From: a virus
Virus record (IMG/VR): IMGVR_UViG_3300017917_004998
Location: 59,064-123,063 of that record
DNA: 64,000 bases
Reading direction: 5' to 3' (one strand)
The position numbers were made by a program, and so were the translations under genes. A model generated the notes under the pieces. That model did no database searches. It had not been told where the DNA came from and saw only the letters and a list, made by a program, of their open reading frames with translations. Of the stretch, positions 1-64,000 are shown one piece after another. Within the stretch, counting starts at the first letter, position 1. Every line of letters starts with the position of its first letter.

Positions 1-17
1 TGTTCTTTCAGCATCTA

Positions 18-293
18 ATGACAATTAAAGATGCAATCGACGATCTCCTTCAAATGGATAGAGAAAAAGTCGATATGATTTTATCAGATGGCCACGCATG
101 GGCTAACGACCACATTACAACATCAGCAGATGATATCGAAGAGGTATACCATTTCATGAAGAACACTATGGCTGAAATGGGTCACTCGTCGCATGGCGAA
201 GAAATGCAGGTTTCTCCAATGAACATCGAAATTCTAGGTAGCAACGATAAAGTTGAAATCGAGGATGAAGATGGAGAAGGCGAAGACGAATAA
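18..293 (+). CDS. small acidic protein, unknown
   Basis: This 91-residue protein is not one I recognise. It is predominantly helical and very acidic, ending in a run of Glu and Asp (about residues 78-91). A TAA stop in another frame at 16-18 overlaps the ATG at 18 (TAATG), which suggests an upstream gene whose end is cut off by the window and translational coupling to this start. The reading frame is open to the window edge, so an upstream start cannot be excluded. The next gene starts 5 bases after its stop. Confidence 0.6.
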   Translation: MTIKDAIDDLLQMDREKVDMILSDGHAWANDHITTSADDIEEVYHFMKNTMAEMGHSSHGEEMQVSPMNIEILGSNDKVEIEDEDGEGEDE

Positions 294-297
294 AATT

Positions 298-1158
298 ATG
301 CAACCCTTAGATCCAAATATTCCAGGTTCGGCAGAGCCTCAGGTAGGATATGGACCTGAGGTCATCAACATATACCCATTTCTAAATTCACTTTCGAATC
401 TTAAAAAGGTTTTATTTGTTACGACTAGCAACAGAAGTCCGTATGTTGCTAAACAAGGAGAAAAGGCTAAATCTTCACAACTTGCGGATTATTTAGCATA
501 TCTACTAAAACAAAAAGGATGTGACGTTGAAGTAATCGATGCATCTTCACTTACAATCCACAATTGCTTAGGTTGCGTAAGCGAATTGCACGGAAATCAA
601 TGCGGTGTAAAAGCTTCTAAAGTAAAGGACGAAAAGAAAAACCCAACCGGACATTTAAGGTGTTGGGCTAGTCACGATTTTGAAGATGACGAGCTTTGGA
701 AAATAGTTAACCCGTTGTACGAAAGCGAAGCGGTTGTTTTCTTTGCTTCCCAAAGATGGGGAAATGCAAATGCAATTTACCAGAAACTGATCGAAAGATT
801 AGATTGGATCGAAAACATGCATTATTCTATGGGCGAGCCAAGTACAATCTCTGGAAAGAAAGCAGGATTTGTATTGATTGGTCAGAACTGGAGAGTTCAG
901 CAAACAGTTGAAACGCAGAGGGAAGTTCTTGCATTTTATGGTTTTGACGTACCAGAGGAACTTTACATGGGTTGGCAATTTACAAGAGACGTTGAAGACG
1001 AAAGTGAAGAATCTTACAAAGAGGCACCTTACACATTTGAGCAAAGCTGGAATATGCAATTATTCATTCCCACGTTAAAAGAGTCGGAATCACAAAGAGA
1101 ACAGTCTACCTTTAAGGTAAAAGATTTTAACAGCTTTATATCAAGGTTATCCTGGTAG
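298..1158 (+). CDS. flavodoxin-like NAD(P)H-dependent reductase
   Basis: The protein (about 286 aa) has the layout of the NADPH-dependent FMN reductase / flavodoxin-like fold. A beta strand (KKVLFVTTSNRS) leads into a phosphate loop, and a later segment (VVFFASQRWGNANAIYQKLIERLDWI) resembles the family pattern of a strand, an aromatic residue and a K-(L/F)-I-(E/D)-R helix. A Cys-rich patch (NCLGCV ... GNQCG ... LRCW) is reminiscent of iron-sulfur flavoproteins, but the spacing does not match their usual motif exactly. The open frame extends to an ATG at 253 inside the upstream gene. I prefer ATG 298, just after the preceding stop. The likely role is redox support for phage metabolism. The fold call is fairly firm; the substrate is unknown. 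Confidence 0.65.
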   Translation: MQPLDPNIPGSAEPQVGYGPEVINIYPFLNSLSNLKKVLFVTTSNRSPYVAKQGEKAKSSQLADYLAYLLKQKGCDVEVIDASSLTIHNCLGCVSELHGNQCGVKASKVKDEKKNPTGHLRCWASHDFEDDELWKIVNPLYESEAVVFFASQRWGNANAIYQKLIERLDWIENMHYSMGEPSTISGKKAGFVLIGQNWRVQQTVETQREVLAFYGFDVPEELYMGWQFTRDVEDESEESYKEAPYTFEQSWNMQLFIPTLKESESQREQSTFKVKDFNSFISRLSW

Positions 1159-1160
1159 GA

Positions 1161-1370
1161 TTAACCCTTTTTAGCTTCTTCGAAATCTTCTTCTGATAAT
1201 TTCCAACCTTTAATTTCTCCGCCAATGTATTCCTTAGCTTCAGAAAAAGTTGCTTTTGGATTTTCCTTTATGTAGTTAACCAATTTTTCTCTAATCGCCG
1301 GGTGAATTCCTTCACCTTCAGATAAGTTTGATTCGTTTACGAAGGTTTCAAAATCTGTAAGGTTTCTCAT
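1161..1370 (-). CDS. small protein with capsid-targeting-like N-terminus
   Basis: This is a 69-residue protein. Its N-terminus (MRNLTDFETFVNE) closely resembles the T4 internal-protein capsid targeting sequence (MKTYQEFIAE), including an aromatic-E-x-F core and a Glu where the prohead protease would cut. The remainder is a charged helical segment with no family I recognise. The gene converges with the flavodoxin-like gene (2 bases between the stops). A minus-strand GATATATAG box lies 20 bases upstream of its start. I infer that it is packaged in the phage head; this is not demonstrated. Confidence 0.6.
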   Translation of the reverse strand: MRNLTDFETFVNESNLSEGEGIHPAIREKLVNYIKENPKATFSEAKEYIGGEIKGWKLSEEDFEEAKKG

Positions 1371-1390
1371 ATCTGTTATTAATTTTCAAT

Positions 1391-1399
1391 CTATATATC
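1391..1399 (-). promoter_or_regulatory. GATATATAG late-promoter-like box
   Basis: The minus strand reads GATATATAG, 20 bases upstream of the start at 1370. It is one of about a dozen such boxes in the window placed just before genes. Confidence 0.5.
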
Positions 1400-1430
1400 T
1401 AGATTATTTTTTTTGATCGTCTAGAGTAAT

Positions 1431-1438
1431 TACATTTG
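1431..1438 (+). promoter_or_regulatory. possible Bacteroidota-type -7 box (TAnnTTTG)
   Basis: TACATTTG fits the Bacteroidota -7 consensus TAnnTTTG. A TTTG lies at 1412-1415, a slightly short 15-base spacing. The start codon of the rhomboid gene follows 5 bases later, which would give a nearly leaderless transcript. Weak evidence. Confidence 0.3.
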
Positions 1439-1443
1439 GACAG

Positions 1444-1980
1444 ATGTTAAAATATTTTATCAACTATTCAAAGGAAAGCTTTCTAAAAACCTTAGCTATT
1501 TCTGCGGTCTGTTTGTTTTCTTATTTTGTAGCATGGCTTGTAGTCATATTTACCGGGGATGCAGATTTTGCTTTAAGGCTTCCGTTTATTTCGCCGTGGA
1601 TACATTCAGATCTTTCTCACTTTTTGATAAACATAATTCCTCTATTCGTTTTAATGCTCAGTGAAAAAAACAGATTTAAGATTTCGTGTCTGTTAATTAT
1701 ACCAATCTTAATCGAAGTGGCTTTTCTGCCATTAATTTTTTTTGGCACAGCCACAGTTATTGGGCTTTCTAAATTCATTTTCTTCTTGTTTGCGAGATTT
1801 ATGCTAACGAGAGAAAACAATAAAGTAATTCATCAATCCGTATTTGTGTTCATATTTACTTTGGAACTGTTACAAATCGGATCGGGTGACCTTATAAGTC
1901 ACGAAGGACACATTTTCGGTAGCATCCTTGGAATCATTTCAATTTATGCGGAGAAAAAAGGTCTCTTAAAGAGATGCTAA
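1444..1980 (+). CDS. rhomboid-family intramembrane serine protease
   Basis: This 178-residue polytopic membrane protein carries the three rhomboid landmarks in the right order. HSDLSHFLIN (residues 54-63) matches the GlpG H-x3-N of transmembrane segment 2. VIGLSK (105-110) places Ser109 at the catalytic Ser of GlpG's GLSG. HEGHIFGSILG (153-163) places His156 at the catalytic His of GlpG's AHIAG. Glycines spaced along the last helix are also kept. The last Gly of GxSG is Lys here. The protein is close to the minimal six-helix core. It would act in the host inner membrane; the substrate is unknown. It converges with, and overlaps by 15 bases, the next gene on the minus strand. Confidence 0.75.
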   Translation: MLKYFINYSKESFLKTLAISAVCLFSYFVAWLVVIFTGDADFALRLPFISPWIHSDLSHFLINIIPLFVLMLSEKNRFKISCLLIIPILIEVAFLPLIFFGTATVIGLSKFIFFLFARFMLTRENNKVIHQSVFVFIFTLELLQIGSGDLISHEGHIFGSILGIISIYAEKKGLLKRC

Positions 1981-2544
1981 AAATTCTTTAAGAACCGACA
2001 TAATATCCTCGACGTTCCCAATCTCTTCTTTTCTATATCCAACGTTTCTATATTTGTCAACAAACTCTTCAAAACTTTTATAAAGGTCTTCGGCTAATTC
2101 TTTGTCTAATTCAGTAACCATAGAATTTTTAAAGCCCTCCATTCCCTTTCCAGTTCCAGATTCTCTAGCTTTATCTGTCGTAAAAGCTTCAATTGCATAT
2201 TTGTCTGGAGACTTGTATTCATACTCATATTCTTCCATTCCCTCTTCATCCTTACCAGCTGGAATCTTTTCGAATTCAACGTAGTCTTCCATTTCATTGG
2301 GTTCGAATGCAACAACGAACATTTTGCCAGTTGCTTTTTCTTTTAGTATAGCATATTCTGAGTAATCTGAAGCAACCAAATCAAATTTGATGTCAGACTG
2401 ATTCATAGAGATGTTTCTATCTGTTTCCGAATCCTCTTTATTCCAAGGAGACATCGGATCACTTGCTGTACCCGCTGGGTAGTTCTCTTCGCTTTCTGAA
2501 GTATTCCCGTTGAAATAATCTTCAAATGTTTTTATTACTCTCAT
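1966..2544 (-). CDS. acidic protein with capsid-targeting-like N-terminus
   Basis: A 192-residue acidic protein of unknown family. The N-terminus (MRVIKTFEDYFNGN) shares the basic-hydrophobic-aromatic pattern seen in several other proteins here and in T4 internal head proteins. The middle section contains short beta-strand-like stretches (YAILKEKATGKMFVVAFE), and the end is helical. It lies 17 bases downstream of the Dps-like gene on the same strand and is probably cotranscribed with it from the box at 3091. Its 3' end overlaps the rhomboid gene convergently. Confidence 0.6.
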   Translation of the reverse strand: MRVIKTFEDYFNGNTSESEENYPAGTASDPMSPWNKEDSETDRNISMNQSDIKFDLVASDYSEYAILKEKATGKMFVVAFEPNEMEDYVEFEKIPAGKDEEGMEEYEYEYKSPDKYAIEAFTTDKARESGTGKGMEGFKNSMVTELDKELAEDLYKSFEEFVDKYRNVGYRKEEIGNVEDIMSVLKEFLASL

Positions 2545-2561
2545 ATGATTTTTCTTTGTTT

Positions 2562-3074
2562 TTAACGCTTAAGTGTAAGTAAATAATTGATCTTATCCAA
2601 TAAAGATAAAATTTCGTCTAACTGGTTTAAAATCTCAGGATCTTTGTCAAATAAAGCTTTACAATCAACTGCATAGCATTTATAAACAGCTTTCATATAT
2701 GAATTAAGCCCATCCGGAGAATCCGGGTTCATATAATTCATAACGCTCATGGTGCATTCTTTGTCAGATAATTCAGGCCTGCAATATTTTCCCATTGCAG
2801 ATTCAACCAAATCGTCAGTCAAAGAAATAAAAGTATTAAAAAGCTCATCCAAAGCCTTGTGCTCTGAGAAGGATCTTGTCTGCCAATGTAATAACTTAAT
2901 TTGTGCAGTGTTTTTTAACACGCTGTGTGTTAAAAAATTCACTTTGTCCATATTGCCGTTTTCTGGCATATCGCTCATAGTTTTTCTGAATGAATTGAAT
3001 GTATAATCACCTCCAGCTGTTCCTGGTTTTTCGATTACGTCTCCGAAAGCACTCAAATTTAAAACTTTATCCAC
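2562..3074 (-). CDS. Dps/ferritin-like protein
   Basis: This 170-residue protein has a Dps-like segment. HWQTRSFSEHKALDELF is followed by a helix bearing D and E. Spacing of the putative iron ligands matches Dps exactly from the second His onward: His72, Asp76 (+4), Asp87 (+11) and Glu91 (+4). His63 precedes a Trp as in the Dps HWN motif, but the loop between the two His residues is 3 residues shorter. The N-terminus (MDKVLNLSAFGDVIEK) may be a diverged capsid-targeting sequence. The protein could bind iron or protect DNA, possibly in the virion. It is likely related to the phage family DUF5856, from memory. A minus-strand GATATATAG box lies 16 bases upstream. Confidence 0.6.
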   Translation of the reverse strand: MDKVLNLSAFGDVIEKPGTAGGDYTFNSFRKTMSDMPENGNMDKVNFLTHSVLKNTAQIKLLHWQTRSFSEHKALDELFNTFISLTDDLVESAMGKYCRPELSDKECTMSVMNYMNPDSPDGLNSYMKAVYKCYAVDCKALFDKDPEILNQLDEILSLLDKINYLLTLKR

Positions 3075-3090
3075 TTTAATTTTTTTTCTT

Positions 3091-3099
3091 CTATATATC
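3091..3099 (-). promoter_or_regulatory. GATATATAG late-promoter-like box
   Basis: The minus strand reads GATATATAG preceded by CTTTA, 16 bases upstream of the Dps-like gene. The same CTTTAGATATATA context recurs at 6724-6737. Confidence 0.5.
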
Positions 3100-3176
3100 T
3101 AAAGTATAAAATTTTTGTGCTTCAGGATTTAGATAAAACAAGGTCTCTATAAAAGATTTGGTGAAAAACTTATTTA

Positions 3177-3186
3177 CATATATAAG
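3177..3186 (+). promoter_or_regulatory. CATATATAAG promoter-like box
   Basis: A variant of the recurring box, 16 bases upstream of the ATG at 3203. This position supports ATG 3203 over the upstream in-frame TTG (3158) and GTG (3161). Confidence 0.4.
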
Positions 3187-3202
3187 GGATCAGAGTAAAA
3201 TC

Positions 3203-3670
3203 ATGGAAGCACTTAAAAACTGGAAAAGTCTTTCCGATAGACAGCCCATCGATCTGGAGACTTATTTAAAAGATTGGATAAAAAAGAACCCAATACATAA
3301 ATTGTACATCGGTTGCGACTCGCACAACGAGTTAAAAAACACAACATTTGCGACTGTGATAGTTCTGCATTATGGGATCGGTGGTGGAGGTCACGTTCTA
3401 TATTCCAGAGACACATATCCTTTAGTTAAGGATCGTTACGAAAGATTGTGGAAGGAAGTTGAGTTGAGTGTTACTGTTGCTCAGAACCTAATTGACTTCG
3501 GATTGGGAAAACCTGACTACATTGACATAGATCTTAATCCAGATCCTAGGTTTAAGTCAAATTCTGTTTTAAGATCTGCTGTTGGGATGATAGAGTCTCT
3601 GGGAATAACACCAAGATACAAAACGAAATCACCATGGGCTATTTCAATTGCTGATTGCATTTGTAAATAA
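3203..3670 (+). CDS. RNase H-like (YkuK/DUF458) protein
   Basis: The protein (155 aa from ATG 3203) matches the DUF458/YkuK pattern: a strand with IGCDSH, then a tract ending in FATVIVLHYGIGGGGHVLYSRD, a helix with E residues, and DYIDIDLNPDP followed by a C-terminal DC. The paired acidic residues fit an RNase H-type nuclease fold. The open frame continues upstream to TTG 3158, but a promoter-like box at 3177-3186 favours the ATG. The role in the phage is unknown; RNA or hybrid processing is possible. Confidence 0.65.
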   Translation: MEALKNWKSLSDRQPIDLETYLKDWIKKNPIHKLYIGCDSHNELKNTTFATVIVLHYGIGGGGHVLYSRDTYPLVKDRYERLWKEVELSVTVAQNLIDFGLGKPDYIDIDLNPDPRFKSNSVLRSAVGMIESLGITPRYKTKSPWAISIADCICK

Positions 3671-3700
3671 AGACTTGCGTGGAAATTAAAAATGTAATTT

Positions 3701-3955
3701 ATGGAAGAACAGGTCGAAGTAATAAATCCTGGCTTGGAAGACATTTCCAAACAGGCAAACCAAATAAAGGATTCAATCAGGAACCTAGAAAGGGAACTTG
3801 ACGCATTGCAAAATAATTGCAATCACCCGGAATATGACATAAAAAACTGTCCTACACAATCGTGCTGTTTCCAATTGAAAAGGGTCTGCAAAAAATGCTT
3901 AAGTGAAATAGGATATCCAACATCGGAGGAGACTGAAGCCTGGGTTTCTTCGTAA
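3701..3955 (+). CDS. small coiled-coil / zinc-binding protein
   Basis: An 84-residue protein with an N-terminal amphipathic helix (residues 10-38) followed by a Cys/His cluster: C40-x-H42, then C63-x2-C66 (RVCKKCLSEIGYP). This arrangement suggests one bound zinc. I do not recognise a named family. It sits between the RNase H-like gene and the Clp gene on the same strand, about 30 bases after the former. Confidence 0.6.
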   Translation: MEEQVEVINPGLEDISKQANQIKDSIRNLERELDALQNNCNHPEYDIKNCPTQSCCFQLKRVCKKCLSEIGYPTSEETEAWVSS

Positions 3956-4028
3956 TTTTTTTTATTGTTCAAATTGCGAAAACTTAAAGTTTTGACTTCA
4001 TATAAGATCTGTGTTAAATCCTAATGAT

Positions 4029-6146
4029 ATGGAAGAAAATTTGAAAAAATCGCTAGACAATCTATCTGGTGAGATGGGACCTAGTAAGATATCAGCAAGC
4101 AGAAGAAGTATGCCAGAAGACGATGACGATGATCTTGGCGGTGAATTTAAAAATTCTTCATCGAACTCAAAAACACCTGCTCTCGATAACTTTACTCGAG
4201 ATCTAACCGAGATGGCGATAAAGGGCGAGCTTGATCCAATCGTTGGCAGAGACGAAGAGATTGAAAGGGTATCACAGATTTTGGCAAGAAGGAAGAAAAA
4301 CAACCCAGTTCTAATTGGTGAACCTGGTGTTGGTAAATCTGCAATTGCTGAAGGACTTGCACTTAGAATTATTCAAAGGAAGGTTTCAAAGAATCTTTTA
4401 AACAAGAAAATCCTTACCCTGGATATGGGATCTGTTGTAGCAGGTACAAAATACAGAGGTCAATTTGAGGAGAGGATCAAGACGATTCTCGACGAACTAA
4501 AGAAGAATAAAGATATCATTATCTTCATAGACGAATTACATACCATAGTCGGTGCAGGCGGATCATCTGGATCATTGGATGCATCTAATATGTTTAAGCC
4601 AGCCTTGGCCAGAGGAGAGATCCAGTGTGTAGGTGCAACTACTTTAAACGAATATAGAACAAACATTGAGAAAGACGGTGCACTGGAGCGTAGATTCCAA
4701 AAGATCATAGTTGACCCGCCAACACCAGCAGAGACTCTCACGATCCTCAGAAACATTAAATCAAAATATGAGGATCACCACAATGTTGAATATACAGACG
4801 AAGCAATTGAGGTATGCGTCAAGCTCACAGAAAGGTTTATAACAGATCGCAATTTTCCTGATAAGGCCCTGGATGCTTTGGATGAAGCGGGCAGTAGAGC
4901 ACAGCTTACTCAGGTTAAAGTTCCAGATAGCCTAATCAAGCTGGAGCAGAACCTGGAAAAGATCAAAGCAGACAAGAAGGAATCTGTAACAAAACAGGAT
5001 TATGAAGCTGCAGCTAAATTCAGGGATCTCGAGAGGAAAGTTAATCTTAGCATTGAGATTGAAACTAAATCATGGGAGCAAAAATTAAAGGAGAAAAGAA
5101 AGATTGTTGATGCTGAAAGAGTTGCTGAAGTAGTTTCAATGATGACCGGGGTTCCTCTAAATAAAGTCACACAGTCAGAAAACCAAAAACTTGCACAGCT
5201 TGAAGAAACCCTGAAAGCAGAAGTAATAGGTCAATCTGTTGCAGTCACCAAAATCTCCAAAGCTATCCTCAGAAATAGACTTGGGTTAAAAGATCCAAAC
5301 AGACCAATAGGATCGTTTATTTTTATGGGTCCAACTGGGGTTGGAAAAACAGAGCTTGCGAAGAAACTGGCAGAAAACATATTTGGAGATAGAGATGCTT
5401 TAATCCGAATTGATATGTCGGAATACATGGAGAAATTCAATTCAACCAAATTAATCGGAGCTCCTCCGGGATACGTAGGACACGAAGATGGAGGTCAGTT
5501 AACAGAAAAGGTTCGCAGAAAACCATATTCTGTTGTTCTGTTTGATGAAATTGAAAAAGCACACCCCGACATTTTCAATTCTTTGCTTCAAATATTGGAT
5601 GAAGGATTTATTACAGATAGCTTAGGTAGAAAGATCAACTTTAAGAACTGTTTGATTATTCTAACATCTAATGTTGGACAAAGGAAAGCTTCTGAATTTG
5701 GTACAGGCGTTGGTTTTAACTCAGCAGATTCACAACAAAAAAAGAACGAGGAATCTTCTTCAATTATCAGAAAGGAATTAGCTAAAACATTCTCACCTGA
5801 GTTTTTGAATCGTGTTGACGAAGTAATCTATTTCAATTCATTAACTAAAGACGATCTGCTTAAAATTATCGAGGTTGAACTTAAAAAGATGTACCCGAGG
5901 TTTGAAGAAATAGGATATAAGATTTCCATATCGAAAGATCTTAAGGAGAAAATAGCAGAGATTGGGTATGATCCTAAATATGGTGCTAGACCGCTCAAAA
6001 GACTTTTGCAGAAATATGTAGAAGATACTATAGCTGAATTGGCAATCCAGCAAAAAATTCAGATTGGATCTAAGATTACATTATCACTAGATCCAAAAAA
6101 GAATCCAGATGAAGAAAATCCGGTTAAGGTAAAAATAGTCTTTTAA
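4029..6146 (+). CDS. ClpC/ClpA-type AAA+ unfoldase
   Basis: A two-ring AAA+ unfoldase of about 705 residues. D1 has Walker A GEPGVGKS (about residues 97-104) and Walker B IIFIDELH. A middle region contains a UVR-like stretch (KQDYEAAAKFRDLERK), as in ClpC. D2 has GPTGVGKT and VLFDEIEKAHP, with conserved C-terminal GARPLKR. The usual N-terminal Clp_N repeats are absent and replaced by about 55 acidic, low-complexity residues. The tripeptide VGF (about 561-563) sits where ClpC carries its ClpP-docking loop, so the protein may dock onto host ClpP. No ClpP is in the window. A GTG at 4011 is in frame; I chose ATG 4029. It probably redirects host proteolysis or unfolds proteins during assembly. Confidence 0.85.
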   Translation: MEENLKKSLDNLSGEMGPSKISASRRSMPEDDDDDLGGEFKNSSSNSKTPALDNFTRDLTEMAIKGELDPIVGRDEEIERVSQILARRKKNNPVLIGEPGVGKSAIAEGLALRIIQRKVSKNLLNKKILTLDMGSVVAGTKYRGQFEERIKTILDELKKNKDIIIFIDELHTIVGAGGSSGSLDASNMFKPALARGEIQCVGATTLNEYRTNIEKDGALERRFQKIIVDPPTPAETLTILRNIKSKYEDHHNVEYTDEAIEVCVKLTERFITDRNFPDKALDALDEAGSRAQLTQVKVPDSLIKLEQNLEKIKADKKESVTKQDYEAAAKFRDLERKVNLSIEIETKSWEQKLKEKRKIVDAERVAEVVSMMTGVPLNKVTQSENQKLAQLEETLKAEVIGQSVAVTKISKAILRNRLGLKDPNRPIGSFIFMGPTGVGKTELAKKLAENIFGDRDALIRIDMSEYMEKFNSTKLIGAPPGYVGHEDGGQLTEKVRRKPYSVVLFDEIEKAHPDIFNSLLQILDEGFITDSLGRKINFKNCLIILTSNVGQRKASEFGTGVGFNSADSQQKKNEESSSIIRKELAKTFSPEFLNRVDEVIYFNSLTKDDLLKIIEVELKKMYPRFEEIGYKISISKDLKEKIAEIGYDPKYGARPLKRLLQKYVEDTIAELAIQQKIQIGSKITLSLDPKKNPDEENPVKVKIVF

Positions 6147-6174
6147 AGCTCTTTTTTCTTTGTCAATCTAGTAA

Positions 6175-6185
6175 ATATATAAAAG
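6175..6185 (+). promoter_or_regulatory. ATATATAAAAG box abutting bS21 start
   Basis: The promoter-like box ends directly at the ATG at 6186. If it works as a -10 element, the transcript would start at or inside the start codon and be leaderless. Confidence 0.4.
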
Positions 6186-6383
6186 ATGCTTCATATAGAT
6201 TTGTCAAAAGAAAAAAACCTAGACTCTGCTTTAAAAAAGCTAAAGACTAAATTTGATAAGGTTGGGACAAAAAAAGAACTCCTTGCTAGGAAGGAGTTCG
6301 TTAAACCGTCGGTTTTAAAAAGAGAGCTTAGACTTAAAGCATCGTATATCCAACAATTAAGATCTGAAGAGGAAAGAGATTAA
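6186..6383 (+). CDS. rpsU: ribosomal protein bS21 homologue
   Basis: A 65-residue protein that matches bS21 along its whole length. The Bacteroidota-type core is clear: ALKKLKTKFDKVGTKKEL, LLARKEFVKPSV and then R-x4-KASYIQQLR. bS21 sits on the small ribosomal subunit near the anti-Shine-Dalgarno end of 16S rRNA. In Bacteroidota the bS21/bS18/bS6 pocket has been reported to hide that sequence. A phage copy could replace the host protein and change which messages are translated. It lies 39 bases after the Clp gene and overlaps the converging gene at 6380 by 4 bases. Confidence 0.85.
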   Translation: MLHIDLSKEKNLDSALKKLKTKFDKVGTKKELLARKEFVKPSVLKRELRLKASYIQQLRSEEERD

Positions 6384-6700
6384 CTCAAAGGAACCCCCGG
6401 GATCTCAATCTTTTTAATCGCACCTAAAGCTTTATCAATTACCGTTCCCTTACCTTCGCTGGGCCAATTTCCTGCGAATGCTAACATTGAAGTAGCCTTT
6501 TTCCTTACATCTTTTTCAGGAACTATCTTTGCTTTTTTAACGGCAACTAAAAGATCGTGTGCTAGTTCTTCGCCACTTTTATAAACACTTTCGATCTTCT
6601 CTTCTGGTTTGACCCCAAGTAATTTGTGCATCAAACCTTTGGAAGCCTTAGCTTCGTTGATCTCATCTACAAAGCTTTCGTAAATTTTAATATTTTCCAT
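6380..6700 (-). CDS. small protein with capsid-targeting-like N-terminus
   Basis: A 106-residue lysine-rich protein of unknown family. The first residues (MENIKIYESFVDEINEA) closely follow the T4 capsid targeting pattern (aromatic-E-x-F-hydrophobic-x-E). The remainder contains helices and a short TSMLAFAGNWPSEGKG stretch. A minus-strand GATATATAA box lies 23 bases upstream. By analogy with T4 IPI-III it may be packaged with DNA and matured by the prohead protease. That is an inference. Confidence 0.6.
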   Translation of the reverse strand: MENIKIYESFVDEINEAKASKGLMHKLLGVKPEEKIESVYKSGEELAHDLLVAVKKAKIVPEKDVRKKATSMLAFAGNWPSEGKGTVIDKALGAIKKIEIPGVPLS

Positions 6701-6723
6701 TTTTTGGTTTTTATTTCTTTTGA

Positions 6724-6732
6724 TTATATATC
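6724..6732 (-). promoter_or_regulatory. GATATATAA late-promoter-like box
   Basis: The minus strand reads CTTTAGATATATAA, 23 bases upstream of the start at 6700. Confidence 0.5.
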
Positions 6733-6748
6733 TAAAGTGAATCCTTGT

Positions 6749-6931
6749 ATGGAAGATAAAGAAAATGTAGAATCGAAGAAAATTGAATATGCACTAGGTG
6801 TATTAGAAACTACTAATATCCTGCTAAATTCACAAAGCAAAGAAATACTTCTTTGCAACATAGAGCATCTAAAAAAGATTCTACCTATTGCAATCGACGA
6901 GATAAAGCCAGATTCTAATCTCCAACTTTAA
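6749..6931 (+). CDS. small hypothetical protein
   Basis: A 60-residue helical protein (KKIEYALGVLETTNILLNSQ...), with no recognised family. The frame is open back to 6626, but that part would overlap the divergent gene. ATG 6749 lies just after the intergenic promoter region and is the better start. It overlaps the converging HAD gene by 17 bases. Confidence 0.5.
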   Translation: MEDKENVESKKIEYALGVLETTNILLNSQSKEILLCNIEHLKKILPIAIDEIKPDSNLQL

Positions 6932-7472
6932 TCGTTTTGACTACAGCATCCATGTAGCCTTCTGCTTCTTTTGCTAATTTAAGATTGTCGTCGTTGTCGT
7001 CAAAAAAGACAAGATTTTTAAACCCTAGATCTATCAGGTCTTTAATTGCTAGCTTCTTTCTTTCTGGTATCGTTCCCTTGTGTTTAAACTGCGGGTCATG
7101 AATTGCGATTACCAATTCTGGGTGTATGTCAATCCCATTTATCAGAAAAAATTCTCTGACTAGCTCGCTTGACGACCTTGCTGTTAAAATAGCAACCGGG
7201 ATTTTTTTGTGGTAAGCACCCTTAAGTATGTCGAATATTTCGTGGATTATCTCTCCTCTCCTTAGAACATCTGGGCTTTCGAAATCGTCAAAATTTAAAA
7301 GGTGATTTTTCTTTTTTGTAAAGTTGCTGAATTCATGTGGAGTTAACTCTTTTATAACCTCGTGAGTACCTTTGCTTAGAATCTTTATCTTAGCATCGGT
7401 CTTAACTAGTGTGTCGTCAAGGTCGAAAATTATCAATTTGTCCGGCTTTTCTATTCCTTTAATCTTAATCAC
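6915..7472 (-). CDS. HAD-superfamily phosphatase
   Basis: All four HAD motifs are visible in this 185-residue protein: motif I DLDDT (residues 17-21), motif II LTARS, motif III lysine in the ERKKLAIKDL helix, and motif IV FFDDNDDN. The cap between motifs I and II is short. The substrate cannot be told; nucleotide, polynucleotide 3'-phosphate or sugar phosphate are all possible. It is downstream of, and probably cotranscribed with, the galactosyltransferase gene (15 bases apart). Confidence 0.75.
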   Translation of the reverse strand: MIKIKGIEKPDKLIIFDLDDTLVKTDAKIKILSKGTHEVIKELTPHEFSNFTKKKNHLLNFDDFESPDVLRRGEIIHEIFDILKGAYHKKIPVAILTARSSSELVREFFLINGIDIHPELVIAIHDPQFKHKGTIPERKKLAIKDLIDLGFKNLVFFDDNDDNLKLAKEAEGYMDAVVKTIKVGD

Positions 7473-7487
7473 CTTTGAGTTTTCTTG

Positions 7488-8159
7488 TTAGATCCTAACC
7501 TTTATTAAAGTAGCTTTTTCACTAAATTTTTTAGTATCCAAGACTTCGTAAGTAAGATTTGTTATTCCATCAGAATCTATCTTCTTAATTATATCTTCTA
7601 GACTGGCACCATTTTTAAACTCAAAGAATTTTCTGAGGTTCTCGTTGTACAGATCTTGCGTAATAATTCTTTCGTGAGACAAAGAAGAGTATCTTCCAAT
7701 TTTTCTAAGTGGCTTTATTCCTTTTGCGATGCACCTAAACATAATGTCATCATCCTCCGCTCCCCATCCCCAGTAGTCATTCGAGTAACCGTTAACCTTA
7801 AAAATTGAATGCTTATCAAAAAGTGTAACACCACCAAAATATCCTGGATAAGGTAGCGTAAAATTGAATTGCTCAGCCTCTGATGCTAAATGTGTTGGCG
7901 TATTAACATAGGAATAGTCTGAAGATATCGGTAGCATATCTACATCATGGAAACAATAATATGTCGAATTCTCTGCGTGTACAGCACCTATATTCAATAT
8001 CTTACCACGATTAAAAGGTTTTCCTTCCTCCTGTTCAACAATCAATATCTCGTAATTTATACCTTCCAAAAAATTACCACTCTCCATAGCTGGCAGGAAT
8101 TTATCCAGGTGATCCTGTCTGTCACGATATGGAACAACGATAGTTAATTTTTCATCCAT
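7488..8159 (-). CDS. beta-1,4-galactosyltransferase-like (GT7)
   Basis: A 223-residue enzyme with the hallmark motifs of the beta-1,4-galactosyltransferase family. An N-terminal strand is followed by PYRDR, then FNRGK (residues 49-53) and the metal-binding DVD (72-74). FGGVTLF is followed by GYSNDYWGWGAEDDD (124-138), the acceptor/catalytic segment. It has no membrane anchor, unlike animal homologues, so it would act in the host cytoplasm. It transfers a hexose or hexosamine to a glycan acceptor. It is divergent from the main glycan island, which starts 68 bases away. Confidence 0.85.
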   Translation of the reverse strand: MDEKLTIVVPYRDRQDHLDKFLPAMESGNFLEGINYEILIVEQEEGKPFNRGKILNIGAVHAENSTYYCFHDVDMLPISSDYSYVNTPTHLASEAEQFNFTLPYPGYFGGVTLFDKHSIFKVNGYSNDYWGWGAEDDDIMFRCIAKGIKPLRKIGRYSSLSHERIITQDLYNENLRKFFEFKNGASLEDIIKKIDSDGITNLTYEVLDTKKFSEKATLIKVRI

Positions 8160-8227
8160 TTCAATTTTACGGCACTTTTTTAGAAAGTTTCTGAAATTCC
8201 CGCCCTTTCATAAACTACAATTGATTA

Positions 8228-9073
8228 ATGATATCTTTTAGATCAATTGGTTATATGGGAAGACTTGGGAACCAGATGTTCCAGTTTGCATCTTCTGTTG
8301 CAATTGCAAAAAGACTTGGTTATGATGTATTTTTTCCTATTGAAAATTGTTTTTCCGTTTATCCAAATGGTCCAATTGATCCTAAGACAAATTTACACAT
8401 CCCGGTCAAATGTGACCTATTAGATTGCTTCGATATTCCGCTATCTTTTTTTAGAAAATCCGGCGAGATCTCAACACAATCAACTGTACAAGAGAGAACG
8501 TTTACTTTCGATCCAGATATGTTTAACATCAGCGATGGATCGGATCTATCAGGATATTTCCAGACTGAAAAATACTTCAAATCTATCAGGGAAGATATCT
8601 TAGAATATTTTTCATTCAAATCTGAAATTTCAGAGAGAGCTTCAGAATACTGGACAGAAAACATTGGAGTTTTTTTGGACAACTCTAAATCTGTTTCTGT
8701 ACACGTTAGAAGAGGTGATTATACTCTATATCCTGGACATCACCCAGTTTGTTCTGATGAATATTACACCGAGGCTATTTCCAGATTTGACACAGGTCAC
8801 AAGTTTATTGTTTTCTCTGATGACCTTGATTGGTGCAAAGAGAAATTTGGGTCAGATCAATTTTTTGTAGTTGATTCTGGTAGCCCCTTTGTCGATCTCA
8901 TGTTGATGTCGATGTGTGATCATCACATTAATGCTAATAGCTCTTTTAGTTGGTGGGGATCCTGGCTAAATCGGAATGAAGACAGGATAACTATTTGTCC
9001 TTCTAATTGGTTTGGTCCCATGATAGATAAAAATACTAAGGATGTATACTGCACAGGATGGGAGATAATTTAA
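8228..9073 (+). CDS. alpha-1,2-fucosyltransferase-like (GT11)
   Basis: A 281-residue GT11-type enzyme. The N-terminus has GRLGNQMFQFA, the centre has the GDP-fucose-binding VHVRRGDY, and the C-terminal part has NSSFSWWGSWLN. These are the three diagnostic GT11 blocks. It likely transfers fucose or a related deoxysugar from a GDP donor. It is the first gene of the glycan island; its end overlaps the next gene by 16 bases. Confidence 0.85.
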   Translation: MISFRSIGYMGRLGNQMFQFASSVAIAKRLGYDVFFPIENCFSVYPNGPIDPKTNLHIPVKCDLLDCFDIPLSFFRKSGEISTQSTVQERTFTFDPDMFNISDGSDLSGYFQTEKYFKSIREDILEYFSFKSEISERASEYWTENIGVFLDNSKSVSVHVRRGDYTLYPGHHPVCSDEYYTEAISRFDTGHKFIVFSDDLDWCKEKFGSDQFFVVDSGSPFVDLMLMSMCDHHINANSSFSWWGSWLNRNEDRITICPSNWFGPMIDKNTKDVYCTGWEII

Positions 9074-9819
9074 AAAATAACTTTTTTAGCATTACGATCA
9101 ATACTTTCAACCACGAGGATTGGATTGAAAATTGTTTATTGAGTTGCTTAAATCAGGACTATGATAATTTTGAGGTAATTGTTATAGACGACATTTCAAA
9201 CGACAGTACTTTTGAGATATGCAAAAGTGTCCAGGAGAGATTTCCGGACAGACTGATTGCAATTCAAAACAAAGAAAAAATATACTCACAGGTTAGAAAC
9301 ATACTGGAACTTACCAGATTATCAAAGCCAGGCTCTATCGTTATCTCCGCTGATGGAGACGATTGTTTAAAAAACGATCAGGTTTTAAACAAGCTTAATT
9401 CTGTTTATAACAGTGGTGAAGTTTGGATGACGTACGGAAGATACGAAGAGTTTCCATATCGTGACGTCTCGTCTAGCTATTATGCTTATCCTGACATTGT
9501 TGTTGAAAAAAATCTTTTCAGAGAACATAGATGGATGGCTTCACATTTAAGATCTTATAAAAGGGAGCTTTTTTTAAAAATTGACGAGAATGATTTTAAA
9601 TTACCTGATGGTCAGTGGCTAGACGTTACTGGAGACCAGGCTTTTATGCTACCAATGTTGGAAATGTCATCTGAAAGAAGCCGGTTTATTGCTGACATTC
9701 TTTACGTTTATAATGTTGCAAACCCAACTAGAGACGGAGCAACAAAGGTAGCTAGGCAAGAAGAGGTTGCAAGGTACATCAGATCTAAACAAAAATACTC
9801 AAGATTACAATCACTTTAA
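9058..9819 (+). CDS. GT2-family glycosyltransferase
   Basis: A 253-residue GT-A enzyme. It begins with SITINTFNHEDWIENCLLSCLNQ, then EVIVIDDISNDST, and has the metal-binding SADGDD near residue 100. These are standard GT2 features. The later GDQAFMLPMLE segment fits the acceptor region. The start overlaps the GT11 gene, indicating translational coupling. Donor and acceptor are unknown. Confidence 0.8.
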   Translation: MGDNLKNNFFSITINTFNHEDWIENCLLSCLNQDYDNFEVIVIDDISNDSTFEICKSVQERFPDRLIAIQNKEKIYSQVRNILELTRLSKPGSIVISADGDDCLKNDQVLNKLNSVYNSGEVWMTYGRYEEFPYRDVSSSYYAYPDIVVEKNLFREHRWMASHLRSYKRELFLKIDENDFKLPDGQWLDVTGDQAFMLPMLEMSSERSRFIADILYVYNVANPTRDGATKVARQEEVARYIRSKQKYSRLQSL

Positions 9820-9820
9820 G

Positions 9821-10531
9821 ATGGACAAAAAATTTTTTATTGCGATCCTCTCTCACTCCAAAAGTATCCATAGAGAAACGCAAAAGACATTACTCTTTGA
9901 AACGAATAGGGATAGATTTATAATTTATTACTTCATCGGTGATCCCACGTTAGAATGTGAGTACAAGGTTGATGCAGAAAATAATATCGTTTATCTCAAC
10001 GTCCCTGATAATTATGAGTCCCTACCATACAAAACATACGGAGCAATAAAATTTGCTTATGATAATTTTTCTGACCAGATACACGGGGTTCTAAAAACAG
10101 ACGACGACATTGCATTGGATTTAGATAAGGTGCACACGTACCTGGAGGAAAATAAGGATACAGCATACTGCGGGATTGCAACGGTAATTTCGGATCCTCA
10201 CAATCTATCAAGATGGCACATGGGAAAATGTGAATCGCCAATTCTTAATGCTACACCGCAAAGGATTCCATTAACTGTCTATTGTGCGGGAGGTGGATAT
10301 TATCTTAATCTGAGTTCTATGCAAAAATTTGTCTGGTCTAAGGACTTGTTAAACGGTATGATCTTCGAAGATGCTGCAACAGGTTATGTTTTGAATTCGA
10401 ATGGCATATTTCCAAAGTCGATAAATCTAATGGAGCATGGCTTTTATTGGGAAGGCATATCGCCGCCAAGAAATTACCAAGTAGTAGCAAGCAGTCAAAG
10501 TAACACAGAGGGACCACTGGGATTAAAATGA
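9821..10531 (+). CDS. GT31-like beta-1,3-galactosyltransferase
   Basis: A 236-residue protein from ATG 9821 (the frame is open to 9767, inside the previous gene). GT31 landmarks are present: YKTYGAIKFAYDN, the DxD-type KTDDDIALD, a CAGGGYYLN segment and FEDAATGYVL, which corresponds to the E-D-V-x-x-G block. GT31 enzymes are mainly known from eukaryotes, with bacterial and viral examples. It likely adds a beta-1,3-linked hexose. It ends in an ATGA overlap with the next gene. Confidence 0.7.
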   Translation: MDKKFFIAILSHSKSIHRETQKTLLFETNRDRFIIYYFIGDPTLECEYKVDAENNIVYLNVPDNYESLPYKTYGAIKFAYDNFSDQIHGVLKTDDDIALDLDKVHTYLEENKDTAYCGIATVISDPHNLSRWHMGKCESPILNATPQRIPLTVYCAGGGYYLNLSSMQKFVWSKDLLNGMIFEDAATGYVLNSNGIFPKSINLMEHGFYWEGISPPRNYQVVASSQSNTEGPLGLK

Positions 10532-11214
10532 TGATATCAATTTGCATACCATGCTATGAGATGGGAGGTAAAGGGCAGGAATTGCTCAAAAAATCCTTCG
10601 ATAAAATTAAAGATCAGACTCATAAAGATTTTGAGGTTGTAATTTCAGACCACAGCCTGGACGATAGAATCAAGGATCTTTGTGAAGAGTATTCTGTATT
10701 TTTTAATATATCATACTTCAGAAATACAAAGGACAGGGGTAACTTTTCAAGTAATTTAAATAACGCTATCCGCAATGCATCTGGTGAAATAATTAAGCTA
10801 CTAATGCAGGACGATTACATTATGGACACGGCATTTTTAGAATCAACAGATCTGATTTTCGCAGACCCTTCAGTGTATTGGTCTGCTTGTGGATGTTTTT
10901 CAGGGTGGAATGAAAACGATTACAAAACACTAATTCCTAGATATGAAGATTTTCCAATCTCCAGATGTGTGAATACTATAGGCAGTCCAAGCGTAATAAC
11001 TATAAGAAATAAAGATGTACAATACTTTGACGAAGGATTAAGCTGGGTAGTTGACCTAGACTATTACAAGAAGATGTACTCAGTCTTCGGAGAACCGCAC
11101 GTGCTACCACATTATTCCATTTTCGTGCAAAGACACCCAGACCAGATAACAAACACTCTCTCTGATGCTGAAAAAACTGTCGAGGAGCTAGAACTTAGAA
11201 GAAGATATGCTTGA
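10528..11214 (+). CDS. GT2-family glycosyltransferase
   Basis: A 228-residue GT-A enzyme with SICIPCYEMGGKG at the start, FEVVISDHSLDD, and the acidic QDDYIMD near residue 92 in the position of the DxD motif. ATG 10528 overlaps the preceding stop (ATGA) and its end overlaps the next gene by 8 bases. Confidence 0.75.
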   Translation: MMISICIPCYEMGGKGQELLKKSFDKIKDQTHKDFEVVISDHSLDDRIKDLCEEYSVFFNISYFRNTKDRGNFSSNLNNAIRNASGEIIKLLMQDDYIMDTAFLESTDLIFADPSVYWSACGCFSGWNENDYKTLIPRYEDFPISRCVNTIGSPSVITIRNKDVQYFDEGLSWVVDLDYYKKMYSVFGEPHVLPHYSIFVQRHPDQITNTLSDAEKTVEELELRRRYA

Positions 11215-11866
11215 TTTAAAAAACGTAACACTTATTGCTTTAACTAGTGTGAGAATACCACAAACAGTTAAAGCACTCGAATACAGCTGTCGTGGGATTA
11301 ACTTCGGATCTGTTAAATTGGCTTCCGATGTTAAGCCAGACTTTTTACCTGATTATATCACTCACGAGTTCACAGAGAAAAGCTCTAATATCGACGAGTG
11401 GAACTATAACATAATTTACAATTTATCCAAACACATTGAAACCGACTATGCTATTCTGATTCATGACAATGGATTTATAGTTAACCCTGAATCCTGGAGA
11501 GACGAATTTCTTAATTATGATTATATTGGTGCTCCCTGGCCTCTCCCATCAGACGATTTTTCATACAGAGATATAAATGGAGAAATCATTAGACAAGGAA
11601 ATAGCGTTTCTTTAAGGAGTAAAAAACTAATAGATGTTCCAAATAAGCTAGATCTCGAATGGAAAGATTTCCACGGGTTTACGAACGAGGACGGGTTTAT
11701 CTGTGTGAATTATAGACACAGGTATATAGAGGAGGGTTGCAAATTTGCAGATCTTGACGTTGCAAAATATTTTTCACACGAGACACAGCTGGAAGAAATC
11801 AAGGGCATAAAGCCTTTTGCATTCCATAACTATTACGGGAATAACAGCAATTACCCTAAATTCTGA
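11207..11866 (+). CDS. DUF5672-type glycan enzyme
   Basis: A 219-residue protein that fits DUF5672. ALTSVRIPQTVKALEYSC is at the start, DYAILIHDNGFIVNPESW lies in the middle, GAPWP follows, and the C-terminus has NEDGFICVNYRHRYIEEGCKFA. This family is found next to glycosyltransferases and looks like a GT-A-type transferase. Its position inside a run of transferase genes supports a role in glycan assembly; the reaction is unknown. Confidence 0.65.
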   Translation: MLDLKNVTLIALTSVRIPQTVKALEYSCRGINFGSVKLASDVKPDFLPDYITHEFTEKSSNIDEWNYNIIYNLSKHIETDYAILIHDNGFIVNPESWRDEFLNYDYIGAPWPLPSDDFSYRDINGEIIRQGNSVSLRSKKLIDVPNKLDLEWKDFHGFTNEDGFICVNYRHRYIEEGCKFADLDVAKYFSHETQLEEIKGIKPFAFHNYYGNNSNYPKF

Positions 11867-11869
11867 CAA

Positions 11870-12508
11870 ATGAAAAAAACAAAGCCATTTTTTGTAATCT
11901 CTAGATACTCGGAGGATCCTTCGTGGGTAAAAGATATAACAGACAACTATATCATCTATAACAAAGGGAACGAGCTATCACCAGAATTTAAACAAAAATT
12001 GCTCCCTAATTTTGGAGGAAACCAATACGACATATTTAGCTTTATTCACGAGAACTATAACGATCTTCCAGAGTTAATGATTTTTGTACAGGGTGACCCT
12101 TTCGACCACTGTCTAAAAGAAAGATTTGACATGTTGATTAAAAACGATTCTTACACCCAGCTTTTTGGTGACGTGAACTATCCAGATGGTGAATATGATG
12201 AACCCAATAACAATTGGTATATAGATCCAGTGCAGAGAGACAAAAATATCAAATCAAGCATCGGTAGTTTTGACGAGTATGCACAGATGATTTTTGGAGA
12301 TTACACACCACTGGACAGACTTAAATTTCCTCCAGGGTCTCAGATATTAGTAGAAAAAGACAGATGCAGATTTTACAGCAGAGAGTTTTGGGAAAAGCTC
12401 ATGTCTTTAATCCCCAAGGAAATAGGTTTGAACGGTGGTGTAGAAGCCCACATTATAGAAAGATCTATTGACCTAATTTTCCAAAATAAATATAAAGAGA
12501 AAATATAA
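11870..12508 (+). CDS. DUF3431-type glycan-associated protein
   Basis: A 212-residue protein resembling DUF3431. It has a start with RYSEDPSWVKD, then IIYNKG, LPNFGGNQYDIFSFIHENYNDLPE and FVQGDPFDHC. The family is associated with glycan biosynthesis loci. The gene starts 3 bases after the preceding stop and is 2 bases before the radical SAM gene, so it is part of one operon. Confidence 0.6.
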   Translation: MKKTKPFFVISRYSEDPSWVKDITDNYIIYNKGNELSPEFKQKLLPNFGGNQYDIFSFIHENYNDLPELMIFVQGDPFDHCLKERFDMLIKNDSYTQLFGDVNYPDGEYDEPNNNWYIDPVQRDKNIKSSIGSFDEYAQMIFGDYTPLDRLKFPPGSQILVEKDRCRFYSREFWEKLMSLIPKEIGLNGGVEAHIIERSIDLIFQNKYKEKI

Positions 12509-12510
12509 AT

Positions 12511-13563
12511 ATGACAGAAAATAAAAAAGTCGAGGGTAGAAGCTTTACCAGCAATTCAGTTAAGCTACTTAAGCATCTAGATAAACTAAAAAGAATTCAA
12601 GATAACGAATCGCCTTCACCTGTGATGGCACACATATCTCTGATCAATGCTTGCAACCTAACTTGTTCTTTTTGTTGCTTTGCTAATAGGGATTTATCAG
12701 ATAGACTTTCTTTAGAAAAAGTAAAACAAGCATTAGATTCTTTTAGAAAGATTGGAGTAACTGGTGTGGAATTTACTGGCGGTGGGGAGCCAACTCTACA
12801 TCCAGACTTTCCAGAGATTGTAGATTATGCACATTCTTTAGGATTTAAACTTGGACTTTGTACCAACGGAAAAAACCTTGGTACAAAAATTAAAAAAGAC
12901 ACCGTTTCAAAATTCAGTTGGATCAGACTTGGCCTTTATGGCTTTTACGAAAACTATGAATATGATCTTAGTGTATTCGAGGGTACTGAAACTTCAATTT
13001 CTGCAGCATATGTTTGGGACGAAGCTGTAGAAACATCAAGTAATCCAAATATTACTGGAAATTGGTCAGATCCCAAGAAAAAGATTTTGGCTAAGAATTT
13101 TCAGAAAAGGGAGAATTTTTTAAGAATGATAGATTGGGTTGAGAATAATAAGATACCAACAAGAATCGCATTTAATGCAATTAAAAATGTAGAAGAGGTA
13201 GAAAAGGACATTGCAACAATTCGTGAGGTCTTAGCACAGCATGATCTAAGTTACGCTTTTCTATCAGATTTTAATTTTAAAGGAAGCAGAAGAAACGATC
13301 ACTGCTACATGCACATGGTTAAGCCATTTCTTTTTACCGATGGTTATATTTATGCTTGTCCTTCTGCAGAGCTATCTCTCGAAAACAATTACAACTATGT
13401 TCCAGAATCACAATTCATGGTTTGTGACATTGATGGGATAGAAGAATTTTATAGCAAACCACCATCACTAAGACACCATGCCTGCAAATATTGTAAATAT
13501 GCGATTCAGAACGAGCTGATAGACGACATAATTACACCAACTTCGCACAACGAGTTTGCTTAA
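12511..13563 (+). CDS. radical SAM enzyme
   Basis: A 350-residue radical SAM protein. The [4Fe-4S] cluster motif is C48-x3-C52-x2-C55 (NACNLTCSFCC), followed by FTGGGEPTLHPDF and LGLCTNGK. The C-terminal part has further cysteines (YACPSAE, and HACKYCKYA near the end) that could hold an auxiliary cluster, as in SPASM/twitch enzymes. It is embedded among glycosyltransferases, so the substrate may be a sugar, a nucleotide sugar or a modified protein. The reaction cannot be assigned. Confidence 0.8.
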   Translation: MTENKKVEGRSFTSNSVKLLKHLDKLKRIQDNESPSPVMAHISLINACNLTCSFCCFANRDLSDRLSLEKVKQALDSFRKIGVTGVEFTGGGEPTLHPDFPEIVDYAHSLGFKLGLCTNGKNLGTKIKKDTVSKFSWIRLGLYGFYENYEYDLSVFEGTETSISAAYVWDEAVETSSNPNITGNWSDPKKKILAKNFQKRENFLRMIDWVENNKIPTRIAFNAIKNVEEVEKDIATIREVLAQHDLSYAFLSDFNFKGSRRNDHCYMHMVKPFLFTDGYIYACPSAELSLENNYNYVPESQFMVCDIDGIEEFYSKPPSLRHHACKYCKYAIQNELIDDIITPTSHNEFA

Positions 13564-13599
13564 TGTGTGTAAGAACAGATTTTTTTGAAACGAAATAAG

Positions 13600-14232
13600 A
13601 TGAAAAAGAAAAATAATTTATTTGACCATGACTATTACGAGAATGGTGTAAAACAAGGAATAAGCGGTTATGAGAATTATAAATGGATTCCGACAAGAAG
13701 TATTCCAGAAGCTATTACAATCTGCGAAAAAATCGAATTTACTTCTGCTTTAGATTTTGGATGCGCAAAAGGATTTTTGGTTCATGCTTTAAGATTAATT
13801 AGCGATAAGCCAATCTATGGTGTAGATATAAGTGAATATGCAATAGAATCAAGCATCCCTCAAGTAAGAGATAGCCTATTTTTAATGGATGGAAAGCTTT
13901 CAGATTTATCAATTAACGTGGATCTAATTATTGCTAAAGATGTTTTAGAGCACATTCCTGAGGAAGACATAGATGATGTTTTTGCTGAATTCTATAAAAC
14001 CTGTAATAAAGCTTTTTTAGTAATCCCGTTGGGCGACAACGACTCTTTTAGAATTAGAGAGTATGAAATGGACAGGACACACGTCACCAAAAAAGATGAA
14101 GAGTGGTGGTTTGATAAAATAAGAAAGTCTGGATTCAAACTTAAATTTTTTGATTATTCATTGGGTAATATCAAAGAAAAATGGATTGGCCCACACAAAT
14201 ACGGTAACGGATTTTTTATTATAGAAAAATGA
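13600..14232 (+). CDS. class I SAM-dependent methyltransferase
   Basis: A protein of about 210 residues. SAM-binding motif I is ALDFGCAKGFLVHAL, followed by YGVDIS (motif II) and LIIAKDVLEHIPEED (motif post-II). The frame opens at TTG 13585, but ATG 13600 is a better start. It is probably an O-methyltransferase acting on a sugar of the glycan, judged from its neighbours. It ends in an ATGA overlap with the next gene. Confidence 0.75.
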   Translation: MKKKNNLFDHDYYENGVKQGISGYENYKWIPTRSIPEAITICEKIEFTSALDFGCAKGFLVHALRLISDKPIYGVDISEYAIESSIPQVRDSLFLMDGKLSDLSINVDLIIAKDVLEHIPEEDIDDVFAEFYKTCNKAFLVIPLGDNDSFRIREYEMDRTHVTKKDEEWWFDKIRKSGFKLKFFDYSLGNIKEKWIGPHKYGNGFFIIEK

Positions 14233-15140
14233 TTACCACGAATTTAACAGGTAATCTCGGGAACCACATGTGGCAATATGCCGTGTGTAGAGCGGTAGCT
14301 GAAAAGGTTGGTTTTGAGTGGGGTATTAATCCTACACCAACACACGATTACCACAATGGTATGAATCAGATGTATTTTATGGATGTGGATTTTGGTAAAA
14401 TTCCAGCTGGTGATTTTACAGATTTTCACGAAAGATGGATATCATACAAGCACATAGATGATGTGAATATAACTTTGTTGGATCCAAGAGTTTATGAGAT
14501 AGCAGACAACACAAGGCTAATCGGTCATAACGGTGCTTTTGGTGGAATCTATCAATGCGAGGATTACCTAATCGAAAGAAAAGATGAAATTTACAATTGG
14601 TTTAAGATTGGTGATAGTTACAGAAATAAATATTCGGATGAAATTAAAAATCTAGGGTTTACGACAGATGAAAATCTTTGCATCATTAATTTTAGAGGTG
14701 GGGAATATGTTGGTTTAACAAACGTAATTCTCAGAAAAGAATATTGGAGAGATGCTATTAACAGTATGCTTTCGTTAAACCCTAATATGAAATTTCTGGT
14801 TGTGACTGATGATGTCAATGCTTCAAAAATGTACATGCCTTTTGATATTCCGACTATCCACGGAGAAATTGGTTTTGATTTTTTTGTCATCAACGAAGCA
14901 CATTGGTTGATAATTTCCAACTCCACATTTGGCTGGTGGGGTGCTTGGCTAAACAGAAAAGCAAAGAAAATTATAGCACCCAAATTCTGGGCAAGACACA
15001 ACGTTAGCGATGGATATTGGGCAACTGGAGAATCCTACACCAGAGGATTTACATATTTAGATAGAAATGGTGAAGAATTCGATTACGAAACCTGCAAAGC
15101 AGAAGCTCTATCTTATTATAAATCAAAACAAATTTTATGA
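14229..15140 (+). CDS. divergent GT11-like fucosyltransferase
   Basis: A 303-residue protein with GT11 layout: LTGNLGNHMWQYAVCRAVA at the start, and ISNSTFGWWGAWLNRKAKKIIAPKFW near the end. The central HxRRGDY block is altered to NFRGGEY, so donor binding or specificity may differ from the GT11 gene at 8228. The start overlaps the previous stop (ATGA), as does its end with the next gene. Confidence 0.7.
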   Translation: MITTNLTGNLGNHMWQYAVCRAVAEKVGFEWGINPTPTHDYHNGMNQMYFMDVDFGKIPAGDFTDFHERWISYKHIDDVNITLLDPRVYEIADNTRLIGHNGAFGGIYQCEDYLIERKDEIYNWFKIGDSYRNKYSDEIKNLGFTTDENLCIINFRGGEYVGLTNVILRKEYWRDAINSMLSLNPNMKFLVVTDDVNASKMYMPFDIPTIHGEIGFDFFVINEAHWLIISNSTFGWWGAWLNRKAKKIIAPKFWARHNVSDGYWATGESYTRGFTYLDRNGEEFDYETCKAEALSYYKSKQIL

Positions 15141-16066
15141 AATTAAATCTATTGGAATATGAAGAGCTGCAGAGAATCGTAGATTACTCTTTTGGCGACC
15201 AGTCGGGGGTTCTTGGCAACGTTCCGAATGCTTATATGAAGAAAGCAAATTCAAGCAATAACGAATTTGTAGAAGCTGTAAATCTGCACAACGGAAAAGT
15301 AATGACTTTGTTCATAGACAACATCAGACTGTATAGGAGAAAGATAGATTATTCTGATTGGCTGCACAAAAAACCAATATCAGTGCAAGACAAGAATTGG
15401 CTATCTCAATTTGATGACGAGGATCTTCTCGAGCTTTGTTCTAAATTTCCAACTAAGGAATTTGCAATCTTTACTGCATTTGAGGATACGCCTCTGGACC
15501 ATTTTATTGAAGGCAGGATTCCAAAGAACGTAAGATCGATTAATGCAACTAATGCTGTTTATCTTTGCGACAAGATTTTTCCAATGCCACACGGGCTGGA
15601 GAGAATAATGAGACCAGGTTACGATCACCACGAGATACTCAAAAGGTATATCGATATAGATACACCTGCTACAAAGCTAATGTATGTCAACCATAGGGAC
15701 GACACTGGAGAAAGAGGTGGTCTTAGAGATATGTTCAGAGGATGGGCAACAATTTCTGAAAGGTTAACTTATGAACCATACATATCTTCACTAAAGGATC
15801 ACAAATTTGTTCTATGTCCAAGTGGCAATGGAATTGGTTCAGCTAGAAATTGGGAAACACTCTATATGAGAAGGGTTCCTGTTTTGGAATGGCATCCTTA
15901 CAAAGAGGTTGTGTTCAACGGATTCCCTGTTCTTTATGTAGAGAGTTATTCGGAGGTTACCCAGGATTTGCTTGAAAAAAATATACATCTTTACGAAACT
16001 GCTTTAAATATGGATATGCAAAAACTAGATCTATTAAAAATTTACAACGAAAGGATCTTAATATGA
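15137..16066 (+). CDS. exostosin-like glycosyltransferase
   Basis: A 309-residue protein. The C-terminal half carries the exostosin-type donor region: SSLKDHKFVLCPSGNG, then RNWETLYMRRVPVLEW, and a final EV-x2-DLLE helix. The N-terminal half is not recognisable to me. It would use a nucleotide sugar in the cytoplasm. It overlaps both neighbours by ATGA. Confidence 0.6.
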   Translation: MKLNLLEYEELQRIVDYSFGDQSGVLGNVPNAYMKKANSSNNEFVEAVNLHNGKVMTLFIDNIRLYRRKIDYSDWLHKKPISVQDKNWLSQFDDEDLLELCSKFPTKEFAIFTAFEDTPLDHFIEGRIPKNVRSINATNAVYLCDKIFPMPHGLERIMRPGYDHHEILKRYIDIDTPATKLMYVNHRDDTGERGGLRDMFRGWATISERLTYEPYISSLKDHKFVLCPSGNGIGSARNWETLYMRRVPVLEWHPYKEVVFNGFPVLYVESYSEVTQDLLEKNIHLYETALNMDMQKLDLLKIYNERILI

Positions 16067-16806
16067 TTTACGATTGCTTTACATTTTTTAACGAGCTTGA
16101 TTTGCTCGAGATACGACTCAACATCCTCGATGAGCATGTTGATTATTTCGTTTTAGCTGAATGCGAAGAGACTTTTAGCGGGCTTAAAAAACCTCTGTAC
16201 TATAGCGAGAACAAAAGCAGATTTTCTAAATGGAACCATAAGATAATACACCACGTTAACGATAAACTTGAAACCACAAATTCTTTCGAAAGGGCTTTTC
16301 ACCAAAAGGAAAATATAATTAAATCAATTGGTCATCTTGACGATAACGATATAGTTTATTATGGAGATCTTGATGAGATATGGAAACCACAGGATGTTGA
16401 CGATAAAGTTTATAAATTGCACCAATTGAATTACGCTTACTATTTGAATTATAGATCAAGTGAAAAATGGATAGGAACTTTAGTTGGTAGATACAAAAAC
16501 ATCAAAGACCCGGGATTCAATCATTTAAGAGCAAATCCAACCAATTTCAAGCAAGACGGCGGATGGCATTTTACAAGCATGGGTGGTCCAGACCAAATTA
16601 GAAAGAAATTAGAATCGTACGATCACCAGGAATACAACCTGTCTTGGATCAAGGAAACAATAGAGCAAAGAATGGAATCTGGACAAGATTTTGTGGGCAG
16701 ACCTCATGATTGGCAAGGAAAGCCGTTTTCATTTAGAGTGGACGAGACCGATCTACCAGTTTACATTTTAGAAAACAGAGAAAGATATTCAAGTTATTTC
16801 AAATGA
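16063..16806 (+). CDS. GT17-like N-acetylglucosaminyltransferase
   Basis: A 247-residue protein matching the GT17 (MGAT3) family. It has YDCFTFFNELDLLEIRLNIL at the start, VDYFVLAECEETFSGLKKPLYY, then YYGDLDEIW as the acidic motif, and GGWHFTSMGG with a downstream helix. GT17 adds GlcNAc in beta-1,4 linkage in animals; the linkage here is unknown. It is the last gene of the ATGA-coupled run that starts at 13600. Confidence 0.8.
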   Translation: MIYDCFTFFNELDLLEIRLNILDEHVDYFVLAECEETFSGLKKPLYYSENKSRFSKWNHKIIHHVNDKLETTNSFERAFHQKENIIKSIGHLDDNDIVYYGDLDEIWKPQDVDDKVYKLHQLNYAYYLNYRSSEKWIGTLVGRYKNIKDPGFNHLRANPTNFKQDGGWHFTSMGGPDQIRKKLESYDHQEYNLSWIKETIEQRMESGQDFVGRPHDWQGKPFSFRVDETDLPVYILENRERYSSYFK

Positions 16807-16851
16807 AACTATTTAGATAATAATTCTACTAATCATGATAAAACTAAGTAA

Positions 16852-18138
16852 ATGGTAAACACTGAAAATATTAAGGGATTAGTAGGTAATCACGTTTCTC
16901 CTTACATCTACAATGCTAAAGAATTCCAGCCAGGTAAGACACCGATCTATTATTCTGGACCTTATTGGGACAACAGAGAAACTGAAGCAGCAATCGACTC
17001 AATTCTAAACGGTAAGTGGATTACCTCTGGAGAAAAGGTTTTTCTCTTTGAAAAATATTTCAGTAATAAATTCAACTGCAAACACTCGCTGATGGTGAAT
17101 TCTGGATCATCAGCAAATTTAGTCATGATTACTGCTCTGAAGAAAAGATTCGGATGGCAGGATGGTGACGAGATTATAGTTTCTCCTGTCGGGTTCCCGA
17201 CAACAATTTCTGTCTTATATCAGAATAGACTGAAACCTGTTTTCATTGACATCGAATGGGAAACTTTGAATTTTGATGTCGACCAGATTGAGGATAAAAT
17301 AACTCCAAGAACCAAAGGAATATTTGTTTCTCCTGTTTTGGGTAATCCTCCAGATTTCGATAAGTTGATTGCAATTTGCGAAAAGCACAACATTAAGCTT
17401 ATCGGCGACAACTGCGATAGCTTAGGTTCCAAGTGGAATGGAAAATATCTAAATGAATATTATGTTGCTTTTTCCAACTCGTTTTATCCTGCACACCACA
17501 TTTCTACTGGAGAGGGAGGCATGGTATGTACAGACGATGCAGAGCTTAAGAAGCTTCTGGTTAGCATTGCTTGGTGGGGTAGGGATTGCTATTGTGTTGG
17601 CTCTGCAAATCTTTTATCTTGTGGAACATGCGGTAGTAGATTTGACAATTGGTTGGAAACCTACGACGGTGTAGTAGATCACAAGTATGTTTTTTCCAAC
17701 ATGGGCTATAACTTAAAGCCATTGGATTTACAGGGTGCAATTGGTCTAATCCAGCTAGAGAAGTTCGATGAGATTGAGAGAAACCGTAAGCACTCCAAAA
17801 GCACAATCGAAAAGATATTTACAGACAACATCCAAGGCATTAAAGGTATTAAATCTCTTGAAGGATCAGACGTTAGCTGGTTTGGAACTCCTTTTGTCTG
17901 CGAGGAACCAGGCATGAAGCATAGACTGGTTCAATATCTCGAGGACAATAAGATACAGACCAGAAATTATTTTGCCGGCAATATCCTTATCCATCCTGGA
18001 TATAGCTTCCTTGGAGATTACAAGGAATTTCCTGAAGCAAACAAGGTTTTGGATCGCGTCTTCTTCATAGGAGCTGCTCCACACTACACAGAGCCAGTTT
18101 TTGAGTATATTGAAGAAATCGTAAAAGGGTTCAAATGA
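16852..18138 (+). CDS. RfbH/E1-type sugar 3-dehydratase (DegT fold)
   Basis: A 428-residue DegT/DnrJ/EryC1-fold protein. At the place of the usual PLP lysine it has His (FYPAHHISTGEGG, His216). It also has a cluster of Cys (C246, C248, C257, C260 in RDCYC ... SCGTCG). Both are marks of the RfbH/E1 enzymes, which use PMP and a [2Fe-2S] centre to remove the 3-OH of a 4-keto-6-deoxy nucleotide sugar. The downstream GYNLKPLDLQGAIGLIQL is also family-like. With the next gene it could supply a dideoxy sugar to the island's transferases. ATGA overlap with the next gene. Confidence 0.85.
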   Translation: MVNTENIKGLVGNHVSPYIYNAKEFQPGKTPIYYSGPYWDNRETEAAIDSILNGKWITSGEKVFLFEKYFSNKFNCKHSLMVNSGSSANLVMITALKKRFGWQDGDEIIVSPVGFPTTISVLYQNRLKPVFIDIEWETLNFDVDQIEDKITPRTKGIFVSPVLGNPPDFDKLIAICEKHNIKLIGDNCDSLGSKWNGKYLNEYYVAFSNSFYPAHHISTGEGGMVCTDDAELKKLLVSIAWWGRDCYCVGSANLLSCGTCGSRFDNWLETYDGVVDHKYVFSNMGYNLKPLDLQGAIGLIQLEKFDEIERNRKHSKSTIEKIFTDNIQGIKGIKSLEGSDVSWFGTPFVCEEPGMKHRLVQYLEDNKIQTRNYFAGNILIHPGYSFLGDYKEFPEANKVLDRVFFIGAAPHYTEPVFEYIEEIVKGFK

Positions 18139-18821
18139 TAGCTATCCTGGGAGACGGGATACTTGGTACAGAACTTAAATCGCAGAGTGGTTGGAACCAG
18201 ATTAGTAGGTCCAGGAATGGATTTGATCTGACTGATACAAACACCTGGGGAAATCTTTTAAAAGGGTACCAATGTATCGTGAACTGTATTGCTTACACAA
18301 ACACATACGGTACAAGTTTTGATCCGAATTGGCATGTTAATGTTCAAGGTGTAAAAAATCTAATCGACTATTGCAATCTCAATAACGTTAAATTGGTTCA
18401 CATTTCTACAGATTACGTCTATGCAAATTCAGTATCAAAAGCTAGCGAAGCAGATGTACCGGTACACCTTCGTACATGGTACGGCTATACGAAATTAGTT
18501 GGAGATGCGCTGGTTCAGCTCGAAAGCAAAAACTACCTAATCTGCAGGGAATCACATAAACCATTTCCATTTCCGTACGAGAAAGCATGGAACGATCAAT
18601 TTACTAATGGCGATTATGTTACAACAATTTCTGAGATCATCATTAAACTAATAAAGAACGGAGCATCTGGTGTTTTTAACGTCGGAACTGATGTTAAGAC
18701 GTGGTCAGGTCTTACCGGTTCAGAGCCAATAGAAAGACCCGCGGACACACCAGGAGATGTTACGATGGACATTTCAAAATTAAAAGATTTTTTGAATTCA
18801 GAGAAAGATCTTTCTAAATAG
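18135..18821 (+). CDS. RmlD-like nucleotide-sugar reductase (SDR)
   Basis: A 228-residue short-chain reductase. The N-terminus has a Rossmann loop GDGILG, followed by VNCIAYTN, then HISTDYVYA and the catalytic YGYTK. It matches the RmlD-like dTDP-4-dehydrorhamnose reductase group but is shorter than the usual 290-300 residues. It likely reduces the keto sugar made by the upstream dehydratase. Confidence 0.75.
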   Translation: MIAILGDGILGTELKSQSGWNQISRSRNGFDLTDTNTWGNLLKGYQCIVNCIAYTNTYGTSFDPNWHVNVQGVKNLIDYCNLNNVKLVHISTDYVYANSVSKASEADVPVHLRTWYGYTKLVGDALVQLESKNYLICRESHKPFPFPYEKAWNDQFTNGDYVTTISEIIIKLIKNGASGVFNVGTDVKTWSGLTGSEPIERPADTPGDVTMDISKLKDFLNSEKDLSK

Positions 18822-18833
18822 AACAAAATTTCG

Positions 18834-18841
18834 TAATTTTG
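18834..18841 (+). promoter_or_regulatory. possible Bacteroidota-type -7 box
   Basis: TAATTTTG fits TAnnTTTG, 22 bases before the ATG of the TibC-like gene. No clear TTG -33 element is present. Weak. Confidence 0.25.
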
Positions 18842-18863
18842 CTTTACCATCTTAAGAAGCATC

Positions 18864-19712
18864 ATGGCAAGAACTTTAATAAGACTAAACACCAACTCTC
18901 TTGGAGATACAATTGGTGCTTCTCCTTACTTTGAAAAGTATAGAGCTAAAACATCCGATGAAGTTTTCGTTTCGTGTAATCACCATGATCTATTTGCGTC
19001 AGTATATCCAAAAATAGATTTCTTACCAAACTCTCAAAATCCAGGCGGAAAGTTTGATAATTACTTCAATCTGGACTTTAGATTTGACGTCCCGTTGCAA
19101 AAAGGTTTTTCTGACCAATTGGGATTGGAGTACGAAGAGATTAGGCCGAAAGTTGCTTTTTCGCCTTCATTAAGACCATTTGGCAGAAGGTATGTTTGTG
19201 TTGCAATGCAATCAACTTCTCAATGCAAATATTGGAACCACGATGGCGGATGGGATATTCTTTTTGAGAAATTGAAACGGAGAGGACTGACTCCGATCTG
19301 CGTGGATCTATACAATAGTTTTGGAATAGATGGACATTTCAACAACACACCAGATTCTTGTATAGACAAGACAGGTCTTTCTATTTCCGATGTAATGCAA
19401 TATTTACACCACTGTGAATTCTTTATTGGATTGAGCTCTGGACTTAGCTGGCTTGCGTATGCTATGCAAAAGCATGTTGTATTAATATCTGGTTCAACAC
19501 ATGCCTGGTGCGAGCCGAAAAACGATCTAACCAGGATCATAGATAAATCTGTCTGCCACGGATGTTTTAATGAGCCTGCAACCACGCCATTCAATCCTTC
19601 AGATTGGCTATGGTGTCCAAGGAATGCAGGAACATCTGACCAATTTATCTGTACCAAGGCAATTACACCAGATTCAGTTTGGAACGAAATGAAGGAAGTC
19701 AAACTTGTATGA
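18864..19712 (+). CDS. TibC-like (autotransporter heptosyltransferase family) glycosyltransferase
   Basis: A 282-residue GT-B enzyme of the GT9-related TibC family. The start has NSLGDTIGASPYF, the centre QSTSQCKYW and SSGLSWLAYAM. The C-terminal part has the four Cys that bind iron in TibC: C231-x2-C234, C251 and C263 (SVCHGCFN ... WCPR ... FIC). It lacks the N-terminal domain seen in the second copy at 40207. TibC transfers heptose onto Ser residues of an autotransporter; a phage or host protein could be the acceptor here. It ends in an ATGA overlap with the next gene. Confidence 0.75.
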   Translation: MARTLIRLNTNSLGDTIGASPYFEKYRAKTSDEVFVSCNHHDLFASVYPKIDFLPNSQNPGGKFDNYFNLDFRFDVPLQKGFSDQLGLEYEEIRPKVAFSPSLRPFGRRYVCVAMQSTSQCKYWNHDGGWDILFEKLKRRGLTPICVDLYNSFGIDGHFNNTPDSCIDKTGLSISDVMQYLHHCEFFIGLSSGLSWLAYAMQKHVVLISGSTHAWCEPKNDLTRIIDKSVCHGCFNEPATTPFNPSDWLWCPRNAGTSDQFICTKAITPDSVWNEMKEVKLV

Positions 19713-20089
19713 TGGTAGAAATTTCAAACGGAGATTTGCTGGACAAGCTTAGCATTCTAAGAATCAAGGAGATGTTTATAACAGACACAAAAAAATCTTT
19801 GAATATAAAGTCAGAAATCGATACACTTGCTCCCCTGTGCTCAGATCTTCTTTCAGACGAAAGAATTTCTCAACTTTATCTTAATCTGGTTTCTATCAAC
19901 ACAAATTTGTGGGAAGTTGAGGACCGAATAAGAGCGAAGGAAAGATTAAACGAGTTTGATGCAGAATTTATAGAACTTGCAAGATCTGTTTATTACACCA
20001 ACGATAACAGGTCAGCAATTAAAAGGGAAATAAATCTGATTAGTGGATCTCGTATTATAGAGGAAAAAGATTACCCAGATTACCGATAG
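19709..20089 (+). CDS. DUF6165-type protein
   Basis: A 126-residue helical protein. The start MMVEISNGDLLDKLSILRIKE is typical of DUF6165. The remainder is helical with E and R repeats. The family is found beside glycosyltransferases and TibC-like enzymes, where its job is not known. Start ATG 19709 overlaps the previous stop (ATGA); an upstream TTG at 19679 is less likely. Confidence 0.6.
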   Translation: MMVEISNGDLLDKLSILRIKEMFITDTKKSLNIKSEIDTLAPLCSDLLSDERISQLYLNLVSINTNLWEVEDRIRAKERLNEFDAEFIELARSVYYTNDNRSAIKREINLISGSRIIEEKDYPDYR

Positions 20090-20118
20090 ATTCTACTTTC
20101 TTTTCACTTTCTGTGCTC

Positions 20119-20127
20119 GATATATAG
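20119..20127 (+). promoter_or_regulatory. GATATATAG late-promoter-like box
   Basis: This box is 19 bases upstream of the ATG at 20147 and ends the glycan island. Confidence 0.55.
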
Positions 20128-20146
20128 AGAAAAAAGTTTCTATATA

Positions 20147-22048
20147 ATGAGAGTTTTAAATTTTGATGATTTTAGTAGGGTATATGAGGCAGAGACTGGC
20201 GAACCGCTTTCGGAAGATGCACAATCAATATTGTTGCAGATCGGTGTCTTGTTTTTCAATGCATATGGTTATATGCTTGCTCTTACCAAAGATTATCCAG
20301 ATACAGCAAAAGATTTCCAGAGCGTAGTTGCTGCGGGCGCAGATGAAAAATCAGCAGAATTAAAAAAGATCGCTAATAATGTTGCTGCACAGGTTAGGGA
20401 AGAATTTAAAAAGGATGGTGTTGACAAACTGTGGCTTCAGGCTGCGGTTCTTTCAGCTGATGCTCTTAGTGCTATAATGGCGCAGTTTAAGGATAACAAG
20501 GAGGCTCAAGATCTAGCGTCAACTTTATTAAACAAGAAGATTACTGGCTATCTAGATCAACTTAAAAAATCAAAGGAAGAAATTAAGAAAGAATCTGATT
20601 CTTCTGTTGAAGGTGATCAGATATTCGAAGGATTTTTCACTACCAAGAGAGGTAGCGTTAACAATCTGATTAAACAGGGTGTAGTCGTAGATTCTTTACT
20701 TAAGGCAGAAAGTGAAAACGAAGACATCAAACCAGAGGTTCAAAGACTTCAGACAGAACTTGATGGCATACTTGCTAATCTGGCAAAACTATCAAGAGCT
20801 AAAAAGGATGACATCGACCAAAGTCAATTGGATCCTATTGCTGATAGACTAACTGAAATACCTTTAGATTTAAATAGAAAGAAAGAAGCACTTGCTAAGA
20901 CTAACAAATCTTTTGCTGAAGCTAGCACTCTTTTCGTAAAGGCTTTAAATGCTGCGAATAAAGCGATTGCTAAGGAGAAAGAAGTTAAGGACAGACTTGC
21001 TGCTGAAGGTGCAAAGACTAAAGAGGACGAAGAAAAAGCTGGACAGAGCACAATTAGGTTACCAAGAAACATCACAAGAGCAGCAGTTGGCTCAAAAGAG
21101 GATGAAACTGTTGGAAAGGTTCAGCAATTGATAATTGACAAGTTCAAGGACAATCCGGATGTTAATACAGTAGAGCTATTCAAAAAGTTCATGAGGTTTG
21201 GAGCAGATAAAAGATTTGGTGGAACAACCGCTGGTATGATCGTAGCTCTTAAGGCTGGATTTGGATTGGATGACACATCACCAGATATCACGCAGGAATT
21301 ATTGGACGAATTAACAAAGGTTAAACTTAAGGAATCTGAAAATGTTATTTCTGACTTTAGTGTGTTCTCATCAGTCTTTGAGGACTTCAATCCAGAAGCT
21401 TTTAAAAAGGCATCATTGGGTGCAAATCCAATGGCAAAGACAGATTTGAAAATCTCTGACATCAACAGATCTGCTGGTAACAAGCAGGGAGGACAGAAGG
21501 AGGTTGGAAAGGACACTGCAGCAGAAATTGAGAAATTGGTTAACAAGAAATTTGACGAGGAAAAGAAAGCTAGAGTTAAACAGCAGCTGATAGATCTAGG
21601 GGCTAAAGAATTAACTGACGCTAAGGATGGGGCAATCGCTTATTACGGAACAATGAGATTCTATCCGAATGGAATATTCTGGAGATCTACAACCGGAAAA
21701 AAAGGTAAGTTCCCAAGCGATCTTTCTAAGGGATTGGATACTATTATTACCGACGAGGCAGGCAAAGAATCAACTTTGGGCAGAGAGATGAAAAATCCTT
21801 TGGGACCTTTGGCTCAAATAGTAAAGAGTGTTTACCGTGACATCAATAGCATGGGATCTAGAAACAAGGAGCTTTACACCGAGATTTTGCCTTCGTTATC
21901 AAGAAGAGAGCTCGCAACTGTATTAAGAGCTTACAAGGCACAAAGTAAGAGAGGTCTTTTGGATGATCTTGACAACGAATGGACAGATACCAAAGAGATC
22001 AGAGAATTCACTAGAAAATTCGAGGATCTACTTAAAGCAGAAAATTAA
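20147..22048 (+). CDS. large putative internal head protein
   Basis: A 633-residue protein with the capsid-targeting-like start MRVLNFDDFSRVYEAETGE. It has a long, charged, mostly helical middle (residues 100-320, rich in K, E, A), then a C-terminal globular region with YYGTMRFYPNGIFWRSTTGKKG, followed by helices. An internal stretch (FSVFSSVFEDFNPE, near residue 405) looks like a second copy of the targeting motif. No enzyme motif is seen. Size and N-terminus suggest a protein carried in the head. The stop overlaps the next ATG (TAATG). Confidence 0.6.
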   Translation: MRVLNFDDFSRVYEAETGEPLSEDAQSILLQIGVLFFNAYGYMLALTKDYPDTAKDFQSVVAAGADEKSAELKKIANNVAAQVREEFKKDGVDKLWLQAAVLSADALSAIMAQFKDNKEAQDLASTLLNKKITGYLDQLKKSKEEIKKESDSSVEGDQIFEGFFTTKRGSVNNLIKQGVVVDSLLKAESENEDIKPEVQRLQTELDGILANLAKLSRAKKDDIDQSQLDPIADRLTEIPLDLNRKKEALAKTNKSFAEASTLFVKALNAANKAIAKEKEVKDRLAAEGAKTKEDEEKAGQSTIRLPRNITRAAVGSKEDETVGKVQQLIIDKFKDNPDVNTVELFKKFMRFGADKRFGGTTAGMIVALKAGFGLDDTSPDITQELLDELTKVKLKESENVISDFSVFSSVFEDFNPEAFKKASLGANPMAKTDLKISDINRSAGNKQGGQKEVGKDTAAEIEKLVNKKFDEEKKARVKQQLIDLGAKELTDAKDGAIAYYGTMRFYPNGIFWRSTTGKKGKFPSDLSKGLDTIITDEAGKESTLGREMKNPLGPLAQIVKSVYRDINSMGSRNKELYTEILPSLSRRELATVLRAYKAQSKRGLLDDLDNEWTDTKEIREFTRKFEDLLKAEN

Positions 22049-23178
22049 TGAGAAAGATTACTAGCTACCGGGACTTCGTTTCTCTTAACGAGGAGGATTC
22101 AACACTATTGTCGAAATTGGATCAATATCGTCCAATTGCGTCTGGTATTGCTGAAGCCTTTGCTTTGTACGGCTACTTTATTTCATTGGCCGAGGAGAAT
22201 ATAGATTCTGAAGATTGGCAGAGACTGATCTCAGAAATTACCGGTGCTAAAGCTTACGATCAGAAATGGAGTAAGATAATTTCTCTCTCGAAAAGCTTGC
22301 ACAATAACCTTAAGCAGTATTCAGCAGAAAGAAATAGGTCTGTAGGTAACAGGTACATGGAAATTAAGGACCTTGGTGCAGAAGCCATCGGTATTACTGA
22401 AGCTTTAGAAAAGTTCAAAACAGCATCGGACCTCCTGGTTAAAAACATGGAGCCAGCAAAGGTGCAGACTAGATTAAATATGATAGACAATGCGGTCAAG
22501 GGTGTTCAGCCTTTTGGGATCAGCGAGTCTATCTTAAACGAGTCACAGGAAAGACCGGCACCTGCTGAAGCTGCTGTTCTTTATTTTGCAGATAATCTGG
22601 CTTCACAGGTTGTCAACATGAGACTGACTCTTAGAAACCTGGGTGACGTTTACCCTGCTTCAAGATCTTCTGTAGAAGCTACAGAGAACAACATTATAAA
22701 CCCTTTAGCAGATGACATAAAGGGTATATTGGACATGGGAATCAAACACAAGGAAAATCTTCCGCTGTCAAAGTCTGTTAAAAAGGCTTATGCAGATAAA
22801 GGCTGGAGCGTAGAAAACCAGTTCCAAAAATATATGGTGGATGCTTTTGAAGAACTATCTTCAATCGAAGCAAGAATCATTGCAGTATATAAAAAGATTG
22901 AGGAATACAAAGGAACTATTGTCGACAAATATCAGACAAGGACAGATGCTGGTGAATTCATAGAAGCAGGCAACAGAATTCTTAAGGGTGTAAAAGACAA
23001 GATATTGAAACAGCTTCAGATAAAAAGACTAGAAAAGAAATCAGGTCAGATAATTGCTGGCAGCTATGATAGACAAATGAAGAGATCTTTGGACTCTGAA
23101 GATCTCAAAACACAAAGTTCTTTGGTCAATGCAGACCAGCTTAGGGACTACCTAAAGAAGAAATATCAGGTAAATTAA
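22048..23178 (+). CDS. putative internal head protein
   Basis: A 376-residue helical protein. It begins MRKITSYRDFVSLNEED, which fits the capsid targeting pattern. The following LYGYFISLAEEN region is similar to the AYGYMLALTKDY region of the preceding protein, so the two N-terminal domains are probably paralogous. No recognisable enzyme motif. Translationally coupled to the upstream gene. Confidence 0.6.
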   Translation: MRKITSYRDFVSLNEEDSTLLSKLDQYRPIASGIAEAFALYGYFISLAEENIDSEDWQRLISEITGAKAYDQKWSKIISLSKSLHNNLKQYSAERNRSVGNRYMEIKDLGAEAIGITEALEKFKTASDLLVKNMEPAKVQTRLNMIDNAVKGVQPFGISESILNESQERPAPAEAAVLYFADNLASQVVNMRLTLRNLGDVYPASRSSVEATENNIINPLADDIKGILDMGIKHKENLPLSKSVKKAYADKGWSVENQFQKYMVDAFEELSSIEARIIAVYKKIEEYKGTIVDKYQTRTDAGEFIEAGNRILKGVKDKILKQLQIKRLEKKSGQIIAGSYDRQMKRSLDSEDLKTQSSLVNADQLRDYLKKKYQVN

Positions 23179-23251
23179 ATTTTTTTTCAATTTTCCGAAA
23201 CAAAAAGGCCAAAAGGGGGCTAAAATAATTATCTATGTTACCCCTGGTTAA

Positions 23252-23261
23252 GAATATATAG
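23252..23261 (+). promoter_or_regulatory. GAATATATAG promoter-like box
   Basis: A variant of the recurring box, 311 bases upstream of uvsX and just before the tandem repeats. Confidence 0.3.
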
Positions 23262-23282
23262 TAACCTATCATCTTAGTGGGC

Positions 23283-23452
23283 CTTAACCAAATCTTTAAT
23301 TCTTAAGGTTCTTAACCCAAACTTTAGTTCTTAGAGTGCTTAATCCCAAACTTTAATTTCTAATTAGCTTAATCCCAAACTTTAATTTCTAATTAGCTTA
23401 ATCCCAAACTTTATTATCTAGAGTGATTAGTCCCAAACTTTATTAATTAAAG
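23283..23452 (+). repeat. 29-bp tandem repeats, about 6 copies
   Basis: Unit CTTAATCCCAAACTTTAATT plus a variable tail. Two central copies (23339-23367 and 23368-23396) are identical over 29 bases; the outer ones diverge. The core CCCAAACTTTA is the best kept part. The repeats are contiguous without spacers, so they look like iterons rather than CRISPR. Confidence 0.8.
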
Positions 23453-23475
23453 AAGTTTGATAAGATATCACTTTG

Positions 23476-23514
23476 CCCAAGCTTTATTGATTGTTTAATA
23501 AAGCATTACTTGGG
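23476..23514 (+). repeat. hairpin formed from repeat core
   Basis: CCCAA GCTTTATT, an 8-base loop, AATAAAGC, 5 bases, then TTGGG. The inner 8-bp stem is perfect (23481-23488 with 23497-23504) and the outer CCCAA/TTGGG pairs flank it. It is an inverted version of the tandem repeat core. It could be an origin element or RNA structure. Confidence 0.65.
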
Positions 23515-23563
23515 AAACATCCATTTGCACCAACAGTATGATTATTAAAAATAATTAATAATT

Positions 23564-23851
23564 ATGGCAAAGACAACTAAGGAATTTTCATTTTTGGATT
23601 TAGACAAGGAACTATCAAAAATTACTGGGTTTGAAACTGGATCGATTTTAGCAGACAACACTTTTAGTGAGGTTGATGAATGGATCCCAACAGGCAACTA
23701 TTTATTGAATGCACAATTATCTGGAACCTTATTTGGTGGGATCCCAAACACAAGATCCCTCGGTTTGATGGGAGATCCAGGGTGTTTACGAAAAACCCAA
23801 AAGGTTAGGGTGTATGTATTAAAAACACAAGGTGAGTCGGATAGGACCTAA
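23564..23851 (+). CDS. uvsX: UvsX recombinase, part 1 (N-extein plus short N-intein)
   Basis: The first 73 residues are the start of a RecA/UvsX recombinase, ending in LMGDPG, the first half of the Walker A loop. Residue 74 is Cys, followed by only 22 residues of N-intein (CLRKTQKVRVYVLK...) and a stop. The other half of Walker A (TGKS) is found in the next ORF directly after an intein C-terminus (SHN). The fragment cannot bind ATP alone. It must be joined to the product of 23890-25074 by protein splicing in trans. Confidence 0.9.
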   Translation: MAKTTKEFSFLDLDKELSKITGFETGSILADNTFSEVDEWIPTGNYLLNAQLSGTLFGGIPNTRSLGLMGDPGCLRKTQKVRVYVLKTQGESDRT

Positions 23852-24369
23852 TTATAATCAAAATAGAAAAGTTAAGGATTAATAAAAATATGATGGATAG
23901 AATTCAAATAATTGAAGAGCTTAAGGCTTACCCAGATTTTTACAGCGATGTTGATCTAGAGAAATTGACAGAATCTGAAATTTCAGAATTGTTCAATAAA
24001 CACTGTGAGGAATTTTCGGAAGAGATTGAGATTGGGACTGTTTTCAATGATATGAAAGCACAAAGAATTCTGGCAGACACCCCAGATGGATGGATCGAAG
24101 TTGGTAAATTCGTAAAAAAGACACCAAGGGATATACACAGAGTTATTCTAAACGATGGATCTTTAGTTGAAGCTTCGTGCGATCACATGTTTGAAACTTC
24201 TAGAGGATGGGTGATGTCTAAAGATCTTCAAGATGAAGAACTTATCTTAACAAAAAACGGGTTCGTTGGGGTTAAGGAAAATGAAATTATAGCAAACGAA
24301 GAAGTTTATGATTGGGAGATCCTACACGAGAATCACCGATACTGGGTTGGTAATATGTCTTCACACAAC
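23783..24369 (+). other. split intein 1 of UvsX (Walker A site, atypical split)
   Basis: N-intein 23783-23848 (22 aa, Cys at position 1) and C-intein 23890-24369 (160 aa), separated by a stop and 38 noncoding bases. Block B-like residues (EASCDHMF) are in the C-piece, so the split lies between blocks A and B. The end is block F (YDWEILHENHRYWVGN) and block G (SSHN), with Thr as the +1 residue. The C-piece starts with about 45 extra acidic helical residues. The N-piece is strongly basic, so charge could help assembly. Confidence 0.88.
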
Positions 24370-25074
24370 ACCGGTAAATCTTTCGTTTGCCTGAACGTTG
24401 CAAGAGAAGCTCAGAAAAAAGGATATGATGTAATCTATTGTGATACCGAGGGAGCGATCGATAAAAGCTCTGCTATTAAATTTGGTATTGATGCTAACAA
24501 GGTAAGATATCAGCCAATCAAGACTGTAACTGAATTCCAGACCTTTGTAGCTAACCTTTTGGAGCTAGTTAAGAAAGCAAAGGCAAACGGAGCTAATCCT
24601 AAGATATTGCTGATTCTGGACTCTTTGGGTATGTTAAGCACTGATAAGGAATTAAGAGATGCGATCGAAGGTAAGAATGCTGCTGACATGGGAGCTAAAG
24701 CTAAGGAATTAAGAAAGTTATTCCGTGTTATCACGTTGGATCTGACTGCTGCTAAGATTCCACTGGTTTGTACGAATCACGTTTACTGTCTTACAGCAGG
24801 TCACAAAATCTTAATGTCCGATGACACATATAAAAACATCGAGGATATTGTAGTTGGTGATGTTGTTAAAACATTGGCCGGCGATAGAAACGTTTGTTCG
24901 ACTTCTGAGTTTGAAGATAAGGAGGTTATTAAATTGACTCTTGAAAACGGTCAAACCATCGAGTGCACTCCCAACCATAAATTTTTGGTTGAAAACGAAT
25001 GGACCAACGAACAATCATGGAAATGCTCCGATGATTTGGTAGAGGGAGATTACATTTTAAGAACCAGCGAATAA
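23890..25074 (+). CDS. uvsX: UvsX recombinase, part 2 (C-intein, middle extein, N-intein)
   Basis: A 394-residue ORF with three sections. Residues 1-160 are the C-half of intein 1. Residues 161-299 are the central UvsX part: TGKSFVCLNVAREA (completing Walker A), VIYCDTEGAID, and the Walker B strand KILLILDSLGML, ending at CTNHVY. Residues 300-394 are the N-half of a second intein, with CLTAGHKILM (block A) and CTPNHKF (block B). Two different splicing reactions are needed on this one polypeptide. It is the only gene piece here carrying intein parts on both ends. Confidence 0.9.
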   Translation: MMDRIQIIEELKAYPDFYSDVDLEKLTESEISELFNKHCEEFSEEIEIGTVFNDMKAQRILADTPDGWIEVGKFVKKTPRDIHRVILNDGSLVEASCDHMFETSRGWVMSKDLQDEELILTKNGFVGVKENEIIANEEVYDWEILHENHRYWVGNMSSHNTGKSFVCLNVAREAQKKGYDVIYCDTEGAIDKSSAIKFGIDANKVRYQPIKTVTEFQTFVANLLELVKKAKANGANPKILLILDSLGMLSTDKELRDAIEGKNAADMGAKAKELRKLFRVITLDLTAAKIPLVCTNHVYCLTAGHKILMSDDTYKNIEDIVVGDVVKTLAGDRNVCSTSEFEDKEVIKLTLENGQTIECTPNHKFLVENEWTNEQSWKCSDDLVEGDYILRTSE

Positions 25075-25264
25075 TTAAACCGATTGATGTGGTATATGCA
25101 CACAAAAGCATATACCATGTTTTCTGTAGAATAACTAATATAAAATCATGAAAAAAATAAAGATAATCAAAAAAGAAGTACTAGAGGAAAGAAAGAAAGT
25201 TTATGACGTAACTGTAGAGGGAGCACATCATTATTTCCTAGAAAATGGAGTAATCTCTCATAAT
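24787..25264 (+). other. split intein 2 of UvsX (canonical split)
   Basis: N-intein 24787-25071 (95 aa, blocks A and B) and C-intein 25148-25264 (39 aa, YDVTVEGAHHYFLENG then VISHN, Thr +1), with 73 noncoding bases between ORFs. The split is at the usual DnaE-like position. The insertion point is after TNHVY, near the DNA-binding loop region of RecA-like proteins. Confidence 0.9.
25090..25117 (+). repeat. perfect 10-bp hairpin between UvsX parts 2 and 3
   Basis: TGGTATATGC, loop ACACAAAA, GCATATACCA. It lies in the 73-base gap where the split intein is broken. It could end or slow transcription, protect the message or mark a former insertion site. There is no T-run after it that would make a classic terminator. 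Confidence 0.65.
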
Positions 25265-25798
25265 ACAGGGAGTGGATATATGCCAACTAAAGAATCTTCA
25301 GGTGGTGACGGACCTATTTTTGCAATGTCTGTAATCTCTTTCCTTTCTAAAGCACAGTTAAAAGAAGGTAATAGCACAACTAAGACTGGTATCGTTGTTA
25401 CATCAAATCTTAAGAAAAGCAGATTCACAATCCCAGAGCCTGTTAAGTTTCACATCTCATTCCTAAACGGTATGAACCCTTATGTTGGTTTGCAAGATTT
25501 CGTTTCTTGGGAAGCTTGCGGAATTGGCAAAGGAAAGTTTGAAGAAGTGAAAAACGAAAGCGGAGTCAAAGAAACTGTCTTTATACCAAGCGAAAGTGCA
25601 CAAGCCAGATGGGCGGTTAAACACTTGGGAAAAACTATTACGTCATCACAGCTATTCACACCTGAAGTTTTCACCGATGAGGTTCTCAGACAACTTGACG
25701 AGAATGTTATTAAGAAGCATTTCATATTGCCAACAATGGGAAACAATGATGAGATTGCAAACGCTTTGGAAGCTGATTTAGAAGATGAACAGGAATAA
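25148..25798 (+). CDS. uvsX: UvsX recombinase, part 3 (C-intein plus C-extein)
   Basis: A 216-residue ORF. Residues 1-39 are the C-half of intein 2, ending in ISHN. Residues 40-216 start with Thr and form the C-terminal third of UvsX (TGSGYMPTKESSGGDGPIFAMS, KFHISFLNGMNPYVGLQDF, and an acidic end). The three exteins add to 73 + 139 + 177 = 389 residues, nearly the size of T4 UvsX (391), so nothing appears lost. The end overlaps the next gene by 14 bases. Confidence 0.9.
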   Translation: MKKIKIIKKEVLEERKKVYDVTVEGAHHYFLENGVISHNTGSGYMPTKESSGGDGPIFAMSVISFLSKAQLKEGNSTTKTGIVVTSNLKKSRFTIPEPVKFHISFLNGMNPYVGLQDFVSWEACGIGKGKFEEVKNESGVKETVFIPSESAQARWAVKHLGKTITSSQLFTPEVFTDEVLRQLDENVIKKHFILPTMGNNDEIANALEADLEDEQE

Positions 25799-26081
25799 GA
25801 TCAAGTTTAAGTATCTAATGAATCTGTGGAAGTCCCTTCCTTCATACCCTACCCAGGAAGATGTCATTTTTGAACTGACCTCTTACCTGGAAAAGGATGG
25901 TAGACCAAATGGAGAATTTTCGCTGCAAACCTTTAATTCTATACTAGGTTCTAAATGGATGGAAACCAAACATTATGAACTAGTACAAAATATGATTTCT
26001 TCCGGGCAATTTATTGAAGTGTCTGGGCAAGGAACGAATAAGGTAAAATATAAACTAAAGGAAAAACCAGAATACATTTAA
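25785..26081 (+). CDS. small hypothetical protein
   Basis: A 98-residue protein with a predicted helix-helix-wing pattern (EDVIFELTSYLEKDG ... YELVQNMISSGQFIEVSG ... KVKYKLKEK) that may be a winged helix. It lies between uvsX and the helicase, the position of gene 40 in T4, but I see no sequence match to gp40. It overlaps the end of UvsX part 3. Function unknown. Confidence 0.5.
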   Translation: MNRNKIKFKYLMNLWKSLPSYPTQEDVIFELTSYLEKDGRPNGEFSLQTFNSILGSKWMETKHYELVQNMISSGQFIEVSGQGTNKVKYKLKEKPEYI

Positions 26082-26082
26082 G

Positions 26083-27384
26083 ATGGATTTATCACATTCG
26101 GAGAATATAATTCTAAGATACATTATCACACAGCCTGCCTATCTTGAAACATGCAGAGCGGAATATTTCAAGAATAGTGGATTTCAGGAGGTGTTTGTCA
26201 TGTCTAAGAAGTTCTGGGAGAGATACCATGAAGTACCTACTCCAGACCAGCTCAAGGAAAATGTTAAATTGGAGGGTAAGACAGACAAAGTATCGCCGGG
26301 AGAAATACAAGCGATCTTTGATGTTGATCTTGCAAAATATCAGGATGATTGGCTTACGGAAACGACTGAACTCTTTATTGAATACAAAAATCTTGTAACA
26401 AGTGCTGTAGATGGTGTTAAATATATCCAGGCAACACCAGTCACTTCTGATAACATCAAAGAGGTTATTAACACCTTTAAGAATATTGTTGTTGAGAGAA
26501 ATAATATAGATTTCTCGTTCGATGAGGGCTTGGATTTTTTCCATCCTGATAACCACAAACAGCTTACACACACAACATTCTCTTCTGGCTATCCTTTTAT
26601 TGATACAGTATTGGGTGGAGGTTTTTCTGCCAAGTCACTGTACGTCTTTATGGGGATGCCAAAAGTTGGTAAATCGCTATGGCTTGGTAATCTTGCAGCT
26701 CAAGCAGTAAAGTCAGGACACAACGTAGCAGTTATTTCACTAGAGATGAACGACAGAAAGTATGTCAAGAGGCTAGGTGCAAACCTGCTTGGTATTCCTG
26801 TCAATGAGTATGGCAACACAGCGGAGGATGAACAGAAGATGAAAAAGAAGATCAGTTCTCTTACATATTCAAATCTAAGTGTTCCTGGTAGACTGTTTGT
26901 AAAAGAATTCCCGACTTCTCAAGCTTCTGCTCTTGATGTTGAACGATATCTTAGAAAAGTTGAAGAGCAGAATGGAATTAAATTCAAGGTAGTTGTCATA
27001 GACTACATCAACATCATGAAAAACTGGAGGAATCCAAACTCGGAAAACACCTATATGAAGATTAAACAGCTTGCCGAGGATATTCGCGGTGTGGCGATGC
27101 TTAACGGCTGGGCAATTTTGACTGCAACACAGACTAAGCAAAGCGATTTTGACTCCACAGATCTTAGCATTAACTCGGCAGCAGAATCGTCCGGTCTAGT
27201 TGCAACTGTAGATGGACTTTTCGGAATCATACAGGATCCAATGATGTATGCAAACAGAGAATATAAACTCAAACTGATTGCGAACCGAGACGATGGATAT
27301 AAAAATGCATACAAAATGTTTAATGTAGATTATACATACATGAGGATCATTGAAAACGGAGTTCCGATGCACGCAGAGGGTTAA
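26083..27384 (+). CDS. DnaB-type replicative helicase (gp41-like)
   Basis: A 433-residue DnaB-family helicase. The N-terminal helical domain (residues 1-150) is followed by the RecA-like core: Walker A GMPKVGKS, VAVISLEMND, VVVIDYINIM (Walker B), and the C-terminal NRDDGYKN. It would unwind the fork, equal to T4 gp41. Walker A is intact here, unlike in UvsX, gp46 and TerL. It starts 1 base after the preceding stop. Confidence 0.9.
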   Translation: MDLSHSENIILRYIITQPAYLETCRAEYFKNSGFQEVFVMSKKFWERYHEVPTPDQLKENVKLEGKTDKVSPGEIQAIFDVDLAKYQDDWLTETTELFIEYKNLVTSAVDGVKYIQATPVTSDNIKEVINTFKNIVVERNNIDFSFDEGLDFFHPDNHKQLTHTTFSSGYPFIDTVLGGGFSAKSLYVFMGMPKVGKSLWLGNLAAQAVKSGHNVAVISLEMNDRKYVKRLGANLLGIPVNEYGNTAEDEQKMKKKISSLTYSNLSVPGRLFVKEFPTSQASALDVERYLRKVEEQNGIKFKVVVIDYINIMKNWRNPNSENTYMKIKQLAEDIRGVAMLNGWAILTATQTKQSDFDSTDLSINSAAESSGLVATVDGLFGIIQDPMMYANREYKLKLIANRDDGYKNAYKMFNVDYTYMRIIENGVPMHAEG

Positions 27385-27400
27385 AAAAAATAACAAAAAA

Positions 27401-27892
27401 ATGGAAGAAGAAATTGACAATAATATCGAAGAGAATGTAGACTCTGGTGGTGAAAAAAAACAGCAACTTGGAGACAAGATCTTTGGTGCACACAACAATC
27501 CAACATCAGACAACGACTTCAGAGAGAACTTTGAACTTGATACGCAGCACAAATTTCTGGAGGATAGCTTTGATGAGGAAGAGTATTTGCATAGAAAAAA
27601 ATTAGAGGAAACTGTTTTTGCAGCATTCCAAAGCTCTAGGTGGTATCCACTGTCTTACAAAAAGAAGATACCAAAAGATCTAATACCTCATTTGTTTCAG
27701 GATGTGCTTGAGAAACTTGAGGACACTGAATTTGGATTCTCTGAGAAATTTGTAGTCATCTGTGATTTTGTTTCCATTCCGTATACGAAGGCGTACGAGC
27801 TAATCCCTGCCAAATACAAGGAAATAATTATTAACGAGCTAGAAATAAAGTTTGGCATTCTTTCGCGTAGAAAGATTAAAAGATTATTTTGA
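27401..27892 (+). CDS. hypothetical protein between helicase and gp47
   Basis: A 163-residue protein with an acidic N-terminal third (EEEIDNNIEENVDSGGE) and a helical C-terminal part with many basic residues (LSRRKIKRLF). It has no recognised family. ATG 27401 is chosen over an upstream in-frame start at 27350 that would overlap the helicase. Stop overlaps the next ATG (TGATG). Confidence 0.55.
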   Translation: MEEEIDNNIEENVDSGGEKKQQLGDKIFGAHNNPTSDNDFRENFELDTQHKFLEDSFDEEEYLHRKKLEETVFAAFQSSRWYPLSYKKKIPKDLIPHLFQDVLEKLEDTEFGFSEKFVVICDFVSIPYTKAYELIPAKYKEIIINELEIKFGILSRRKIKRLF

Positions 27893-29010
27893 TGGAATCT
27901 GTTTTTCCTAGCATAAAAAACGAAAAAGCAAAGAGAGTATGGTTAATAACCGATACCCATTTGGGCGTAAAAAATAGCTCAAATGAATGGATAGAAATCA
28001 TCGATACCTATTTCAAGGATTTCTTTTTTCCACTGGTTAAAAAGCACTACAGACCTGGGGATGTTCTTATCCACTTAGGTGATTGGTACGATTCTAGACA
28101 GAGCGTCAATCTAAGAGTATTAAATCTAGGTGTTGAGATTGCAGAGAAGATGTCGCTCACGTTTCCAGATGGCATTTGGATTCTAATCGGCAACCATGAC
28201 ATATTTGGGAAAAACACAAACGATGTGAATTCGTTAAAAAGCATCAAATGGATTCCTTCTATTACAATTTGCGAAGAACCTGCCAGCATCCAATTGGGAG
28301 AAAAGTCATTCTTTATGATGCCATGGAGAAAAGACTCAGAGACCGAAGAGTCCTGCTTGGATAGTGCAGAATACCACGACTATCTTTGTTGTCACTCTGA
28401 TATCAGAGGACTTAAGTTTAACAGGTACGTGAACGTTGAGCACGGCTCAGATTCAACTAAGTTTAGAAAATTTGGCAGGGTTTATTCCGGACACATTCAT
28501 TATGCACAAGAGTCTGGAAATATAAAAATGCTTGGCTCACCTTATGAGCTAACTAGATCTGATATGGACAATCCGAAGGGTATTACTCTTTTGGATTTAG
28601 AAACCGGGCAAGAAACGTTCTTTGAAAATGATATTTCTCCGAAGTTCAAAAGATATCAGTTTGAAGAAATTCTAGAGAAAACCATAGATGATGTCAATTC
28701 AGATTTCGAGAACAACTTTGTTGATATCATGATAGATCCAAGAATGGCTTTAAAGGCACCACTGAACATTCTAACGGACTCTATAGTAAATCCAAGAAAG
28801 ATATCTTTCCATCCCTACGATCCTAATCAGGCTTCTTCGCTAGAGGAAAGAATGAGATCTACCGACGAGAGACAATTCGATGTGCTTGACTTCATCGAGG
28901 AATATGTCTCACAGATGGATCATGACAAGGAAACCAGAGATAGAATACTTTCAACAATCAATAAATTGCATTCAATTGTAATTACACAGGATCAGGACAA
29001 AAAGATATGA
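27892..29010 (+). CDS. SbcD/Mre11-like nuclease (gp47-like)
   Basis: A 372-residue metallophosphoesterase. Motifs in order: WLITDTHLGV, VLIHLGDWYDS, ILIGNHD, CCHSDI and GHIHYAQ. These coordinate two metals. It partners with the SbcC/gp46 ATPase that follows, for DNA-end processing in recombination-dependent replication. The gene overlaps the next by 4 bases (ATGA). Confidence 0.88.
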   Translation: MESVFPSIKNEKAKRVWLITDTHLGVKNSSNEWIEIIDTYFKDFFFPLVKKHYRPGDVLIHLGDWYDSRQSVNLRVLNLGVEIAEKMSLTFPDGIWILIGNHDIFGKNTNDVNSLKSIKWIPSITICEEPASIQLGEKSFFMMPWRKDSETEESCLDSAEYHDYLCCHSDIRGLKFNRYVNVEHGSDSTKFRKFGRVYSGHIHYAQESGNIKMLGSPYELTRSDMDNPKGITLLDLETGQETFFENDISPKFKRYQFEEILEKTIDDVNSDFENNFVDIMIDPRMALKAPLNILTDSIVNPRKISFHPYDPNQASSLEERMRSTDERQFDVLDFIEEYVSQMDHDKETRDRILSTINKLHSIVITQDQDKKI

Positions 29011-29201
29011 AAATAACAAAAATTGAGTGGAGAAATTTTTCCTCTTACGGAAACAGAACCCAGGAATTAAATCTGGGTAATGAATCAAGTCTATTTCAGA
29101 TAAACGGAGAAAATGGTACGGGTAAGTGTCTTTATCCCGATACAATTCTAAAAGTTAAGGTATCCAAAGAAACTTTAGCCAAAATAAACAACTTACGTTA
29201 A
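29007..29201 (+). CDS. SbcC/gp46 part 1 (N-extein plus short N-intein)
   Basis: A 64-residue ORF. Residues 1-40 are the start of an SbcC/Rad50-type ATPase (KITKIEWRNFSSYG ... FQINGENGTGK), ending at the Walker A lysine. Residue 41 is Cys, followed by 23 more intein residues (CLYPDTILKVKVSKETL...) and a stop. The catalytic Ser of Walker A is in the next ORF. The fragment is too short to be active alone. Confidence 0.88.
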   Translation: MKITKIEWRNFSSYGNRTQELNLGNESSLFQINGENGTGKCLYPDTILKVKVSKETLAKINNLR

Positions 29202-29624
29202 CCACTTCAGGGAACACCAATATACTTAGAATTTTTTAAGAACTGACAAATGGAGGAAATTGAAATCACTATTAAGGATCTGCATGATTTTTTAACACTA
29301 CACCCAGAAGAGAAGGGAAATATTTTAATCGAAGGAAAGGATGGATGGTGCGAGATTGATGAATCTGCAATCACTGCTCCAGATTCAGTTTTTTACACTA
29401 TTCGAACTGAGAATGGAAAGGAAGCAAAGTGTTCTCCTGATCACCAGTTCTATAATGACACCTGGATTAAATGTAAATACCTAAATGTTGGCTATCCAAT
29501 TCTAACCGATCTTGGATATTCTAAAATAACACATCTGGAGTTAGAAAAAGAAAAAGCAGACCTTTATGATATTGAAGTGAGAGATTCCCACAATTATTAT
29601 GGAAATGGAATACTCTCCCACAAC
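29127..29624 (+). other. split intein of gp46 (Walker A site, atypical split)
   Basis: N-intein 29127-29198 (24 aa) and C-intein 29250-29624 (125 aa). The C-piece carries the block B-like SPDHQF and ends YDIEVRDSHNYYGNG then LSHN, with Ser as the +1 residue. Insertion is GENGTGK^SS. The N-piece is basic and the C-piece begins acidic (MEEIEITIKDL). It follows the same design as UvsX intein 1. Confidence 0.88.
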
Positions 29625-31169
29625 TCATCCATCTCGCATGCTATTTCGTATGGCCTATATGGAAAGGTTGAAGGAAAAAAACTAAAAGATATACCAAACA
29701 GGATCAATGGTAATGCCTGGGTAAGAATAACACTAGATCATCTGGGATCTTCCGTTGTAATAGAAAGAGGAATAGATCCGAATCTTTTCAGGCTTTTTAT
29801 CGATGGCAAGGAGTTTGATCAAGCAGGAAGCAGATCACTCCAGGATTATCTTACTGATGATATTCTCGGTATTCCATATTACGTGTTCAACAACACGATA
29901 TCTCTTTCCATCAACGACTTCAAGAGCTTTATTAAAATGACACCTCAGGATAAAAGAGGAATCATAGATAAAATATTCGGATTCCACATCCTGAATCAGA
30001 TGAGGGAGATCCTTAAATCCGAGACCAAGAAGATAAAGGAATCACTTGATACACTTTCAGGGAAACTTATTTCACTAGACAGCTCAATCAAGAGCTCTTC
30101 AGCCGAAATGGAATCCCTAATTAATGAAATAGAGGAGGAATCTGTAGCCCTAATCGAAGATCTTACATCTAAGATTACAACATTCGAAAATCTACAAACA
30201 CTCCACAATCAGAAGATGTCTGAATTCAGAATCGGAGAAAGTGAGCTAAATCAGAAAACCAGAAACACCAATTCTCTTTTGATAAATGCGCAGTCCAAAT
30301 TGAGAGATCTGGAGAGAAAGCTAAAACTTTATGATCAGAACATTTGTCCGACTTGTGAGGGATCCCTGGAAACCGATTTTCACGCCAATATGAAATCGTC
30401 TATGTTATCTGAAAAAAAATCTATTGATGACAACATAGCAGAGATAGAGAAAACGCTAGGAGAACTTAGAATTCTCGAATTAAATTGCGTTACAACCAGA
30501 AACGAACTTGTTGAAAAGGGAATGAAAATAAAGAATAAGCTTGATTCAATCCATCAAGAATTAAAGCTTCTAAAATCTAAAAAGGGAGACAAACAGGCAC
30601 AGTCTTTACAAAGAATCATAGATTCTCTTACTTCAGATCAGGAAAATACAATCTCGATCAAATTCAAAGAGGAAGAAAAACACAATTGGCTTAAAACTAT
30701 CGACGAAATACTTGGCGAGAAGGGTGTTAAACAGATGGCGATTAGAACCATTCTACCTTCTCTAAATTCAGAAATTCTAGAGCTTCTGAGAAAGATGAAT
30801 CTAAGCTACCAGGTAGTTTTTGACGAGGAATTTAATGCCATGATATATCAGATGGGAATTGAGGTTCCGTCGCAGACATTAAGCACTGGTGAAATGAAAA
30901 AAATAGATTTCGTTGTTCTGGTTGCGATTATGAAGCTTATGAAGCTTAAATTTAGCTCGATAAATCTTCTTTTCCTCGATGAGCTTTTCAGCTCTGTTGA
31001 TCCAGAAGGTGTTCATTCGATCCTTGGGATTCTCAAAAATTCCTGCTCTGAACTTGGACTAAATATATTCGTCATTAATCACGCACCTATGCCACATGAG
31101 ATATTTGATTGGAAAATAGATGTTCAGAAAAAGAACAACTTCTCGTCTTTTACACTCGAGAAAATTTAA
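29250..31169 (+). CDS. SbcC/gp46 part 2 (C-intein plus C-extein)
   Basis: A 639-residue ORF. Residues 1-125 are the C-half of the intein. The remainder is the SbcC/Rad50 ATPase: after SSISHAISYGLYG come coiled coils, a zinc-hook CPTC, the signature-like LSTGEMKKIDF and Walker B LLFLDELFSSVD. Joined exteins total 40 + 514 = 554 residues, close to T4 gp46 (560). Together with gp47 it forms the recombination nuclease complex. Confidence 0.9.
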   Translation: MEEIEITIKDLHDFLTLHPEEKGNILIEGKDGWCEIDESAITAPDSVFYTIRTENGKEAKCSPDHQFYNDTWIKCKYLNVGYPILTDLGYSKITHLELEKEKADLYDIEVRDSHNYYGNGILSHNSSISHAISYGLYGKVEGKKLKDIPNRINGNAWVRITLDHLGSSVVIERGIDPNLFRLFIDGKEFDQAGSRSLQDYLTDDILGIPYYVFNNTISLSINDFKSFIKMTPQDKRGIIDKIFGFHILNQMREILKSETKKIKESLDTLSGKLISLDSSIKSSSAEMESLINEIEEESVALIEDLTSKITTFENLQTLHNQKMSEFRIGESELNQKTRNTNSLLINAQSKLRDLERKLKLYDQNICPTCEGSLETDFHANMKSSMLSEKKSIDDNIAEIEKTLGELRILELNCVTTRNELVEKGMKIKNKLDSIHQELKLLKSKKGDKQAQSLQRIIDSLTSDQENTISIKFKEEEKHNWLKTIDEILGEKGVKQMAIRTILPSLNSEILELLRKMNLSYQVVFDEEFNAMIYQMGIEVPSQTLSTGEMKKIDFVVLVAIMKLMKLKFSSINLLFLDELFSSVDPEGVHSILGILKNSCSELGLNIFVINHAPMPHEIFDWKIDVQKKNNFSSFTLEKI

Positions 31170-31194
31170 CCATCATAAGCGAACAGCTACTCTG

Positions 31195-31203
31195 GATATA
31201 TAA
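31195..31203 (+). promoter_or_regulatory. GATATATAA late-promoter-like box
   Basis: 18 bases upstream of the TTG start at 31222 and immediately after the end of the recombination block. Confidence 0.5.
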
Positions 31204-31221
31204 AAGAAATATCCAGAGGGT

Positions 31222-32100
31222 TTGAAACCGTTACCAAAGCTTAGTAGACAGAAGAACTTGCAGATCAATAGGGTAAACCTTAATGATAAGGGTTTGCCTG
31301 GAGTTGCTTCAACCTTGATAGTTCCAGAAACACAAGGACTGGGTTTACTTGGAATCGGCAAGCTTGCTCCTCTGCCGGTTAAGGTTCCTGGCTATGATCC
31401 AGTTGTAAACGATAAAAACAAACCTGTAATTTCAACCAGAACTATATTAACTTATTCTTATCTGTTTGTACAGTATGAAAATACATACATACCTGCAGGT
31501 GACGAAAAATTGTACTCTTTTGCAGTAATACTTCCTTTGCAGCCGATGACGGTCAACGAATGTGCATCACAGCTTGGGGTTTTAGCAAAAAACGTCACAG
31601 GACTGACATTAGATCAATATCAAACTGGAACCTTTCAGCATCCTGTTTACACTAATCAAAACAACACACCTTTGGTTTTAAGGTATTCTGAACTTCCTGT
31701 TGTTCCGCAAACAACACCAGGTAGACTCGATAACGTTCCTCTTGGCTATCCGAATTTCATCTATCAGAAATCTCCAATCACCACCCAACAAGGACCTATA
31801 CCTTCCCCACCACTCCCTGATTTTATTACGAGCAGAGGAAATACTGGAGCGACAGCAATCAATGTTGGCGGAACAGTAGGATTTATCGATGCATCGGTAA
31901 GGAATCCGTATTCATGGAGACCCACTGCTTGGTCTTGGGATTTTGGTGGAACAGGAGCCAGTGCAGGTGCAACCGGATTAACTGCAGAAAATCCAATAGT
32001 TCTTTTCTTGTCTACTGGAACGTACACAGTTACTCTAACAGCAAGTAACGCATACGGTTCTGCAAGCATCACAAAAAATAGCTTTGTTACTGTCACATAA
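31222..32100 (+). CDS. virion protein with PKD-like C-terminal domain
   Basis: A 292-residue protein. The last 75 residues form a PKD/Ig-like domain (VGFIDASVRN ... AWSWDFGG ... GTYTVTLTASNAYGS). The N-terminal part is rich in Pro and beta strands, with no family I know. The start is TTG 31222; there is no ATG until far downstream, and the promoter-like box fits TTG. Probably a tail or adhesion protein binding carbohydrate. Downstream of gp46 and 3 bases before the gp15-like gene. Confidence 0.65.
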   Translation: MKPLPKLSRQKNLQINRVNLNDKGLPGVASTLIVPETQGLGLLGIGKLAPLPVKVPGYDPVVNDKNKPVISTRTILTYSYLFVQYENTYIPAGDEKLYSFAVILPLQPMTVNECASQLGVLAKNVTGLTLDQYQTGTFQHPVYTNQNNTPLVLRYSELPVVPQTTPGRLDNVPLGYPNFIYQKSPITTQQGPIPSPPLPDFITSRGNTGATAINVGGTVGFIDASVRNPYSWRPTAWSWDFGGTGASAGATGLTAENPIVLFLSTGTYTVTLTASNAYGSASITKNSFVTVT

Positions 32101-32103
32101 TTT

Positions 32104-32850
32104 ATGGCACAATTCTTAGAAAAATATAATATTGACGAGGTCTTCCTAAGGAATGTCATTGTCGGAATGCTGAAAACATTAAACGACAAACTAACCTACA
32201 CACAGATCAACGAACAGCAGGAAGTCCTTGAAGTTTTTGTACCATTTTTCTATTCTATGTCTGGCGATGAGAGTTTTCTACAGGATTTCTATATGGACTA
32301 TATAGACTGTGATGGACAATCGCCTTTTGCAGAGGGAAACTATGACGTTGTACCAAGAGGAATTCTAAACCTAAATGGCGTAAATATAGAAACGAATGCC
32401 ATAACGAATGGCTTTGTTAGAGCAACGTACAACACTGAGGATCTTCAGGGCCAAATGAAAGCCCTTTCTGCATATACAAATTTTATTCCTCTTTCTCTAA
32501 GCTTTGATATTACTATTAGGACAGATACACTCTTAGACACGTTCAAGATATTCCAATCATCAATTCAATCTTTTTATAAGGTCTACTCCTTCTCTGTTGA
32601 ATTTGGTGGTATGAGAATCCCTGTTCAAGTTGGATTTCCTGAGCAATATCCAAACGATAAACAAATAGAATTTTCTTATGGCTCAACCCAGAAATGGATT
32701 GAAACTAAGTTTTCTATTACCGTTGAAACATACTTCCCTCAGAAAAATCTAAACACAGAAAGATTCAGAGGCAATCTCATGCAAGCTGGCATTAGATTAC
32801 AGATCAACATTGACGATCCTATTCCGAGAAACGACAGCTCTTTATTCTAA
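32104..32850 (+). CDS. tail sheath stabiliser/completion protein (gp15-like)
   Basis: A 248-residue protein. The C-terminal half resembles T4 gp15 in layout: PLSLSFDITIRTDTLLDTFK (a strand and helix with the 'three Thr-Asp' area), a middle with a strand, then TETYFPQ. gp15 caps the tail and couples it to the neck. The call rests on this pattern and on T4-like neighbours, so it is moderate. The gene lies 3 bases after the PKD gene. Confidence 0.45.
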   Translation: MAQFLEKYNIDEVFLRNVIVGMLKTLNDKLTYTQINEQQEVLEVFVPFFYSMSGDESFLQDFYMDYIDCDGQSPFAEGNYDVVPRGILNLNGVNIETNAITNGFVRATYNTEDLQGQMKALSAYTNFIPLSLSFDITIRTDTLLDTFKIFQSSIQSFYKVYSFSVEFGGMRIPVQVGFPEQYPNDKQIEFSYGSTQKWIETKFSITVETYFPQKNLNTERFRGNLMQAGIRLQINIDDPIPRNDSSLF

Positions 32851-32892
32851 TCCTGCAATTGGCTTACAAGCAGATTTTGGTTTTCGGCTATC

Positions 32893-32901
32893 GATATATA
32901 G
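32893..32901 (+). promoter_or_regulatory. GATATATAG late-promoter-like box
   Basis: 25 bases upstream of the ATG at 32927. Confidence 0.55.
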
Positions 32902-32926
32902 TTGAAAGAAATCCTGATTTTTTGCT

Positions 32927-33241
32927 ATGCCTAACAATTATCCAAATAGTCCTATTATAGATCCCGGATTAAGCGTTAGAATTATCGACGGATCAACAAG
33001 CCAGACCTTAGATCAGCTCTATTTCATCGGAACTGCTAACAATTACGTTACTAAAACTAGCAAGACTGAAATACAGAACTATTCAACATTTGGCAATTTC
33101 TGGCTGAAAGAAGCAAACTACATAGATTCTTTCAGAGACATCCTAGACGGTGGTGATTCTGAGAACACTACAGCCCAATTTACCGGACCGATAATAGGTG
33201 GTGAATTCCCAACAAAAACATCACTGTTAAATCAGATTTAA
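32927..33241 (+). CDS. small hypothetical virion protein
   Basis: A 104-residue protein with no recognised family. It is rich in Thr, Ser, Asn and Gly, as in fibre or tail proteins. It precedes two Mtd-N-like genes and shares their promoter-like box. Role unknown. Confidence 0.5.
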   Translation: MPNNYPNSPIIDPGLSVRIIDGSTSQTLDQLYFIGTANNYVTKTSKTEIQNYSTFGNFWLKEANYIDSFRDILDGGDSENTTAQFTGPIIGGEFPTKTSLLNQI

Positions 33242-33244
33242 GAT

Positions 33245-33427
33245 ATGGCTTTTAGAATACAAATAAGAAGAGACACCACAATAAATTGGGCAGCAGTTAA
33301 CCCAATTCTGCTGGAAGGAGAAATGGGACTAGATACCACACTAAACTGCCTGAAGATAGGCGACGGAGTTACCTCATGGAATAGTCTACCTTATTTCATG
33401 TGTCAAGGAGCAACCGGACCGGCATAA
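33245..33427 (+). CDS. short Mtd-N-like tail protein
   Basis: A 60-residue protein that fits the N-terminal domain of major tropism determinant-like proteins: IQIRRDTTINW, NPILLEGEMG, and KIGDGVTSWNSLPY. It stops just after GATGPA, so it lacks the collagen-like and head part of the next gene. The first 31 bases are identical to the start of the gene at 33452. It may be a short anchor or the remnant of a duplication. Confidence 0.65.
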   Translation: MAFRIQIRRDTTINWAAVNPILLEGEMGLDTTLNCLKIGDGVTSWNSLPYFMCQGATGPA

Positions 33428-33451
33428 ATACAAAAAGAATCAAAAGAGAAA

Positions 33452-34174
33452 ATGGCTTTTAGAATACAAATAAGAAGAGATTCAGCATTAAACTGGCAAA
33501 TCAACAACCCAGTACTTTTGCAAGCAGAAATGGGATACGTTACTGATACCAATCAAGCAAAGTTTGGTGATGGTATGAGCCCATGGAATGATCTTGATTA
33601 CTTCACACCAGAGGGAAATCCTGGACCAACCGGAGCAACAGGACCCAGCCTAGCAGTACTTGATAATGGCGTACAGATAGTAACCGGTGCAACAGGTATA
33701 GATTTTTCGGGTCCTGGATTTACCGTAACAAATGTCGGATCAAAAGCAACAGTTACATTGGATGGAAATGTACCAACTACTGCAACACCTACATATGTAC
33801 TAAAAGTAAAATATTCATCAGGTATTATAGATTCATCTGAACCCTTTCCTGCAGCACAAGGTCCTACTGGTGCAAGTCTAATCGGAGCATCAGGATGGAC
33901 ATTTACTAGAAATTCAACATCTGAATTAACGATTAACCATCCTTTAAATAATTTTGCTGTTAATTTAATGACACATGCTGAGACTAGCTCAGGTACTTAT
34001 ATCTCCAGATCTATAAGCGGGGTTACAGCAGGAAATTATATAAATCAACTATCGTCTCTCGGTACTATAAATATAAAAGGATTAGATGGAACAAATACAG
34101 GTATAAATACGAACAGTGGGCCATTTTACATGTTCTTAACATGGCAATTTCCAACAGCTAGTATATTTATATAA
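33452..34174 (+). CDS. Mtd-N-like tail fibre/adhesin with collagen-like repeat
   Basis: A 240-residue protein. It has an Mtd-N-like start (IQIRRDSALNW, NPVLLQAEMG, KFGDGMSPWND), then a GxY collagen-like stretch (GNPGPTGATGP), then beta-rich domains ending in FYMFLTWQFPTASIF. It looks like a trimeric adhesin on the tail. It is a paralogue of the short gene upstream. Confidence 0.65.
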   Translation: MAFRIQIRRDSALNWQINNPVLLQAEMGYVTDTNQAKFGDGMSPWNDLDYFTPEGNPGPTGATGPSLAVLDNGVQIVTGATGIDFSGPGFTVTNVGSKATVTLDGNVPTTATPTYVLKVKYSSGIIDSSEPFPAAQGPTGASLIGASGWTFTRNSTSELTINHPLNNFAVNLMTHAETSSGTYISRSISGVTAGNYINQLSSLGTINIKGLDGTNTGINTNSGPFYMFLTWQFPTASIFI

Positions 34175-34300
34175 TTTTTTTGCTCACTTTAAAATAGATT
34201 TCTTGAATTTCTTAAATTATAGTTAAATTTAAAATTAAGATTTTCGCATTTAGTTAACATATTGTTTTATCTTTTCGTGTGGAACAATCCATAGTGATTT

Positions 34301-34336
34301 GTTCTAAAAAGAACTAGCCTAATAGTTTTTTAGAAC
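34301..34336 (+). repeat. hairpin before the 34346 gene
   Basis: GTTCTAAAAA pairs with TTTTTAGAAC (10 bp), loop of 16 bases. It ends 9 bases before the ATG, so it could form an RNA structure hiding the ribosome entry site. Confidence 0.5.
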
Positions 34337-34345
34337 ATCCATTAT

Positions 34346-35002
34346 ATGCGCAAAGTTTTAATTGGAACACCTTCGTATGACGGAAAGATAGATGTCTGGT
34401 TTGCAAACTCTTTGGTTTCAACCGTCAAAGAGTCCATAGAAAAAGATATCCACGTTCATGCTATATACACAAGTTATGACTCTCTAGTACAGAGAGCAAG
34501 GAATTCCCTTGTGAAACTAGCTCTTGATGGTGGATATGACGATCTGTTTTTCATAGATGCAGACGTTGAATGGGAAACCGAATGGTTCTTCAATCTTTTG
34601 GAAAGACCCGAACCGGTAGTAGGTGGTGCTCTAGTTAAGAAAACAGATAAGGAAGGTTACACAGTAAAACTTGTAGACAAGGATCTTAAATGGTCAAACG
34701 ATGGAAAAATCTTAGAAGTCGACGGTGTCGGAACTGGATTTCTAAAAATCTCTCGTTTTGCACTTGAAAAACTCTGGGAGATGTCAGAAGAGTACGAGAG
34801 CGAGAAAGAAAAGCATCGAATGGTTTTCGACATTAAGGTTGAGAATGGTGATCTAATTAGTGAAGACTATATAATGTGCAACAAGTGGAAGAGTCTAGGA
34901 TATAAAGTATGGCTAGATCCAACTATTACCTGCAATCACGTTGGTATAAAAAAATTCAAAGGAAATTTCTCACAATACATTAAACAAAATGGATACATTT
35001 GA
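34346..35002 (+). CDS. GT-A glycosyltransferase
   Basis: A 218-residue GT-A-fold enzyme. YDSLVQRARNSLVKLAL is followed by DLFFIDADVEW (the DxD metal motif, residues 73-75 area), with a final EDYIMCNKWKSLGYKVWLDP. The pattern fits GT-A enzymes with an Anp1-like layout. It overlaps the next gene by 14 bases. Donor unknown. Confidence 0.65.
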   Translation: MRKVLIGTPSYDGKIDVWFANSLVSTVKESIEKDIHVHAIYTSYDSLVQRARNSLVKLALDGGYDDLFFIDADVEWETEWFFNLLERPEPVVGGALVKKTDKEGYTVKLVDKDLKWSNDGKILEVDGVGTGFLKISRFALEKLWEMSEEYESEKEKHRMVFDIKVENGDLISEDYIMCNKWKSLGYKVWLDPTITCNHVGIKKFKGNFSQYIKQNGYI

Positions 35003-35927
35003 TAGACCCCTCGGAGGTACCGAACTGATGTTCGATGAGCTCCAATCCAGATTAACTGAAGAACATAAAGAAACGTTCAGCATCTTCAATTACCTGCCTG
35101 ATGCTGACTTCAGTAAATTTACAATATTTTGGAATCAGCTTTCTTATGACCAAGAGGCAGTATCTTTTTTGAAAGATCCTGAGATGGTAGAGAAGATCGG
35201 ACATTTCGTTTTCGTTAGCCATTGGCAAGCGGAAAAGTTCAGACAGATCTTTAGTATACCTGGTTACAAAACAAGCGTAATCAAAAATGCTGCTCTACCA
35301 ACAGTAAGAAGACAGACTGGAAAAAGAGAAGTTGTGAAGCTTTGCTATACCTCAACACCTTGGAGAGGATTAAATGTGTTGCTTGCAGCTTGGGAAACAC
35401 TACAGCCAAAAGATGCTGAATTACATGTTTTCTCTTCTTGCAACATTTACGGTCCAGAGTTTGCAAAAAATGACGAAAGCTATCAAGAACTTTACGATAA
35501 ATGCAACGAGCTGGAAGGTGTAGTATACAGAGGAAGCGTTAGCAATTTCAATCTTAGAAAAGAATTGCCAGCATTCGATATTTTAGCTTATCCAAGCACA
35601 TTCGAAGAAACCTCGTGCATATCTGTAATCGAAGCATTATCATGTGGTCTTAAAGTAGTTACCAGCAATATTGGTGCTTTGCCTGAAACAACAGAGGGCT
35701 GGGCACGAATGTACCCGATCCTGAATTCTCCCGAATTGCACGCAATGAGGTTCGCAAACATCTTGAACGACGAGATCCAAAAAATCAGAAACAACGAAGA
35801 GGAACAACATCTAACATCACAGACGAAAATCTATAACCAACGTTGGACCTGGGATTTTAGAATTAAAGAATGGAACGAATTACTGGATGAATTATCAGCA
35901 GCTGTTCTTGCAAGTCAACCCCAATAA
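34989..35927 (+). CDS. GT4-family glycosyltransferase
   Basis: A 312-residue GT-B enzyme. The start GGTELMF matches the GT4 donor-side GGxE loop. HFVFVSHWQ lies in the middle, and AYPSTFEETSCISVIEALSCGLKVVTS, containing the E-x7-E region, is near the end. The gene overlaps the preceding one by 14 and the following one by 41 bases, so it is part of a tight glycan operon. Confidence 0.8.
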   Translation: MDTFDRPLGGTELMFDELQSRLTEEHKETFSIFNYLPDADFSKFTIFWNQLSYDQEAVSFLKDPEMVEKIGHFVFVSHWQAEKFRQIFSIPGYKTSVIKNAALPTVRRQTGKREVVKLCYTSTPWRGLNVLLAAWETLQPKDAELHVFSSCNIYGPEFAKNDESYQELYDKCNELEGVVYRGSVSNFNLRKELPAFDILAYPSTFEETSCISVIEALSCGLKVVTSNIGALPETTEGWARMYPILNSPELHAMRFANILNDEIQKIRNNEEEQHLTSQTKIYNQRWTWDFRIKEWNELLDELSAAVLASQPQ

Positions 35928-36501
35928 CTTTTTAGACATTGGAGCTCACGTTGGTGATTTCACTCTAAATGTCAAAAAAGCATTTCCTCAATGCCAAACC
36001 GTAATGGTTGAGGCAAACCCTTTCTGTGAAGAGCACCTGCAAAAGCTTGGGTTACCGTATGAAATGATTGCACTATCTAGTTTTGCCGGCAGTTCGGAAT
36101 TGTTTATCGAAACGAGAAATAGAATAGGCAGCGGAGCTTCGATTTTTAAAGAGAATACCGAATGGTACTCTGAAAATAATTTCGAAAAAGTCTCAGTGTC
36201 AACGGATACTCTAGACAATAGAAACTATTTCGCAGATCAGATGATAGATCTTGTCAAAATTGATGTTCAGGGTTCTGAACTTGAGATATTGAATGGAGGG
36301 AGAAAAACAATAAGACGATCTAAATTTGTTCTACTTGAGGTATCAACTTTACAGTACAATCTGAATGCCCCTCTCATGGATAAGATAGTAGAAAAGATGA
36401 AGGAATACGAATTTAAGATCGACGAAATTCTTGACTACAACAGATTGAGCAACGGCCAAATTTTCCAAATGGACATACTTTTTAAAAATACCTACGCATA
36501 A
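35887..36501 (+). CDS. FkbM-family methyltransferase
   Basis: A 204-residue methyltransferase. It has FLDIGAHVGDFTL (SAM motif I), then MVEANPFCEEHL, and DLVKIDVQGSELEILNGG, typical of the FkbM family. It probably O-methylates a sugar in the second glycan set. Stop overlaps the next start codon (TAATG). Confidence 0.8.
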   Translation: MNYQQLFLQVNPNNFLDIGAHVGDFTLNVKKAFPQCQTVMVEANPFCEEHLQKLGLPYEMIALSSFAGSSELFIETRNRIGSGASIFKENTEWYSENNFEKVSVSTDTLDNRNYFADQMIDLVKIDVQGSELEILNGGRKTIRRSKFVLLEVSTLQYNLNAPLMDKIVEKMKEYEFKIDEILDYNRLSNGQIFQMDILFKNTYA

Positions 36502-37322
36502 TGATAAAAAAAATATTCTACAATAGCTCGATGCCAAGGTCTGGATCGACGCTAATGCAAAACATATTGGGACAAAACCCTGATATGTTTACCACTCCGA
36601 CTTCGGGACTGTTCGAGATGTTAGCAGCATCAAGAACCATCTTTACCGACGGTTTAGAATTTAAAGCACAGGACGAACAGCAAATGCTTGCTGGATTTAA
36701 AGGATACCTAAAATCAGGACTTTATGGATTCTACAGCAACATTACGGATAAACCATACGTTGTTGATAAGTGTAGAGGATGGAATTCCGAATGGGAATTT
36801 GTAAATGCTTTCGATCCAAATCCAAAGATGATCTGTATGATCAGAGACATTAGAGCAGTCTACGCATCTCTTGAGAAGAAATTCAGAAAGAATCCACTGT
36901 TAGACCACCACTTGGCAAACTGGGGTAATTTATCTGGTACCACAACAGATAAGAGAGTTGATGTTTGGAGTGCAAATCCACCGATCGGACCCAGCATGGA
37001 CAGGATCTACCAAGTACTTGTACAAGGCCTGCACAAAAATATTCTGTTCGTTAAATTCGAGGATCTAACAACGAATCCCGAGCAAGAGATGAAAAGGGTC
37101 TATGACTACCTGGAACTCCCATATTATCAACACGACTTTAATAATATAAACCAGGTAACACACGAGGATGATAAATGGTATGGAATTTTTGGTGACCATA
37201 TTATCCGCAAAGAGATAAAGCCAGTGAAAGAAGATTTCAGAGAAGTTTTGGGAGTTAACGCGTGTCGTTTAATCGAACAGAACTATGCTTGGTTTTTTAA
37301 CGATTTCGAATACAAAATTTGA
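36501..37322 (+). CDS. PAPS-dependent sulfotransferase
   Basis: A 273-residue sulfotransferase. The 5'-phosphosulfate loop is SSMPRSGSTLMQNILG (residues 9-24) and the 3'-phosphate motif ICMIRDIRAVYASLEKK follows the expected gap. LFVKFEDLTTNPEQEMKRVYDYL completes the fold. It would transfer sulfate to a glycan or protein in the host cytoplasm. It is placed in a block of glycan genes. Donor supply must come from the host. Confidence 0.78.
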   Translation: MIKKIFYNSSMPRSGSTLMQNILGQNPDMFTTPTSGLFEMLAASRTIFTDGLEFKAQDEQQMLAGFKGYLKSGLYGFYSNITDKPYVVDKCRGWNSEWEFVNAFDPNPKMICMIRDIRAVYASLEKKFRKNPLLDHHLANWGNLSGTTTDKRVDVWSANPPIGPSMDRIYQVLVQGLHKNILFVKFEDLTTNPEQEMKRVYDYLELPYYQHDFNNINQVTHEDDKWYGIFGDHIIRKEIKPVKEDFREVLGVNACRLIEQNYAWFFNDFEYKI

Positions 37323-37324
37323 TT

Positions 37325-38335
37325 ATGAAAGTAGGACACAAAATAAACAAACCAGAAGAATTTAAATCTGTCACAACACCAGAGGGAAATGCATCTCCAG
37401 TTGTGGTATCAGTAGCACAAGCAAACGAGACAAATCCAGTTGATTCTTTCCTTGTGTGGCACATCGAGGGCGGTCTTGGAAAAAACATTGCAGCAACTGG
37501 ACTAATAAGCTCTCTTGCAAAAAAATACAAAAACAGAAAGATCGTTATTGTTGCTTCTTATCCTGAGGTATTTCTAAACCACCCAGATGTTTACAGAGTG
37601 TATCGTGTTGGTATGACCTCTTATTTTTATCACGATTACATCTTAGGAAAGGATACTATTGTATTCCGTCAAGAACCTTATTTTCAATCTGGACATATCA
37701 TGAGGAAAAAGCATTTGATAGAAAACTGGTGCAATCTTCTTGATATTGAATACCAAAACCAAAAGCCAAGTCTCCATATGAACATGGTTCAAAATCAATT
37801 GACCGGAATTTGGAACAGAGAGAAGCCAATCCTTCTGATTCAAACCAACGGTGGACCTTTCCAGGGACAGAATTTGAATTACACCTGGACACGTGATATG
37901 CCAATAGATCTAGCTCTTCATATTGCTGAGAAATTCAGAAAAGATTTCCACATCATTCAATTAACCCGTGAAGGATCTTATAAATTACAAGGAGTTGAAG
38001 TTGTCGATTATCAAATGACCAATATGGAATTAATTGGACTTCTAATGTCTTCTAATAAAAGGTTCTTAATTGACTCGTCATTACAACACGCAGCTTCAGC
38101 TTTCAATTTGCAATCTGTTGTATTTTGGATTGGAACAGCATCTGAGAATTTTGGCTACGATTCGCACATCAACATCAATGCACTACCACCAAAAGGAAAC
38201 GTGAAAATGATTGATTCTTATCTGTTCGACTATTCTTTTGATGGAGCGATTCACGAATGCCCATACAATAGCGTTAACGAAATGTTCGATGCTCAAGAAT
38301 TGGATAAAATTATCTACAGATATTCAAAAAACTAA
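37325..38335 (+). CDS. GT9/heptosyltransferase-like GT-B enzyme
   Basis: A 336-residue protein. VWHIEGGLGKNIAATGLISSL fits the N-terminal GT9 loop, IQTNGG and DFHIIQLTREG are in the centre, and IDSSLQHAASAFNLQSVVFW is in the C-terminal domain. It is related to ADP-heptose transferases, but it lacks the Cys cluster of the TibC-like genes. ATG 37325 preferred over TTG 37319. Confidence 0.6.
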   Translation: MKVGHKINKPEEFKSVTTPEGNASPVVVSVAQANETNPVDSFLVWHIEGGLGKNIAATGLISSLAKKYKNRKIVIVASYPEVFLNHPDVYRVYRVGMTSYFYHDYILGKDTIVFRQEPYFQSGHIMRKKHLIENWCNLLDIEYQNQKPSLHMNMVQNQLTGIWNREKPILLIQTNGGPFQGQNLNYTWTRDMPIDLALHIAEKFRKDFHIIQLTREGSYKLQGVEVVDYQMTNMELIGLLMSSNKRFLIDSSLQHAASAFNLQSVVFWIGTASENFGYDSHININALPPKGNVKMIDSYLFDYSFDGAIHECPYNSVNEMFDAQELDKIIYRYSKN

Positions 38336-38346
38336 AAAAAAGAAAA

Positions 38347-38357
38347 ATATATATAAA
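38347..38357 (+). promoter_or_regulatory. ATATATATAAA promoter-like box
   Basis: 12 bases upstream of the ATG at 38370; a variant of the recurring box. Confidence 0.35.
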
Positions 38358-38369
38358 AAAAATTAACAT

Positions 38370-38750
38370 ATGTCACATAAATTAGTTTCAAACAGTTCCG
38401 TTGTTTATAACGCACAAACTCTTCAGTCTTCAATCTTGACGATTGTTTCAAAACAGGTTAACTTCATGGACAACGATCAAATGGGCCCATTCGGTGGCGG
38501 TGGTGGTGAAATGCACCAGGTACAGATTAGTGGTGCTTTATTCGCTGATTATGCAACCAACACACAATCACGTTTGGAGGGATTCAACTACACTTTGACC
38601 GAAGAAGAGTGGGACACCTTCTACAATGCACAAACTTTTGAAGGAACTACTCCTTACGACAAAGTGATGGAATGCAGCTTGATGTACATCAAATCTAATT
38701 TGCAGAACATGTTCGGATTAACTCCAAGCGATTGGGATTACGAAGAATAA
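38370..38750 (+). CDS. small hypothetical protein with Gly-rich loop
   Basis: A 126-residue protein. A glycine run (FGGGGGEMH, residues 41-49) follows an N-terminal region resembling a small beta/helix protein, and the end is helical. It has no recognised family. A strong terminator follows, so it ends the glycan operon. Confidence 0.5.
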   Translation: MSHKLVSNSSVVYNAQTLQSSILTIVSKQVNFMDNDQMGPFGGGGGEMHQVQISGALFADYATNTQSRLEGFNYTLTEEEWDTFYNAQTFEGTTPYDKVMECSLMYIKSNLQNMFGLTPSDWDYEE

Positions 38751-38777
38751 TTAACACAAAATATTCAACATATAAGA

Positions 38778-38806
38778 AACCCCGTGCAGGAGCATGGGGT
38801 TTTTTG
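38778..38806 (+). terminator. rho-independent terminator
   Basis: AACCCCGTGC, a 4-base loop, GCATGGGGTT, then a run of T. One G-T pair within the stem. It lies 28 bases after the stop of the 38370 gene. Confidence 0.85.
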
Positions 38807-38832
38807 TGCTCAACCGGATAATTCTAAAATTT

Positions 38833-38865
38833 GCATCAGTACTAGGAATATTTCGGTACTGATGC
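38833..38865 (+). repeat. perfect 10-bp inverted repeat by a promoter box
   Basis: GCATCAGTAC, 13 bases, GTACTGATGC. Its right arm overlaps the GCTATATAAAG box. It could be an operator or a hairpin in the leader. No T-run follows, so not a terminator. Confidence 0.6.
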
Positions 38866-38874
38866 TATATAAAG
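38864..38874 (+). promoter_or_regulatory. GCTATATAAAG promoter-like box
   Basis: 9 bases upstream of the ATG at 38884; variant of the recurring box. Confidence 0.35.
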
Positions 38875-38883
38875 AACTAAACT

Positions 38884-39156
38884 ATGGAAAAGAACGTAAC
38901 ACTAACTAAAGAAGAGATGGATAGCATTATCCAACTTAGAGGTGAGATCAGAGAAAATACTGCTGAGTCTGGCCGTTTAAACATCCAAAAACATTTCATT
39001 CAGGCAGAATTGGATGTGATCAATTTGAGATTGTCTGAAGTTTACAAAAATGCGGAACATCTCGATGCAAGAGAAAAGGAAAAGATCGATGAGATTGTTG
39101 CAAAATACGGAGAAGGCCAATTGGATTTCGCTACCGGGATCTACCAGGTTAACTAA
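38884..39156 (+). CDS. small coiled-coil protein
   Basis: A 90-residue, almost wholly helical protein (EEMDSIIQLRGEIRENTAES ... EKEKIDEIVAKYG). Coiled-coil heptads run along residues 10-70. No known family. It starts 78 bases after a strong terminator and is probably transcribed from the box at 38864. It is 5 bases ahead of the GT4 gene. Confidence 0.5.
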   Translation: MEKNVTLTKEEMDSIIQLRGEIRENTAESGRLNIQKHFIQAELDVINLRLSEVYKNAEHLDAREKEKIDEIVAKYGEGQLDFATGIYQVN

Positions 39157-39161
39157 TCAAT

Positions 39162-40229
39162 ATGGAAGAAATTGATTCTCTGAGGAGAGCTTCATTTTCT
39201 TTACAAAGAGCCTTATTTGATGTAAAGAGTGCAATAAACAAATCCAATGGATCAAAGCCTAGGATATTGTTTGTTGCACCACATCTTTCGACTGGAGGTA
39301 TGCCCCAGTACTTATTTAAGAAGATCGAATGCCTTCTCAACGAAGCTGAAATCTATTGTATAGAGTTCAATAATATCTCCGATCTCTATGTAGTACAGAG
39401 AAACAGAATTAAAGGACTGATCGGGGAGAGATATTATCAGCTTGGTGCTGATAAAAACCAAATACTGGAAATTGTAGAAAGTGTCTGCCCTGATGTGATT
39501 CACTTTGATGAATTTGTAGAGTCGTTTATCAGCGATGAAATCTGCGAAAAGATATTTGCACCAAATAGACCATACTTCATTTTTGAAACCTGTCACTCTA
39601 ATAACGCCAAACCACAAGACAAACTTTGGGCACCTGATAAATTTGTGATGGTAAACGAGTGGATGGTGGAAAGATTCAAGGATCTTGGTGTACCACTTGA
39701 CATTCTTGAATATCCGATTGATGATTTTAAAAGACCAGACAGAATCGAAGCTTTGCAAAAACTAGGACTCGATCCTGCCAAAAAACACGTTTTAAATGTC
39801 GGGCTGTTCACAAGAGGTAAAAACCAGGCAGAATTGATCGACTACGCTAGACAGCTTGAGCATCTTCCTGTTGAATTTCATTTCATAGGTAACCAAGCAC
39901 CAAATTTTCAGGATTATTGGGAACCTCTCTTAAAAGACCTTCCAAGTAATTGCAAAATCTGGGGAGAAAGAAACGACACAGATGATTTCTATGCTGCCGT
40001 AGATCTTTTCGTTTTTACCTCCACGTGGGAGCTAAACCCAATAGTAATAAAAGAGTGTCTTTCATGGAAGCTACCAATTCTAATGAGAAAACTTGATTCT
40101 TACAAAAACTCTTATGATGGCAATCCATTTGTTTCATATCTTTCTGAAAACAAATTCTATAATGCTGATTACAACATAACAAGCATCAAAAAAATTCTTA
40201 AATTAGATGATGAAATCCCGCGGTATTAG
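39162..40229 (+). CDS. GT4-family glycosyltransferase
   Basis: A 355-residue GT-B enzyme. RILFVAPHLSTGGMPQYLFKK is the N-terminal GT4 loop; VLNVGLFTRGKNQ and VDLFVFTSTWELNPIVIKECLSWKLPI (E-x7-E donor region) lie in the C-terminal domain. It overlaps the following TibC-like gene by 23 bases. Confidence 0.8.
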   Translation: MEEIDSLRRASFSLQRALFDVKSAINKSNGSKPRILFVAPHLSTGGMPQYLFKKIECLLNEAEIYCIEFNNISDLYVVQRNRIKGLIGERYYQLGADKNQILEIVESVCPDVIHFDEFVESFISDEICEKIFAPNRPYFIFETCHSNNAKPQDKLWAPDKFVMVNEWMVERFKDLGVPLDILEYPIDDFKRPDRIEALQKLGLDPAKKHVLNVGLFTRGKNQAELIDYARQLEHLPVEFHFIGNQAPNFQDYWEPLLKDLPSNCKIWGERNDTDDFYAAVDLFVFTSTWELNPIVIKECLSWKLPILMRKLDSYKNSYDGNPFVSYLSENKFYNADYNITSIKKILKLDDEIPRY

Positions 40230-41391
40230 TGTTTATCTTGACGTAAAGAAAAACGATCTCGTTAAGTTTGACCGACCTTTGAAGTTCAAGTTTACCTTCG
40301 ATTACTTTCCAAAAGTTGACACTACAGGAAACGATAAAAGAAAAAGAGCGACAATCAAATTCAAGGATAAAATAAGCTCTGCGTACACGTACTCTGGTGA
40401 AACATCACCTGGTCTCTACACTTCGCTTTACAGAAAATGGTATACCCCATGGGTTGCTGAAGCCTATGAAGAAGATCAAAAAATATGGGAGCATGATTTC
40501 GAGGAAGGCCTATACGAATCTAAGATATGTGTTTCCATCGATAGTAAATCCTTGGGGGATACACTAGCATGGCTTCCCGTAATAGACCTGTTTAGAGAGA
40601 AGTTCAATACTAAACTTTACGTAACCTCTTTTTGGAATCCACTAGTTTCTGCAATGTTTCCTAAAATAGCATTTCAGCCTCCGGGATACAGAGATCCAAG
40701 CACGTATGCAACATTTGGGGTTGGCTGGTATGAAGAAAAAGACAGAAATGTACACAGAAGAGATCCAAGATCTGTTTCATTGCAACAGGTCGCTGGAGAT
40801 ATACTAGGAATCAATATAGACACAGACGTTCTGCCACCAAACATTCCACAGCATGTTTTAAATTCAGAACCAACAATCTCAGGAAAATATGTTTGTATAG
40901 CAACACAATCAACAGCAAACGCAAAGCATTGGCATTTTCCTGGTGGATGGCAAACGATAGTCGATTATCTCAATACGATAGGTTATAAGGTTGTCATCAT
41001 ACAGGAACAGCCAAATACACTAGATAATGTAATCGACAAATCTGGCAGCATCGACATCATGGAAAGAGCAGTAGATATCTACCATGCAGATTTTTTGATC
41101 GGACTCGGTTCTGGCCTTTCTTGGCTTGCCTGGGCATTAAAAAAACCAGTTGTTATGATCTCTGGTTTCTCTCTGCCCCATTGCGAGTTTACAGAAAAAA
41201 ACTATCGTGTCATAAACCAGTCTGTCTGCCACGGATGCTTCAATGATTCAGCACATAAATTTGACAAGGGCAATTGGAACTGGTGCCCTAGACTGGAAGG
41301 AACCAATAGAGCGTTCGAATGCTCCACCGCAATCACGCCTCAGATGGTTATAGATAAAATACAGGATCTGATCTCAACCGAAGTCCTTTAA
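40207..41391 (+). CDS. TibC-like (autotransporter heptosyltransferase family), full length
   Basis: A 394-residue protein. The N-terminal domain (residues 1-110, with SLYRKWYTPWVAEAYEE) is followed by a GT-B core with DSKSLGDTLAWLP, QSTANAKHW and GSGLSWLAWAL. The C-terminal four Cys (SVCHGCFN ... WCPR ... FEC) match the TibC iron site. The copy at 18864 has the same core but not the N-terminal domain. TibC-type enzymes heptosylate autotransporter proteins; the acceptor here is unknown and could be the phage's own tail. Confidence 0.75.
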   Translation: MMKSRGISVYLDVKKNDLVKFDRPLKFKFTFDYFPKVDTTGNDKRKRATIKFKDKISSAYTYSGETSPGLYTSLYRKWYTPWVAEAYEEDQKIWEHDFEEGLYESKICVSIDSKSLGDTLAWLPVIDLFREKFNTKLYVTSFWNPLVSAMFPKIAFQPPGYRDPSTYATFGVGWYEEKDRNVHRRDPRSVSLQQVAGDILGINIDTDVLPPNIPQHVLNSEPTISGKYVCIATQSTANAKHWHFPGGWQTIVDYLNTIGYKVVIIQEQPNTLDNVIDKSGSIDIMERAVDIYHADFLIGLGSGLSWLAWALKKPVVMISGFSLPHCEFTEKNYRVINQSVCHGCFNDSAHKFDKGNWNWCPRLEGTNRAFECSTAITPQMVIDKIQDLISTEVL

Positions 41392-41414
41392 TCCCGCCGG
41401 GAGAAGTTGTTTTA

Positions 41415-41424
41415 GATATATAAG
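41415..41424 (+). promoter_or_regulatory. GATATATAAG late-promoter-like box
   Basis: 40 bases upstream of the ATG at 41465, at the boundary between the glycan genes and the packaging block. Confidence 0.5.
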
Positions 41425-41464
41425 TCAAAAGAACACAGTTCTTAGCACATACATCTAAAACGAC

Positions 41465-44011
41465 ATGGCTATTCCACCAAACAAAGCACCCTTCGAGGGC
41501 CTTCCTGTTTATAACGGGAACGGACAACAGAGGAATCTATCCGATCCAAGATACAGGTATCAGGACGACATTCCGAATACGTCCAAGGTAATCGATTCAA
41601 GTACTAATAATCTTTATAGTACTTCTGAAGCTGCACTAGCAAGAGCTATCCAAATCGGATGCAATGGCTATCACACAATACTCGCTTCTGACGGTGTTTA
41701 CTACTATGCTCCTTGCGAAAACGAGGGATGGCTTGTACAGAGACTGGAGCAGCTGGACAGTGCTCTCAATTTCACGTACATAGGAAATTATAGAGTACTC
41801 ACGTACGATTCGCCATTCAGATACGCCAGTTCTTTCAATGGCTGGATTATAGATACAAATGGTGCAGTAAATAACTACCCGATCGATCTCGATAGCGTTG
41901 CTAACGCAACATACTCAAACGACATTGCAATCGATTTCAGATATAGCGTAGACGGAAATAGCTGGTCACTCTGGACAAATGTAGGAACAGCCCTCACTGG
42001 ATTCAACCCATCCAAAACATCGAACGAGAGGGCAGAGATATTTTCCATCCCCCTAGATCCAGAAAAGCCTTTTTATCCAGAATTTAGATTCACATCAGTA
42101 ATCATAAATCCAGATGGCAGCATAGCTTACCAAAGTGATGAACCAATAGATCCAAATGTCGTGATCGTTGACTTTGGTCTAGATCTAACCTATGACACAA
42201 ACATCCCAGGTGGTCCAGATAGTACAATCATCAGACAACCTATACCAAAGTGCTCTCCAGAAAAATCAAACAGACCAGTCGTTTTCAATGATTGCGGACC
42301 ATTAACATTCAACCCATACAACATCAACAAAGCACTAAATCTATATCAAGATCTAAGTCTTATCGTCAATAAAATGTTTGGGTTTGAAACAAATTATTAT
42401 TCAGTACAACCGCAGTCTAGATCAAAAGATGTTGTTCTAAAGGAATGGACACTCTTCGATGTTGTTGAAGAGCAGTGCGTGAAAGTAATGGTGCCACAGA
42501 ACCAATTCCCAGACAACAAAGTCAACTATGATTCATTTGGGATAAATTTTGAAGAGCCCTTCGAGATCCAAATCGATAAAGTGTACTTCGAAAGCATCTT
42601 CGGCAAAGGTTCTCAGCCCAGAAAAAGAGACATCATCTATTTTCCTTTAACCAACAGAATCTATGAAATCAATTCAACCTATCTATTCAGGGATTTCATG
42701 TATTCTCCGGTTTACTTCAAAATCGAGCTTAAGAAATACAATCCGAAATCAAACACTTACTTCAGAGATCCTGCTTATAAGGAAGAGCTTGACGGAATTG
42801 CTATAACATCTCAGGAGTTATTTGGCGCTCAGACCAGAGATCAGGAAATCCAGATCACAAAACCACAACAGTACGCAACTTCTACAAACGACAGAGGAAC
42901 AGATCCTACACGAACCTACGTCTACGAGAATCTACCAATCGTTGGCTACGATCTGAACAACAACTGGACAATCGTCTTCAACAACTACTACGATCTAAAC
43001 GATGCATTCATAACCAACAGCGAATTTCCTTTCGAACCAAACCAATACAGAAACGGTGTAGTCTACGCAAATCTGCCAAAGCTTGAAGCGGACGGAGAGA
43101 TCTCGTACACCTGCTGGTTTGGCATGAAGAACTACGTCAATGAATCAAGTCTAACCAAGAAACCGTTCTCACCTGCCCCAATAGTTAAAGAAGCAGAAAC
43201 TCCAACCAGAATAGTTTACAATTCTTATCCCTATAAGCACGGACTAAGTGCTTGGCAAGGCTTCTCTGACAACCCGAACGGGTACGTTGCAATCCAATCC
43301 GACATCAACCACAGCGGTGGATTCGAGGTGACATCTGTTATCGACGATTACAGATTCTCCGTTGCAAATCCAAATCTTCCATATTCGCTAAATAGTCAGA
43401 CACTTAAAATGCAGAAAGCACAGGCTAGAAACCTGATCTCTGGTTATTACATAGACTCTAGCGGAAATAGAAAAGGTCTAAGAATAGATCTGATTCATTC
43501 TGGAGTTCAGGAACCAGGCAACACAAACTTTATCCAGCAGGGAAGCATCGAAGTCAGACTGAACGATCTTGTTTACAATTCAAGACTTGAGTTTGTGCCA
43601 GAATACGGAGAATGGTACGGTGTAGTCGTCAACATCTCCAATAAGTACAAACAAATGGGTATCAACTTCTGGAAGCTTTCATACGATCCAAACAATCCAC
43701 AAGAGCAATCTAGCAATCTGATAAAGGTTCAGGAATCGTACCGCACTCTCACGCAGACATATACCTTTGATCTGCCTGCTGATATAGAAACCAATCCTCT
43801 AAACCCGCTCTACGGAACAGACAACAATTCTTATCGAATCTACACATCGCCAATCCTGCTAAGCAATATTAGAATATTCAAGCAAATGATAGATATAGAT
43901 AAGCAATCAATAGTTCTAAACCAAAATATAGTAAGAGACTCACAGTTAGCCCATATTATCGATAACGCCAAGCCCACACTTGCTGTACCGAAAATATCTA
44001 GAAAAGGCTAA
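41465..44011 (+). CDS. large neck/tail structural protein (gp14-like segment)
   Basis: An 848-residue virion protein. A central part (about residues 395-425, KRDIIYFPLTNRIYEINSTYLFRD) resembles the T4-type neck protein gp14, and the gene sits just upstream of gp16 and gp17 as in T4. The N-terminal 250 residues have beta-rich, repeated-strand character, and the C-terminal 300 residues look like a concanavalin-like carbohydrate-binding domain (GLRIDLIHSG ... QGSIEVRLNDLVYNS ... GEWYGVVVNIS). If so, the neck protein has been extended into a decoration or adhesin. The assignment is a moderate inference. Confidence 0.45.
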   Translation: MAIPPNKAPFEGLPVYNGNGQQRNLSDPRYRYQDDIPNTSKVIDSSTNNLYSTSEAALARAIQIGCNGYHTILASDGVYYYAPCENEGWLVQRLEQLDSALNFTYIGNYRVLTYDSPFRYASSFNGWIIDTNGAVNNYPIDLDSVANATYSNDIAIDFRYSVDGNSWSLWTNVGTALTGFNPSKTSNERAEIFSIPLDPEKPFYPEFRFTSVIINPDGSIAYQSDEPIDPNVVIVDFGLDLTYDTNIPGGPDSTIIRQPIPKCSPEKSNRPVVFNDCGPLTFNPYNINKALNLYQDLSLIVNKMFGFETNYYSVQPQSRSKDVVLKEWTLFDVVEEQCVKVMVPQNQFPDNKVNYDSFGINFEEPFEIQIDKVYFESIFGKGSQPRKRDIIYFPLTNRIYEINSTYLFRDFMYSPVYFKIELKKYNPKSNTYFRDPAYKEELDGIAITSQELFGAQTRDQEIQITKPQQYATSTNDRGTDPTRTYVYENLPIVGYDLNNNWTIVFNNYYDLNDAFITNSEFPFEPNQYRNGVVYANLPKLEADGEISYTCWFGMKNYVNESSLTKKPFSPAPIVKEAETPTRIVYNSYPYKHGLSAWQGFSDNPNGYVAIQSDINHSGGFEVTSVIDDYRFSVANPNLPYSLNSQTLKMQKAQARNLISGYYIDSSGNRKGLRIDLIHSGVQEPGNTNFIQQGSIEVRLNDLVYNSRLEFVPEYGEWYGVVVNISNKYKQMGINFWKLSYDPNNPQEQSSNLIKVQESYRTLTQTYTFDLPADIETNPLNPLYGTDNNSYRIYTSPILLSNIRIFKQMIDIDKQSIVLNQNIVRDSQLAHIIDNAKPTLAVPKISRKG

Positions 44012-44027
44012 CCATTAAATCAAATAT

Positions 44028-44801
44028 ATGGCAAGAAGCAAACCAAAACCAGAAAAGATAGTACAGGAGCAGATCAAGGCTTCTCTAGACTCAATTCTAC
44101 TCGATGAGATGCTGGATATAGAATCAGTAAGGCCTCACGAATTACCTAGGATGAAGACCACAGATGTCATGAATTTTACTGAGGTCACCCAATCAACGGG
44201 AACCGATGCAAAATCCCTGATGGATTCTATAGTTAAGTTCTATCTGGACGAAAATCTCATCGACCAAACATCCTACGTCGATTACAAGAAAAAGATAGAT
44301 TCGATGAACATCTCGTCGATGATGCTACAGCTAAAAACAGCTCAGCATGCTATCACAAAGTTGCTTGAAGAGATAGATCTCGGGATGGCAAATCCAAGGA
44401 TGTTCGAGGTCCTAGCACAGCTGCAGTCGCAAATCATGCAGATGCCTAAAGACTATCAGAACTACATGGAAAAGATGGAGGAAAGCTACAAAAGAATAGG
44501 CAAGGAAATGGAGTCTAAAACCAATTCCGGTGCGATAGCTTTAGATTCCCCTAGTGGAGATGTTTACTCTGGTGTCAAACCTGGTGTGACCGAATCTGGT
44601 GGGATCAAAGTCAGAGGCACAAAAAGTCTCATGGAGGGTTTAAGAGACATTCTGGGTGCTGAGATCGAAGATATCAAACCGATCGAAGAGAACGAAAATT
44701 CTGTGGTGAACGCGAAGAAGAAAACTGAGATTGATGCTTCTAGAAACGTTTTAATACAGGATGATGATAAGCTAGAGATTGACGAGGACCTATTCTTATG
44801 A
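44028..44801 (+). CDS. small terminase subunit (gp16-like)
   Basis: A 257-residue protein. A helical N-terminal part, then AQHAITKLLEEIDLGMANPRMFEVLAQLQSQI, which matches the gp16-type central coiled-coil region. A long acidic tail follows. Position directly before TerL, overlapping it by ATGA, supports the call. gp16 recognises DNA and stimulates the large terminase. Confidence 0.65.
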   Translation: MARSKPKPEKIVQEQIKASLDSILLDEMLDIESVRPHELPRMKTTDVMNFTEVTQSTGTDAKSLMDSIVKFYLDENLIDQTSYVDYKKKIDSMNISSMMLQLKTAQHAITKLLEEIDLGMANPRMFEVLAQLQSQIMQMPKDYQNYMEKMEESYKRIGKEMESKTNSGAIALDSPSGDVYSGVKPGVTESGGIKVRGTKSLMEGLRDILGAEIEDIKPIEENENSVVNAKKKTEIDASRNVLIQDDDKLEIDEDLFL

Positions 44802-45289
44802 GTGTAGAAATAGAAGAAGGACTGATAGACTCCAATTATTGGTCCACGAAAAGAGTCGAAGAATTACTTTGGAGAGTCGAAGAAGAAGGTCTGGATTACA
44901 AATCTGTAGACAACCCTTTCCATGATGGCGATCCTGAACTGAAGAGAAGTAATCTCTTATGGGAATATACCAATGACGAATTACTGGAAATGCAAAAGTG
45001 TGCGAAAGATGTAATCTATTTCGCTAAATATTGCAGGGTAATGACTGACGACGGATTGGTCTATGTGAAGCTTAGAGACTACCAGCAATCTGTGTTAAGA
45101 GAGTATCAGGTAAACCGCTTTAATGTTTTTTTGGCCCCGCGACAGGTGGGCAAATGTCTCTTACCCACAACTTATATAGTAGATAAAAACAATAAAAAGG
45201 TTTCTATAAAGTCCTTAAAAAAACAAAAAAACAAAGATATTTATTCATTTGTGAAATCTTTTTTGTATAAGCTATACAATTTCTTGTAA
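44798..45289 (+). CDS. large terminase part 1 (N-extein plus N-intein)
   Basis: A 163-residue ORF. Residues 1-119 are the N-terminus of gp17-like TerL (YCRVMTDDGLVYVKLRDYQ ... NVFLAPRQVGK), ending at the Walker A lysine. Residue 120 is Cys and starts a 44-residue basic N-intein (CLLPTTYIVDKNNKKV...). The next residue of Walker A (Ser) is in the ORF at 46450. The fragment cannot package DNA alone. ATGA overlap with the small terminase. Confidence 0.9.
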   Translation: MSVEIEEGLIDSNYWSTKRVEELLWRVEEEGLDYKSVDNPFHDGDPELKRSNLLWEYTNDELLEMQKCAKDVIYFAKYCRVMTDDGLVYVKLRDYQQSVLREYQVNRFNVFLAPRQVGKCLLPTTYIVDKNNKKVSIKSLKKQKNKDIYSFVKSFLYKLYNFL

Positions 45290-45320
45290 CGTCTGCCATA
45301 GTGTCAGATACATACATAGA

Positions 45321-45330
45321 CTATATAAAA
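45321..45330 (+). promoter_or_regulatory. CTATATAAAA promoter-like box
   Basis: 10 bases upstream of the endonuclease ATG. It would let the endonuclease be expressed apart from the terminase halves. Confidence 0.35.
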
Positions 45331-45340
45331 TAGATTAAAA

Positions 45341-46453
45341 ATGAAACAAAGAGAAAAAAAAGAATTTTTGTGTAAAAATTGTGGAACAAACTACACCTCT
45401 AGCTCAATGAACAGCCAATTCTGTACAATTGACTGCAGGAAAGAATTTAAGGTAAAAGACGGGAAAGAACCAGATAAAGATTATGTGATCTGTAAAATCT
45501 GCAGCAGGGCAACATCAAACGTTACTGGTGTGCACCTTAGAAACCATCCGGGCTGGACAGCTGAGAGATACAAAAAAGAATTCCCAGGAATTCCTGTTAT
45601 AGCTTCTAACGTGCTTGAAAGAATAACAGAGGGCTCTAAAAAAGCAGGTGCACTAATGAGCGAGCCACACCATAGAGAAAGACAAAGCAAGATGATGCTT
45701 GGAGAAAAAAACCCAATGCACAAATCGAATACCACTGACGAAGAAAGAAGATCAGTGTCTCCGTTTTCTCCAGATTTCTACCTCAAAAAATTTCCCAATA
45801 TTACCCAGGAAGAAGCAGAAGCCATGGCTAAAGATAAGCTTTCAGAAAACGCAATCATCTCGTGGGTTAAAAAAGAATATTGGATGAATAAGGGCTACAC
45901 TGAGGAGGAAGCAATCAAAATTATTTCAAAAAAGCAGGCGACATTTTCTTTGGAGAAGTGCATCGAGAAATACGGAAAGCAAGAGGGGATTAAAAAATGG
46001 GAGGAAAGACAAAAGAAATGGAAGTATAAAGTCTTTAATGATACAACCCACATCTCAAGAGGATATTCTAAAATTAGCGAAGAATTCATAGGTTCTTTGC
46101 TTGATGTTTTAAATAAAATGGGCTATCCCAATTCTGACATCCTACATGGTAAAAATGAAAAATTCATCAGGACTAAAGAAGGTAATGTTTATAAATATGA
46201 TTTGGTTTTTTCTAATCTAAAGAAAATAATCGAATTTAATGGGGATTTTTGGCATGCAAACCCAAATTTGTTTGAATCAAATTATCTAAATAAGCCAAAA
46301 AATATGACCGCAAAAGAGATATGGGAATATGATGCGGAAAAGAAAAAAACAGCAGAGTCTCACGGATATACAGTTTTTACTTTGTGGGAGGGAGACTATA
46401 GACAAGATAAAACAATGGCAATTAAAAAGTGCCTAGATTACTTACTGATATGA
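45341..46453 (+). CDS. free-standing Vsr-like homing endonuclease
   Basis: A 370-residue protein. N-terminal zinc-ribbon-like Cys pairs (CKNCGTNY ... FCTIDC and CKICSRAT) are followed by a NUMOD-like helical middle with MLGEKNPMH. The C-terminal domain has the Vsr/EDxHD signature: YKYDLVFSN, KKIIEFNGDFWHANP, and AKEIWEYDAEKK ... GYTVFTLWEGDY. This matches the endonuclease family described inside split-intein genes. It would cut intein-free terminase genes and spread the element. Its stop overlaps the next ATG (ATGA). Confidence 0.85.
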   Translation: MKQREKKEFLCKNCGTNYTSSSMNSQFCTIDCRKEFKVKDGKEPDKDYVICKICSRATSNVTGVHLRNHPGWTAERYKKEFPGIPVIASNVLERITEGSKKAGALMSEPHHRERQSKMMLGEKNPMHKSNTTDEERRSVSPFSPDFYLKKFPNITQEEAEAMAKDKLSENAIISWVKKEYWMNKGYTEEEAIKIISKKQATFSLEKCIEKYGKQEGIKKWEERQKKWKYKVFNDTTHISRGYSKISEEFIGSLLDVLNKMGYPNSDILHGKNEKFIRTKEGNVYKYDLVFSNLKKIIEFNGDFWHANPNLFESNYLNKPKNMTAKEIWEYDAEKKKTAESHGYTVFTLWEGDYRQDKTMAIKKCLDYLLI

Positions 46454-48333
46454 GAGTAAAACTTAAAAAATTAATACTAAGATTAATCTCCCTGATAGAA
46501 AGATTTGAATTCAGGCATCTGGATCTTGACCAGAACGATCACAACAAAAAAATCATAAATGAATCAGACATCGATGTTCAGGTTCTGTCTGATACTGGAT
46601 TTGTTAAAGCTTATAAATATCTAGAAACTCAGCCCTATGACGTTTGGTTTCTAGAACTGGAAAATGGTGATTTTATAGACTGCGCAGACATTCACATTGT
46701 ATATGACCAGGATCTGAACGAAGTCCTCGTCAAAGACCTTCAAATAGGAGATCTTGTGATAACATCAAAAGGTACGAGCAAAGTAAAGTTCTTAGAGAAT
46801 ACCGGTATCCCAGTTTCGATGGTCGATTTATCGATAGATCATCCAAATCACAGATATTACACAAACGATATACTTTCTCACAACAGTATCACGTCTGCGA
46901 TTATTCTTGTTTGGTATCTGCTTTTCAACCACGATAAAAATGCTATGATCCTAGCAAACGTTGGTTCTACTGCGGAAGAATTGATGGACAAGATCAAAGC
47001 GATAGTGAAAGGCCTTCCGTGGTTTTTGAAACCCGGAATTATTGTGAATAACGTTATGTCAATGAAATTTGACAATGGCTGCAGGGCAATTGCTAAAACG
47101 ACAACCAAAACATCAGCGATTGGTTTTACCATCCACTTTTTGTATATGGATGAGTTTGCACACATCCATCCCAATTTTATTGAAAGCTTTTTTAGATCTA
47201 CGTATCCGACAGTTTCCTCGTCAAAGGTTTCCCGTATTATCATAACCTCGACACCCAACGGAATGAACAAATTCCATGACATCTACCAGGATGCAGTCAC
47301 AGGAGAAAACAGTTTTAACCCGATTAGAGTTGACTGGTGGCAGGTTCCTGGCAGGGATGACGAATGGAAAAAAGAGGAGATTGCCAACCTGGGCAGTGAG
47401 GAATTGTTCAATCAGGAATACGGAAACCAATTCTTAAGTTCTTCCACGTTGCTATTGGGATCTAACGAGCTCAAAAAAATTAAAAGCAACGAGGCAGAGT
47501 ATGTGTGGCGTGAGATTGATGCTCTTGGAGATGCCGGGGTCAAGTACGAAAATCTGAGATGGCATCCGAAATTTTCACCGGACGGCAGGGATCTTGATTT
47601 AATGTCCAAATCATTTGTGCTGTCTGTAGACCTTGCTGGTGGTAGCAAAGGTGACTATACAGTCCTGAACATTTTCAAAATAATCCCGTTGCCAAGAAAG
47701 ATCATAGAAGCTATGGACGATTTCTCTGACGAGGCAGATTTTTTCGGTCTTCTTCAGGTTGGAATCTTCAGAGACAATGAGATCCAGATTGAGGACTTTA
47801 AAAAATTCCTTGAGATCCTGGTAACTAAATTCTTCGACAAAGAGAAGATAAAAATTCTGCTGGAGGTCAATTTCAAGGGTGATCTTCTTCTGGACAAGCT
47901 TACACTAAACGACAACATCCCACCTGAGGTCTTTTTGTACACTAAACACACTGAATCTGCAAGAACCGCTAAACCAGGTATTAAGTACAACGAGAAAAAC
48001 AAGGAAAAATACTGTGAGATGCTTAGAATCCTGACTAGATCTAACAGGATCATTCTGAATGAAAAATTGTGGACAATCCCAGAGCTTTTCTCATTTGGTC
48101 TTACTGGAAAGGGAACTTATGCTAGTCAATCCGGACACGATGATGTTGCGATGACTGTTGTTAATCTGTCTGCATTATTTGAAGGCAATGCCTTTTTTGA
48201 CCTGATCAGCGAAATATACGATCAGCTTGATGAGTCTTACAGAGAATTAATTGAAAGCAAACTTGATGATAGCGACGAAGAAGGCGGTACCAAAGAGGGA
48301 GGTTTCTATGGTTCGTTCAGTAAACTCCTTTAA
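46450..48333 (+). CDS. large terminase part 2 (C-intein plus C-extein)
   Basis: A 627-residue ORF from ATG 46450 (an in-frame start at 46429 would overlap the endonuclease gene). Residues 1-145 are the C-intein, with a basic amphipathic start (MRVKLKKLILRLISLIERFEF). The remainder is the gp17 ATPase/nuclease: LYMDEFAHI (Walker B), ITSTPNGMN, and nuclease motifs SVDLAGGSKGDYT, ILLEVNFKGDLLLD and GHDDVAMTVV. The joined protein is 119 + 482 = 601 residues (T4 gp17: 610). Confidence 0.9.
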   Translation: MRVKLKKLILRLISLIERFEFRHLDLDQNDHNKKIINESDIDVQVLSDTGFVKAYKYLETQPYDVWFLELENGDFIDCADIHIVYDQDLNEVLVKDLQIGDLVITSKGTSKVKFLENTGIPVSMVDLSIDHPNHRYYTNDILSHNSITSAIILVWYLLFNHDKNAMILANVGSTAEELMDKIKAIVKGLPWFLKPGIIVNNVMSMKFDNGCRAIAKTTTKTSAIGFTIHFLYMDEFAHIHPNFIESFFRSTYPTVSSSKVSRIIITSTPNGMNKFHDIYQDAVTGENSFNPIRVDWWQVPGRDDEWKKEEIANLGSEELFNQEYGNQFLSSSTLLLGSNELKKIKSNEAEYVWREIDALGDAGVKYENLRWHPKFSPDGRDLDLMSKSFVLSVDLAGGSKGDYTVLNIFKIIPLPRKIIEAMDDFSDEADFFGLLQVGIFRDNEIQIEDFKKFLEILVTKFFDKEKIKILLEVNFKGDLLLDKLTLNDNIPPEVFLYTKHTESARTAKPGIKYNEKNKEKYCEMLRILTRSNRIILNEKLWTIPELFSFGLTGKGTYASQSGHDDVAMTVVNLSALFEGNAFFDLISEIYDQLDESYRELIESKLDDSDEEGGTKEGGFYGSFSKLL

Positions 48334-48348
48334 ATTACAAAACGTATT

Positions 48349-48357
48349 GATATATAA
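48349..48357 (+). promoter_or_regulatory. GATATATAA late-promoter-like box, copy 1
   Basis: First of two boxes before the tail sheath gene, 78 bases upstream of its ATG. Confidence 0.5.
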
Positions 48358-48400
48358 AGTTAAGATTGGTGAACCGTGCATAAATGTACGCCTTCCGATC

Positions 48401-48409
48401 GATATATAG
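48401..48409 (+). promoter_or_regulatory. GATATATAG late-promoter-like box, copy 2
   Basis: Second box, 26 bases upstream of the sheath ATG, preceded by CGATC. Two tandem boxes suit a highly expressed gene. Confidence 0.55.
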
Positions 48410-48435
48410 AATGTAAAAATATCTTCTGAACAATA

Positions 48436-51400
48436 ATGGCAAAGAAAATCAAACTTGATTTATCCCAATTTAAAGCCTCTGGTGTTTACACGTTAGAGTT
48501 TGATGCTACGGAAAACGTCATCCTTACGTCCCAGACAATCAGATTGGTGGTGGGATTTTCGAATAAAGGTCCTTTCAACGCACCAGTCTATATCCCAGAC
48601 ATTACAACTGCAGTTGCTATCTTTGGTGAAATTGACAAGACACTGGAAGCACAGGGATCTTATTTCCAAAGATCAATTTTAACCTGTTTGCAAACTGGAC
48701 CTGTATTTGCCTTAAATCTTCTTAAGCTGAACGACGACGAAACAAGTCCAACTGTAGATAAGGTCGACTATTTCGGATTCTCTGTAGCAACAGACGAACC
48801 AAACGGAGTTCTTACATCAAGACTTTACTCTTCTTTCTATAATAAGGAAAGATTCTGGTTTGCTGATGTTGATTATTTCTTGGCTACTATGTCGGTAGTT
48901 GATCAGGGAAGAATTTTCAACCTTGTTAATCTTGGTCAGTCACCTATGAGTGTGATTGTAAGAAAATCAACTGATGCAGTTCCTCCTTTGCAAGGTTATG
49001 ACGTATTTGCTATTGATTGGTATGGAGCAAACAACGTACCTAGCTATGTTCACCCATACGATTACATTTCTGATTGGTTTATTGATGTAATCTCGGTTTC
49101 TGGCGATTGGACAGATTATGTAGCTCTTTCAGAAGATCCAGAGTGGAGTGCATACTTTACTAGAAATGGTTTCATTAAAGATCAAATCAACAATTTCTTA
49201 AGCCAACAGAACGTAAATATCATTGGTCAGGTTACAGGATGTTTAATTCCTAACTTTGTAGATCTTAACGGAAACAACCAATATATTGAAACGTTAATTA
49301 ACAACAATACTCCTTCTACAGGTTTATTCTGTGCTGTTGATGAAGAAGCATTGGATTACCTATGCCAAAATAGATTCAAAGTCGATTTAGTTGGTAACTT
49401 CTTAATTGATGAATTAACCGGAGATAGAGACTTGCAAGATCCTAAACTTAATTTCTTGAGTTACGATCAGCAATTAATTCAGGATTATCTTTATACACAG
49501 AATGTAACAGGAATAACTGGTGCATCAGGATCTGCTGGAGGAACCAACGTTGGAAGCTTATTCCATACAGTTGAAAACGAGGGAGGCACAGCGGGTGTAT
49601 CTGCTGTAGCATTCGACGCTTTCAGTCCTAGTGCAACATTCGGAGGTCTTCATTATCTACAAACAAACACTGGTGTAGCAACTGGTGGTGTGGTAAAGGT
49701 AACAATCACAAACGGTGGTACTGGATATACTTCTTCACCGACAGTTATTTTTAATAATACTGCAGGTACAGGAGCTTCTGCTACAGCAACAGTTACTGCT
49801 GGTGCAGTTTCTTCGATCACTCTTACCAACGTAGGAAATGGCTATTCTGCAGTTCCGTCTATTTCATTCTCCGGTGGTGGTACAGCTGCAACTGGTGCTG
49901 CAGCTTTTGCTGTTATTAGAAGTGGTGCATCCTTAACCTCTGCAGAAAAATTAAGACTAAAAGATTACCTTACCCCCTCAGCTTCTAGCGCACCTTTTAT
50001 ATTAGGACAAGTTGGAATACCTACCGGATTAACTGGCACTGTAATTAATCAGTTTAATAACGGGGATCTTGTAAAACTTAAAGTTGTTGGTGTTTCTGAG
50101 GTAGCTCAGAATTTGATTATTACCTACAGTCACCCATTAGACAACGCAGTTTATGCTTCTCAGGGTATTACTGTTACTCCAACATTTGATACACAGGGAA
50201 CTACTGCAAATGGCGTTGTAAATTACTTCTACAACTTTGGAGCCTCTGATTATTTAAACATTGAAAACGTTACTGCTATAACTGGTGGAGCATCTTCAAA
50301 TGCTTTAGCTGGTCTTATCTCGACTAATTTGTACCAAAATATACTTTATCAAGAAGTAGCTGATGGTGATGTAATCTGGCTAAGTGCAGATGGAGTATCT
50401 AAGTATTATTTGGACACTCAGCTTACAGTTGACAGAGACCAATACAACATTTCATACGTTAGAGCATTTAACGATATAACAAGGATCAACCCTTCATCAC
50501 TTGTAAACTACCCAGCTTTCTCAAACGGAACAGTTGGTCCGTATGCAAGTGACAATATTGGTTTGCCTGTTGCAGCTGGAAAAACGGACATCGTGTCGAC
50601 AGTTTCTTCAATTAACCAATACTTAGACGTTGTTTTGAAGATCGATAGCACAAGCTTTAATTTTGCGCCAGACCCTGTTAATAATCTTATCATTTCAGTT
50701 GGTGATTATTTAGTTTCTACAGATCTTTCACTTTGTGAAACTGTAGGTGCTAATAGACAAGGCAGACTTACTAAAGTTACTTCTGTAGCACAGACTGCAA
50801 CTTCTGGTGTAGTTAGAGTCACAACTGCAAGACCAATTTTATACTACGCAGGAAACACAATTCAAGTACAGAAGTTCAAATCTATCCCTCAGTTTACAAG
50901 ATCGTTTGATTTCATTTACCTTGCTGGTTATACAATGAGAAATGATCAAAGACCTAATAACACTGATGCTAGAGTTTCTGAGATTCTTGATGTTATGTAC
51001 AATACAAACATAGCAGCAACACTTGCAGCTAAAGATGTAATTTCGTTCAGATACATCATCGATACTTTCAGCGGTCAGATTTTGCCAAATTCAAAATACC
51101 AATTGAGCAAATTGGCTATGATGAGACAGAAGGCTTTGGCTTTCATCAATGCTCCTTCAATGGCACAATTTAGAGCAAGTACTGATCCTAGATTTACTGC
51201 AGCACCTACAAACGTTAATCCATACCCACCTTTGCAAGCTCAATATATTGCAGAAGGAGGTAACCTTTCGTTGAATCCTAGTTATACCTTTAGCTTGCCA
51301 ACGGAGGATCTCGGAGCATCGTATGCAGCTTTCTATACCCCGTATATTACTGTCAGAGAGAACAACAAAAACGTAAACGTTCCACCAGCAGCATTTGTAT

Positions 51401-51966
51401 CTAATAATTTTGTTAGAAAATTTGCAAACGGAGAACCTTATAATATTATCGCTGGTCAAAAGCGTGGTACTATTTCAGGTGGTAACATCGTAGGAGTTGA
51501 ATATGACTTTACTGACTCAGATAGAGGTTGGTTGGAACCTTTTGGACTTAACCCAATCATTAAGAAAAGAGGCTTTGGTGTGGTTATCTTCGGTAACCAA
51601 ACTGCTTACCAAACAGTAAGTTCAGCATTTGGATTAGTTCACGTTAGGGATCTACTCATTAGCGTAGAAAATGACGTTGAAGAAATCCTATCAAATTACC
51701 TTTTCGATTTCAACGAGGATTCAATCCGATTGGAAATCAAAACATTGGTTGATACCTACTTAGATGGCGTTAGAGCCGGAGGTGGAATCTATGCTTACCA
51801 GGTAATTATGGATGCTTCGAATAACACTCCAGCAATTATCGATCAGAACATTGGAATCATCGATGTAATAATCGAACCTGCTAGAGGCATTCAGAAATTC
51901 ATCAATAGAATTACTGTAACAAGAACAGGCGGTATCGCTGCAGGAGGGTTCATCAATTTCGTTTAA
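48436..51966 (+). CDS. tail sheath protein (gp18-like), enlarged
   Basis: A 1176-residue sheath protein, nearly twice T4 gp18 (659). The N-terminus (SGVYTLEFDATENV ... RLVVGFSNKGPFN) and C-terminus (KKRGFGVVIFGNQTAY ... RDLLISVENDVEEILSNYLFDFN ... GIIDVIIEPARGIQKF) are typical of sheaths. An insertion includes two Gly/Thr-rich repeats of type V-x-I-T-N-G-G-x-G-Y-x3-P-x-I-x-F (about residues 416-495), a module common on phage surfaces. The extra domains probably decorate the outside of the tail and may contact host glycans. Confidence 0.85.
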   Translation: MAKKIKLDLSQFKASGVYTLEFDATENVILTSQTIRLVVGFSNKGPFNAPVYIPDITTAVAIFGEIDKTLEAQGSYFQRSILTCLQTGPVFALNLLKLNDDETSPTVDKVDYFGFSVATDEPNGVLTSRLYSSFYNKERFWFADVDYFLATMSVVDQGRIFNLVNLGQSPMSVIVRKSTDAVPPLQGYDVFAIDWYGANNVPSYVHPYDYISDWFIDVISVSGDWTDYVALSEDPEWSAYFTRNGFIKDQINNFLSQQNVNIIGQVTGCLIPNFVDLNGNNQYIETLINNNTPSTGLFCAVDEEALDYLCQNRFKVDLVGNFLIDELTGDRDLQDPKLNFLSYDQQLIQDYLYTQNVTGITGASGSAGGTNVGSLFHTVENEGGTAGVSAVAFDAFSPSATFGGLHYLQTNTGVATGGVVKVTITNGGTGYTSSPTVIFNNTAGTGASATATVTAGAVSSITLTNVGNGYSAVPSISFSGGGTAATGAAAFAVIRSGASLTSAEKLRLKDYLTPSASSAPFILGQVGIPTGLTGTVINQFNNGDLVKLKVVGVSEVAQNLIITYSHPLDNAVYASQGITVTPTFDTQGTTANGVVNYFYNFGASDYLNIENVTAITGGASSNALAGLISTNLYQNILYQEVADGDVIWLSADGVSKYYLDTQLTVDRDQYNISYVRAFNDITRINPSSLVNYPAFSNGTVGPYASDNIGLPVAAGKTDIVSTVSSINQYLDVVLKIDSTSFNFAPDPVNNLIISVGDYLVSTDLSLCETVGANRQGRLTKVTSVAQTATSGVVRVTTARPILYYAGNTIQVQKFKSIPQFTRSFDFIYLAGYTMRNDQRPNNTDARVSEILDVMYNTNIAATLAAKDVISFRYIIDTFSGQILPNSKYQLSKLAMMRQKALAFINAPSMAQFRASTDPRFTAAPTNVNPYPPLQAQYIAEGGNLSLNPSYTFSLPTEDLGASYAAFYTPYITVRENNKNVNVPPAAFVSNNFVRKFANGEPYNIIAGQKRGTISGGNIVGVEYDFTDSDRGWLEPFGLNPIIKKRGFGVVIFGNQTAYQTVSSAFGLVHVRDLLISVENDVEEILSNYLFDFNEDSIRLEIKTLVDTYLDGVRAGGGIYAYQVIMDASNNTPAIIDQNIGIIDVIIEPARGIQKFINRITVTRTGGIAAGGFINFV

Positions 51967-51991
51967 GGATTTGATGAATTCTCGTAGCAGA

Positions 51992-52002
51992 GATAAATAT
52001 AA
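51992..52002 (+). promoter_or_regulatory. GATAAATATAA box
   Basis: Variant box containing TAAATA as in the T4 late promoter, 20 bases upstream of the first tail tube gene. Confidence 0.35.
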
Positions 52003-52014
52003 AAAAAAAATAAA

Positions 52015-52023
52015 ATGAATTAA
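52015..52023 (+). other. two-codon upstream ORF
   Basis: ATG AAT TAA overlaps the tail tube start (TAATG). It may tune translation of the tube gene by re-initiation. Confidence 0.35.
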
Positions 52024-52577
52024 TGGCTGGTTTACCACATTACCAAAATTCACTATATTCGATAAACAAATACGAACCTGTTTATCTTAACCAGTTCGAA
52101 GTTGCTGTTATTCCACCAGCCGCAGTAGCAGGTGGACAAATTTTACTTGAGCAGGTAGTAAACGTGGCTGGTTTAGATGTGGATAAAAATCCTGGGTTTG
52201 TTTTCCAAAAGTACAAATTTGCAAAAAGAAACTATGCAGGAGGTAAACCAGATAAAACTTCTTTGGACCTTGGCGTAAGATTTACGGTTAACCTTGACGA
52301 CGCAAATTCAATGTATGTTTTTAAGACGCTAAGACAATGGACTGACCTTATCTACAATCCTCTAACAGGAGCAATGGGTATTAAGCAGGATTACACAGGT
52401 ACAATAGTCATTTCTGTATTCAATAAAAACGGTAATGTTTTTAGAAGAATAACTTGCAAAGATTGCTTCCCTCTTAAAGCTATAGACCCGATGGAACTTG
52501 ATTATCTAAACGGTACTACCCTTTATGAGATCAATATGGTTTGGGCGGTAGATTATTGGGAAGATCTATTTGTATAA
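52023..52577 (+). CDS. tail tube protein (gp19-like), copy 1
   Basis: A 184-residue tube protein. Start MAGLPHYQNSLY, then YEPVYLNQFEVAVIPPA, and WTDLIYNPLTGAMGIKQDYTGTIVISVFNKNGNVFRRITCKDCFP. The pattern is that of gp19-like tubes and the position after the sheath matches T4. A close paralogue follows 16 bases later. Confidence 0.82.
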   Translation: MAGLPHYQNSLYSINKYEPVYLNQFEVAVIPPAAVAGGQILLEQVVNVAGLDVDKNPGFVFQKYKFAKRNYAGGKPDKTSLDLGVRFTVNLDDANSMYVFKTLRQWTDLIYNPLTGAMGIKQDYTGTIVISVFNKNGNVFRRITCKDCFPLKAIDPMELDYLNGTTLYEINMVWAVDYWEDLFV

Positions 52578-52593
52578 AATAAAAGTATATTAA

Positions 52594-53175
52594 ATGGCAG
52601 GTTTACCACACTATAACAACTCAAAAGCAGCTAGGAATAACTACGAACCAGTTTTTCTTAACCAGTTTGAGGTTCTTATTACCCCACCTTCTTCAGTTAC
52701 TCTTGCGAATACTAGATTCAACGGAGAATCTATCATGACCCAGCAGGTTAAAAGCGTAACTGGTAGCTTAGCAGTTGATATTCAACCTGGCGCACCGGTT
52801 ACACAATACTACAAATTTGCAGAAAGAAGATATGCAGGCGGTGAGCCTTCAACTTCTGATGTGCAGTTTAGTGTAGCTTTTGAGGTTAACCTAGACGAGA
52901 ATAATTCTATGACCATGTACAAAATCTTAAGACAATGGTCAGATTTAATCTATAATCCTTTAACCGGAGCGATGGGTTTAAAGAGAGATTATGTTGGACA
53001 GATGGTAATTTCTGTATTTAATAAGCAGGGAGATGTATTCAGAAGAATCACTCTCAACAATTGCTTTCCAATTGAGCCGTTAACTCCTATGAATCTAAAC
53101 TACGAAAGCGGAGACGCTCTTTACGTATTAGATACCACTTGGAAGTCTGATTACTGGCAAGACCAGTTTCTATAA
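52594..53175 (+). CDS. tail tube protein (gp19-like), copy 2
   Basis: A 193-residue paralogue of the preceding protein. It shares AGLPHY, YEPVFLNQFEVLITPP, and WSDLIYNPLTGAMGLKRDYVGQMVISVFNKQGDVFRRITLNNCFP. A short loop is longer (residues 40-55). T4 has a single tube gene, so the tail may contain two tube types, or one forms the terminal rings. Confidence 0.82.
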   Translation: MAGLPHYNNSKAARNNYEPVFLNQFEVLITPPSSVTLANTRFNGESIMTQQVKSVTGSLAVDIQPGAPVTQYYKFAERRYAGGEPSTSDVQFSVAFEVNLDENNSMTMYKILRQWSDLIYNPLTGAMGLKRDYVGQMVISVFNKQGDVFRRITLNNCFPIEPLTPMNLNYESGDALYVLDTTWKSDYWQDQFL

Positions 53176-53240
53176 ACTGGAACTTTACTTTATTTTATTT
53201 ATATAAAACTTACACTGTTTGTAAGTTTTTACGGCATGTG

Positions 53241-53250
53241 TTATATAAAG
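53241..53250 (+). promoter_or_regulatory. TTATATAAAG promoter-like box
   Basis: 12 bases upstream of the ATG at 53263; variant of the recurring box. Confidence 0.35.
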
Positions 53251-53262
53251 TAAATATAAGCT

Positions 53263-54339
53263 ATGTCAGGACCAAACCTTTCCCCAGAAGAGATTCTAAG
53301 AAAAAAAGAGCAGATCGGAGGAATTTCCTATGATGATCAAATCTCAGATCTACCCACAGTTTCTCCTGAGAAATCGAGAATAGACCAAGAAGTTGAATCG
53401 CTGGAAAGAAAGCAAACTGGTGTAATAGATTCTCCTTTAGCTGAAGAATTTAAAAAAGTTGAAAAAGCCGTTGCAGAATCTTCTTCTCTAGAACCACCAC
53501 AAGCAATTCAAATCGGCTGGAAAAATTTACCTGTACTTATTTTGCCTTCAAAGGGCGATTTTTATCCAGAGGGAACCCAGATAGCAATTAGACCAGCGGA
53601 GGTAAAAGAGATTAGACATTTCTCTACAATCGACGAGAGTGATATGCTTGATATTGATGCAAAACTCAATATGATCTTAAATTCTTGCTGCGTAGTCAAA
53701 TTTCCTAAAGAAGGAGTAGTTTCATACAAAGATCTAAAGCAGGAGGACAGGTTCTTTATCATAATGACAATTAGAGATCTAACTTTTGTTAAGGGAGAGA
53801 ATAGAATAGTTCTTACCCCAGAATTGACATGTAAGAAAGAGAATTGCCAATTCAAATATGGGATTGAATTAAGAACTGGTGTATTAACAAATTACCAGAT
53901 TGATGATAGGATAATGAGATACTATTCAAAAGCGGATAGAAAATTTGTTTTTCCTGTTAGCAAAATTGGAAAATCTATTAGCATCTCCATTCCTTCAATT
54001 GGAGTAATTGATGCTGTTTCTAATTACGTTAAAAATTCTGTTCGTCTAGGCAGGGAAGTTGACGAAAGCTTTATAAAAATTGCCCCGTTTTTATTTGATG
54101 ACTGGAGGGGTCTTAACGATCAGAAAATCCAAAAAGCATCTTTTGATTCTGAAGGGTGGTCTAAAGAAGAATTTTCAATTTATTATCAGCTTTCTGAAGA
54201 AATTAAGATTGGTACCAAATTAGAGGTTAGTTTGTCTTGTCAAACTTGCGGTGCGTCGGAGGTCACCGCACCAATATCATTTCCCGGAGGGTTCAGATCC
54301 CTTTTCGTTATTTCAGATATCTTTGGAGAACTTCTTTGA
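53263..54339 (+). CDS. baseplate protein (gp26-like)
   Basis: A 358-residue protein. After an acidic N-terminal stretch, it has VLILPSKGDFYPEGTQIAIRPAEVKEIRHF, DAKLNMILNSCCVV, and DLKQEDRFFIIMTIRDLTF, the pattern of the T4-type baseplate protein gp26. Two Cys pairs (ELTCKKENCQF, and LSCQTCGAS near the end) suggest bound zinc. It likely builds the baseplate hub. Confidence 0.55.
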   Translation: MSGPNLSPEEILRKKEQIGGISYDDQISDLPTVSPEKSRIDQEVESLERKQTGVIDSPLAEEFKKVEKAVAESSSLEPPQAIQIGWKNLPVLILPSKGDFYPEGTQIAIRPAEVKEIRHFSTIDESDMLDIDAKLNMILNSCCVVKFPKEGVVSYKDLKQEDRFFIIMTIRDLTFVKGENRIVLTPELTCKKENCQFKYGIELRTGVLTNYQIDDRIMRYYSKADRKFVFPVSKIGKSISISIPSIGVIDAVSNYVKNSVRLGREVDESFIKIAPFLFDDWRGLNDQKIQKASFDSEGWSKEEFSIYYQLSEEIKIGTKLEVSLSCQTCGASEVTAPISFPGGFRSLFVISDIFGELL

Positions 54340-54352
54340 TGTTAAATTTAGA

Positions 54353-54511
54353 ATGTGGAAGGAACACGGTATAGATCCAAATTGGATTGAATCTATACCT
54401 TTCTATGAATATCAAATTTGGATTGATAAGCTCAATCTGACTATAGAGAAAGAAAACAAGCAAGTCCTGGAGGATTCCGGACAAGTTGAGGTCTTCAATT
54501 TCAAAAAATAA
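54353..54511 (+). CDS. small overlapping-frame protein
   Basis: A 52-residue protein (from ATG 54353) with WIESIPFYEYQIWIDKLN. The open frame continues upstream within the previous gene, and the hydrophobic LENFFDVKFRMWKEHG pattern there looks coding. A TTG at 54323 or a frameshift out of the gp26-like gene could give a longer product. No firm family call. Confidence 0.4.
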   Translation: MWKEHGIDPNWIESIPFYEYQIWIDKLNLTIEKENKQVLEDSGQVEVFNFKK

Positions 54512-54534
54512 TTTTCCGGGCCTTACCCATTTTG

Positions 54535-54544
54535 GATATATAAG
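54535..54544 (+). promoter_or_regulatory. GATATATAAG box almost at the start codon
   Basis: Ends 2 bases before ATG 54547. A promoter here would give a leaderless transcript. Confidence 0.5.
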
Positions 54545-54546
54545 GT

Positions 54547-55935
54547 ATGAATGATACCTCTAAAATCCTGAAAGAACTGTCTAATCTAAGTACGAACTTT
54601 GATGTTCTTGCAAAAGAACTTAAAGAGTCGAATAGGCTTTCACAGGATACTAACAAAGAATTATCTTCATTAGTTAAAGAAAACAGGAAGACTGGTAGTA
54701 AAGAAAAAACAGCAGAGAATTCTGCAGAAGAAAAAAGCTTCAAGAACTTTTCTGATTCTATAATTAAAACATTTTCTAAACAGAACGAAAGTCTTTTTGC
54801 AGGTTTAGAAAAAAGTCTGAAAGGTGGATTCCCAGAGATTGCTAAAGCAGAGGTTAAACCTGCAGGAGTCGAAAAAGAATCTGTTGTAAAAACTGGTTTA
54901 TTTCAGAAAGATATAATTAGTGCAGTAGCAGAAAGTCTTGCTAATGTACCTAAGTTAGAAGACGGTGGCAGGATTAACAAAAGTGGGGTAGCTCTAGTTG
55001 GAGAAAAAGGTCCAGAACTAGTTGAACTCCAGAAAGGTAGCGTTGTCAATTCAACAGATAGAATTGCAGAGCTTTTAAAGATGGAGATGGACGATAGAAA
55101 GCGTTCGGAAACCAAGAAAGAAACCACAGAAAATAAAAAGCAAGAAGTTTCTAAAATCGTTAGCGGCGGTCCTAATCTAGATGAGTCGGTAACAAATTCT
55201 TCTGGTGTTAAGGTACCCAAGTCCGAAATAGATGCATATAGAAAAGAAATCTATAACGAGTTCAAAAAAGAGCCATCCCTTCTGGAAGACGAGGTGAAGC
55301 AGTTTATTGAGGGATATCGTCAAACAGTTCCGATTTCAGATATACAGAAATTGTCTGAGGTAACACAGCCAAAAGAGATTAAGAAGTCAGAGGAGCAGTT
55401 GCAAAATTCAACACAGACATCTAAATCAGAAAGAGATAGAACCAAACTTAAAGATCTTATATCTTTACCCAAATTGAATTCTCTACCAGGATTAAAAGGT
55501 GAAGAAATCAAATTGTCCGAAAAATTTAGAGTAAATCAGCAGAATATTCCACAAAAGGAACTAGAACCAGAAAGCTTTTCGTCCGGGAATGTTTCTACCA
55601 AAGATATACAGGCTCTTACTGAAAGGCTAAAACAGAGTAGCAAACTCACTAAAGAAGCACAGACTTTAAAAGTAGGTGAAAAAAAGACACCAACACCTGC
55701 TGCAACTGCAGAAGGAATAAGCGCAACTTCTTATGTAGAGAAAAGTGCAGGAGCAAAGCCTGACATTCAGACAGTAAAACCAGAAAAGCAAATGCCAGTA
55801 AATACACAGCCGGAAATAACTGAGCAAGACATTAAGGAAATTAAAGGTCTGCTTGCTGGCATTTACAAGTCACTAAATGGTCCTTTGTCTATTGCTTCTG
55901 ACCGACCATATAGACCGAATTCAAACACGTTTTAA
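54547..55935 (+). CDS. tape-measure-like / hub structural protein
   Basis: A 462-residue, mostly helical, charged protein. A conserved segment (LEDGGRINKSGVALVGEKGPELVELQKGSVV, about residues 137-167) matches the Gly/Pro-rich motif seen at the end of many tape measure proteins. Coiled coils occur at residues 1-50 and 330-380. It has no transmembrane stretch. It may be a tape measure or a hub accessory; T4 gp29 is of similar size (590). Confidence 0.45.
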   Translation: MNDTSKILKELSNLSTNFDVLAKELKESNRLSQDTNKELSSLVKENRKTGSKEKTAENSAEEKSFKNFSDSIIKTFSKQNESLFAGLEKSLKGGFPEIAKAEVKPAGVEKESVVKTGLFQKDIISAVAESLANVPKLEDGGRINKSGVALVGEKGPELVELQKGSVVNSTDRIAELLKMEMDDRKRSETKKETTENKKQEVSKIVSGGPNLDESVTNSSGVKVPKSEIDAYRKEIYNEFKKEPSLLEDEVKQFIEGYRQTVPISDIQKLSEVTQPKEIKKSEEQLQNSTQTSKSERDRTKLKDLISLPKLNSLPGLKGEEIKLSEKFRVNQQNIPQKELEPESFSSGNVSTKDIQALTERLKQSSKLTKEAQTLKVGEKKTPTPAATAEGISATSYVEKSAGAKPDIQTVKPEKQMPVNTQPEITEQDIKEIKGLLAGIYKSLNGPLSIASDRPYRPNSNTF

Positions 55936-55976
55936 ACAATTTTCAGGAAACATTTTTTTTATGCATTCCAAAAGGC

Positions 55977-55984
55977 TATATTTG
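55977..55984 (+). promoter_or_regulatory. Bacteroidota-type -7 box (TATATTTG)
   Basis: Fits TAnnTTTG exactly, 28 bases upstream of the dCMP deaminase ATG. A T-rich run sits at about -30 but no clear TTG. Confidence 0.35.
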
Positions 55985-56012
55985 TTCAGAACATTTGGTT
56001 TTTTGATTGCAC

Positions 56013-56588
56013 ATGGATATTCATAAAGATATATTGGTTCACTATTCTGATAATTTTTTCAGTGAACCTAAACTAATTACAAGTAAATCGTGGGTTGCTA
56101 AGCCTAATTTGAAACAGGTTTTCCAATTTAACGATCCCAACGATCTTCCTGGCGAAACTTTATATCTTACAAAGGATAAGAAAGTCGATCTCGTCTATCT
56201 AAAAATGGCTGAGATATGGGCTACGAATTCTTATTGTAAGAGAATGCAAGTTGGAAGTTTAATAGTAAAGAACAAATCCATTATTTCCGATGGATATAAC
56301 GGTTCTCCTACAGGATTCCCAAATGAGTGCGAAGACGAAGATAACGTAACCCTGAATTATGTCTTACACGCAGAAGCAAACGCAATAACTAAATTGTCTA
56401 AAAGTACTCAAAGTTCGGATGGCTCTACTCTATATGTTACGGTTTCCCCTTGTTTTGAATGCTCCAAATTGATTATCCAGGCTGGCATTAAAAGATTGGT
56501 TTTCGAAGATGTGTACAGAAAACCAGAATCCCTAAAATTCCTCTTTGATGCAGGAATAGAAATAGTCAGGCTGGAAAAAACATTTTAA
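56013..56588 (+). CDS. dCMP deaminase
   Basis: A 192-residue zinc-dependent deaminase. Zn ligands and the catalytic Glu are HAEANA (His119, Glu121) and PCFEC (Cys147, Cys150). The segment KRMQVGSLIVKNKSIISDGYNGSPTGFPNEC is typical of the dCMP deaminase family. A roughly 60-residue N-terminal extension is not known to me. It supplies dUMP for thymidylate synthesis. ATG 56013 chosen over TTG 56007. Confidence 0.85.
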   Translation: MDIHKDILVHYSDNFFSEPKLITSKSWVAKPNLKQVFQFNDPNDLPGETLYLTKDKKVDLVYLKMAEIWATNSYCKRMQVGSLIVKNKSIISDGYNGSPTGFPNECEDEDNVTLNYVLHAEANAITKLSKSTQSSDGSTLYVTVSPCFECSKLIIQAGIKRLVFEDVYRKPESLKFLFDAGIEIVRLEKTF

Positions 56589-56608
56589 AAAAATCTAGGG
56601 TTAAACTA

Positions 56609-57226
56609 ATGGCAAAAGAAAAGAATATCCAGGTATTAGCAGAGAATTTCATACAACAAAGAGATGATAGATCTTTCAAACTATTATACGAAAGAGTAAA
56701 GCCTGGAGTCCTCAATCACTGTTACACCATACTTAAAGACTTGGAACTAGCAGAGGATGCTTTCCTTAATGCGATGTCCAAGGTGTGGCAAAAAATAGAC
56801 CAGTACGATTCAACAAGAGGAAATTTTTCAACCTGGTGTTACAACATCGCTAGAAATGAATCTCTTTTGCTCCTTAAGAGTAGAAAGAGGTTTGTCTCAA
56901 AATCGTTGGAAGAGATGGAGCTCGAGTCTTCTAAAGCAGAAGAAAGAAATCCAGCTTATGAAATTGAAGACGATCCACTCTGGAATTTTCTTTCCGGTGG
57001 ATCTGATATTGATGATGTGTATGAACAGGTAATAGATGAAATAAGAGAGCTTCCGATTCTATACCGAGATATTATGATTGATCGAGAAATACATGGAATG
57101 AAGTACAAAGACATAGCAGACAAGTATGGAATTAAGAAAAGATCAATCGCAACAAGAATACGTAGGGCCAGAACAAAGATACGTAAAAAGATGGAGGACA
57201 TCACTCAAAAGCAAAACTTAAAATAA
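56609..57226 (+). CDS. ECF-like sigma factor, late transcription candidate
   Basis: A 205-residue sigma-70 family protein. Region 2 is YDSTRGNFSTWCYNIARNESLLLLKSRKR (the -10 reading helix), with an acidic linker, and region 4 is ELPILYRDIMIDREIHGMKYKDIADKYGIKKRSIATRIRRARTKIRK (HTH). It is a candidate for recognising the GATATATA boxes, equal in role to T4 gp55. The region 4 helix is well preserved. It sits next to nucleotide metabolism genes. Confidence 0.8.
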   Translation: MAKEKNIQVLAENFIQQRDDRSFKLLYERVKPGVLNHCYTILKDLELAEDAFLNAMSKVWQKIDQYDSTRGNFSTWCYNIARNESLLLLKSRKRFVSKSLEEMELESSKAEERNPAYEIEDDPLWNFLSGGSDIDDVYEQVIDEIRELPILYRDIMIDREIHGMKYKDIADKYGIKKRSIATRIRRARTKIRKKMEDITQKQNLK

Positions 57227-57227
57227 C

Positions 57228-57707
57228 ATGGGCATATTATCAAGAATTTTCGTTTCACTTAGGTTAATTTCCATTTTTAAAGACCTTAAATTATATTCAG
57301 ATTTTCTTTCTATCACAAAGAAAGAATCTATAGATTCTCCTGATTGGAATAGATTAAAACTCAGAAGAGATTGGTTTGGAAGAATCTATACCGTTGTTAA
57401 TCTTCCTCCAGAGGTAACTCAATCAAGAGACTTCCCAGTCGAAGCCAGACCTGCATGGGTGTTTGAAGAGATTAGACCAGTAAACGAATACCTGACACGT
57501 TTAAATCTGCAAGAAATAATTGCTCCACTTCTTAGACCCTTACCAGAAGCAAACGGAGATTCTTTCCTGGTGATCTATTATTTTATATTTCGTGAGCTAA
57601 GCTGGATCTGGATTATCAGATTTATCCTAGAGGTTTCGTTGCTAGTCTACGTTTATTTTAACTGGTCTTTTTTATTGGAATTGTTAGCTGCGAATGGATT
57701 GGGATAA
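57228..57707 (+). CDS. hypothetical protein with C-terminal membrane segment
   Basis: A 159-residue protein. The last 40 residues (LSWIWIIRFILEVSLLVYVYFNWSFLLELLA) form one or two membrane spans; the N-terminal part is soluble, with a Trp-Phe-Gly motif (RRDWFGRIYTVVNLPPEV). It lies 1 base after the sigma gene and overlaps the nuclease gene by 14 bases. No family known. Confidence 0.5.
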   Translation: MGILSRIFVSLRLISIFKDLKLYSDFLSITKKESIDSPDWNRLKLRRDWFGRIYTVVNLPPEVTQSRDFPVEARPAWVFEEIRPVNEYLTRLNLQEIIAPLLRPLPEANGDSFLVIYYFIFRELSWIWIIRFILEVSLLVYVYFNWSFLLELLAANGLG

Positions 57708-58497
57708 GATAAAGGAGGAATACAACCAAAAGCTTGAATTTTTTAAAGATCCAAGGTTTATTTTTGAAGAAGAAAGTCACTCGTACACCTTTAGCGGTGT
57801 AAAATACGATTCAGTAACCACGTTTCTTAAAAGATTCAAGGTTCCTTTTGATAGAGATTATTGGATTAAGAGAAAGTCAAAAGAACTCGGGATTGATCCA
57901 ACTATTCTACAAAATGAATGGGAAGAAAAGGCAACCACTGCAAATAAACTTGGTACCAGGGTCCACAAATGGATTGAAGATTTCTGGATGGGACTTGACC
58001 CGGAGATGCCAGAAGATCCCATCGATAAATTAAGAATAGAAAAGTTTTTGGAGCTTTATGAATTAAGGTTTAAAAAATTGGTTCCACTGAAATCTGAACT
58101 CAAGGTTTTCTCTAAGAAATGGAGATTAGCTGGAACTGTCGACCAACCTTTTTTGATGTGGGACGAGAAAAGAGAAGAGATCATATTTCTTGTTGGAGAC
58201 TGGAAAACTAATAAAGAGTTTAAAGACGACAATCACCCAAAGGGAAGATATAAAAAGTTGCTTCATCCTTTTAACGATCTGTACGAAAACTCTCATAACG
58301 AGTACTCAATTCAGATTAGTTTATATAGACTTATAATTGAAGAAGAGCTGGGTATAAAAACACATGGAGGTTTTTTGGTCCACATCGGTCCGGATTCTAA
58401 TGCTAAAATATATCCAATAAAAGATCTGAGAGAAAGACTAAAGGTGTATCTTCAGCACAATCGGGAAGAGGAGAAAGATGTTTTTGACATCTCTTGA
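57694..58497 (+). CDS. PD-(D/E)XK nuclease (RecB-like)
   Basis: A 267-residue nuclease. KLGTRVHKWIEDF is the motif I helix, AGTVDQPF supplies the conserved Asp, FLVGDWKTNK has the D-x-K core, and YSIQISLYRLIIEEELG is the QxxxY-like helix. This layout fits RecB-type nucleases. The likely role is DNA end processing or host DNA breakdown. Confidence 0.75.
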   Translation: MDWDKIKEEYNQKLEFFKDPRFIFEEESHSYTFSGVKYDSVTTFLKRFKVPFDRDYWIKRKSKELGIDPTILQNEWEEKATTANKLGTRVHKWIEDFWMGLDPEMPEDPIDKLRIEKFLELYELRFKKLVPLKSELKVFSKKWRLAGTVDQPFLMWDEKREEIIFLVGDWKTNKEFKDDNHPKGRYKKLLHPFNDLYENSHNEYSIQISLYRLIIEEELGIKTHGGFLVHIGPDSNAKIYPIKDLRERLKVYLQHNREEEKDVFDIS

Positions 58498-58541
58498 TGA
58501 AACAAACTTGAATCGTTTTCTAAAATAGTAAAAAGATTATT

Positions 58542-59060
58542 ATGGCAAAGAAACCAACCAAAGAAAAAGTGATTACATTAGATGCTGCCGACGTAGCTAA
58601 AGAATTTGCTGATGAAGATTTCGTAGCGAAATTGGACCAGAATAGAATCGATCGATGCGAGAAAAATCTTGCAGATGCAAAGGATCGAATTTCTAAAAAG
58701 GTTTATGCTGTCAAGTTCGACACTAAGGAGGATTTAGAAAATTTCTTTTTGTTTATGGCAAACGATGCTGAATGGAGAGAAAAGGAAGCACTTGGTGTTA
58801 TCGAAATTAATAAAGTGCTGGAAAAAGCAAAAGCAGATGGCATCAAGCAGGATACACTTTATATGAGTGCTTTACCTCTTGAAGCTTCTCATTATTTTCT
58901 TTCTAAGTTAACCGGTAAAGGACTTGGCGATGCTAAGAAATTTATTGGGATGCTTAAGCCATTTAGTCAATCTCTCGAATCAACTAAAGCTGATGCAGCG
59001 GAAATCCAGGGTCTTGAAAAAGAACTTGCTGCAGCCCAACAAGGTTTGGATATAGCATAA
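58542..59060 (+). CDS. hypothetical protein before terminator
   Basis: A 172-residue helical, charged protein (AADVAKEFADEDFVAKLDQNRIDRCEKNLADAKDRI...). No family recognised. It starts 45 bases after the nuclease gene and is followed by a strong hairpin terminator. Confidence 0.5.
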   Translation: MAKKPTKEKVITLDAADVAKEFADEDFVAKLDQNRIDRCEKNLADAKDRISKKVYAVKFDTKEDLENFFLFMANDAEWREKEALGVIEINKVLEKAKADGIKQDTLYMSALPLEASHYFLSKLTGKGLGDAKKFIGMLKPFSQSLESTKADAAEIQGLEKELAAAQQGLDIA

Positions 59061-59069
59061 ATTAAAACA

Positions 59070-59113
59070 CATAAACAAAAAAGCACTCTTTGATGGGTGC
59101 TTTTTTGTTTATG
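59070..59113 (+). terminator. strong hairpin terminator, 17-bp perfect stem
   Basis: CATAAACAAAAAAGCAC pairs with GTGCTTTTTTGTTTATG over 17 bases, loop of 10. The T-run inside the right arm makes it a terminator on the plus strand; the A-run on the left makes it possibly bidirectional. Confidence 0.85.
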
Positions 59114-59132
59114 CATGATTTCAAAATAAGAT

Positions 59133-59141
59133 GATATATAC
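59133..59141 (+). promoter_or_regulatory. GATATATAC late-promoter-like box
   Basis: 27 bases upstream of the ATG at 59169. Confidence 0.45.
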
Positions 59142-59168
59142 TGAGTAAAATTTTAAATCGAAAAAAGC

Positions 59169-59447
59169 ATGTTACAAAAAATCAAAGACAATTTCTCAAT
59201 CATCGTGTTAGTTCTATTGGTGATCGTTTTTCTTAGACAGTGTGGAGTGAATAGTGAAATCAGTAAGATTAAGAAAGAGAATGCTAGAATCTCTGCTAAT
59301 TTAGATTCATCTGTTACCAAAAAGGAGATGAAGCACGAAATGAGACAGGTTATGTATGAATTTTTAATTTTTGAAGATGATTTCGACAACGGAAAAGCAT
59401 CTTTGTCTGACATCCGTAATAAAATAGAATCTCAAAATGGAAAGTAA
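59169..59447 (+). CDS. single-pass membrane protein with coiled coil
   Basis: A 92-residue protein with one membrane span (residues 8-22, FSIIVLVLLVIVFLRQCG) and a coiled coil (residues 30-60). It overlaps the next gene by 11 bases and may form a complex with that membrane protein. Confidence 0.55.
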   Translation: MLQKIKDNFSIIVLVLLVIVFLRQCGVNSEISKIKKENARISANLDSSVTKKEMKHEMRQVMYEFLIFEDDFDNGKASLSDIRNKIESQNGK

Positions 59448-60297
59448 ATCCAAAATTATAAGTGGATTTATTATTGGAACTTTTGTTACCCTTTACCTTA
59501 TGGTATCGGTAATATCCACAATCCACGTTATTGATTTTTTTAAGCTGTCTAATCCAACGTGGCTGGCTATTTCTTTGGCTATAGCTTTTGAAGTTGGTGC
59601 TGCAGCATCTTTAGCTTCTCTGATTGCTCTTAAAAAAATGAACAAAGGATTAGTTTGGATGCTATTCTTTCTATTGACTGCCATGCAAGCTATGGGTAAT
59701 ACCTATTATGCTTACGTTAATCTGAGTGATTTTACTGCGTGGAGCGAATTATTCGGAATTATAGAAGAGGATATTATATTTCAAAAAAGAGTCCTAAGTA
59801 TAGCATCAGGTGCTATCTTACCTATAGTTGCATTGGGATTTATTAAGTCATTAGTTGATTACATTAAGCCACAAGAAGAAATCGACCAAGAGGCCAGTGA
59901 AGAAAAAGAAGAACCAAAATTGGATGTTGAGAAGGAGCCAGCAACAGAAATTGCTCCTGATTCAGAAGATACAGATGAAATAAGATCTGGAGATATTTCA
60001 CCAGAATACACCAGCCTGAACGAGCCATTAATCCATAATTTTGAAACTAGCGAGCTTATAACTGATAGTGCTCCCGACGATAAAGAGGAAGAGGAAGAGC
60101 ATGAAGTTAGAGAAGATATCGCTGAACTTGAAAATTCTACTGAGCTGGAAGATGCTACGTATAATGAATCTCCGCAAAGAGAAGAGATCAAAAGATCTGA
60201 AAGCGAACATAATGGAAGAATAGTTGTTGAGGAAAGAAGAGTTTTACCAAAGGTGGTAGAACAACCTTCAGCATCTATGAATCCAACCAGACTATAA
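59437..60297 (+). CDS. four-span membrane protein with acidic tail
   Basis: A 286-residue protein. Four transmembrane stretches (about residues 8-28, 40-64, 72-95 and 122-140), then a 145-residue cytoplasmic tail very rich in Glu and Asp. No family recognised. Placed between a terminator and virion genes. Confidence 0.6.
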   Translation: MESKSKIISGFIIGTFVTLYLMVSVISTIHVIDFFKLSNPTWLAISLAIAFEVGAAASLASLIALKKMNKGLVWMLFFLLTAMQAMGNTYYAYVNLSDFTAWSELFGIIEEDIIFQKRVLSIASGAILPIVALGFIKSLVDYIKPQEEIDQEASEEKEEPKLDVEKEPATEIAPDSEDTDEIRSGDISPEYTSLNEPLIHNFETSELITDSAPDDKEEEEEHEVREDIAELENSTELEDATYNESPQREEIKRSESEHNGRIVVEERRVLPKVVEQPSASMNPTRL

Positions 60298-60298
60298 T

Positions 60299-60973
60299 AT
60301 GACAAACGTAACAGGTGGTGATTTAGATATTTACGGTGGAGATTCCGGTGCTAGTTCTACCGGAATTAATTCTTTTTTTGGCCTTGGCAGTGCATCTGTT
60401 GGGTTGGATCCTGGATTAACTGCATCATTCGATACTCAATATACCTTAGTTGCCTTAAACGAAGCTGGATTAAATAGAGTAAATCTTACATTCTCCGATT
60501 TCAACGATCCTCACTATATTAGTTTCTACAACACTAATATGAACGTGTCGTGGCAAGCTGAAACACTTGCTAAACTGAATCTTTCTGATTTCTTCTATCC
60601 AGTACAAAGTTTTTCTGGTTACCAGATGCAAACTTTTGTTATGGCTCCAAATACGTCAATCAATCTAGATCAAGGTGACTTCGACACCACTTTAGGTGAG
60701 GTTGGGCTTTTAGTAGCAAGAGCAGAATTCTATGCAGATGCAACAGAAAATCAGCGCATGTTATATTGGGAATATGGTGGATCTAATAGATACATCATGG
60801 CAGATTTCATGATGCTGACAGGTCAGGTTAAAGAAGGACAGGTTTGGAAAGGCTGGCAAACATCTAACGACGTAAGCGAAGAAGTAGGATATACCGGTGC
60901 AGCAACAGGAGGATTTATTTTCTCTAACCCAACCGAATATCAAGTAAAATTAATGGTTCTCACCGCAAGCTAA
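60299..60973 (+). CDS. putative virion protein, paralogue A
   Basis: A 224-residue beta-rich protein with a Gly/Ser start. The C-terminal part (MLYWEYGGSN ... MMLTGQVKEG ... GWQTS ... GGFIFSNPTEYQVKLMVLTAS) matches the next gene. No known family. Probably a surface component. Confidence 0.5.
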   Translation: MTNVTGGDLDIYGGDSGASSTGINSFFGLGSASVGLDPGLTASFDTQYTLVALNEAGLNRVNLTFSDFNDPHYISFYNTNMNVSWQAETLAKLNLSDFFYPVQSFSGYQMQTFVMAPNTSINLDQGDFDTTLGEVGLLVARAEFYADATENQRMLYWEYGGSNRYIMADFMMLTGQVKEGQVWKGWQTSNDVSEEVGYTGAATGGFIFSNPTEYQVKLMVLTAS

Positions 60974-60974
60974 A

Positions 60975-61517
60975 ATGGCAACAAGACCAATTATATGCCC
61001 ACCAGTTCCAGCAAATGGCTGGATATTTTTTAAAAGTAATTTTGGATTGGAAGAGGATTACGCAAACACAACATTCTTCAATTTAAAAGATCTTGCTTTT
61101 GGTGTAGTTGCATATTCTCGACTGAGGATAACACTAAAGGCAACAAAGAGTATTAAATTAAGCCAGACCGACATTGGGACTGAGGGATTTGTTAGGTGGA
61201 TAGCAGTAAAAGTACAGTATCCAGCTCCAAAAAACCCAATTCTATATGCTGCTCAAACCCCGATTATTCCTGGAGTTCCAACCCCAACAAACGGAACACC
61301 ACAGACACAAAAGTATATCTATTGGACATATGGTGGGCAAACACACAATTTGGGTGAGATGATGGTATTGACTGGAAATCCACTAGGATCCACAGATTCT
61401 GAAGTAACTGGTTGGAATTTAAGCGAAGATAGATTCGTTTATCTTCCTGGCGGAATCATATTCCAAAACCCACATACCGACTTCGACGTTAAGTTGGAAG
61501 TTCTTGTTGCTAAGTAA
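60975..61517 (+). CDS. putative virion protein, paralogue B
   Basis: A 180-residue protein. It shares with paralogue A the pattern YW-x-YGG, a second (M/V)LTG, GW, GG-x-IFxNP and VKLxVL. A Pro-rich loop (PGVPTPTNGTPQT) is specific to this copy. It begins 1 base after the previous stop. Unknown role. Confidence 0.5.
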   Translation: MATRPIICPPVPANGWIFFKSNFGLEEDYANTTFFNLKDLAFGVVAYSRLRITLKATKSIKLSQTDIGTEGFVRWIAVKVQYPAPKNPILYAAQTPIIPGVPTPTNGTPQTQKYIYWTYGGQTHNLGEMMVLTGNPLGSTDSEVTGWNLSEDRFVYLPGGIIFQNPHTDFDVKLEVLVAK

Positions 61518-61535
61518 AAAAACGAACTTGTTCGT

Positions 61536-61546
61536 GAATATATAAA
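61536..61546 (+). promoter_or_regulatory. GAATATATAAA promoter-like box
   Basis: First of two boxes before the last gene. Confidence 0.3.
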
Positions 61547-61571
61547 AGTAAAGTTTCAAATTATATCTAGA

Positions 61572-61580
61572 GATATATAG
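61572..61580 (+). promoter_or_regulatory. GATATATAG late-promoter-like box
   Basis: 22 bases upstream of the ATG at 61603, with an inverted TTATATCTAGAGATATA flank. Confidence 0.55.
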
Positions 61581-61602
61581 AAAGCAAAAAAACAAAAGTA
61601 AA

Positions 61603-64000
61603 ATGGATTTACTCACACAACTAAAAACTCTAAGAGATACAACTAAGTCTCCAGAAGTTAGATCTATCTGCGAATCGAATATTCAAAAAATTGAAAAAGG
61701 CGATTCAAACGTTAGCTCAACTGCAATTTTGGAATCAATCCAAACTGCTGAAACACAGGCTGTCCAGCAGACACAGAAAGATCCACACGAAATGCTCAGA
61801 GAGCAGGAAATGGAGAAATCAAAATCTATTGCAAATAGATTGATGGAATCTTGGGGTGGAATTGGTAATAGCAAAACCTCAAAAAATTCTGGCGCTTATG
61901 TTGACGGAATTAAAGATGAAAAAGCATCGTTTGACGTTTCTTCAATTAACGAAAGCCTAGCGGAACTTGTTGATAAAGATCCTTCAGCAGCTTCTTTTGT
62001 TAAGTCTCAAGGTGTTAACAATCTTGGAATTTTTGAAGCTATTCTTACAATTAAGGGTAGTTCAATTTATGAGCATCCTTCAGTTAAAGTTGTGTGCGAA
62101 AAATATGCCCATAATTTAAAGAACAAAAACATTCCTGAATTTTTAGTTGCTGAACACTTTATTGCAGATATGCAAAATTTCAGCTGGGATTCAAAGGTAA
62201 AATCTTTGGTAGAAAGTATCGAAGAAAAAACACAATCTCTTAAAGCTGAAATCGAAGTTTCGAAAGCTCTTTATACAATTCAATCTAATGCTGGTTCTGA
62301 TTTCTATTCTCCAGTAACCGAATCTTTGAACAAGTGGTTGGTTTCTGAAAATAAATCAGTTTCTTTGCTTTCTAAAGAATTGACCAGATGGCAATTCAAT
62401 CCAGCAGTAAGAAATCTTATTAACACGTTGGGAGTGTTGGAAAGTAACTCTGACAAATTGAACATCCCAATTCATTCTGGTAATTCCTCTGTTAAGAGAC
62501 TTTTCTCACCTGTTTTAGTTAGTGGTGGAAAGACAATCTTCACAATTGGTAATAACGTTTTTGAAGGAAACTCTACAGGTCTTAGAAAATTAAACAGAGA
62601 TGAGATCTCTTCTCTACCTTCAGATTTCTTGAAGCTTTTAGAATCTTTCTATACATCTTACGTAAAAGTAAATGAGCAAGGATTAAACGTTTTCATCGGT
62701 AAAAACAAATATTCAATCATCGAAGAAAATGATTCTAAGGCTATCTTCAATAACGGAACTAAGATTAACTTCAACGATCTTAACCAACTTTCTAAAGCTT
62801 TAGCGTTGGAAATTTCAGGTAGCTTTGGTGTTAACGAGAATAAAGCAATTTTTGACATCATCAATCTTTACGAGAATTTTGATAAAGTTGTAGAACTTGA
62901 CTTTGCTAAAAAGATCGAGTCAACTCTTTACGAAGGTGCTTCAGTAAACTTGATCAAATGGCAAGGAAGTATTTTCTTGAACAGAATCAACGAGTCTATG
63001 AAAGACAATTCACTTTTCAAAGTGAATGGAACACAGGCTTCTTCAATGGTTAAAGAATTTTTGAAATATGATATTTCAGAAGGACTTACAGAATTTTTAG
63101 AAGGCGAATCACGTGTTAGGTCTATTATGCTTAATGACAGAAGCAAATTGATGGAAAATATCTCTATCGTTGAAACTGAAATTAACAAATTGGAATCTAA
63201 GATGAATAGCAATCCAATTTTCTATAACTCTGCAGAAATCAAAAGAGCACATTTCATGCTTGAGCAAGAGCTTAAGTCTCTAAGAGATAAGTGGAGAGTA
63301 GTTAACGAGGAGCTTGAGAAAATCGAAGGATCTGCTTTCGAAATTAATGTAAACGAAGACAGTAACTTCAACGTTGGTGAATACATCAAAGTTAAAGAAT
63401 CTGGCAACACCGGTAAAATCATCTCTATCGACGGAACATCTGGATCTTACACAGTCCTTATGGACAATGGAAAAACTGGAGATTTTAGAGTGGATGAAAT
63501 AGTTAACCTTGATGATGCTTTGGCAGCAGCAGGTGACGAAAACGAAGCAGACGCTGAAACTCAAGAAGAATTGAAAGAAGGACAATCTTTAGCAACAGCT
63601 CCTGGCAAGGATAAAGAAGCTAAAACAGATAAAAGCATTCTTGCTACTCAAAAGAAAGGCACAGTAACTGCACCATCTGGAAAAGACGAGGATAAAGACG
63701 GAAAGAAAGACGTTGAGAATCTTAAAGATGCCAATTTGGTTGAAGCTCCTGAAGGTGAAAAATTGACCAAATACAAAGCAAACAAAGAGGCTGGTTACAA
63801 TATCACAGAAAGCTCTGATGCTGGTCTAGCTTCTGCCCCAGAAGGCAAACCCGCTGGAACCAATATGGCAACAGAATGGGAAAAGTCTGGTATTAAGAAC
63901 ATGAACCTTGCTACTGCGCCAGGTAAAGAAGAAGGTGATGCAGATTACGACGTAAAAGTTGTAACAGCTAAAGCCAAAAACCCAGAAGTAATGGATATAG
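61603..64000 (+). CDS. large structural protein, 3' end beyond window
   Basis: At least 799 residues, cut by the window edge. Long helical parts (residues 1-260 and 480-570) are followed by a small beta domain of KOW/SH3 type (GEYIKVKESGNTGKIISIDG, near 590-620). From about residue 660 it becomes low complexity, with repeats of ATAPGK, VEAPEGEK and ASAPEGK separated by acidic stretches. It may be a head or tail structural protein with a flexible repeat tail. No family recognised. Confidence 0.6.
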   Translation, partial: MDLLTQLKTLRDTTKSPEVRSICESNIQKIEKGDSNVSSTAILESIQTAETQAVQQTQKDPHEMLREQEMEKSKSIANRLMESWGGIGNSKTSKNSGAYVDGIKDEKASFDVSSINESLAELVDKDPSAASFVKSQGVNNLGIFEAILTIKGSSIYEHPSVKVVCEKYAHNLKNKNIPEFLVAEHFIADMQNFSWDSKVKSLVESIEEKTQSLKAEIEVSKALYTIQSNAGSDFYSPVTESLNKWLVSENKSVSLLSKELTRWQFNPAVRNLINTLGVLESNSDKLNIPIHSGNSSVKRLFSPVLVSGGKTIFTIGNNVFEGNSTGLRKLNRDEISSLPSDFLKLLESFYTSYVKVNEQGLNVFIGKNKYSIIEENDSKAIFNNGTKINFNDLNQLSKALALEISGSFGVNENKAIFDIINLYENFDKVVELDFAKKIESTLYEGASVNLIKWQGSIFLNRINESMKDNSLFKVNGTQASSMVKEFLKYDISEGLTEFLEGESRVRSIMLNDRSKLMENISIVETEINKLESKMNSNPIFYNSAEIKRAHFMLEQELKSLRDKWRVVNEELEKIEGSAFEINVNEDSNFNVGEYIKVKESGNTGKIISIDGTSGSYTVLMDNGKTGDFRVDEIVNLDDALAAAGDENEADAETQEELKEGQSLATAPGKDKEAKTDKSILATQKKGTVTAPSGKDEDKDGKKDVENLKDANLVEAPEGEKLTKYKANKEAGYNITESSDAGLASAPEGKPAGTNMATEWEKSGIKNMNLATAPGKEEGDADYDVKVVTAKAKNPEVMDI

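What the first reader, a model, noticed from the sequence alone, without database searches (positions are those of the whole stretch)
23564..25798. UvsX recombinase encoded in three ORFs joined by two different split inteins
Part 1 ends in the middle of Walker A at Cys, part 2 resumes at TGKS after an intein C-terminus and ends in a second N-intein, and part 3 starts with its matching C-intein. Extein lengths add to 389 residues, close to T4 UvsX. Stops and noncoding gaps separate the parts, so active recombinase needs two protein trans-splicing events, one at the nucleotide-binding site.
Basis: partly seen in the sequence, partly recalled or inferred. Interest (0 to 1): 0.95.

Follow-up and report, generated by a model that had tools for sequence, protein, structure and literature searches.

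The report
Phage recombinase assembled from three polypeptides
A phage from environmental DNA makes its RecA-like recombinase UvsX as three separate proteins that two different split inteins would stitch together, one stitch lying inside the ATP-binding loop; the same arrangement turned up in several distant phages, so it is real and recurrent, although each ingredient on its own was already known.

Summary
Confirmed. uvsX lies in three ORFs (23564-23851, 23890-25074, 25148-25798). Extein segments of 73+139+177 aa join to 389 aa, 78% identical to an uninterrupted 394-aa UvsX in a syntenic phage (L003), where both intein sites are exactly empty. Junction 1 (GDPG^TGKS, Walker A) carries a short-N, atypically split intein of the VidaL kind. 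Junction 2 (NHVY^TGSG) carries a canonically split intein. The conserved class-1 splicing residues are present at both.

Sequencing error is very unlikely. Four further distinct uvsX loci have the complete three-ORF layout (plus one partial), on at least four independent tree branches. All four intein fragments look under purifying selection against the homologous locus L179. Sixty close relatives have intact, intein-free uvsX at both sites. No second uvsX lies in the 123-kb record, which may be incomplete.

Relatives usually carry a homing-endonuclease-like gene in the Walker-A gap; here both gaps are short and lack one. In the same window gp46 and terL are also split at Walker A.

Split inteins, fractured genes and a Walker-A split intein in phage UvsX already exist in public records. 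New, as far as I could search, is natural double trans-splicing of one enzyme from three polypeptides, evolved repeatedly. Splicing itself was not tested.

The parts
23564..23782 (+). UvsX extein 1 (73 aa, ...SLGLMGDPG)
   Evidence: ORF 23564-23851; PHROG 97 UvsX 1.4e-8; aligns to residues up to GDPG of intact UvsX L003
23783..23848 (+). N-intein 1 (22 aa, atypically short), stop TAA at 23849
   Evidence: Cys1 plus pattern CLxKxxxVRVYxLK shared with L179, L198, L201, L180, L228 and PA5oct
23852..23889 (+). gap 1, 38 nt, no endonuclease gene; AAGGA (possible Shine-Dalgarno) upstream of ATG 23890
   Evidence: sequence; stop positions; homologous gap holds an endonuclease-like gene in most relatives
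23890..24369 (+). C-intein 1 (160 aa, VidaL-like; ends SSHN)
   Evidence: VidaL 6vgv 1.9e-8 alone, 9.9e-43 as profile; model of the part-2 protein matches 6vgv best, E 1e-8, rmsd 1.7
24370..24786 (+). UvsX extein 2 (139 aa, TGKS...TNHVY)
   Evidence: PHROG 97 3.9e-30; 82% identical to L003 UvsX 71-217
24787..25071 (+). N-intein 2 (95 aa, canonical split position), stop TAA at 25072
   Evidence: Pfam PF14890 3.4e-14 over cut-off, TIGR01445 1.7e-8 over cut-off
25075..25147 (+). gap 2, 73 nt, with a strong hairpin at 25086-25121
   Evidence: dG -19.5 kcal/mol, z -4.6; no ORF
25148..25264 (+). C-intein 2 (39 aa, ends VISHN)
   Evidence: TIGR01443 1e-7 over cut-off; 67% identical to L179 C-intein 2
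25265..25795 (+). UvsX extein 3 (177 aa, TGSGYMPTKES...), stop at 25796
   Evidence: PHROG 18112 recombinase 9.7e-15 over part 3; 69% identical to L003 UvsX 218-390
29007..29201 (+). related split gene: gp46 (SbcC-like) part 1, extein ...GENGTGK + 24-aa N-intein CLYPDT...
   Evidence: PHROG 77 2.1e-7
29250..31169 (+). gp46 part 2, C-intein ...GILSHN + extein SSISHA...
   Evidence: PF14890 39.1 bits over cut-off; PHROG 77 1.4e-66; intact at GENGAGKS in relatives
44798..45289 (+). related split gene: terminase large subunit part 1, extein ...APRQVGK + 44-aa N-intein CLLPTT...
   Evidence: PHROG 5989 terminase 5.2e-22
45341..46453 (+). free-standing homing-endonuclease-like ORF between the terL halves
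   Evidence: PHROG 22677 3.2e-20, PHROG 13076 endonuclease 2.6e-4; homologues in the uvsX Walker-A gap of relatives, E 1e-9 to 1e-25
46429..48333 (+). terL part 2, C-intein ...DILSHN + extein SITSAI...
   Evidence: PF03237 2.5e-13; terminase C-intein relatives in phages

Best explanation
This is a doubly split uvsX. Three ORFs in one run of co-oriented genes make three precursors. An atypically split (22 + 160 aa, VidaL-like) class-1 intein ligates precursor 1 to precursor 2 at GDPG^TGKS, creating the Walker A loop. A canonically split (95 + 39 aa) class-1 intein ligates precursor 2 to precursor 3 at NHVY^TGSG. The product is a 389-residue, scar-free UvsX. The split inteins were most likely acquired horizontally, the Walker-A one in relatives together with a free-standing homing-endonuclease-like gene in the gap; here that gene has been lost and the split remains. 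Shown: sequence anatomy, homology, exactly empty sites in relatives, recurrence, purifying selection. Inferred: co-expression, association of the halves, splicing, activity, and the acquisition history.
For: Intein models over curated cut-offs at site 2. Site-1 profile to the VidaL structure 9.9e-43; fold model of the part-2 protein best matches VidaL, and also matches UvsX structures. Exteins join at 389 aa with 78% identity to intact UvsX, sites exactly empty. Sixty close relatives covering both sites have intact uvsX. Same three-ORF layout in L179, L198=L199, L201 and L229, L218 partial. At least 4 origins forced by well-supported branches. Intein fragments 41-67% identical between window and L179, with dN below dS where dS could be computed and codon position 3 least conserved throughout. 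Extein dN 0.08-0.24 against saturated or >1.2 dS. Endonuclease-like gene in the Walker-A gap of relatives, remnant in L211.
Against: No splicing data. A 1-nt indel within 23845-23849 would fuse the frames at site 1. The nearest relative by tree (L113, 83%) and all other close ones have no inteins, so the acquisition is isolated and may be recent. The record may be incomplete. Extein dN/dS mostly reflects time before acquisition.
Confidence: 0.88

Rival explanations
1. The three pieces work by non-covalent assembly, like the split but intein-less NrdA of an Aeromonas phage; the intein remnants no longer splice.
For: A genes-in-pieces phage ribonucleotide reductase that functions without splicing is cited in the literature (PMC3322345 reference 46; PMC3653736). 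Splicing was not tested here.
Against: Conserved splicing residues at both sites and conservation of all four intein fragments against L179. The first break lies inside the phosphate-binding loop. No relative was seen to keep the break without the intein.
Confidence: 0.05
2. The gaps are sequencing or assembly errors and the gene is one ORF with two cis-inteins, as in Salicola phage SCTP-2.
For: Salicola phage gene 204 is one ORF with inteins at the Walker A site and at a second site. One indel within 23845-23849 would fuse the frames at site 1.
Against: Gap 2 needs at least two errors. Part 3 starts at the homologous Met in L179 (MKKLKIIKKE). Four other loci are split at both sites, with gene-sized inserts in most gaps. 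Part 2 has its own ATG with AAGGA upstream.
Confidence: 0.03
3. It is a dying pseudogene, and another recombinase does the work.
For: The record may be incomplete; a RadA/KaiC-like ATPase lies at 35 kb of the record.
Against: No stops or frameshifts inside any extein; extein dN/dS is low for all three pieces; the second ATPase is not UvsX-like.
Confidence: 0.04

Closest known systems
VidaL split intein (PDB 6vgv; N-intein 16 aa per PMC13014065)
   Same: Atypical short-N split, C-intein homologous (profile E 9.9e-43), extein starts with a residue plus Gly as in Walker A [ST]GK.
   Different: 22-aa N-intein, about 50-residue N-terminal extension on the C-intein, +1 Thr, and a second split intein in the same protein.
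UvsX of Pseudomonas jumbo phages PA5oct/MIJ3
   Same: Walker-A split intein at the same position (GESG^SGKS), 17-aa N-intein, endonuclease-like ORF in the gap.
   Different: One split only, two polypeptides; record annotations do not mention the split uvsX.
Salicola phage SCTP-2 gene 204
   Same: UvsX with inteins at the Walker A site and at a second site.
   Different: Both inteins contiguous (cis); second site is at the ISGG^SGQ position, not NHVY^.
Split UvsX of T4-like phages (Yersinia TG1, Proteus Pm5461, Klebsiella Lion) and Prevotella Lak-B
   Same: Canonical split intein in UvsX; an endonuclease gene in the gap in the T4-like records.
   Different: One split; site about 14 residues downstream of the one in this window; Walker A intact.
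Fractured genes (Dassa et al. 2009, cited in PMC3653736 and PMC6892783)
   Same: Phage DNA-metabolism genes broken by split inteins; terL in this window fits with its endonuclease-like ORF.
   Different: Here uvsX is broken twice and both gaps lack an endonuclease gene.
[quoted passage not shown]
   Same: One phage gene interrupted by two inteins.
   Different: The passages read do not describe three polypeptides and two split inteins; the sequence was not examined here.
Engineered tandem trans-splicing (PMC12707363)
   Same: Three segments joined by two orthogonal split inteins.
   Different: Man-made; this is a natural counterpart.

Membership tests
UvsX/RecA-type recombinase | full-length co-linear homology including Walker A after joining | tested here: met
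   300/384 identical to intact UvsX; GDPGTGKS restored
UvsX/RecA-type recombinase | strand exchange activity | not testable with these tools
   needs protein
Class-1 intein, site 1 | Cys1, block-B His, block-F Asp, block-G His-Asn, +1 Cys/Ser/Thr | tested here: met
   Cys1; invariant H99, D141, H159, N160 among four homologues; +1 Thr
Class-1 intein, site 2 | curated intein N- and C-terminal models | tested here: met
   PF14890, TIGR01445 and TIGR01443 over cut-off
VidaL-like atypically split intein | short N-intein (15-37 aa) and homologous long C-intein | tested here: met
   22 aa; 6vgv 1.9e-8 alone, 9.9e-43 by profile, best Foldseek match
Split intein | trans-splicing of the two halves | not testable with these tools
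   needs expression
Fractured gene in the strict sense | free-standing endonuclease gene inserted between the halves | tested here: not met
   gaps of 38 and 73 nt in the window; met in most relatives' Walker-A gap and for terL here. So derived from, not a strict member. Definition recalled from memory of Dassa et al. 2009, which was not held
Canonical split intein, site 2 | split at the usual endonuclease position, N about 100 aa, C about 35-50 aa | tested here: met
   95 + 39 aa; sizes of the class from PMC13014065

The most novel reading that the evidence does not exclude
Three-polypeptide assembly by two natural trans-splicing events is used as a control: the phage's P-loop machines (UvsX, gp46, terminase) stay ATP-dead until Walker A is formed by splicing, so recombination, which homing itself needs, is gated by the inteins.
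Probability: 0.08. Interest if true: 0.88.

Novelty: new variant of a known kind. Interest (0 to 1): 0.64.

Why it matters
It would be a natural case of what chemists build as tandem trans-splicing: one enzyme joined from three gene products by two split inteins that must not cross-react. It recurs in at least four lineages, so double breakage is tolerated or favoured. Related Walker-A split inteins in three genes of one window make mis-splicing between them directly testable, and the loci supply new, possibly orthogonal, short split inteins.

Tried and rejected
The second RecA-family hit in the record (contig 35270-35725) was checked as a possible intact UvsX and rejected: RadA/KaiC-like. A weak N-intein hit beside it is spurious. 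The search with PA5oct UvsX returned mainly intein-free UvsX matched over the extein only. Chimeric assembly was considered: GC is even (0.35-0.40) across the window and rises to 0.45-0.50 only at about 34-40 kb of the record, far from uvsX. The hairpin in gap 2 has no obvious counterpart in the 56-nt gap of L179 by eye. Dassa 2009 and the two VidaL papers tried by id were not held, so the claim that no three-part natural case is published rests on limited searches. One alignment request failed on a wrong frame and was repeated.

Full report
Observation. Window 23564-25798 holds three co-oriented ORFs of 95, 394 and 216 aa separated by 38 and 73 nt. Cut at the intein borders they give exteins of 73, 139 and 177 aa, 389 in all, and inteins of 22 + 160 aa and 95 + 39 aa. 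The joined extein is 300/384 identical to an uninterrupted UvsX of 394 aa in L003, with both sites exactly empty (GDPGTGKS, NHVYTGGG) and the same downstream genes: a small ORF, gp41-like helicase, gp47-like, gp46-like. The rest of the 123,063-base record has no other UvsX; the second RecA-family hit is RadA/KaiC-like.

Inteins. Site 2 passes curated intein models: PF14890 53.4 bits against 35.8, TIGR01445 1.7e-8, TIGR01443 1e-7. Site 1 has an N-intein too short for those models, but its C-intein matches the VidaL structure 6vgv (1.9e-8 alone, 9.9e-43 as a three-sequence profile). A model of the part-2 protein (mean pLDDT 75) finds VidaL first (E 1e-8, rmsd 1.7) and also UvsX structures. The expected class-1 residues are present. 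Natural short-N inteins of 15-37 aa are a known class (PMC13014065).

Relatives. A clade-specific search gave 63 loci; 60 cover both sites and all are intein-free. Intein-directed searches then found the complete three-ORF layout in L179 (52-kb contig), L198 and L199 (the same locus in two assemblies), L201 and L229, with L218 partial. In L179 part 2 is also 394 aa and part 3 starts MKKLKIIKKEYL where the window has MKKIKIIKKEVL. Its second insertion point is one residue further on (NHTYQ^T against NHVY^T). L229 uses the downstream second site. On a tree of 46 UvsX exteins the three-ORF state needs at least four origins on well-supported branches, and the window is sister to an intein-free sequence, L113.

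Selection. Between the window and L179 the four intein fragments are 41, 44, 48 and 67% identical and the exteins 40-50%. dN is below dS wherever dS could be computed, and third positions are the least conserved. This supports working inteins. Extein dN against intact relatives is 0.08-0.24 with dS saturated or above 1.2.

Origin. In most Walker-A-split relatives examined the gap holds a 380-480-aa endonuclease-like ORF, homologous to the ORF between the terL halves of this window (E 1e-9 to 1e-25); in L211 a remnant remains; in the window and L229 it is gone. The likely path is invasion by a split intein with its endonuclease gene, then loss of that gene with retention of the split. Contiguous versions of the Walker-A intein also exist (L206, L215, Salicola phage), so splitting or fusion has happened more than once. 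This history is inference.

Same window, same trick. gp46 (29007-29201 + 29250-31169) breaks at GENGTGK^SSIS, and terL (44798-45289 + 46429-48333) at APRQVGK^SITS, both with short-N split inteins. Their C-inteins are 28-32% identical to each other and to that of uvsX. Relatives keep gp46 intact at this site. The phage would thus need at least four trans-splicing reactions without cross-joining.

What is known. GenBank phages PA5oct and MIJ3 carry a Walker-A split intein in UvsX. T4-like and Lak-B phages carry a split intein at a downstream site. Salicola phage SCTP-2 has both sites contiguous. Split inteins with nearby endonuclease genes, the fractured genes, are known from phages (PMC6892783; PMC3653736), and one Campylobacter phage has two inteins each in phoH and nrdA (PMC3322345). 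I found no description of one natural protein made by two split inteins, but the papers most likely to hold one were not available. Among 50,697 phage records the only one with a single place covering 80% of part 2 was the contiguous Salicola gene.

Limits. No splicing was tested. At gap 1 a single indel in 23845-23849 would fuse the frames; independent loci with kilobase gaps make an error there unlikely as an explanation. Verdict: real, interpretation supported, new variant of a known kind.

Noticed in passing
window 29007-31169: gp46 (SbcC-like) is in two ORFs with a short-N split intein at Walker A (GENGTGK^SSIS); the two frames coincide, with stops at 29199 and 29244.
   Followed up: partly
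window 44798-48333: Terminase large subunit is in two ORFs with a split intein at Walker A (APRQVGK^SITS) and an endonuclease-like ORF between them, a typical fractured gene.
   Followed up: partly
window 23288-23442: Tandem array of a 29-bp unit (5.3 copies, CCAAACTTTA core) directly upstream of uvsX; iteron- or regulator-like; 6 core matches against 0.7 expected.
   Followed up: no
window 25086-25121: Perfect 14-bp hairpin in the gap between uvsX parts 2 and 3, z -4.6.
   Followed up: partly
L180 8019-9359: gp41-like helicase ORF ends in an N-intein (SPTQTNR^CLDPNT...), so gp41 also looks split there, next to a Walker-A-split uvsX.
   Followed up: no
L175 1195-4469: PhoH-like gene split at Walker A by a VidaL-like intein with an endonuclease-like ORF between, in a 462-kb uncultured phage.
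   Followed up: partly
L102, L103: AAA-type ATPase split at Walker A by a VidaL-like intein, with a second intein in the same gene.
   Followed up: partly
L179 against window: Homologous second inteins sit one residue apart (NHTYQ^T against NHVY^T), as if the border shifts to the residue that offers the +1 nucleophile.
   Followed up: no
record about 34-40 kb (L020 14-20 kb, L002 2500-3050): Local rise of GC to 0.45-0.50, with a noncoding stretch rich in G and C runs and repeats, unlike the rest of the record.
   Followed up: no
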